IMG/VR virus record: IMGVR_UViG_3300034109_000205
Coordinates: 1-22,575 of that record
Reading direction: 5' to 3' (one strand)
From: a virus
Length of the DNA: 22,575 nucleotides
Position numbers and translations under genes: made by a program
Notes under the pieces: generated by a model
Told to the model about the DNA's origin: nothing
Database searches by the model: none
The model's input: only the letters and a program-made list of their open reading frames with translations
Part shown: piece by piece, positions 1 through 22,575 of the stretch
How positions within the stretch are numbered: the first letter of the stretch is position 1
How the letters are laid out: every line of letters begins with the position of its first letter

Positions 1-97
1 GCTGTCTCGGTATCGCGGCGCTGCCGATGATATCGACCTGCGGCCCGTTGAAGAAATCGTGATGCTATTGAGCGGGAGCGTGGCAGAGGCGGTCTAG
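1..97 (+). CDS. C-terminal end of an upstream gene (partial)
   Basis: An open frame enters from the left edge (codons from base 2) and ends at TAG 95-97. About 31 residues are visible: a charged stretch with DDIDLRPVEEIV, then a hydrophobic/acidic end (MLLSGSVAEAV). No family can be recognised from so little. It runs in the same direction as all later genes and its stop codon lies inside a perfect hairpin (82-105), which fits a real gene end. It is probably an early or regulatory phage gene, but that is only inferred from position. Confidence 0.5.
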   Translation, partial: LSRYRGAADDIDLRPVEEIVMLLSGSVAEAV

Positions 98-105
98 CCT
101 CTGCC
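82..105 (+). terminator. Hairpin over the stop codon, possible terminator
   Basis: GGCAGAGGC (82-90) and GCCTCTGCC (97-105) form a perfect 9-bp stem with a 6-base loop that holds most of the upstream gene's stop codon. No T-run follows, so a classical intrinsic terminator is not complete. It may stop transcription with a factor, protect the RNA 3' end, or be incidental. Confidence 0.4.
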
Positions 106-111
106 GGATAC

Positions 112-452
112 GGCGGTTGGGGCGCGGCAAGGCAAGGCACGGCAAGGCGAGGCAAGGCGGTTAAGGCGCGGTGAGTTCTGGCAGGGTCCGGTTGGGCGGG
201 GCGGTTAAGGTTAGGCAGGGCACGGCTTGGATGGGCACGGCGGTTTAGGCGGGGCTTGGACTGGCGGGGACGGGTGAGTCATGGCATGGCGGTCAAGGTA
301 TGGTCAGGCTGGGCGTGGCGGGGCGGTTGAGGTTTGGCGAGGTTTGGCGTGGCATGGCGGTCGTGGTAAGGCGTGGCATGGATCGGCGTGGCAGGGCGTG
401 GCCAGGCAAGGCGGTTAAGGTCTGGCTCGGCTTGGCGAGGCAAGGCGGTCGA
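112..452 (+). repeat. Phased array of GG-led 5-mers with GGCGGT 9-mers
   Basis: The 341 bases parse exactly into 52 five-base units and 9 nine-base units, with no insertion or deletion. Five-mers begin GG in 50 of 52 cases (exceptions at 175 and 278) and GGC in 35 of 52; typical units are GGCAA, GGCGT and GGCAT. Nine-mers start at 112, 156, 200, 239, 288, 322, 356, 410 and 444. All begin GGCGGT and most end TTAA, TTGA or TCAA-like. Between them lie 7, 7, 6, 8, 5, 5, 9 and 5 five-mers, so every 9-mer interval is 34, 39, 44, 49 or 54 bases. No single reading frame can carry the repeat, because a 5-base period rotates the frame, so it is not a gene. The + strand is GG-rich at fixed spacing and could fold into two-layer G-quadruplexes. 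It sits directly upstream of the annealing-protein gene; an origin, a protein-binding array or a recombination site are possible roles. Confidence 0.9.
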
Positions 453-478
453 CGCAAGCTGATGAATGGAATAGAAAA

Positions 479-511
479 GGCCGGGGGAGATACAAGACCT
501 CGACCCCGGCC
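479..511 (+). other. Stem-loop in the leader of the annealing-protein gene
   Basis: GGCCGGGG (479-486) pairs perfectly with CCCCGGCC (504-511) around a 17-base loop. It lies between the 5/9-base array and the ribosome binding site GGGGAGA (526-532) of the gene at 541. There is no following T-run. It could be an attenuator or an RNA-stability element for the recombination operon. I see no convincing promoter between 453 and 540. Confidence 0.45.
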
Positions 512-540
512 AACGATCACCTTATGGGGAGAAACACAAG

Positions 541-1374
541 ATGACCGACACCAAATCTAATGCACAACCGGCGGCGGGTCAAGGCATCGTCGCGGCGGTT
601 CAAGACGCGCGGCTTGACGCGCTTGCCAGGTTGCGGGTTCCGTTCCCGCCGCACCAGATTTCAAAGCTGCCCAAGCCGACGCCAAAGCAGACAGAAGCGC
701 TAAAGCAGAATATGTCCCTTGGCATCCGGTGCACGGAATGCGGCCAGTGGCATCACAAGGACGCGATCCATCTCGATTATGTCGGACACGCGGCGCTGAC
801 TGACAGGCTGCTTGATTGTGATCCCGGCTGGAATTGGGAGCCACTTGCTATGGGGCCGAACGGTGCGCCAGTCCTGGACGGCGACGGCGGCATGTGGATC
901 AGGCTTACGGTCTGCGGCGTCACCCGTTTGGGGTATGGACACGCTGACGGCAAGAGGGGCGGAAACGCCACAAAGGAAGTGATCGGTGACGCCCTCAGGA
1001 ATGCGGCCATGCGGTTCGGCGCCGCGCTCGATCTGTGGCACAAGGGGGACCTGCACGGCGACGATGAAGGAAGGGATGATGAAGGAAGTCCGGTAAAGAC
1101 AACCCCGGCAACGGCAATGTCGGGTGGGCTTCTACAGGCTTGGGAGGACAGCATCCTAGACAGCCTGCCGGAAAACCCTTCGCCGCGCGTCAAGGCAGAG
1201 GCATTCGCCAAGGCCATTTGCGAAGGTTTCGCAGGCAAAGGCGAGAAGGCGCTTGATACCGAATGGGATCGGCGGAAGAAGTATATCGACGCCTTCCAGA
1301 AGAATTACCCCGACCTCTACGGGCAGGTAGTCGAAGCCTATGAGCGGCGCAAGGCGGAGATGTTTTCGGCATGA
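541..1374 (+). CDS. Rad52/ERF-type single-strand annealing protein
   Basis: 277 residues. Phage annealing proteins coat single-stranded DNA and pair complementary strands during recombination-dependent replication and end repair. The core spans about residues 75-170: IHLDYVGHAALTDRLL, then a GGMWIRLTVCGVTRLGYG strand region, and GDALRNAAMRFGAALDLW, a pattern of Rad52/ERF-like phage recombinases. A C64-x2-C67-x3-H71-H72 cluster just before the core looks like a small metal-binding knuckle. Residues 1-60 are low in order and basic; residues after 172 are acidic, then helical, as expected for a separate C-terminal protein-interaction region. The start is set by GGGGAGA at 526-532, 8 bases upstream. 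It overlaps ninB by an ATGA junction, and nuclease genes follow, so it heads a recombination operon. The family assignment rests on motif memory; ERF versus Rad52 subtype is uncertain. Confidence 0.82.
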   Translation: MTDTKSNAQPAAGQGIVAAVQDARLDALARLRVPFPPHQISKLPKPTPKQTEALKQNMSLGIRCTECGQWHHKDAIHLDYVGHAALTDRLLDCDPGWNWEPLAMGPNGAPVLDGDGGMWIRLTVCGVTRLGYGHADGKRGGNATKEVIGDALRNAAMRFGAALDLWHKGDLHGDDEGRDDEGSPVKTTPATAMSGGLLQAWEDSILDSLPENPSPRVKAEAFAKAICEGFAGKGEKALDTEWDRRKKYIDAFQKNYPDLYGQVVEAYERRKAEMFSA

Positions 1375-1742
1375 TCCGGCTTGTCGGACAGCGGCAGCGC
1401 GACTTTGCGATTGAGGCAATCCGCAACGCCCCGGATGGGTATATCGTGACCATCCGGGAGCCGACCCGAAATGCCGACCAGAACGCAAAGCTATGGGCGA
1501 TGCTGACCGATGTGGCCGACGCCAAGCCGGGCGGGCGAGCTCATACGCCCGAGACATGGAAGGCGTTGTTTATGCATGCTCTAGGGCATCAGGCGCGCTT
1601 CCTGCAAGGGCTGGACGGCGAGGTGTTCCCGGTGGGCTTCAAGTCATCGGGGCTATCGGTGAGAGAAATGTCGGCGCTGATTGACTTCATAGGCGCATGG
1701 GGGACGGAACAGGGTGTGATGTGGAGGGAGAAATGGGACTGA
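1371..1742 (+). CDS. ninB: NinB-family recombination protein
   Basis: 123 residues, close to the usual length of the lambda NinB (Orf) family, which binds single-stranded DNA and SSB and helps load annealing proteins, replacing host RecFOR functions. Visible family signs are the N-terminal beta region ending in YIVTIREPTRNADQNAKLWAML, the middle WKALFMHALG helix, and the C-terminal SSGLSVREMSALIDFIGAWG segment. It starts within the stop codon of the annealing-protein gene (ATGA at 1371-1374), so the two are probably translationally coupled. Its end overlaps the HNH nuclease gene by 10 bases. The pairing of annealing protein, NinB and a Ref-like nuclease matches lambdoid-style recombination modules. 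Confidence 0.88.
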   Translation: MIRLVGQRQRDFAIEAIRNAPDGYIVTIREPTRNADQNAKLWAMLTDVADAKPGGRAHTPETWKALFMHALGHQARFLQGLDGEVFPVGFKSSGLSVREMSALIDFIGAWGTEQGVMWREKWD

Positions 1743-2059
1743 CAGGGCAGGGGCCGACTTTCAAGCCGCCGAAACGCATCAGGGATACCGGGCGGCTTGG
1801 GCGCTTGGCGTCAATGCGGTGCATCATCTGTGATCTATACGGGTTGCCGCAAAACTCGGCCACCCAGGTTCATCACTGCATTCATGAGCGGCACGGCACG
1901 ATGCGATCCGGCGATGATCTGACCATCCCGCTTTGCGAGGGGCATCATCTCGGGATGTTCGACAAAAGCAAGGTGGCGCTTCACCGAGAGCCTGACGAAT
2001 GGCGGCGGCTGTATGGTGACGATTACGAATTGATCGAGGCCGTAAATGACAGACTGTGA
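1733..2059 (+). CDS. Ref-like HNH endonuclease
   Basis: 108 residues from ATG 1733. An earlier in-frame start at 1697 exists, but the ribosome binding site GGAGGGAG (1723-1730) points to 1733. Likely metal and catalytic residues are C30-x2-C33 (MRCIICDLYG), H47-H48 (VHHCIHERHG), C68 and H71-H72 (PLCEGHH). This is the arrangement of P1 Ref and the related DUF968/NinG-type HNH nucleases, which cut DNA in recombination intermediates (Ref does so with RecA). The C-terminal WRRLYGDDYELI matches the tail seen in Ref-type proteins. It overlaps ninB by 10 bases and the next gene by 14, inside the recombination operon. Nuclease specificity cannot be read from the sequence. Confidence 0.78.
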   Translation: MGLTGQGPTFKPPKRIRDTGRLGRLASMRCIICDLYGLPQNSATQVHHCIHERHGTMRSGDDLTIPLCEGHHLGMFDKSKVALHREPDEWRRLYGDDYELIEAVNDRL

Positions 2060-2396
2060 CGCGCGGCAAGCCTATGAGCGCGCATATGGCCGGGCCTATG
2101 CGCTGCTATGCAAGAAAGAGGGCCACGTTCAATGGCTGCCGCCGGGGGTCAAAAACCGAGGCGAGCGCAAGGACGGAAACAATGCCGCGCGCAAGATCGA
2201 CATCATCATGCGCCCGGTGATCGACTACATCAGGGACAATCCGGGGGTGTCATCAAAGGACCTGCGCGCGCATTTTCGGTTCGGTCAAAGCGATTGGCGT
2301 TATATCAGGCACACGGGGGCGTATCGTTACAACCTGATCGTGGTGCCAGGAAATCGCGCTATCGGCGGCAAGTTCTATCTGCCGGAGGGCATGTAA
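2046..2396 (+). CDS. Hypothetical protein with a helix-turn-helix-like segment
   Basis: 116 residues. The N-terminus is basic and Tyr-rich (AYERAYGRAYALL). The middle reads PVIDYIRDNPGVSSKDLRAH then a WRYIRHTG segment, which looks like a winged-helix fold (helix, turn, recognition helix), and a short beta-rich end (RYNLIVVPG, GGKFYLPEG) could be the wing. The gene overlaps the HNH nuclease by 14 bases and has GAGG about 6 bases before its ATG. It may be a DNA-binding partner of the recombination genes or a small regulator. I do not recognise a named family. Confidence 0.65.
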   Translation: MTDCDARQAYERAYGRAYALLCKKEGHVQWLPPGVKNRGERKDGNNAARKIDIIMRPVIDYIRDNPGVSSKDLRAHFRFGQSDWRYIRHTGAYRYNLIVVPGNRAIGGKFYLPEGM

Positions 2397-2539
2397 TGCG
2401 GCTGCGTTCGATCCGGTGGCTGATCGAGGATGTGTCTGCGATGCGCGAATGCGCAGTTTGGCTAAGAGACAACGGCTATCGCGCGGTTCCGACATGGGGG
2501 CGGCGCGGATCGGTATGGGTGATTGCCGGGCGCCGGTGA
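2396..2539 (+). CDS. Small basic hypothetical protein, 47 residues
   Basis: ATG 2396 overlaps the preceding TAA by one base (TAATG), and the frame ends at TGA 2539. The product begins MRLRSIRWLIEDVSAMREC and ends with a basic VWVIAGRR tail. It has two Trp in the first half, Arg throughout, and a predicted helix-strand layout (NGYRAVPTW then GSVWVI). The tight junction supports translation by re-initiation. No family is recognised. It is the last gene of the recombination operon before a hairpin and a new promoter. Confidence 0.5.
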   Translation: MRLRSIRWLIEDVSAMRECAVWLRDNGYRAVPTWGRRGSVWVIAGRR

Positions 2540-2548
2540 TGGTCTGCT

Positions 2549-2570
2549 CCGCCTCAATCTGTCGGGGCGG
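2549..2570 (+). terminator. Weak hairpin after the recombination operon
   Basis: CCGCCTC (2549-2555) can pair with GGGGCGG (2564-2570), 7 bp including one G-U pair, around an 8-base loop. No T-run follows. It lies in the only gap between the recombination genes and the next promoter, so it is a candidate weak terminator. Confidence 0.25.
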
Positions 2571-2629
2571 TCCTCGGAAAACTCGCTTCAACTCGCGGGG
2601 CAGACTTTCAACGGCGCCAGCATAGGGGG

Positions 2630-2680
2630 TTGACAAGGCCGCAGGCAAGGCATAGGGTGACCTTACCAGTAAGGGAGAGA
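2630..2680 (+). promoter_or_regulatory. Promoter cassette 1 (TTGACA / TAGGGT) with ribosome binding site
   Basis: A perfect TTGACA (2630-2635) is followed after 17 bases by TAGGGT (2653-2658), then by the purine-rich AAGGGAGAGA (2671-2680) just upstream of ATG 2684. The same arrangement recurs at 4312, 4824 and 5135. The -35 is consensus for a sigma70-type factor; the -10 is poor in A/T, so either a host alphaproteobacterial sigma factor or an activator may be involved. Confidence 0.7.
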
Positions 2681-2683
2681 CCG

Positions 2684-3046
2684 ATGACCGACACCATGAA
2701 ACAGATGGCCTTGCAGACGATGCATCGACTTCGTTCTGCGGCGGATGAAATGATGCTGGCCTACCACACCAGCGGCCACATCGCGGAAATCCACTACGCC
2801 TATGCGCTGAATGATCTGCGCCGGGTGGTGGAAATCCTTGGCGACAGCTTAGGCGCCGCCCAGGAGGCGGCCGCAGACAGCCACGAGCGCGCCGCCCGCG
2901 CCCGCTTGATCGCAGCGGCGCCGGAGATGTTGGCGGCGCTGGAAGCCGCAGAAAGGACCCTTTTGGGGTTCGAGGGCAAGTGGTGTGCCGACGCACTGGT
3001 CAAAGTCCAAGCCGCAATCGCCAAGGCAAAGGGGGACGCGGAGTGA
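2684..3046 (+). CDS. Hypothetical phage protein with ARLIAAAPEMLAALEAA motif
   Basis: 120 residues from ATG 2684. An upstream in-frame start at 2630 falls on the promoter itself, so it is rejected; AAGGGAGAGA precedes 2684. The protein is all-helical and Ala-rich. The segment ARLIAAAPEMLAALEAAE is a motif I know from many small phage and prophage proteins of unknown function, usually near the C-terminus as here. The gene starts with ATGACCGACACC, the same 12 bases as the annealing-protein gene at 541. It leads an operon of seven short overlapping genes (2684-4307). Confidence 0.75.
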   Translation: MTDTMKQMALQTMHRLRSAADEMMLAYHTSGHIAEIHYAYALNDLRRVVEILGDSLGAAQEAAADSHERAARARLIAAAPEMLAALEAAERTLLGFEGKWCADALVKVQAAIAKAKGDAE

Positions 3047-3489
3047 TCGACGAATACCGGATCACGACAAATCTTCCCGGCTTGCGAGAAATACGGGAGG
3101 AGATTTACGGAAAAGAACGGCCAAAGGATCGCGATTATGAGATCAGGGAAGAAATCACCGGCTTGCGCGCGCAGTTGGAGGAGGAGCGCGAAAAAGGCGG
3201 GATAAGTATCGAGGAACAATTGGCCGGTTACTTTGTGGCCTTAAAGTGGCGCGAGCGGGAAGCTCGCCGGGCTAAGACGCGGCTGAGCAGGGTTGTGGAA
3301 ATATACGACGCTGCCCGCGCTGCCGGGAATTACGCCATGTCGGATCAAATCCGCGCGGCGCTGGACGTAGGGCCGGGGATGGACTGGCTGAAAGAGGCAT
3401 CCCGTTACAGGGAAAGGTTCGACGTTTCGAGCGGGGGCGGAAGTGTCAATTTTGTGGCGAACGTCAAGGCGAGGGGAGGGGCAGAATGA
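3043..3489 (+). CDS. Charged coiled-coil hypothetical protein
   Basis: 148 residues if started at GTG 3043, which overlaps the preceding TGA (GTGA) and has GGGGG about 10 bases upstream; a start at 2980 would lie deep inside the neighbouring gene. Residues about 12-75 are rich in Glu, Arg and Lys in heptad-like spacing (REIREEIYGKERPK, LRAQLEEEREK), so a coiled coil is likely. A later segment, YDAARAAGNYAMSDQIRAAL, resembles the helical hairpin near the C-terminus of cysteinyl-tRNA synthetases; this may be just a common helical pair. The C-terminus is Gly/Ser-rich. Function unknown. Confidence 0.65.
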   Translation: MIDEYRITTNLPGLREIREEIYGKERPKDRDYEIREEITGLRAQLEEEREKGGISIEEQLAGYFVALKWREREARRAKTRLSRVVEIYDAARAAGNYAMSDQIRAALDVGPGMDWLKEASRYRERFDVSSGGGSVNFVANVKARGGAE

Positions 3490-3791
3490 CAACAAGCAAC
3501 ATACCAATCTTGTATCAAAATGTTATGTATGGGCTGAGAACCGATCTCGGGCGGGACGCGTTTCTTTGGGCGGCGGAGCGCACTCAGAATGACAGATGGC
3601 TTTATAAAGCCGAAGATTTTGCCCATGAGGTGGAATATCTGGTCAGAACATTAGCGCCCATGCTTGACATTGCGGCAACACAAGCCGGGCAAGAAAAGCA
3701 TGACCCCGACTTGATGCGGTTTATTCTCACGCGCCATGCAAACTGGCGGTTCGGCGGCAATGTATCCCCATCATACGCAGGTGCAGCATGA
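3486..3791 (+). CDS. Hypothetical protein, 101 residues
   Basis: Starts at the ATGA overlap (3486-3489) with GAGGGG shortly upstream. The product is mixed helical with Trp at FLWAAE, DRWLYK and ANWRFGG, a central hydrophobic helix (EVEYLVRTLAPMLDIAAT) and a Gly/Ser-rich end. No signal peptide, metal site or known motif is visible. It lies mid-operon among small accessory genes. Function unknown. Confidence 0.65.
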   Translation: MTTSNIPILYQNVMYGLRTDLGRDAFLWAAERTQNDRWLYKAEDFAHEVEYLVRTLAPMLDIAATQAGQEKHDPDLMRFILTRHANWRFGGNVSPSYAGAA

Positions 3792-3931
3792 CCAAACGCC
3801 ACAATCTTCCCCGTTTCGCAAACCTTCGCGATGGTGGGAACATGCCGCAGCGGGGGAACATAAGGGCTGGCCTCGCGCTATTCGTCGCCTTCGCGGGGAT
3901 TGTGTTCCTGGGCGTAGGATTGGGTGTGTAA
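3788..3931 (+). CDS. Small membrane peptide, 47 residues
   Basis: Starts at an ATGA overlap (3788-3791) and stops at TAA 3931. The first half is basic (MTKRHNLPRFANLRDGG, then an Arg) and the second half is one hydrophobic segment, LALFVAFAGIVFLGVGLGV, ending at the stop. This is the layout of a single-pass inner membrane peptide with a positive cytoplasmic N-terminus. The coupled junctions on both sides support its being translated. Small membrane peptides in phage early regions often affect superinfection or host physiology, but no specific role can be assigned. Confidence 0.6.
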   Translation: MTKRHNLPRFANLRDGGNMPQRGNIRAGLALFVAFAGIVFLGVGLGV

Positions 3932-3964
3932 ATGGCGTTTGATGACACGCGGGGGAAGGGATGA
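3932..3964 (+). CDS. Possible 10-residue leader peptide
   Basis: ATG 3932 directly follows the TAA of the membrane peptide (TAAATG), and the frame reads MAFDDTRGKG before TGA 3962-3964. Its last codons contain GGGGGAAGGG, which is the ribosome binding site for the next gene, whose ATG (3961) overlaps this stop (ATGA). It could couple translation between the two neighbours, or be incidental. Confidence 0.3.
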   Translation: MAFDDTRGKG

Positions 3965-4086
3965 ATATTGTCCGCGTTCCGGGCTGGAGCTTAAGCATCA
4001 CAGAAGCCCGCTACTACGGCTATCGCGCGTGCCTGCATATCGGTCCGTGGTTGATGTTCTTCGGGCGAGCGGATGTGCGAGAATGA
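3961..4086 (+). CDS. Small hypothetical protein, 41 residues
   Basis: ATG 3961 is preceded by a strong GGGGGAAGGG and followed by a frame to TGA 4086. The product, starting MNIVRVPGWSLSITEARYYG, is rich in aromatic residues (2 Trp, 2 Phe, 3 Tyr) and contains a mid hydrophobic run (HIGPWLMFFGRA). It is too short for a recognised domain and may be a small beta-hairpin or membrane-associated peptide. The end overlaps the next start by four bases. Confidence 0.5.
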   Translation: MNIVRVPGWSLSITEARYYGYRACLHIGPWLMFFGRADVRE

Positions 4087-4307
4087 CGCGCGCCGATCTA
4101 TTCCAGCTTCCGCCACATGAGCGCATGACGCCTGGGGAGTGCTTGGAATACTGCGCCCGAAACGCCGGGGACCTCAAAGAGGTGATCGTTATAGCGTTCG
4201 ACCATGACGACGAGCTAGTGATCCGGTCGTCAGGCATGACCCGGCGCGATGCGCTGTGGCTTCTCATGGCCGGGGTGGACCATGCGAAGACGCCAGAATG
4301 CGATTAG
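4083..4307 (+). CDS. Small phage protein of the VIVIAFD...ASS/RSS type
   Basis: 74 residues from ATG 4083 (ATGA overlap with the previous gene). A longer in-frame reading back to 3924 would overlap two small genes completely and is not preferred. The core EVIVIAFDHDDELVIRSS followed by a RRDALWLLMAG helix resembles a small phage family with a strand-strand-helix layout (VIVIGxDxDGELYxASS, then a xxxLWLLExA helix). Proteins of that type are common among small accessory genes of alphaproteobacterial phages and have no known function. It closes the operon that starts at 2684. Confidence 0.65.
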   Translation: MTRADLFQLPPHERMTPGECLEYCARNAGDLKEVIVIAFDHDDELVIRSSGMTRRDALWLLMAGVDHAKTPECD

Positions 4308-4311
4308 GGGG

Positions 4312-4362
4312 TTGACAGCCCGCCCGCGTGGTGTATGGTCACCTCATAGACAGAGGGAGAGA
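4312..4362 (+). promoter_or_regulatory. Promoter cassette 2 (TTGACA / TATGGT) with ribosome binding site
   Basis: TTGACA (4312-4317), 16 bases, then TATGGT (4334-4339), followed by AGAGGGAGAGACGAC ending just before ATG 4367. The leader is nearly identical to that of cassette 3 from GAGGGAGAGACGAC onward. It starts 5 bases after the preceding gene's stop codon, so the cassette fills the whole gap. Confidence 0.75.
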
Positions 4363-4366
4363 CGAC

Positions 4367-4663
4367 ATGAGAAAGATTACCATTCAACAAATCGAGCACC
4401 ACCGCAACGGGGTTGCAGGAGAGCCTTTCGATGTCGTGAAGTTCAAGGAAGGGCGACGGAAAATGCTTGGCGTCGTCTTCGACGATGAAAGATATGTTGC
4501 GGTCTTTGATCGCGACTTGCTCGCGCAAGACGTGATCACCTTCGGCGTCAATTCATGGCGCGGCGACGATTATGAGTCTGAATTGCGCAAAGCGATTGAG
4601 TCGCACTGGATCAAGTTGGCGCGGGAAAGGGCAGAAACAAAATTCCCGGGAGGGAAAGCATGA
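4367..4663 (+). CDS. Hypothetical protein, 98 residues
   Basis: ATG 4367 is chosen because GAGGGAGAG lies 7 bases upstream; an in-frame ATG at 4328 overlaps the promoter -10 and is rejected. The product opens with MRKITIQQIEHHRNGVAG, has a beta-rich core (FDVVKF, LGVVFDDERYVAVFD, DVITFGV) and ends in a basic helix (ESELRKAIESHWIKLARERAE). It is probably a compact alpha/beta protein, and no family is recognised. It is first in a two-gene unit of its own promoter. Confidence 0.7.
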   Translation: MRKITIQQIEHHRNGVAGEPFDVVKFKEGRRKMLGVVFDDERYVAVFDRDLLAQDVITFGVNSWRGDDYESELRKAIESHWIKLARERAETKFPGGKA

Positions 4664-4809
4664 AACTCAACGATTTCATCATCGGCCTATTCGCGCCGAC
4701 AAGATACTTGCACATAGAGCCTCTCGACGCTGAGGCTATGCGCGCAGTCAGGCACGGTATCAGCGCACAGTGGCGGCCGCAGCACCAGGGCGAGGAACCG
4801 CCTTTCTAG
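4660..4809 (+). CDS. Small hypothetical protein, 49 residues
   Basis: ATG 4660 overlaps the upstream stop (ATGA) and has GGGAGGGAAAG just before it, a strong ribosome binding site. The product starts MKLNDFIIGLFAPTRYLHIE, an amphipathic N-terminal segment, and ends with a hydrophilic QHQGEEPPF tail. One short hydrophobic stretch (FIIGLF) could associate with the membrane, but no full span is present. Function unknown. Confidence 0.5.
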   Translation: MKLNDFIIGLFAPTRYLHIEPLDAEAMRAVRHGISAQWRPQHQGEEPPF

Positions 4810-4823
4810 TCGTGAAATACTAG

Positions 4824-4876
4824 TTGACAGGCATGGCGCATGGTTTATGGTGGGGGCATCAACTGAGGGAGAGACG
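4824..4876 (+). promoter_or_regulatory. Promoter cassette 3 (TTGACA / TATGGT)
   Basis: TTGACA (4824-4829), 16 bases, TATGGT (4846-4851), then a short leader with GAGGGAGAG before ATG 4880. The spacer (GGCATGGCGCATGGTT) differs from that of cassette 4 at only two of 16 positions, and the downstream GGCATCAAC is identical, so copies 3 and 4 are clearly related by duplication. Confidence 0.8.
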
Positions 4877-4879
4877 ACC

Positions 4880-5095
4880 ATGACCGACCATCGCATCCTT
4901 CACCTTGCCGCGACAAGGTTAGACGCCGAATTTCAGGCCGCGCTTGTGGCGGTTTATGGCAAGGCGCGCGCAGGGGACGCACGCTACTATCATGAGGCAG
5001 ATCACGACGACGCCGAAGTGATCCGCCTGTCGGTTGCCTACAGAAAGGCTATAGATGCATGGCAGCGCGCCTATGTTGAGGCCGGTAGGCCCTGA
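4880..5095 (+). CDS. Hypothetical protein, 71 residues
   Basis: ATG 4880 follows GAGGGAGAGACGACC; an in-frame ATG at 4847 lies on the promoter and is rejected. The product starts MTDHRILHLAATRLDAEFQA and is mostly helical, with an acidic/His-rich middle (YYHEADHDDAEV) and a C-terminal helix (YRKAIDAWQRAYVEAG). The DHDDAE cluster might bind a metal, but this is only a composition remark. It is the sole gene of its transcription unit and is unknown. Confidence 0.65.
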   Translation: MTDHRILHLAATRLDAEFQAALVAVYGKARAGDARYYHEADHDDAEVIRLSVAYRKAIDAWQRAYVEAGRP

Positions 5096-5134
5096 CGCAT
5101 CTGTGCGGGCCGGTCTAATGATGCAAAATACCAG

Positions 5135-5184
5135 TTGACAGGCATGCCGCATGGTGTATGGTGGAGGCATCAACAAGGGGAGAA
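5135..5184 (+). promoter_or_regulatory. Promoter cassette 4 (TTGACA / TATGGT)
   Basis: TTGACA (5135-5140), 16 bases, TATGGT (5157-5162), then GGCATCAAC and AAGGGGAGAAAC before ATG 5189. Similarity to cassette 3 extends upstream of the -35 (AAATAC and AGTTGACAGGCATG) as well as through the leader. The ribosome binding site GGGGAGAAAC matches that of the annealing-protein gene. Confidence 0.8.
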
Positions 5185-5188
5185 ACAA

Positions 5189-5338
5189 ATGGCAAAACTT
5201 CCGCAGACCGTTCTAGATTTTGAGCGCGGCATGGCCGATTACCGGCGCGGCCTTCGCCGCTGCCCGTTCACAGTCACAAGCCGGGTGGAGCCTTGGCTTG
5301 ATGGGTGGGAAACCGCGCAAGGCATGAGTCGGCGTTAA
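5189..5338 (+). CDS. Rmf/CrpP-like small protein
   Basis: 49 residues, the size of ribosome modulation factor (Rmf), a 55-residue protein that pairs 70S ribosomes into inactive 100S dimers. The shared pattern is an N-terminal aromatic/basic helix (DFERGMADYRRG), then a CPF at residues 25-27, then RVEPWLDGWETA (W36, G39, W40, A43). This matches the G-A-G...CPY/CPF...W-L-x-G-W-x-x-A layout of the family, which also includes the CrpP proteins. A phage copy could alter host translation, but its activity is inferred. ATG 5189 is chosen by GGGGAGAAAC; the in-frame 5135 start lies on the -35 box. It has its own promoter and is followed by a terminator, so it can be expressed alone. Confidence 0.7.
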   Translation: MAKLPQTVLDFERGMADYRRGLRRCPFTVTSRVEPWLDGWETAQGMSRR

Positions 5339-5353
5339 TAACGCCCCGACACA

Positions 5354-5398
5354 AAAAGGGGGCGCGACGGATCAAACCGCCGCGCCTCTTTACTTTTG
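5354..5398 (+). terminator. Intrinsic terminator ending the early region
   Basis: GGCGCGACGG (5361-5370) pairs with CCGCCGCGCC (5377-5386), 10 positions with one A-C mismatch, around a 6-base loop. A-rich sequence lies before the stem and TCTTTACTTTT follows it. It separates the Rmf-like gene from the packaging and virion genes and is the clearest terminator in the window. Confidence 0.75.
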
Positions 5399-5417
5399 CA
5401 GTGCTTGCAACCATAAT
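5389..5417 (+). promoter_or_regulatory. Candidate late promoter before the terminase genes
   Basis: TTTACT (5389-5394), 17 bases, CATAAT (5412-5417). The -10 matches the consensus at 5 of 6 positions and the -35 at 4 of 6. It lies in the terminator tail, directly ahead of the only long gene run, where a late promoter would be expected. Initiation here would exclude ATG 5416 as the small terminase start. Confidence 0.4.
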
Positions 5418-5442
5418 GCGCTCAAACAGCGTGAGTGCAGGC

Positions 5443-5772
5443 ATGCCGAGACCCGATCCTCCTGTTGAAACGCGCTGGAAGGCGGGGCAGTCTGGCAATC
5501 CCGGCGGGATATCGCGCGAGAGGCGCAGGCTTATCAATGAAGCCGCAGAGATTGCCGCGCGAGTGCTGCTTGCGCAGATGCAGGCCGTCGAAGAGCAGGC
5601 TAGGCGCGATGCTGGCGAGACAATCACGGCAGACGTTCACCGCGTGGTAAAGGACGTGCTTGACCGGGCAGACGGAACCGCTCGCCAGTCGATAGATCAC
5701 ACGTCGACGGATGGCACGATGTCACCGACACGGATCGTGATTGAAGCCGCCAATGACGACAGCCAGGATTAA
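5443..5772 (+). CDS. DUF5681-type protein, probable small terminase subunit
   Basis: 109 residues from ATG 5443; other in-frame starts are ATG 5416 and GTG 5431, and none has a strong ribosome binding site. The hallmark is WKAGQSGNPGG near the N-terminus, the defining element of DUF5681. After it come a basic RERRRLINEA and a long helix (AAEIAARVLLAQMQAVEEQA). Proteins with this motif often sit directly upstream of large terminase genes, where they are taken to be the DNA-recognition (small) subunit. Here the gene overlaps the large terminase by 20 bases. Small subunits normally bind pac or cos DNA and stimulate the ATPase of the large subunit. The role is inferred from the motif and position. 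Confidence 0.72.
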   Translation: MPRPDPPVETRWKAGQSGNPGGISRERRRLINEAAEIAARVLLAQMQAVEEQARRDAGETITADVHRVVKDVLDRADGTARQSIDHTSTDGTMSPTRIVIEAANDDSQD

Positions 5773-7054
5773 GCTTCCTCCTAAGGTAGTTTCAGTCCTT
5801 TCGCCCAATCGAGGATCGGCGCGGTATCGTTGTCTCTATGGCGGGCGCGGATCGGGCAAGTCCTACAGCGCCGCGATCATGGCGGCTGTGTGGGGCTATG
5901 CAGAGCCGCTGAGAGTGCTTTGCGTCCGGGAATATCAGGTCAGCATAAAGCAGTCTTTCCATGCCGAGGTCAAAGCCGCGATTGAGGCGCATGATTGGCT
6001 TGCGGCTCATTATGACGTGGGCGAGGATTATCTGCGCGGATCGAACGGCACCGAATTTATCTTTCGCGGCCTCCGCAGGAATGAGCAAAGCATCAAGTCT
6101 CTGGCGCGCATTGATCTCACCATCGTGGAAGAAGCAGAGGACATTCCCGAGGCGGCCTGGCTTGCCTTGGAAGCGACCGTGTTTCGTCAGCCCATGTCCG
6201 AGCTATGGTCTATCTGGAACCCTAAGACAGAGAATAGCCCGGTAGATCGGCGCTTCCGTAAATGGAAGCCGGACGGGATGCTCATTGCGGAATTGAACTG
6301 GCGGGATAATCCTTACTTCCCGGCGGGGCTTGAGGCCTTGCGCAAGGAACAGGAACAGAACCTCGACCCGGCAGTTTATGCTCACATCTGGGAAGGCGCA
6401 TACCTGGCGCAGGTGAAAGGCGCATACTACGCAGATCACATCCATCGCGCGCGTCAGGAAAACCGTGTCGGTTTCTTCGTCCGGCATTCGATGAATAAGG
6501 TCCATGCCGTCTGGGATATCGGATCGACCTCTACAGCGGCGGATGCGACCGCGATCTGGGTCGTCCAATATATCGGGGAGGAGCTACGCTTCCTTGATTA
6601 TTATGAGGCAGTCGGGCAGGAGTTTTCCGCCCACGTCGCATGGCTGAGATCGAATGGATGGGGCGATGCTGTATGCGTCCTGCCGCATGATGGTGCGAGA
6701 CACGATGCGGTTTTCAGCGTCACGCCGGAAAAATTCCTGCGCGAGGCGGGTTTCCAGACTGCCGTAGTGCCCAATCAAGGCAAGGGCGCGGCGATGCAAC
6801 GAGTTCACGCTCTGCGCGGCATGTTCCCCAGGTGCCGTTTCCACGAGGAGCGGACCGAGACAGGGCTTGCGACCTTGGCGCTTTACCATGAGCGGTGGGA
6901 CGAGGAACGCGGCATCGGGCTAGGGCCGGAACATGACAAGTCCAGCCATTGCGCCGATGCTGCAGGCTTGGCGGCGGTCTATGCGGCACAGGCTGTCGAT
7001 ATGGGGCAGGCAAGGCTCCCGCCTATCAGGCGCAATCTGCGGGGCATTGCATAG
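5753..7054 (+). CDS. terL: Terminase large subunit (packaging ATPase/nuclease)
   Basis: 433 residues from ATG 5753; the longer frame begins at a TTG (5741) with no better ribosome binding site. The protein pumps DNA into the prohead with ATP and cuts the concatemer. Seen directly: Walker A GGRGSGKS (residues 30-37), Walker B LTIVEEAED (122-130) with the acidic pair, a coupling-type SIWNPKTENSP (153-163), and a C-terminal RNase H-like nuclease with DIGSTSTAADA from D255, CVLPHDGARHDA around D313, and HCADAAG (399-405) giving D402. This is the Terminase_3/3C (PBSX-type) arrangement at usual length. All key acidic residues are present, so it should be active. The small subunit gene overlaps its start. 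Confidence 0.95.
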   Translation: MTTARIKLPPKVVSVLSPNRGSARYRCLYGGRGSGKSYSAAIMAAVWGYAEPLRVLCVREYQVSIKQSFHAEVKAAIEAHDWLAAHYDVGEDYLRGSNGTEFIFRGLRRNEQSIKSLARIDLTIVEEAEDIPEAAWLALEATVFRQPMSELWSIWNPKTENSPVDRRFRKWKPDGMLIAELNWRDNPYFPAGLEALRKEQEQNLDPAVYAHIWEGAYLAQVKGAYYADHIHRARQENRVGFFVRHSMNKVHAVWDIGSTSTAADATAIWVVQYIGEELRFLDYYEAVGQEFSAHVAWLRSNGWGDAVCVLPHDGARHDAVFSVTPEKFLREAGFQTAVVPNQGKGAAMQRVHALRGMFPRCRFHEERTETGLATLALYHERWDEERGIGLGPEHDKSSHCADAAGLAAVYAAQAVDMGQARLPPIRRNLRGIA

Positions 7055-7059
7055 CGCCG

Positions 7060-7073
7060 CACAATGAATTGTG
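7060..7073 (+). other. 14-base dyad in the gap after the large terminase
   Basis: CACAAT and ATTGTG are perfect inverted repeats around GA (7060-7073), in the 46-base gap between the large terminase and the next gene. It is a size and symmetry typical of a repressor or activator half-site pair, though chance is possible. No matching promoter is clear. Confidence 0.3.
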
Positions 7074-7100
7074 GTAGTGTCTCGGCAAATGGAGGCGCGA

Positions 7101-7496
7101 ATGCAATTACGGGGCTTGATGGATTTCATTGACGGCGGCGGGCTTGGCAAGGCCGGAGCGCAATTCGAGGGTGGCGCACTGGCTAACCTTCTCAATGCAA
7201 TCGGCGTTTCGCCTTATGGCGCCAAGCGCAGGGCGGGGCAGGTCAAGGCCGTGGGGCAGACGCTGGAGGATATCTTAGGCCAACTGCGACAGGCGCCTAT
7301 GCGAACGCCGATGCGTGCACCGACTGCGGCACCGACTGCGGCACCGACCAGAGCGCAGGCGCCTAGCGATGTAAGCCGGTTCACTAGGCCGGAACCAATC
7401 ACAACGGTGAAGCTGGACCGCTCGACGCCATACGGGCAGATGCCGACAGAGGAGCTTGTCCGGATCATTGATGCCGCATTAAGAAAGGCCAGGTAA
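7101..7496 (+). CDS. Hypothetical virion-region protein with Pro/Ala/Thr linker
   Basis: 131 residues from ATG 7101, chosen because GGAGG (7092-7096) lies at proper distance; starts at 7071 (GTG) and 7089 (ATG) lack one. The first half is Gly-rich and helical (MQLRGLMDFIDGGGLGKAG). A linker (RTPMRAPTAAPTAAPTRAQA) follows, with the TAAP unit repeated. A conserved-looking end, STPYGQMPTEELVRIIDAAL, forms a terminal helix. The position between terminase and adaptor suggests a minor virion or assembly protein. No family is recognised. Confidence 0.65.
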   Translation: MQLRGLMDFIDGGGLGKAGAQFEGGALANLLNAIGVSPYGAKRRAGQVKAVGQTLEDILGQLRQAPMRTPMRAPTAAPTAAPTRAQAPSDVSRFTRPEPITTVKLDRSTPYGQMPTEELVRIIDAALRKAR

Positions 7497-7618
7497 TGCC
7501 GTTGAAGAGGGGCAAATCGCAGAAGGTCATCTCGGCCAATATCAGGACCGAGATGAAGGCCGGAAAGCCGCAGAAACAGGCCGTGGCAATCGCGCTATCG
7601 AAGGCTAGGAAGAAATGA
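7496..7618 (+). CDS. DUF6496-like small basic phage protein
   Basis: 40 residues; ATG 7496 overlaps the previous TAA and the stop overlaps the next ATG. The product opens with MPLKRGKSQKVISANIRTEM and ends KPQKQAVAIALSKARKK, which is the family pattern (MPLKKGKS...ISxNIxxxxxxGxPxKQAVAIALSxAR). Such peptides are very common in structural-gene regions of podo- and siphophages. They are strongly basic and probably bind DNA or RNA; their real role is not known to me. Confidence 0.75.
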   Translation: MPLKRGKSQKVISANIRTEMKAGKPQKQAVAIALSKARKK

Positions 7619-8235
7619 CGCTTGCGACCTATGCTGAGTTGCTGACGACGATTGCCGACACGCTGATGCGTGATGACCTCACATCGGTTATCCCGTCATT
7701 CGTGGCCATGGGCGAGGCACGGATCAATCGGGATGTGCGCCATTGGCGGATGGAAAAGCGAAGCACGGCCGATCTGGATACGCAATACAGCGTTCTGCCG
7801 ACTGACTTTGTGCAGCCGATCCGCTTGCAGATGGTATCTGGCGGGGAGGTGAAGCCGGTCAGCACAGCCCAGATGCTGCAATTGCGGGCGGATCGGTCGG
7901 ACCTTGCCGGAAAGCCTGACAGCTACGCGCTGACGGCGGGAACGCTGGAGCTATTCCCGACGCCGGACCAGACCTATGAGGCGAGCTTGGTCTATTACGC
8001 GCGGGTCCCGGCGCTGTCGGACACGGTGACGACAAATTGGCTGCTGACAGAGGCGCCGGACGTGTATCTATACGCGTCCTTGGTCCATTCGGCGCCTTAT
8101 CTGCGGGAGGATGCGCGGGTCCAGGTATGGGAAGCCTTGGCCGCGCAAGCGATTGACCGGCTTAACACCAGTGGCGCGGCGACCAAATACGGTGGGACCG
8201 GCCTAGTCATGCGGACACGAAGGGGCGCGCCATGA
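7615..8235 (+). CDS. Head-tail adaptor protein (SU10 adaptor-like)
   Basis: 206 residues, starting at an ATGA overlap. In short-tailed phages the adaptor ring binds under the portal and receives the nozzle. The sequence follows the SU10-type adaptor pattern: SVIPSFVAMGEARINRDVRH with WRMEKRSTADL near the N-terminus, a LPTDFVQPIRL strand, a GKPDSYALTAGTLELFPTPD segment, then YEASLVYYARVPALS and NWLLTEAPDVYLYASLVHSA, and a helical AQAIDRLNTS tail. Length is typical. The portal it should bind is encoded about 12 kb downstream, an unusual separation. Assignment is from remembered family pattern. Confidence 0.8.
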   Translation: MTLATYAELLTTIADTLMRDDLTSVIPSFVAMGEARINRDVRHWRMEKRSTADLDTQYSVLPTDFVQPIRLQMVSGGEVKPVSTAQMLQLRADRSDLAGKPDSYALTAGTLELFPTPDQTYEASLVYYARVPALSDTVTTNWLLTEAPDVYLYASLVHSAPYLREDARVQVWEALAAQAIDRLNTSGAATKYGGTGLVMRTRRGAP

Positions 8236-8627
8236 GCTTTACCAATCACCTTGAGACGCTGATACTGCAATGGGCTTTCACCACGGGATCGGCAACGCGG
8301 CCTACGGCTTGGCATGTGGGCCTGTTCACTGCGGCGCCGGGTGAGGCTGGCGGCGGGACTGAGGTATCGGGCGGATCATATGCCCGGCAGTCTGCGACCT
8401 TTACGGTGTCGGGCAACCTGGCCACGAATAGCGCCGCTATCGAGTGGCCAGCGGCAACAGCGTCATGGGGCACCATCAGTCATGCGGCGGTATTTGACGC
8501 GTCGACGGGCGGGAACATGCTCGGATATGCTACGCTTCAATCGGGCGGCTCCCCGGCCACGTTCACCATCGGATCGGGCAGCGTTTTCCGCATTCCTTCG
8601 TCCGATCTTGATATCACGCTGGACTGA
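8232..8627 (+). CDS. Tail-fibre-like beta-rich minor virion protein
   Basis: 131 residues, ATGA overlap with the adaptor. The layout is that of a known small phage virion family: N-terminal helix, then WHVGLFTAAPGEAGGGTEV, SGGSYARQSATFTV, a SNxxAIEWPAAT-like strand, WGTISHAAVFDASTGGNML and a terminal beta segment. This family is usually annotated as a tail fibre or minor tail protein of unknown precise role. It is rich in Ser/Thr/Gly and almost free of Lys and Cys, as common in fibre domains. Its place after the adaptor supports a virion role. Confidence 0.7.
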   Translation: MSFTNHLETLILQWAFTTGSATRPTAWHVGLFTAAPGEAGGGTEVSGGSYARQSATFTVSGNLATNSAAIEWPAATASWGTISHAAVFDASTGGNMLGYATLQSGGSPATFTIGSGSVFRIPSSDLDITLD

Positions 8628-8633
8628 CCCGGC

Positions 8634-9077
8634 ATGATGCGACTGTTTCGGGATATCTGGAGCGAGGCTAATCGCCCTGATGACTATGCGGATAGCCCGT
8701 ATGAGGCTTTCATAAACCAATTCGGGCACATCGCGCTTGGCGCGTTTGTGTGCGCGCTGGTGAGTGCTGGTTTCGGGGCGGTTTTCGGTGAAATGCCACC
8801 GCGATTGGCGGTTTTTCTCGGCATTCTGGTTGCGTATTTTGTTCTGATTGAGTGGAAATTGCAGGGTTACAGACCTGTAGACAGCATTACGGACGCGGGC
8901 TTTGTCGGGATCGGCGCGGCGCTTCCTCTGGTGGCGCTGGAGGAGGTCAAGCTTTGCGGGCGGTATGTTCTTGAATTGCATTCCATGGCTACGGTGGCCG
9001 TTTTGCTTGGCGCGGCAATCGCGCTTTTCGCTCATGTCGCCTTGATTATCAGGCGCCGCAAAAACGAGGGCAGTTGA
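8634..9077 (+). CDS. Integral membrane protein with about four membrane segments
   Basis: 147 residues. Hydrophobic segments lie at about 31-52, 56-74, 87-102 and 117-139. The N-terminus is charged and cytoplasmic-looking (FRDIWSEANRPDDYADSPYE) and the end is RRRKNEGS, positive as expected for the inside. There is a Cys-containing loop (KLCGRY). No enzyme motif is seen. Located among virion genes, it may be a phage membrane protein that acts in lysis timing, exclusion or ejection; it is larger than most holins. The start is at 8634 or 8637 (ATGATG), with only a weak ribosome binding site. Confidence 0.65.
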   Translation: MMRLFRDIWSEANRPDDYADSPYEAFINQFGHIALGAFVCALVSAGFGAVFGEMPPRLAVFLGILVAYFVLIEWKLQGYRPVDSITDAGFVGIGAALPLVALEEVKLCGRYVLELHSMATVAVLLGAAIALFAHVALIIRRRKNEGS

Positions 9078-9292
9078 TGTATATCGAAGTTAAGCCGCCG
9101 CGCGTGATTTACACGGCAGAAACGAATGACTGGCGGTTAAGCATCGGGGACGGTCTGTTTGTGATCGAACCGATTGCGACCGGCGGGCTTGTCTATTCCA
9201 GCGGCGTCAATCTGGACAATCTTGCCGCGCTGATTGTGGCCGCGAAAGAGGACGCTATCGGCCTTCGCGGCACGAATTGGGAGGGCGACTGA
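9077..9292 (+). CDS. Small beta-rich hypothetical protein, 71 residues
   Basis: ATG 9077 overlaps the previous TGA by one base, with GAGGG 8-12 bases before it. The product begins MYIEVKPPRVIYTAETNDWR and reads as short beta strands (LSIGDGLFVIEPI, GGLVYSSG), then a helix (NLDNLAALIVAAKEDAIGL). No motif is recognised. Directly followed by, and overlapping, the first of two paralogous virion proteins, it may be their chaperone or accessory protein; this is only positional. Confidence 0.55.
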   Translation: MYIEVKPPRVIYTAETNDWRLSIGDGLFVIEPIATGGLVYSSGVNLDNLAALIVAAKEDAIGLRGTNWEGD

Positions 9293-10134
9293 TGGCGGCT
9301 CTTACCGACCTTTCGGACCTTGTGAACCGGCTTTCCGGCGGGTCGAGCGGGGCGCCGGAAACGCAGAACCATTTCAAGCTGGCGCGGATTTCAGGTGCAG
9401 CGGCGGCGACACCTATCGCGGGGCGCTTGCATTCGGCGTGGCAGTATGACGGTTTCCCAGCGGGCGGATCGGCGCCGGGGGCGGCTGCGATACCTACGGC
9501 ATCCACACAGGGCGCTGCGCCGTATACCAACGCGGCCTCGGGCAAAGAAAAGTTCATGCAAAGCATCGCCGTCCTTCCGGCGGTGGGCGGCAATTATACC
9601 CTGTATGACCGGCTCTTTCACATGAGCGGCTTGAGCGGCACGAGCACATCGGCGCAGACGGTGCAGGGAAGCCCGGCAAGCCCCGCTATCACCCGCAATA
9701 CGGGCGGGGTCGGGAATGTCGTCTTTCTGGAGATATACACGCTGATCGGAACGACAGCGGCGACTTGCACGGTGACCTATATCGACCAGGACGGCAATTC
9801 CGCGACTGCCACAACGCAACTCGGGGGGACAAACTTCCGCGAGGCAACGCGCCTTGTGCGGGTTCCGTTTGCGGCCGGGGATACGGGCGTGAGGTCGGTC
9901 ACATCGGTGCAATTGTCGGTCTCGACTGGCACGGTGGGGGACTTTGGCGTGACGATTGCGCGGCCTATCGCAACGATATCGGGCGCGAGCGGTATCGGGG
10001 CGGTCAGGGATTTTGTCGTCGGTCAGCCGGGTATGCCGATCATGGTGGATAATATGTGTCTGGTGTGGGCGTATTCGCCTGTTTCTGCTACTGCGCCCGA
10101 ATTCGGGTCAGCATTCACGGCTGTGGAGAAATAA
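9292..10134 (+). CDS. Beta-rich virion protein, paralogue A
   Basis: 280 residues from ATG 9292 (TGATG junction); ATG 9277 in the same frame is a poorer choice because it overlaps the previous gene. It is rich in Gly, Ala, Thr and Ser. Residues about 138-228 are related to the neighbour at 10136: both have an EIYTLIGTTAATCTVTY-like strand pair, then FREATRLVRVPF, then DTGVRSVTSVQLSVSTGTVG and a GVTIARPIATI end. Lack of Lys in the core and high Thr/Gly content suggest a capsid or tail surface protein. No known family name comes to mind; decoration, head fibre or tail-associated roles all fit. Confidence 0.65.
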   Translation: MAALTDLSDLVNRLSGGSSGAPETQNHFKLARISGAAAATPIAGRLHSAWQYDGFPAGGSAPGAAAIPTASTQGAAPYTNAASGKEKFMQSIAVLPAVGGNYTLYDRLFHMSGLSGTSTSAQTVQGSPASPAITRNTGGVGNVVFLEIYTLIGTTAATCTVTYIDQDGNSATATTQLGGTNFREATRLVRVPFAAGDTGVRSVTSVQLSVSTGTVGDFGVTIARPIATISGASGIGAVRDFVVGQPGMPIMVDNMCLVWAYSPVSATAPEFGSAFTAVEK

Positions 10135-10135
10135 C

Positions 10136-10954
10136 ATGGCCTTTGCGGACCTGGACGCGTATCTGACGACGCTCAAAACGGCTCATATGGCGGATTTTGT
10201 CACAAACCTCGCGACCACATCGACGGCGACGATCACGTTGATCGGGGATCGCTTCGCGCCTGCGCCTTCGATACCCACGTCAAGCGTGGCGCTAAACAAG
10301 ACAAGCGATTTCTCGATCAATACCTTTGTCCCTAATGCCGCATCGGGAAACAGGATGTGTATCCTGGGCGGAGATTTCGGATATGATCGCGGCCCGTTTT
10401 CGGTGGTGCCGATTGATTTGCTCGTGGTCAGCGGCGGGCTTAGTGCGACCGTTACGGGAACGCAAACGACAAACCTTCCGACAGCGGCATTGACCAGATA
10501 CACGAACGGAATTGGAGTGCAGGCCGGGCTTATCATCTGGACGACGATAGGATCGACGGCAACCACGGCGACGGTGACTTATACCAATAGCGACGGGACA
10601 GGTTCCCGCGTCTCCCCGGCGTTTCAAGTCGGTGGTAACGCCGCATTTCGCGACAATACGTCATTTCTCCGAATTCCGATGCAGGGGACGGATATAGGCG
10701 TCAAGTCGGTGGAGAGTATCAACCTGACGGGCACGACCGGCACGGCGGGGAACATGGGGATAGTGCTATTCAAGCCGCTTGGCATCATGGTCGCGGGCAA
10801 TGGAGAGGGGTATACAAATATCGACAGCCTGCACTCCGGGCGCTTCTGCGGGCAGATGAATGAAGTCCTGAACGATGCGTGTCTGTCGCTGGCGGCTTTC
10901 ACGCCGTCATCGGGCGAAAGGATCGCGGGCGCGCTTTACCTGGGCGAGGCGTAA
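10136..10954 (+). CDS. Beta-rich virion protein, paralogue B
   Basis: 272 residues from ATG 10136; the longer frame back to 9956 overlaps paralogue A and is a shadow. Residues about 131-220 align with paralogue A: IIWTTIGSTATTATVTYTN, AFRDNTSFLRIPMQGTDIGV, SVESINLTGTTGTAGNMGIV and LFKPLGIMVAG. The N-terminal 60 residues are unlike A, with a helical start (LDAYLTTLKTAHMADFVTNL). The C-terminus has two Cys (C238, C249) in a helical GRFCGQMNEVLNDACLSL stretch. The pair arose by tandem duplication and then diverged, so they may form a hetero-oligomer or serve different sites on the particle. Confidence 0.65.
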   Translation: MAFADLDAYLTTLKTAHMADFVTNLATTSTATITLIGDRFAPAPSIPTSSVALNKTSDFSINTFVPNAASGNRMCILGGDFGYDRGPFSVVPIDLLVVSGGLSATVTGTQTTNLPTAALTRYTNGIGVQAGLIIWTTIGSTATTATVTYTNSDGTGSRVSPAFQVGGNAAFRDNTSFLRIPMQGTDIGVKSVESINLTGTTGTAGNMGIVLFKPLGIMVAGNGEGYTNIDSLHSGRFCGQMNEVLNDACLSLAAFTPSSGERIAGALYLGEA

Positions 10955-10957
10955 GCC

Positions 10958-11491
10958 ATGTATAGGCGCCTATTCGACGGCGCACAGGCAGAGCTAGGGC
11001 TTCTGCCAGTTACGGCTGCAACGGGCGCTGTAACCACGGCCTCCGTGACGATTGCGGCGGTGGCAAGCCTTGCCATATCGGGGCAGCTTGTCACAACGGC
11101 AAGCGCGACGATTGAGGCAACGTCGAGCGTTACCGTCTCAGGGCAGCAGATTTACGACGCCAGCGCGCTTGTCGCGGCGTCCGGGATCGTGGAAGCAACC
11201 GGGCAGGCGGTTTTCCAATCGTCGGTTGTTATTGCGGCGCAATCGGCCTTTTCGGCTGACGCGACCGTCATTTATTCGGGCGCGGCGACGATTGAGGCGC
11301 TATCGCTTATCACGGCAGAGGGGACATTCCTTGTCAACGCTGGCGCGAGCATTAGCGCGCAATCCGAAATTGTGATAAACATCAGGTCGAAATGGGAAGA
11401 ACAACAGGCGCAGGCCGAGATATGGCAGGATCAGGCCGCGCAATCCGAGATATGGACGCTGCAAAGCGTTTCCGGCACGGCATGGAACTGA
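10958..11491 (+). CDS. Protein of five to six 20-residue beta repeats
   Basis: 177 residues. Residues 25-140 divide into units of exactly 20 residues starting at 25, 45, 65, 85, 105 and 125 (the last partial). Each has the form V/I-x-x-A/S-(S/G)-x-x-I-x-A-x-S-x-(V/I/L)-x-x-x-G, for example VTTASATIEATSSVTVSGQQ. The DNA carries the matching 60-base period. Alternating small and hydrophobic residues suggest a beta-solenoid or trimeric fibre shaft. The end has a second short repeat, AEIW and SEIW, in a Gln-rich helix (WEEQQAQAEIWQDQAAQ), then a short tail ending TAWN. It lies between the paralogous virion proteins and the S74 fibre, so a fibre or linking component is likely. No named family is recognised. 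Confidence 0.7.
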   Translation: MYRRLFDGAQAELGLLPVTAATGAVTTASVTIAAVASLAISGQLVTTASATIEATSSVTVSGQQIYDASALVAASGIVEATGQAVFQSSVVIAAQSAFSADATVIYSGAATIEALSLITAEGTFLVNAGASISAQSEIVINIRSKWEEQQAQAEIWQDQAAQSEIWTLQSVSGTAWN

Positions 11492-11502
11492 CGAGGTAGT
11501 AA

Positions 11503-12366
11503 ATGCCCGATACAACGACGACAACTTACGGCCTTGTAAAGATCGAGGTCGGCGCTTCCGAGAATACCTGGGGCGGGAAAACAAACGACAATCTGGACAA
11601 GATCGACGACTTGCTGGACGGGACACTGGCTATCAATAACGTGGCGATTTCCGAGAATATTGTCCATGCGGGCGATACGGATACGGGCATCAGGTTCACC
11701 ACGGACACGGTCGAGATCAAGACGGCAGGCACGGCGCGGCTGACGGTCGGATCGGGCGGCACTGTCACCATTGCGGAGGCGGGTGATCTTGTAACTCCGC
11801 TGGGCATGAACCACCTGGGCGACCCGGACACCTATCTCAGGTTTTTCACCGATCAGATCAGGTTGTCGGCGGGCGGCACAGAGCAGATCATCCTTAGCCC
11901 CGAAGGCGGGGTCGATGTCACAGCCGTTCTGGACATGAACAACAACAACATCGACCAAGTGGGCCGCATTCTCGGGTCCTTGGCCACATACAACGCCACG
12001 ACCGTATCGGCGACGAATGTCCATATCTCCACCATCGGCAACTTTCTGCGCTCTACATCGTCCATTCGCTACAAGACGGACGTTGAAACGGCGGACCTGT
12101 CCTATTCGCAGGCGGCGGTCTATGGCGTCCGGCCCGTGTGGTATCGCAGCCTGAGCGAGGCCGATAACCCGGCATGGTCATGGTGGGGCTTTATCGCGGA
12201 GGAGGTGGCGGAGATCGACCCGCGCCTTGTCCAGTGGGGCGCAGACGGGCAGCCGGACGGCGTGGCCTATGATCGTTTCGTGCCGCATCTCTGCGCGGTG
12301 GTCGAACATCAGCGTGACATGATCGCGGCGCTTGAAGCGCGGATCGCGGCACTGGAGGCAAGATGA
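11503..12366 (+). CDS. Tail fibre with C-terminal S74 self-cleaving chaperone
   Basis: 287 residues, with GAGGT before ATG 11503. Residues 1-45 (TTTTYGLVKIEVGASENTWG, then NDNLDKIDDLLDG) form the N-terminal attachment domain common to many phage fibres. Residues 46-160 are a beta-rich shaft. From about 184 lies an intramolecular chaperone of peptidase family S74: STSSIRYK holds the expected Ser-Lys dyad (S186 with K191, 5 apart), WGFIAEEVAEIDPRLV is the family signature, and AYDRFVPHLCAVVEHQ leads into a terminal coiled coil (IAALEARIAALEAR). S74 chaperones trimerise the fibre and then cut themselves off. The gene overlaps the endolysin gene (ATGA), linking adsorption and lysis genes in translation. 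Confidence 0.88.
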   Translation: MPDTTTTTYGLVKIEVGASENTWGGKTNDNLDKIDDLLDGTLAINNVAISENIVHAGDTDTGIRFTTDTVEIKTAGTARLTVGSGGTVTIAEAGDLVTPLGMNHLGDPDTYLRFFTDQIRLSAGGTEQIILSPEGGVDVTAVLDMNNNNIDQVGRILGSLATYNATTVSATNVHISTIGNFLRSTSSIRYKTDVETADLSYSQAAVYGVRPVWYRSLSEADNPAWSWWGFIAEEVAEIDPRLVQWGADGQPDGVAYDRFVPHLCAVVEHQRDMIAALEARIAALEAR

Positions 12367-12923
12367 GCGAGCATATCAAGGCAGTCCAACAGGCGCTCGG
12401 GGTCAAAGCCGATGGCGTGATCGGCCCGGTCACGCGGGCGGCGTTGATCCGCGCGGCGGAACAGGGCAGGGTCACCATTGCCCCGGCGAAACCTTCTTTC
12501 ATCAAGTATCCAGATGACCAGGCTACGCGCGATAACGGCGGGGCCAAGCTGGTGGGCGTCCATGCCGACCTTGTGCGGCTGGTCATCAAGAGCATGGAAG
12601 CATCGCCCGTGCCTTTCGTGGTGATCGAGGGCCTGCGGACGCTGGCACGGCAGAAGCAGCTTGTGGAACAAGGCGCATCAAAGACGATGAACAGCCGCCA
12701 CCTGACCGGCCATGCCGTCGATTTGTGGCCTGTAGACCCTGCTACGGGCAAGGCAATGCCGGGCGGCAGGGAGAATGAGGAGCGGCTTTGGGTGAACCTG
12801 CGCCGCATTGCAAAGCACGTCAAGGCGGTCGCGGCAGAGCTTGGCACGCCTATCGAATGGGGCGGAGATTGGGGCTGGGATGCTCCGCATTTTCAGCTTC
12901 CCCGGTCTGCATACCCTGTATAG
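12363..12923 (+). CDS. Endolysin: peptidoglycan-binding domain plus M15 peptidase
   Basis: 186 residues. Residues 3-30 (HIKAVQQALGVKADGVIGP then VTRAAL) match the peptidoglycan-binding PG_binding_1 repeat. Residues about 85-182 match M15 D-Ala-D-Ala or L-Ala-D-Glu peptidases: H113 and D120 in SRHLTGHAVDLWP, D173 and H176 in WGWDAPHFQL. H113, D120 and H176 are the zinc ligands and D173 the general base in the T5 endolysin-type family. It cuts the peptide stems of the host cell wall at the end of infection. No signal peptide is seen, so a holin must let it across the membrane, in line with the gene that follows. Its start overlaps the fibre gene's stop. Confidence 0.92.
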   Translation: MSEHIKAVQQALGVKADGVIGPVTRAALIRAAEQGRVTIAPAKPSFIKYPDDQATRDNGGAKLVGVHADLVRLVIKSMEASPVPFVVIEGLRTLARQKQLVEQGASKTMNSRHLTGHAVDLWPVDPATGKAMPGGRENEERLWVNLRRIAKHVKAVAAELGTPIEWGGDWGWDAPHFQLPRSAYPV

Positions 12924-12931
12924 GAGCAATC

Positions 12932-13138
12932 ATGGCAGAGCTTATCAATCAGCCTTCCCCCAAGCCAACACGCAAGGTCTCCGCCGCTGGCATTGCCGGG
13001 GCGCTGACGGCCGCGCTGATCGCCGGGGTCAATTACCAGTGGCCGGGCGTGGGTGACCAGATCGGGCCTCTGGCGGGGCCTGCGATTACGGCGGCGGTAG
13101 CCTTTCTGGCCGGGTATTTCGCGCGCGAGCGGGCGTAA
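12932..13138 (+). CDS. Holin-like small membrane protein
   Basis: 68 residues from ATG 12932 with AGGAG (12922-12926) upstream; the longer frame from 12788 is inside the endolysin and rejected. After a hydrophilic start (MAELINQPSPKPTRKV) come two hydrophobic segments, AAGIAGALTAALIAGV and PAITAAVAFLAGYFA, with a short Gly/Pro turn and a charged end (RERA). This two-span form and position just after an endolysin are typical of small phage holins, which form lesions in the inner membrane at a set time. Family naming from sequence alone is unsafe because holins diverge quickly. Confidence 0.68.
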   Translation: MAELINQPSPKPTRKVSAAGIAGALTAALIAGVNYQWPGVGDQIGPLAGPAITAAVAFLAGYFARERA

Positions 13139-13153
13139 AGACAAGGTAACGAC

Positions 13154-14626
13154 ATGGCGCTGCTACCGCTTCAAATCCCGCCCGGCGTCTATCGCAACGG
13201 GACAGAGTTCCAGGCCAGCGGGCGATGGTATGACGCCAATCTTGTTCGCTGGCGTAATAACGTCATGGGGCCGGTCGGGGGGTGGCAGACGCGGGACACC
13301 GTGGGCACAACAGCCCCGCGCGCGGCGATTTCATGGGTGGACCTGAGCGGGAACCGTCGATACGCGGTCGGGTTTCACAACAGCCTCAAAGCTGTATCGC
13401 CGTCCGGCACCGTGACGGATATCACGCCTGCCAGCCTGGTGACGGGCGACCTGTCCGCGACTATCAACACGGGTTTCGGTGGCGGGTTTTTCGGTCTCGG
13501 CACCTTCGGAACGCCGCGCATTGTCCGGTCATTCGGTGAGGCGACAACATGGTCGCTCGATAACTGGGGCGAGCGGCTTGTCGCATGTTCAACCAAGGAC
13601 GGGCGGCTTCTGGAATGGGACCTTAACGCGGCGAATGACGCGGTGGCTATCACGAACGCGCCCACGAATAACAGCGGGCTTGTGGTGACGGCAGAGCGGT
13701 TTCTGTTCGCCCTCGGGGCGGGCGGCAACCGGCGCAAGGTTCAATGGTCGGACCGGGAGAATAACACGGTCTGGACCCCGGCGGCGACGAATGAGGCTGG
13801 CGATATCGAGTTGCAATTCGCTGGCGAGATCATGCTCGGCATCAGAACGCGCGGGCAGACCCTGATTATCACGAATGAGGACGCGCATTCCGCGACATAT
13901 CAGGGACCGCCGTTTGTGTATGGCTTCACCCGTGTCGGGTCGGCTTGCGGCGCGATATCCCGCAAATCTGCGGTTTCTGTGGATGAAGGCGTGTTCTGGA
14001 TGGGCACGGCGGGCTTCCACCTGTATTCCGGCGGTGCGGTGCAGGATATCCCGTGCGATGTGGCCGATTATGTATTCGGTGGCATCAACATGACGCAATC
14101 CAGCAAGGTCTATGGCGTCAGCAATCAGGCGTATAACGAGATATGGTGGTTTTATCCGTCTGCCGAAAACAACGAGAACGACAGATACGTTACCTTCAAT
14201 TACGCCGAAAATCACTGGTCTATTGGCGCAATCGCGCGCACGGCAGGCTTTGACGCTGGCGTATTCCGCAACCCGGTATGGTTGGATACGGCGGGCGTGG
14301 CCTATGACCACGAAAGCGGCTTTGCCCATAACGGGGCGACGGCCTTTGCCGAAACCGGACCGATCAGCCTCGGCGCGGGCGATAACGTCATGGCTGCGAC
14401 CAAACTAATACCGGATGAACGGACGCAAGGGCTTGTGACGGCGACATTCAAGACACGGTTCCACCCGAACGATACGCTCCGATCCTATGGGCCTTACAAC
14501 ATGGCCAACCCTACAAATGTAAGGTTCACCGGGCGGCAGATACAAATGCGTGTGAACGGTGATCCAGGATTGGATTGGCGCGTAGGCGTCATGCGGCTTG
14601 ATGCGGTGGCGGGCGGCTTGCGATGA
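13154..14626 (+). CDS. Tail nozzle / DNA stabilisation protein (P22 gp10-like)
   Basis: 490 residues. In P22-like and other short-tailed phages this ring of beta-propeller subunits plugs the adaptor and forms the tail tube end. Visible features fit: an N-terminal LLPLQIPPGVYRNGTEFQAS and WYDANLVRWRNNVMGPVGGW, then repeated blade-like beta segments with Trp/Gly (RAAISWVDLSGNRRYAVGF, WGERLVACSTKDGRLLEW, ERFLFALGAGGNRRKVQWSD), a WTPAATNEAGDIEL segment, and later GVFWMGTAGFHLYSGGA and a beta-rich end with a WRVGVMRLDAVAGG close. Length is in the range for this family. It overlaps the next gene by ATGA. The subclass (gp10 versus T7 gp12-type) is not resolved. Confidence 0.82.
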   Translation: MALLPLQIPPGVYRNGTEFQASGRWYDANLVRWRNNVMGPVGGWQTRDTVGTTAPRAAISWVDLSGNRRYAVGFHNSLKAVSPSGTVTDITPASLVTGDLSATINTGFGGGFFGLGTFGTPRIVRSFGEATTWSLDNWGERLVACSTKDGRLLEWDLNAANDAVAITNAPTNNSGLVVTAERFLFALGAGGNRRKVQWSDRENNTVWTPAATNEAGDIELQFAGEIMLGIRTRGQTLIITNEDAHSATYQGPPFVYGFTRVGSACGAISRKSAVSVDEGVFWMGTAGFHLYSGGAVQDIPCDVADYVFGGINMTQSSKVYGVSNQAYNEIWWFYPSAENNENDRYVTFNYAENHWSIGAIARTAGFDAGVFRNPVWLDTAGVAYDHESGFAHNGATAFAETGPISLGAGDNVMAATKLIPDERTQGLVTATFKTRFHPNDTLRSYGPYNMANPTNVRFTGRQIQMRVNGDPGLDWRVGVMRLDAVAGGLR

Positions 14627-15270
14627 ACCCGCCTCCGGTCACGGCAAACCTGAATATCTGGGCGCAGAATATCGTCGCCTACCTGCAAAGGGTGGCGTCT
14701 CGGCTGCAATACAGGCTGACCGGGGCATCGGCGGCGGATGATGCGGTGCTGCTATGGGATGGCGTGAACGGCTATCCGGTCATCAGCAAATCGGGCGTCT
14801 GGCGGCAGATTGTCCTTGCTGATGGTTATGCCGTGTTGAACGCAACGGCGGATATCACGGCGGCAGCGGCGAATACGGCCTATAAGATTGCGCTGAGTTC
14901 GGTCACGCTGGACCAGATCACGCTTACAGGAACGCCAGCGACAGAGATAACCTTCCTGGAGGCGGGCGTTTACCTTCTGGCGTTTACCGCGCAGATCACG
15001 AGCACATCGTCCAGCAATGTTACGTTCCGCTTCTGGCCCCGGATCAATGGAACGGATGCGACGGGCAGTACGATTGTTGCAACCTTGCATCAGAATGACG
15101 CTTCGACGGTCGTGTCGCGGGAGGCGATTTTCACGGTCGCGGCGAATGATGTGCTTAATGTCATGTGGGCGACAAGCAACACGGCGGGGACGTTGAAGGC
15201 TCATGCGTCTACGGCCTTTGCCCCGGCTTCACCTTCGGTGACGCTGGCAATCACGAGGCTGAGAGCGTGA
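14623..15270 (+). CDS. Fibre protein with C1q-like C-terminal domain
   Basis: 215 residues. The N-terminus, MNPPPVTANLNIWAQNIVAY then LQRVASRLQYR, looks like a short coiled or anchoring helix pair. A beta part follows (VLLWDGVNGYPVISKSGVWR, QIVLADGYAVLNA). Residues about 105-215 resemble the C1q/TNF-like jelly roll of phage fibres: FLEAGVYLLAFTAQITSTSS, VTFRFWPRINGTDATGSTI, EAIFTVAANDVLNVMWATS, SPSVTLAITRLRA. Such domains form trimers and bind receptors. Adjacency to the nozzle suggests a fibre or plug attached to the tail. The gene overlaps its neighbours by 4 bases on each side. Confidence 0.7.
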   Translation: MNPPPVTANLNIWAQNIVAYLQRVASRLQYRLTGASAADDAVLLWDGVNGYPVISKSGVWRQIVLADGYAVLNATADITAAAANTAYKIALSSVTLDQITLTGTPATEITFLEAGVYLLAFTAQITSTSSSNVTFRFWPRINGTDATGSTIVATLHQNDASTVVSREAIFTVAANDVLNVMWATSNTAGTLKAHASTAFAPASPSVTLAITRLRA

Positions 15271-15632
15271 ATCTCATAGAGGCAAATCGGCACCTGATAG
15301 AGGATGCGCTTCGGTATAATTCCGGCACTCACGTCTATGAAGATATCGAAAAGGCCGTTATTTCGGGGGAAATGCAGATATGGCCTACGCCGAATAGCTG
15401 CGCCGTGACAGAGATTGCCGTTTATGCTAGAAAGAAGGTGTTGCATGTCTTTCTTGCGGCAGGCGATCTTGACGAGATTGTAGGCGGTCTGGATGTGGCG
15501 ATGGCATGGGCAAAGGCGCAGGGGTGCGAAAGCATCAGCCTTACGGGCCGCAAGGGATGGGAACGGGTATTGAGCGCGCACGGGTTCGAGCCGGTTGCCG
15601 TTATGCTGGAAAGGCAGATCAATGGGACGTGA
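15267..15632 (+). CDS. GNAT-fold-like phage protein
   Basis: 121 residues from GTG 15267, in the ATG-less GTGA overlap with the fibre gene; the in-frame ATG at 15165 lies inside that gene. The core fits a small GNAT-like protein of podophage virion regions: IEKAVISGEMQIWPTPNS, CAVTEIAVYARKKVLHVFLA, then GGLDVAMAWAKAQGCESISL and TGRKGWERVLSAHGFEPVAV. Phages carry such genes next to tail genes, usually as hypothetical or acetyltransferase-like; T7 gp13 is of this general kind. The acetyl-CoA loop (Q/R-x-x-G-x-G/A) is absent, so enzymatic activity is doubtful. A role in tail or internal-protein assembly is inferred. Confidence 0.65.
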   Translation: MNLIEANRHLIEDALRYNSGTHVYEDIEKAVISGEMQIWPTPNSCAVTEIAVYARKKVLHVFLAAGDLDEIVGGLDVAMAWAKAQGCESISLTGRKGWERVLSAHGFEPVAVMLERQINGT

Positions 15633-15996
15633 AAAGCAAAAATCAGAGGTGAAGGCCCCGGCCTACCTCGACAAAGCGGCGCAACAGCTTATTCAACGAG
15701 CAACGCAAACGTCGCGGATTGGCTATGTGCCGTATTACGGGCCCGATGTTGCGGCTATGACGCCGATGCAAATGGCTTCGATGCAGGGCACAAATCAAAT
15801 GGCGGGCGCGTTTGGAATGCCGACTGCGAACCTGTCACAAGGTATGCCGCAGGCGCAGAATTACGGCGGTCTCATGGGATATTCCTCGGGCGGGATGTAT
15901 GACCAGGCCATGCAGGAATGGAAGCGCCGCAATCCGGGCCAATATCAGGAAGTGCAACAGTTGTTTGCCAATCCTGGCAAGGGGAAAGCAAAATGA
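15622..15996 (+). CDS. Met/Gln/Gly-rich probable internal virion protein
   Basis: 124 residues from ATG 15622. The N-terminus is basic (MGREKQKSEVKAP). The middle is low-complexity and Met/Gln/Gly-rich, with GYVPYYGPDVAAMTPMQMAS, a phrase known from phage structural proteins of unknown role. The C-terminus contains a helix (YDQAMQEWKRRNPGQYQEVQ) and a GKGKAK tail. It overlaps the next gene (ATGA), which has a similar composition, so the two probably act together, perhaps as ejected proteins. No enzyme domain is seen. Confidence 0.65.
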   Translation: MGREKQKSEVKAPAYLDKAAQQLIQRATQTSRIGYVPYYGPDVAAMTPMQMASMQGTNQMAGAFGMPTANLSQGMPQAQNYGGLMGYSSGGMYDQAMQEWKRRNPGQYQEVQQLFANPGKGKAK

Positions 15997-16688
15997 GCCA
16001 ACCAGCGGGCGGCGGGCGTCAGGCCGCGATGGGGCCGGGTATGCAGCGCCAGTTTGACACCTATGGCCCGCGAATGCAGGCCACGATGGCCAAGGCGCCC
16101 TCGGGTAACGTTATGCAGACCTCTGCGAACCTGTATAATCAGGCGGCGGCAGGCCCGAATATCGGGCAATTCATGAACCCCTACACGCAACAGGTCGTGA
16201 ATGCCTCGATGCAGGACCTGGAGCGCCAGCGGCTGATGCAACAGCGTCAGATGGGCGCGCAGGCAACGGCGGCGGGGGCGTTTGGCGGATCACGGCAAGG
16301 CGTCGCAGAGGCCGAAACAAACCGCGCGTTTGCGGATCAGGGCGCGCAGATGGCGGCTGGCCTTCGGTCGCAGGGGTTCAACACGGCACTGCAAGCCGCG
16401 CAGGCGCAACAGGGCATTCAATCCGGTCTTGCCGGGCAAGGGTTCGGGTTCGGGCAGGCGATCACAAATCAGCAGATGCAGCAAGGGGCGCAACAGCAGC
16501 AGATGCTGCAGGCGTTGATTGACGCATCGCGCGGCCAGTTTCAGGGTGCTGCCAATGCCCCGGCGCAATCGCTGCAACAGCTTATGGGCGGCATCGCGGG
16601 CGGGAACCTCGGGCAACAGAGCACGACACAGACGTATAACCCCGGCGCGCTTGGATACCTGCAAGCCTTCGGTTCGCTTTTCGGCTAG
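15993..16688 (+). CDS. Probable internal (ejection) virion protein, Gln/Ala-rich
   Basis: 231 residues from ATG 15993; the frame opening at 15918 overlaps the previous gene and is not needed. It is rich in Gln, Ala, Gly and Met. The segment NPYTQQVVNASMQDLERQRL, followed by GAQATAAGAFGGSRQGVAEA and ETNRAFADQGAQMAAGL, is a phrase I know from podophage virion proteins. The C-terminal half is Gln-rich helix with QQMQQGAQQQQMLQALIDAS, then a Gly-rich GGIAGGNLGQQ part and LGYLQAFGSLFG. This helical, low-complexity nature fits proteins that pass through the portal channel at infection. Role inferred from family memory and position. Confidence 0.7.
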   Translation: MSQPAGGGRQAAMGPGMQRQFDTYGPRMQATMAKAPSGNVMQTSANLYNQAAAGPNIGQFMNPYTQQVVNASMQDLERQRLMQQRQMGAQATAAGAFGGSRQGVAEAETNRAFADQGAQMAAGLRSQGFNTALQAAQAQQGIQSGLAGQGFGFGQAITNQQMQQGAQQQQMLQALIDASRGQFQGAANAPAQSLQQLMGGIAGGNLGQQSTTQTYNPGALGYLQAFGSLFG

Positions 16689-16700
16689 GAATAGCAGATA

Positions 16701-18311
16701 ATGCAAGACCAATTTGCCATGACGCGAGGTGCTTTCCCGGCTTCGCTTATTGCGACCGAAAGCGGCGGCAATTGGGGCGCCTTGAACGCTGTTCCGGGCG
16801 CCGGTGGTTTTTCTGGGCATGGCGGTAGGCTTCAATTCGGGACGGCCAGACTGGCGGACGCTGCGCGGGCTGGCGTTATCCCGGCAGGCATGACCGCGCA
16901 AGAGTTCGCAAAGCAACCGCCCGAAGTCCAAATGGCCGTAGAGAATTGGCATTTTGCGGACATTGACAATTATATCCGCCGCAGCGGGCTTGATCGGGCA
17001 ATCGGGACAACGATTGGAGGCGCCCCAGTAACGCTTGATGGAATGCGCGCCGTTGCGCATTTAGGCGGTGTCGGCGGGCTTCAAAAATTTGTATCGTCGC
17101 AAGGCCAGTATAATCCATCAGATGTTTTCGGCACATCGCTCTTGGATTATCTGAAAGCGCATTCAGGCGCGAGTGCATCGCAACCGGCCCCGAGCGGGCT
17201 TATGCTATCAGATCGTATTTCTACGCAGGGGGCACCGATGGCGGGCTTGATGGATTTTGCGCCGGAACCGGAGCCGCAAAACTGGCGCGAACGTATCGCG
17301 CAAAGCTGGCAAAGCGGAGAGTTGCCGGATCGGCTGACGCTGGCATTGAACAGCCTGCGAATGCGCCCGGATCAAGGCTTGGCGCAGGCCGTCATGGCCA
17401 GACAGGAGCAACGCTCGCAAGAGCGGCAGGCCAACCGCACGGCGGAATGGCTGGCGTCAATGGGGCGCACGGACTTGGCGCAGGCGATTGCCACTGGCGC
17501 CCTTGACGCGAGGTCTGCGGCGGTTATCGCGATGACGCCGCAGGCCGCGCCGGAGCAAACATCGGCCATACAGAATTACGAGTTTCTGCGCGCGCAGGGC
17601 GTTGACGACCAGACGGCGATGGAACGGTCCTTTGGCGCTGGCGGCACGACTGTCCAGAATATCATGCCGGGAGCGCCGAGCATCGGGGCAATCCCTCCAG
17701 GCTTTCAGGCGATCCAAAAAGAAGATGGATCGTGGGTAATGTCGCCTATCCCCGGGTCTCCTGCGGAGCAAGAATCTTTAGCGCAAGAAGAAAAAGCAAC
17801 GGCAAGACGCGCGGTCGAAGTCACAAAGGGCGATATCGTCATTGAGGACATTGACAGGATTTTCGATATTGCGGGAACCGCCCAGTTCCCGGTTACCGGC
17901 GTCATGGGGGCAATGTTGCAAACCGTCCCCGGGACGGCCGCGCGAGATGTAAAGGGACTTTTGGGCGGCATAAAATCAAATATCGCGTTTTCGCAACTCC
18001 AAACTATGCGTGATAATAGCCCAACAGGCGGCGCCTTGGGCACCGTGTCCAATATGGAAACGCAAAAATTGGAAGCGGTTTATGGCGAGCTAGAGCAAAG
18101 CCAATCACAAGATCAATTCCTTTACAACCTTCAAAGGCTGCAAAAAATCTATACGGACATTGTGCATGGCCCCGGGATTTATGAGCAGCGGCAAGCGGAA
18201 TTGGAGGCGCTCCGCACGACTAAGCCCGCGTCAGTGCCGCCGCGCGTATGGGCCGCGATGACGGACGAAGAAAGGCAACAGGCTATCAGCCTTGCGGGCG
18301 GGGTCAGATAA
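16701..18311 (+). CDS. Ejection protein with N-terminal muramidase-like domain
   Basis: 536 residues. The first 150 look like a lysozyme or transglycosylase-like domain: LIATESGGNWGALNAVPG holds the probable catalytic Glu (E20), then GFSGHGGRLQFGTARLADAA, AVENWHFADIDNYI and MRAVAHLGGVGGLQKFV in the expected order. Such domains let short-tailed phages open the peptidoglycan on entry. The rest is helical and Gln/Glu-rich, with the NWRERIAQSWQSGELP stretch, a VEVTKGDIVIEDIDRIFDIA region and a long coiled C-terminus. This fits an internal core protein (T7 gp16 or P22 gp16/gp20-like by role, not by similarity). It lies next to two other internal proteins. AGGA precedes the ATG by about 10 bases. 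Confidence 0.75.
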   Translation: MQDQFAMTRGAFPASLIATESGGNWGALNAVPGAGGFSGHGGRLQFGTARLADAARAGVIPAGMTAQEFAKQPPEVQMAVENWHFADIDNYIRRSGLDRAIGTTIGGAPVTLDGMRAVAHLGGVGGLQKFVSSQGQYNPSDVFGTSLLDYLKAHSGASASQPAPSGLMLSDRISTQGAPMAGLMDFAPEPEPQNWRERIAQSWQSGELPDRLTLALNSLRMRPDQGLAQAVMARQEQRSQERQANRTAEWLASMGRTDLAQAIATGALDARSAAVIAMTPQAAPEQTSAIQNYEFLRAQGVDDQTAMERSFGAGGTTVQNIMPGAPSIGAIPPGFQAIQKEDGSWVMSPIPGSPAEQESLAQEEKATARRAVEVTKGDIVIEDIDRIFDIAGTAQFPVTGVMGAMLQTVPGTAARDVKGLLGGIKSNIAFSQLQTMRDNSPTGGALGTVSNMETQKLEAVYGELEQSQSQDQFLYNLQRLQKIYTDIVHGPGIYEQRQAELEALRTTKPASVPPRVWAAMTDEERQQAISLAGGVR

Positions 18312-20032
18312 TGGACGAAGAGCTTCGCGCGCTAATCGAAAAGGTTGAGCGCCGGATAGCGGACGGGGAAGCCGCTCCGGCGCGAGCGGCCAGCCAAACA
18401 GGCGCCACTGACCTTGATGCGCTTATCCAGAGCGTTGAAAGCCGCGTAGCAGAAAGCGAAAAGTCGCGGATGCAACGGCTTATGGAACTCGGTGCAGGCG
18501 CTACTGCGGCCACGGCCCGAGGCATTCTTGATATCCCGGCGCTGCCCGCGAATATCGCGCAATTGGCGACGCTTGGCGTGGAAAAAGCAATCGGCATGGA
18601 GGAACCTTCTGCCGTTTCACGCTTTTTGGCCTCACTACCAGAGACGCGAAACATAGTCGCATCGGACCCCGTGCTTAATTCGGTGCTTCAATATGTGGCG
18701 CCCGGGAAACTTGGCGAATACGTTTCGACCGGCTTTGAGTTTGCAGGCGGCAGCTTGGCTGCGGCCCCTGTGAAAGGGGCGCTTCGATCCGCTGTCCGGT
18801 ATGGTTTGGTTCCAGGCGTTGCCAGCGAGGCGGCGGGGCAGGCGACAGAAGGGACGCCGATGGAACCCTATGCGCGCGCTGCTGCCGCGATTGCCACGCC
18901 TCTCGCCACGGGGGCCGCAGGGAAGGCCGTGCAATCGGCTATCAGCCCCGCCGGGGGGCAGATCACACCGGCCCGGCAAGAGGCCGTTGAATTGCTCCGT
19001 AGTGAAGGGATCATGCCGACTGCCGGTCAGGTCGTGGGCGGAAGGGTTGGCGAGCGCCAGCTTTACAGGGAAGCCGCGACGGAAACCGGGCGTCAGCTTG
19101 CAGAGCAAGCCGCAGGCGATTTCACAGCCGCTATCATGCGCAGGATCGGTTCAACGTCAACGCGGGCAACGCCCGAGGCGTTACAGGCCGCAGATGATAG
19201 GATCGGCTCTGTTTACGACAATATTGTGCAGAATGTCTCGGCGGTTCCAGAACCGTCCGATTTGAGTGCAATGAGTCAGGCGCTTGCGACATACAGAGAG
19301 CTTACAGCAAGCCAGGCCGTCCCGCCTTTGTTTGGCAATGTGAATAGGGAATTAGTTAAGGCGTTTCGCAGCGGTAATGAAATCCAAGCCGAAACGTTGC
19401 GGACGTGGCGGTCGCGGTTTTCTGCACTTACAAAAAGCAATGATGCACAATTGCGAGCTGCGGCAATTGAAGGTTTGGACGTGCTGAACCGCATAATTGA
19501 GCGCGCGCTGGTAACGGCTGGGCGCCCGGAGGCGGTCAAACAACTGCAAGAAGCCAACATGCAATATCGCAATCTGCTTGCAGTAATGAACGCAGTTGGG
19601 AAGCGGGAAGATATCGAAGGTATCATTACACCTACGTCAATGCGTTCCGCGCTTTTACAACAGGGACTCAGGCAATATGTGCTAGGGAAACGCGACCTAT
19701 CAGGGCTGACAAGTGCCGCCGCTGATATCATGCGTCCGCTGCCTCAGTCTGGCACGGGGCCGAGGATTGCGGCAACGCAATTTCTGCCGAACGCTCCTAC
19801 CGGCGGCGCGGCGGGGCTTGGGGCATTCGGGCTCGGTGTTGATCCGATGATAGCGACTGGCATCGGCGCGGCGGCGGCATTGGCGCCCACGATGCGTAAC
19901 AGATTTCTTTCCTCCAGTCTCGGGCAGCAGTATTACCAGAACCAATTGCTTGGCCAATTCGGGCCGATTGTCGATCAAAGGATGGTCGGGATGCTGCCGG
20001 GCCTGATGAGCGATAACGAGGAGCCGCGCTAA
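18311..20032 (+). CDS. Large internal virion (ejection) protein
   Basis: 573 residues from ATG 18311, which overlaps the previous TAA (TAATG); the frame from 18248 is inside the earlier gene. The N-terminus holds a duplicated helical unit: LRALIEKVERRIADGEAA and LDALIQSVESRVAESEKS, about 33 residues apart. Then come helical Ala/Gly-rich segments with possible membrane insertion (FEFAGGSLAAAPVKGAL, ARAAAAIATPLATGAAG), a Gln/Arg-rich helical middle and a C-terminal Gly/Ala stretch (GLGAFGLGVDPMIATGIGAA). This mix of amphipathic and weakly hydrophobic helices is typical of the proteins that line the ejection channel. No enzyme motif. It ends in a TAATG junction with the portal gene. Confidence 0.68.
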   Translation: MDEELRALIEKVERRIADGEAAPARAASQTGATDLDALIQSVESRVAESEKSRMQRLMELGAGATAATARGILDIPALPANIAQLATLGVEKAIGMEEPSAVSRFLASLPETRNIVASDPVLNSVLQYVAPGKLGEYVSTGFEFAGGSLAAAPVKGALRSAVRYGLVPGVASEAAGQATEGTPMEPYARAAAAIATPLATGAAGKAVQSAISPAGGQITPARQEAVELLRSEGIMPTAGQVVGGRVGERQLYREAATETGRQLAEQAAGDFTAAIMRRIGSTSTRATPEALQAADDRIGSVYDNIVQNVSAVPEPSDLSAMSQALATYRELTASQAVPPLFGNVNRELVKAFRSGNEIQAETLRTWRSRFSALTKSNDAQLRAAAIEGLDVLNRIIERALVTAGRPEAVKQLQEANMQYRNLLAVMNAVGKREDIEGIITPTSMRSALLQQGLRQYVLGKRDLSGLTSAAADIMRPLPQSGTGPRIAATQFLPNAPTGGAAGLGAFGLGVDPMIATGIGAAAALAPTMRNRFLSSSLGQQYYQNQLLGQFGPIVDQRMVGMLPGLMSDNEEPR

Positions 20033-22218
20033 TGGAGCCGACTGACGATCTTTCGCTTATCATGACCGAGGTTGAGATTGCCGCCGAACCGGAGACGGAC
20101 AGCGCATTCCAGCCCATGAGCGAAGAGGATATCGAGAACATCGTCGCGGGCGCCGTAGACGATGCAATCGACTTCATTTCGTCGGAAATCACAGAACGGC
20201 GAATGAAGGCGCAGCGGTATTTCAAGGGCGAGGTCGATATCGGCTTTGAGCCGAACCGGAGCAAGGTTGTATCGACCAAGTGTCGGGACATAGTGCGGGC
20301 GGTAAAGCCGTCTATTCAGCGCGTATTCATGTCGGCAGAACGGCCTGTGGAGTTTATTCCTTCCGGCCCGGAAGATGTGGCGACAATGGAACAGGCCAGC
20401 ACCTATGCCGTCGCAAAGTTTCGCCAGCACAACGGTTACAAAATCCTGCGCGATGTGACGCACGATGCTCTTGTCAGCATCACGGGCTTTACGAAAGCGT
20501 ATTGGTCCGAATACGACAAGCCCAAGATTTACAATTTTTCGGGGCTGGACGATGCGCAATTCCAGATGATCCTGGACGCGCCCGGTGTTGATATTATCCA
20601 GCATGAGCAGACGCCGGACGAAGAAACGATCCGCGTCATGCAAGAGCAGGTCGAGCAGGCCACGATGATGGCCGAGCAGATGGCGCAGGCGGGCCAGCCT
20701 GTAGACCCGTCGCAGCTTCCTGCGATGCCCGATGTGCTGCCCATGCTGCATGACGTTCGGATCATGCGCAGGGAGACAGAGGGGAAACTGTGCGTCGAGA
20801 CCGTGCCGCCGGAGGAGTTTTTCGTAGACGAAAACGCAAGGTCGGACGATGATTTCTATGTCATCGGACACCGGACTGCGATGCGGGTTGCCGATGTAAT
20901 CGCGCTTGGCGTTGCAGAGGATTTGGCGCTGGAATTGGACCTTGACGCTGGCGCCGATGTGCAAAGCCAGGAGGGAGAAATCCGGCGCGGATATCCCGTG
21001 GACGCACAGAAGGGGCAAGACAGCGCCGATCCTTCAATGCGCAAGGTCACGGTGACCGAGGCGTATATGCGGATGGATATCGACGGCACCGGGACGCCGA
21101 TCCTGCACAAGTTTCTTCTCGGCGGGTCGGCCAACAAACTGTTGTCGTATGAGCCGGTCGATGACCATCCGTTCGCATCATGGCATGTGGACCCGGAGCC
21201 GCACACGTTCTTTGGGCGCAGTCTTGTCGAATTGATCGAGCAAGATCAGGACGCGGCGACTTACATCATTCGGAGCATTCTCGACAACGTGACCATGACC
21301 AATAACCCCCGTTTGGAGGTTGTGAACGGTCAGGTAGAAATGGACGATGTGCTGAATAACGAGTTCGGCGGCATTGTCAGGGTGAACGCGCCGGGCATGT
21401 TGCGGGATATCCCCGTGCCTTTTGTGGCGGCGCAGACGCTCCCGGCGCTGCAATATCTTGATGACATGGTGGAGGTCAAAACCGGCGTCACGCGGGCCAG
21501 CATGGGGCTTGACCCGGATGCGCTGCAATCGACCACGCGGGCGGCGGTCACGGCGACGGTGAGCGCGGGTGCGGGCCAGGTAGAGGTGATGGTCAGCAAT
21601 CTCGCCTACACGGGGATGCGGCGGCTGTTCAAGCAAATCCTGCAAATCATGTCCCGCCATTCGACGCGGGCCGAGATGATGCGGGTGAAGGGCGAATATG
21701 TCGCTATGGACCCTCGCGTATGGGATAGCGACCTTGACGCGACCGTGAATGTCGGGCTTGGCACCGGCCGCGAGGACCAGAAAAACGTCATTCTGTCCGA
21801 GGTAATGAAAATCCAGTTGCAGGCAATCCAGACCTACGGGCCGCAAAATCCGCTCGCCGGAATTGACCAGTTGCGCAATACGCTGGCCGACATGATGGCG
21901 TTGAACGGTATCGCCAATGCAGAGCGGTATTTCTCGCCGCCGCAACCGCCGCAACCGCCCGCCCCTGCGGCGCCACCGCAGGCCGATCCGGCGCAAGCGA
22001 TGGTGCAGGCTGAAACCATCAAGGCGCAGGCCAAGATGGCAAGCGATAGCCAGCGGCTGCAATTCGAGATGCAAAAGGCGCAGATGGACGATGATTTCCG
22101 CCGCGACCAGATGGAGCAAGACCTGATGATCGAGGACGCCAAGCTGCAAAAGTCGATTGATACGGAGGCGGTAAAGGCCGCGCAAATGGTTCCGCGTCAA
22201 TTCCAGGGTGGGATGTAA
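20032..22218 (+). CDS. Portal protein (P22-type)
   Basis: 728 residues, near the size of P22 gp1 (725). The portal is the 12-fold ring at one capsid vertex through which DNA is packaged and ejected. The N-terminus is acidic; residues 76-100 (SKVVSTKCRDIVRAVKPSIQ, RVFM) and the following AKFRQHNGYKILRDVTHDAL fit the clip and wing. The middle has the VPPEEFFVDENARSDDDFYV and VTVTEAYMRMDIDGTGTP phrases, HTFFGRSLVELIEQDQDA, DNVTMTNNPRLEVV, and TGVTRASMGLDPDALQSTTR, all of which recur in podophage portals. The C-terminus is a Pro-rich linker (PPQPPQPPAPAAPPQ) followed by a charged coiled coil, comparable to the barrel of P22. Residues about 180-230 hold an extra Met/Gln-rich insertion. Confidence 0.9.
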   Translation: MEPTDDLSLIMTEVEIAAEPETDSAFQPMSEEDIENIVAGAVDDAIDFISSEITERRMKAQRYFKGEVDIGFEPNRSKVVSTKCRDIVRAVKPSIQRVFMSAERPVEFIPSGPEDVATMEQASTYAVAKFRQHNGYKILRDVTHDALVSITGFTKAYWSEYDKPKIYNFSGLDDAQFQMILDAPGVDIIQHEQTPDEETIRVMQEQVEQATMMAEQMAQAGQPVDPSQLPAMPDVLPMLHDVRIMRRETEGKLCVETVPPEEFFVDENARSDDDFYVIGHRTAMRVADVIALGVAEDLALELDLDAGADVQSQEGEIRRGYPVDAQKGQDSADPSMRKVTVTEAYMRMDIDGTGTPILHKFLLGGSANKLLSYEPVDDHPFASWHVDPEPHTFFGRSLVELIEQDQDAATYIIRSILDNVTMTNNPRLEVVNGQVEMDDVLNNEFGGIVRVNAPGMLRDIPVPFVAAQTLPALQYLDDMVEVKTGVTRASMGLDPDALQSTTRAAVTATVSAGAGQVEVMVSNLAYTGMRRLFKQILQIMSRHSTRAEMMRVKGEYVAMDPRVWDSDLDATVNVGLGTGREDQKNVILSEVMKIQLQAIQTYGPQNPLAGIDQLRNTLADMMALNGIANAERYFSPPQPPQPPAPAAPPQADPAQAMVQAETIKAQAKMASDSQRLQFEMQKAQMDDDFRRDQMEQDLMIEDAKLQKSIDTEAVKAAQMVPRQFQGGM

Positions 22219-22469
22219 TGGACATTCTGCGGCGGGCGGAAAGGGCAAAGGCGATAATCAACGATCCTATTTTCGTTGAAGCCTTTGATGTGGTATTAAG
22301 TAATCAGACTGCGGTTTTCGCCAGTATGGACGCGACCGAAAGTCAGATCATGGAAGCGCATCGGATGGTCCGGGCGCTAAAGGCGGTGAAGGACCAAATC
22401 CTGTCAGTGATGATAGACGGGAAAGTCTTTGAGCACCGAATGCAAAAGGGAAAGCAGGACCGTGGATAA
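22218..22469 (+). CDS. Small helical protein between portal and scaffold
   Basis: 83 residues, starting at a TAATG junction with the portal stop. It is helical (MDILRRAERAKAIINDPIFV, then a DATESQIMEAHRMVRALKAV helix) and basic at the end (FEHRMQKGKQDRG). Such short proteins commonly lie between portal and scaffold or capsid genes in podophages and are unnamed. The next gene starts inside its last codons (GTG 22462), so the two are probably coupled. Function unknown. Confidence 0.7.
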   Translation: MDILRRAERAKAIINDPIFVEAFDVVLSNQTAVFASMDATESQIMEAHRMVRALKAVKDQILSVMIDGKVFEHRMQKGKQDRG

Positions 22470-22575
22470 CACGACTGCCGAAAACGGACTGATGGGCCTG
22501 ATCATGCAGGTGCCAGCCGAGGCGACGGAAGAAGCCCCGGAAGAAGAAACTGTTGCGCAGGAGCAGTCTGACGAG
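22462..22575 (+). CDS. Scaffold-like acidic protein, N-terminal part
   Basis: The frame opens at GTG 22462 and runs to the right edge, 38 codons. The residues are acidic: VDNTTAENGLMGLIMQVPAE, then EATEEAPEEETVAQEQSDE-like charge. After the portal, a very acidic start is typical of phage scaffolding proteins, with the capsid gene expected next, outside the window. AAAGCAGG precedes the GTG. A truncated gene by the window edge, not a broken one. The product class is inferred from position and composition. Confidence 0.6.
   Translation, partial: MDNTTAENGLMGLIMQVPAEATEEAPEEETVAQEQSDE

Follow-up and report, generated by a model that had tools for sequence, protein, structure and literature searches.

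The question raised by this locus is what a 341-base array of short units, fixed in spacing and variable in sequence, does in the genome of a phage. The window, by which we mean the whole stretch of 22,575 bp analysed here, is a linear virus record with portal, terminase and other structural genes, and its terminase has its nearest isolate relatives, at ~50% identity, in Sulfitobacter phages. The array occupies positions 112-452 on the + strand and had been described in an earlier note as an indel-free grammar of five-base and nine-base units. Re-parsing of the window returned that description exactly, in coordinates as well as counts (341 bases = 52 x 5 + 9 x 9, zero indels), with GG opening 50 of the 52 five-mers and GGCGGT opening all nine nine-mers, which start at the GGCG copies listed in Table 1. 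The two five-mers with another start are GTTCT at 175 and GTCAT at 278. This regularity is far beyond chance: the array region has a chain score of 53, while the highest score among 1000 shuffles of it that preserve dinucleotides is 12, and 20 shuffles of the entire window reach no more than 7.

Table 1. Features at the array end of the window, with positions counted from the first base of the window.
Feature	Position	Strand	Basis or remark
Accessory ORF 3' end, last 31 codons and stop	2..97	+	translation LSRYRGAADDIDLRPVEEIVMLLSGSVAEAV followed by stop; full ORF in L024; candidate vap gene
9-bp hairpin GGCAGAGGC/GCCTCTGCC	82..105	+	RNA fold -24.9 kcal/mol, z -2.67
GGCG punctuation, first copy	112..115	+	parse and array-target alignments
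GGCG, further copies	156-159, 200-203, 239-242, 288-291, 322-325, 356-359, 410-413, 444-447	+	
Guide 1, 8 NN: GG-GC-AA-AA-AC-AA-GA-AA	116..155	+	target not found
Guide 2, 8 NN: AA-GC-GA-CT-AG-CC-TG-GG	160..199	+	3 background-like matches
Guide 3, 7 NN: AA-TA-AG-AC-TT-TG-AC	204..238	+	changed copy in L024
Guide 4, 9 NN: TA-GG-TT-CT-GG-CG-GA-AT-AT	243..287	+	identical in L024; matches the YGLLGREMI codons of a Sak4-like annealing ATPase gene
Guide 5, 6 NN: AA-AT-CA-TG-GT-GG	292..321	+	identical in L024; target not found
Guide 6, 6 NN: GA-TT-GA-TT-GT-AT	326..355	+	target not found
Guide 7, 10 NN: GT-AA-GT-AT-TC-GT-AG-GT-CA-AA	360..409	+	last 9 NN without exact viral match
Guide 8, 6 NN: AA-CT-TC-TT-GA-AA	414..443	+	target not found
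Terminal nine-mer GGCGGTCGA, close of array	444..452	+	parse
Stable hairpin in gap between array and annealing-protein gene	478..513	+	RNA fold of 440-540: -30.3 kcal/mol, z -2.62
Single-strand annealing protein gene, phrog_3290	541..1374	+	E 2.1e-56; 3' of array

The window array is more naturally parsed as GGCG + GTYNN(GGYNN)n, in which each nine-mer consists of a 4-base punctuation and a five-base unit, and GTTCT and GTCAT become ordinary GTYNN units of the same kind as those within the nine-mers. Pattern scans of the viral collection for 5/9 arrays returned more than 119 and more than 120 stretches, and in a set of 167 distinct arrays, where the GG of the five-mers is fixed by the search design, 92% of the five-mers have C or T at position 3, and positions 4-5 come close to random (1.95 and 1.99 bits). 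The nine-mers across these arrays are GGCGGTYNN, and since GTYNN is also the commonest departure within GGYNN runs, the nine-mer is read as GGCG + GTYNN; between nine-mers there are elsewhere 5-11 five-mers as a rule. The fixed spacing with variable last two bases, which the earlier note had likewise pointed out, was borne out by the window parse.

Rfam had zero matches in the window or in four further array loci (L024, L104, L191 and L170), hence there is no hammerhead ribozyme there; a contiguous repeat/spacer structure of the CRISPR type was not found in the window array, and no cas family was named for the genes tested near it. Among isolate phages, BLASTN with the array found weak matches only, one of which, in Mycobacterium phage Donkeykong, is a real array locus. 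Literature searches on annealing proteins and repeats returned nothing relevant, and the letters GGCAAGGCAA led to unrelated papers only. TRAP-like RNA-binding rings read (G/U)AG NN with a period of 5. Such a ring was considered for the array and dropped in favour of the grammar of VIPR (Viral Interference Programmable Repeat), which comprises the protein Vipr and its vrRNA (PMC13142463, bioRxiv 10.64898/2026.04.26.720920, 2026 preprint). In the available part of this one preprint, on which the VIPR framework rests, Vipr is presented as an ancestral RAMP protein whose guide RNAs alternate GGY and NN and read DNA with a one-base skip, and VIPR as a phage-borne system, ancestral to CRISPR, that acts against rival phages (PMC13142463).

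We consider it very probable that the window array belongs to a VIPR module of the window phage, where it would be the second of two vrRNA arrays, and that it holds about eight guides, of which guide 4 is directed against the Sak4 gene of rival phages. An RNA element had stood among the candidate roles in the earlier note, and the vrRNA reading agrees with it. The gene context carries much of this identification. Homologues of Vipr occur at 188 of the 241 array loci, versus none of the 73 loci without arrays, and among the 111 loci with punctuated arrays Vipr lies beside the array in 94, the remainder being mostly cut by the contig end. A search that started from the protein recovered 70 new Vipr loci, with an array at most 400 bp downstream in 54 of them, and all 101 arrays in this protein-first set have the strand of Vipr; among array-Vipr pairs in the array-locus set, 412 are on the same strand versus 5 on opposite strands.

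The protein itself points in the same direction. The Vipr family HMM scores 130.9 bits against ALH47069 of Escherichia phage SUSP1, which is flanked by GGYNN arrays; its size and its place in the locus lead us to take it for the published Vipr. The AlphaFold2 model (pLDDT 90) has as its best Foldseek hits in the PDB, among the matches listed, chains of CRISPR Class 1 effectors, mainly Csm and type VII Cas7-like, and the family has a glycine-rich loop with invariant G180, G184, R189 and G198; the candidate is thus predicted to adopt a RAMP fold, of the kind with an RRM core and a glycine-rich loop that is expected of Vipr. A second protein family, the accessory ORF, is found at 125 array loci. 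Its model is confident, a search of the PDB with it gave no significant match, and no relationship was detectable with the second gene in the VIPR locus of SUSP1; it is a candidate for the vap gene of VIPR systems, an accessory gene whose product interacts with DNA.

What the missing part of the module in the window may look like can be seen in its closest relative, L024, whose flanks are mostly 90-97% identical to those of the window where aligned. At the corresponding position L024 carries a longer array (65 five-mers, 11 nine-mers and 3 double units), together with a second array 0.55 kb upstream, an accessory ORF of 162 aa between the two (L024:1947-2435), and, upstream of this ORF and of both arrays, a Vipr candidate of 255 aa with the glycine-rich loop (L024:911-1678). 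The window contig starts inside the accessory ORF and its 22.6 kb hold no Vipr gene, which in the window's own phage would lie beyond the contig end. The hairpin that overlaps the end of the accessory ORF just 5' of the array may be a terminator or an RNA-processing element, and the one that follows the array could mark the 3' boundary of its transcript. Between the two phages guides 4 and 5 are identical letter for letter, guide 3 is an altered copy and the rest differ, all in register; guides have been replaced in blocks, the pattern that gain and loss of guides under selection by rivals would produce.

Whether the variable bases carry information was addressed by taking the NN strings of all fetched arrays and comparing them, with 0-4 skipped bases, with the fetched DNA outside arrays. 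A skip of one alone exceeds shuffled guides, and skips of 0, 2, 3 and 4 are without enrichment. With 8-NN windows over 3.34 Mb, a skip of one gave 95 distinct matches, where four shuffles gave 6-17, and skips of 0, 2 and 3 remained at background. Loci fetched with guide 4 of the window account for part of the excess at a skip of one, but not for the matches in terminase, vipr and major head genes. In the in-frame targets the skipped base falls on the codon wobble position. This constitutes an independent test, on uncultured phages, of a VIPR decoding rule that is known from experiments on few systems.

For the window, the clearest case is guide 4, of which the eight five-mers at 248-287 were searched against the whole viral collection. 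It has 20 viral matches, 17 of them within one gene, in frame and with the skip on the wobble position, and these 17 represent one gene family and were counted as one event; in L295, taken as the representative, the gene encodes a Sak4-like annealing ATPase (phrog_124). As control patterns of equal length, guide 2 gave 3 matches in frame 2, off the wobble frame and judged to be background, and guide 4 in reversed order gave 3 matches without a common gene. Among genome contigs guide 4 has 6 matches, of which 2 are in Sak4 and 4 are chance-like. Targets were detected for one of the eight window guides, guide 4, and for none of the other seven: guide 7 (9 NN) is without a match in the viral collection, the window guides other than guide 4 match Sak4-bearing phages no better than shuffles do, and no close match to any window guide was found within the window itself.

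Guides from other arrays extend the picture to a small set of genes. The Sak4 stretch adjoining the guide-4 site is matched by a guide of L135 at 22/22 bases and by one shared by L077 and L335 at 20/20, and guides of L151, L084 and their relatives match a third Sak4 site at 18/18, within Sak4 loci that were fetched with guide 4 and so do not sample targets at random. One rival gene is thus hit by the guides of several different VIPR phages. Guides of L104 (22/22) and L083 (21/22) match the large subunit of terminase in several phages that themselves bear VIPR, a guide of L269 matches a major head protein gene, and a guide of L330 (L330 8303-8356) matches at 16/16 the codons of the glycine-rich loop of vipr, that of L024 included, and would, to judge from this match, be aimed at rival VIPR systems. 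All of these targets (Sak4, terminase, vipr and major head genes) are in other phage contigs, and the target phages would presumably compete for one host. With such guides, targets can be predicted from arrays, and networks of conflict between phages become computable from sequence.

The same alignments indicate where a guide begins. In six of the seven array-target pairs judged independent (window/L024, L083, L077/L335, L330, the L151 group and L135) the first matching bases are exactly the NN of the nine-mer, with no extension into the preceding guide, and none of the seven matches crosses the next nine-mer to reach the guide beyond it. In the seventh pair, that of L104, the nine-mer NN is mismatched and a 6-base unit stands directly after the nine-mer. 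Since the alignments start at the NN of the nine-mer, it is composed of the 4-base punctuation and the first unit of the next guide, and the window array therefore divides into eight guides of 8, 8, 7, 9, 6, 6, 10 and 6 NN, a division of the punctuated array that was worked out here. Taking the GG at nine-mer positions 4-5 as a guide dinucleotide was tried and does not fit the target alignments.

From these elements a mechanism can be proposed, in which the window array would be expressed, bound by Vipr and used for transcriptional silencing, as in known VIPR. The module would be ordered as Vipr RAMP protein, array, accessory protein and array, and the window array would be transcribed from the + strand as a G-rich RNA holding eight guides, each made of GTYNN and then 5-9 GGYNN units and separated from the next by GGCG. 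The GGY triplets would sit in Vipr subunits, leaving the NN pairs to read double-stranded DNA as NNx NNx NNx, with the skipped third base on the codon wobble. Binding of guide 4 would then silence a recombination or replication gene of a competitor, the Sak4 annealing ATPase.

Other explanations of the array place the function in the DNA or deny it altogether. As a binding or loading site at DNA level, whether a replication origin, a loading site for the annealing protein, pac-like or partition iterons or two-layer G-quadruplexes, the array would have its signal in the GG steps and its variable bases would be neutral. GG every five bases is truly present in the window array, and the annealing-protein gene follows it. 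However, the variable bases carry the information: read as dinucleotides with a one-base skip, and with no other, they match genes of other phages in frame, which speaks against G-quadruplexes and annealing-protein loading as well as against the view in the earlier note that selection acts on the spacing and not on these bases. Nothing was found to support the note's readings as a replication origin, a pac site or an arrangement of helical faces, and its link to the annealing protein did not hold: relatives of the window annealing protein were found at 43 loci, 42 of which lack the array, L024 being the one that has it. The array therefore does not travel with that protein, whose gene is a neighbour outside the VIPR module. 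Arrays moreover follow Vipr and lie almost without exception on its strand, and iterons need have no fixed strand with respect to a RAMP gene; we regard a DNA-level site as very improbable.

Still less probable is a functionless, fast-evolving spacer minisatellite that keeps its register by slippage of whole units alone, even though the arrays of the window and L024 do differ in length, and the differences are of whole units and of guide blocks. Slippage homogenises units, yet here GGY is fixed with NN almost random, two neighbouring guides are preserved to the letter between the phages while those around them are replaced, and specific matches to Sak4, terminase and vipr are found. The absence of Vipr from the contig would also suit a decayed system, with arrays remaining after vipr was lost in the window phage, which is a sub-case of the VIPR reading and not an alternative to it. 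We hold it quite unlikely, as the contig is cut within the accessory ORF and vipr precedes that ORF in L024, whose flanks closely resemble those of the window, and as the array grammar is intact with zero register-breaking indels.

Within the VIPR reading, the window array agrees with the available part of the preprint in its GGY/NN repeats, in the RAMP-fold Vipr gene that adjoins it in relatives, in being phage-borne, in the one-base skip on the wobble position, and in targets in rival phages that include other vipr genes. It differs from the VIPR described there in having GGCG punctuation and a GTYNN start instead of a separate structured 3' tail between guides. Its guides of 6-10 NN are mostly below the 9-16 repeats reported for vrRNAs of other VIPR clades (PMC13142463), where the window count is of NN between punctuation marks and true vrRNAs may overlap. 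Tentatively, and with more doubt than confidence, we propose a distinct VIPR architecture with a code of its own, in which GGCG is the punctuation, GTY opens the start unit, no separate tail is present and GGCGGTY would both close one guide RNA and open the one after it, with guide blocks swapped and aimed convergently at few conserved rival genes (Sak4 recombinase, terminase, vipr). The design may correspond to the 'staggered arrays with overlapping vrRNAs' of the preprint (its fig. S18), and it is possibly a new variant if the punctuation is not already described.

Compared with individual loci, the array resembles the SUSP1 VIPR locus (KT454805, ~27.7-29.2 kb) in its homologous Vipr candidate and same-strand GGYNN arrays; SUSP1 differs in having separate arrays of ~12-16 units, each followed by a tail, and GGCGGT nine-mers were not found there. 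In Donkeykong (Cheoctovirus, gp48-gp50) a GGCNN array is followed by gp49 of the Vipr family (phrog_4652) and gp50 (phrog_15946), which is weakly similar to the accessory ORF, but this array precedes vipr and has no GGCGGT punctuation, and Vipr identity is ~30%. With Class 1 CRISPR effectors that contain Cas7-type RAMPs (Csm3, type VII Cas7) the system shares the predicted RAMP fold, the glycine-rich loop and periodic base skipping in RNA-guided recognition, and unlike them it has no CRISPR repeats and, among the genes tested, no named cas family near the array, and carries NN pairs within the repeat in place of contiguous spacers.

Several further observations concern isolate phages and neighbouring arrays. 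Donkeykong gp48 (L048 2892-3278), annotated as a hypothetical protein, is a GGCNN array read as an ORF, which suggests that array 'proteins' annotated in isolate phages are guide arrays. Proteins of the Vipr family at ~30% identity, annotated as hypothetical, are present in the Gordonia phages UmaThurman, Pipp, ODay and Ecliptus and in the Mycobacterium phages Brocalys, LastJedi, Clifton and Pippy, and such isolates could serve as laboratory systems. L170 (3081-3641) and L191 (2145-2429) have another architecture, with a near-identical tail of ~40-50 bases after every block of ~11-17 GGCNN units, and resemble vrRNA arrays of the SUSP1 type. The annealing protein of the window and its counterpart in L024 (3001-3690) have their first ~19 and last ~85 residues in common around cores of different families, phrog_3290 in the window versus ERF in L024, which amounts to a core swap inside one gene. 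Mycobacterium phage Wanda (L049 3001-3054) has a lone short GGYNN run that starts with GGAGGTCGA in a tail-gene gap of Omega-like phages, oriented opposite to the genes, and this is possibly a single vrRNA.
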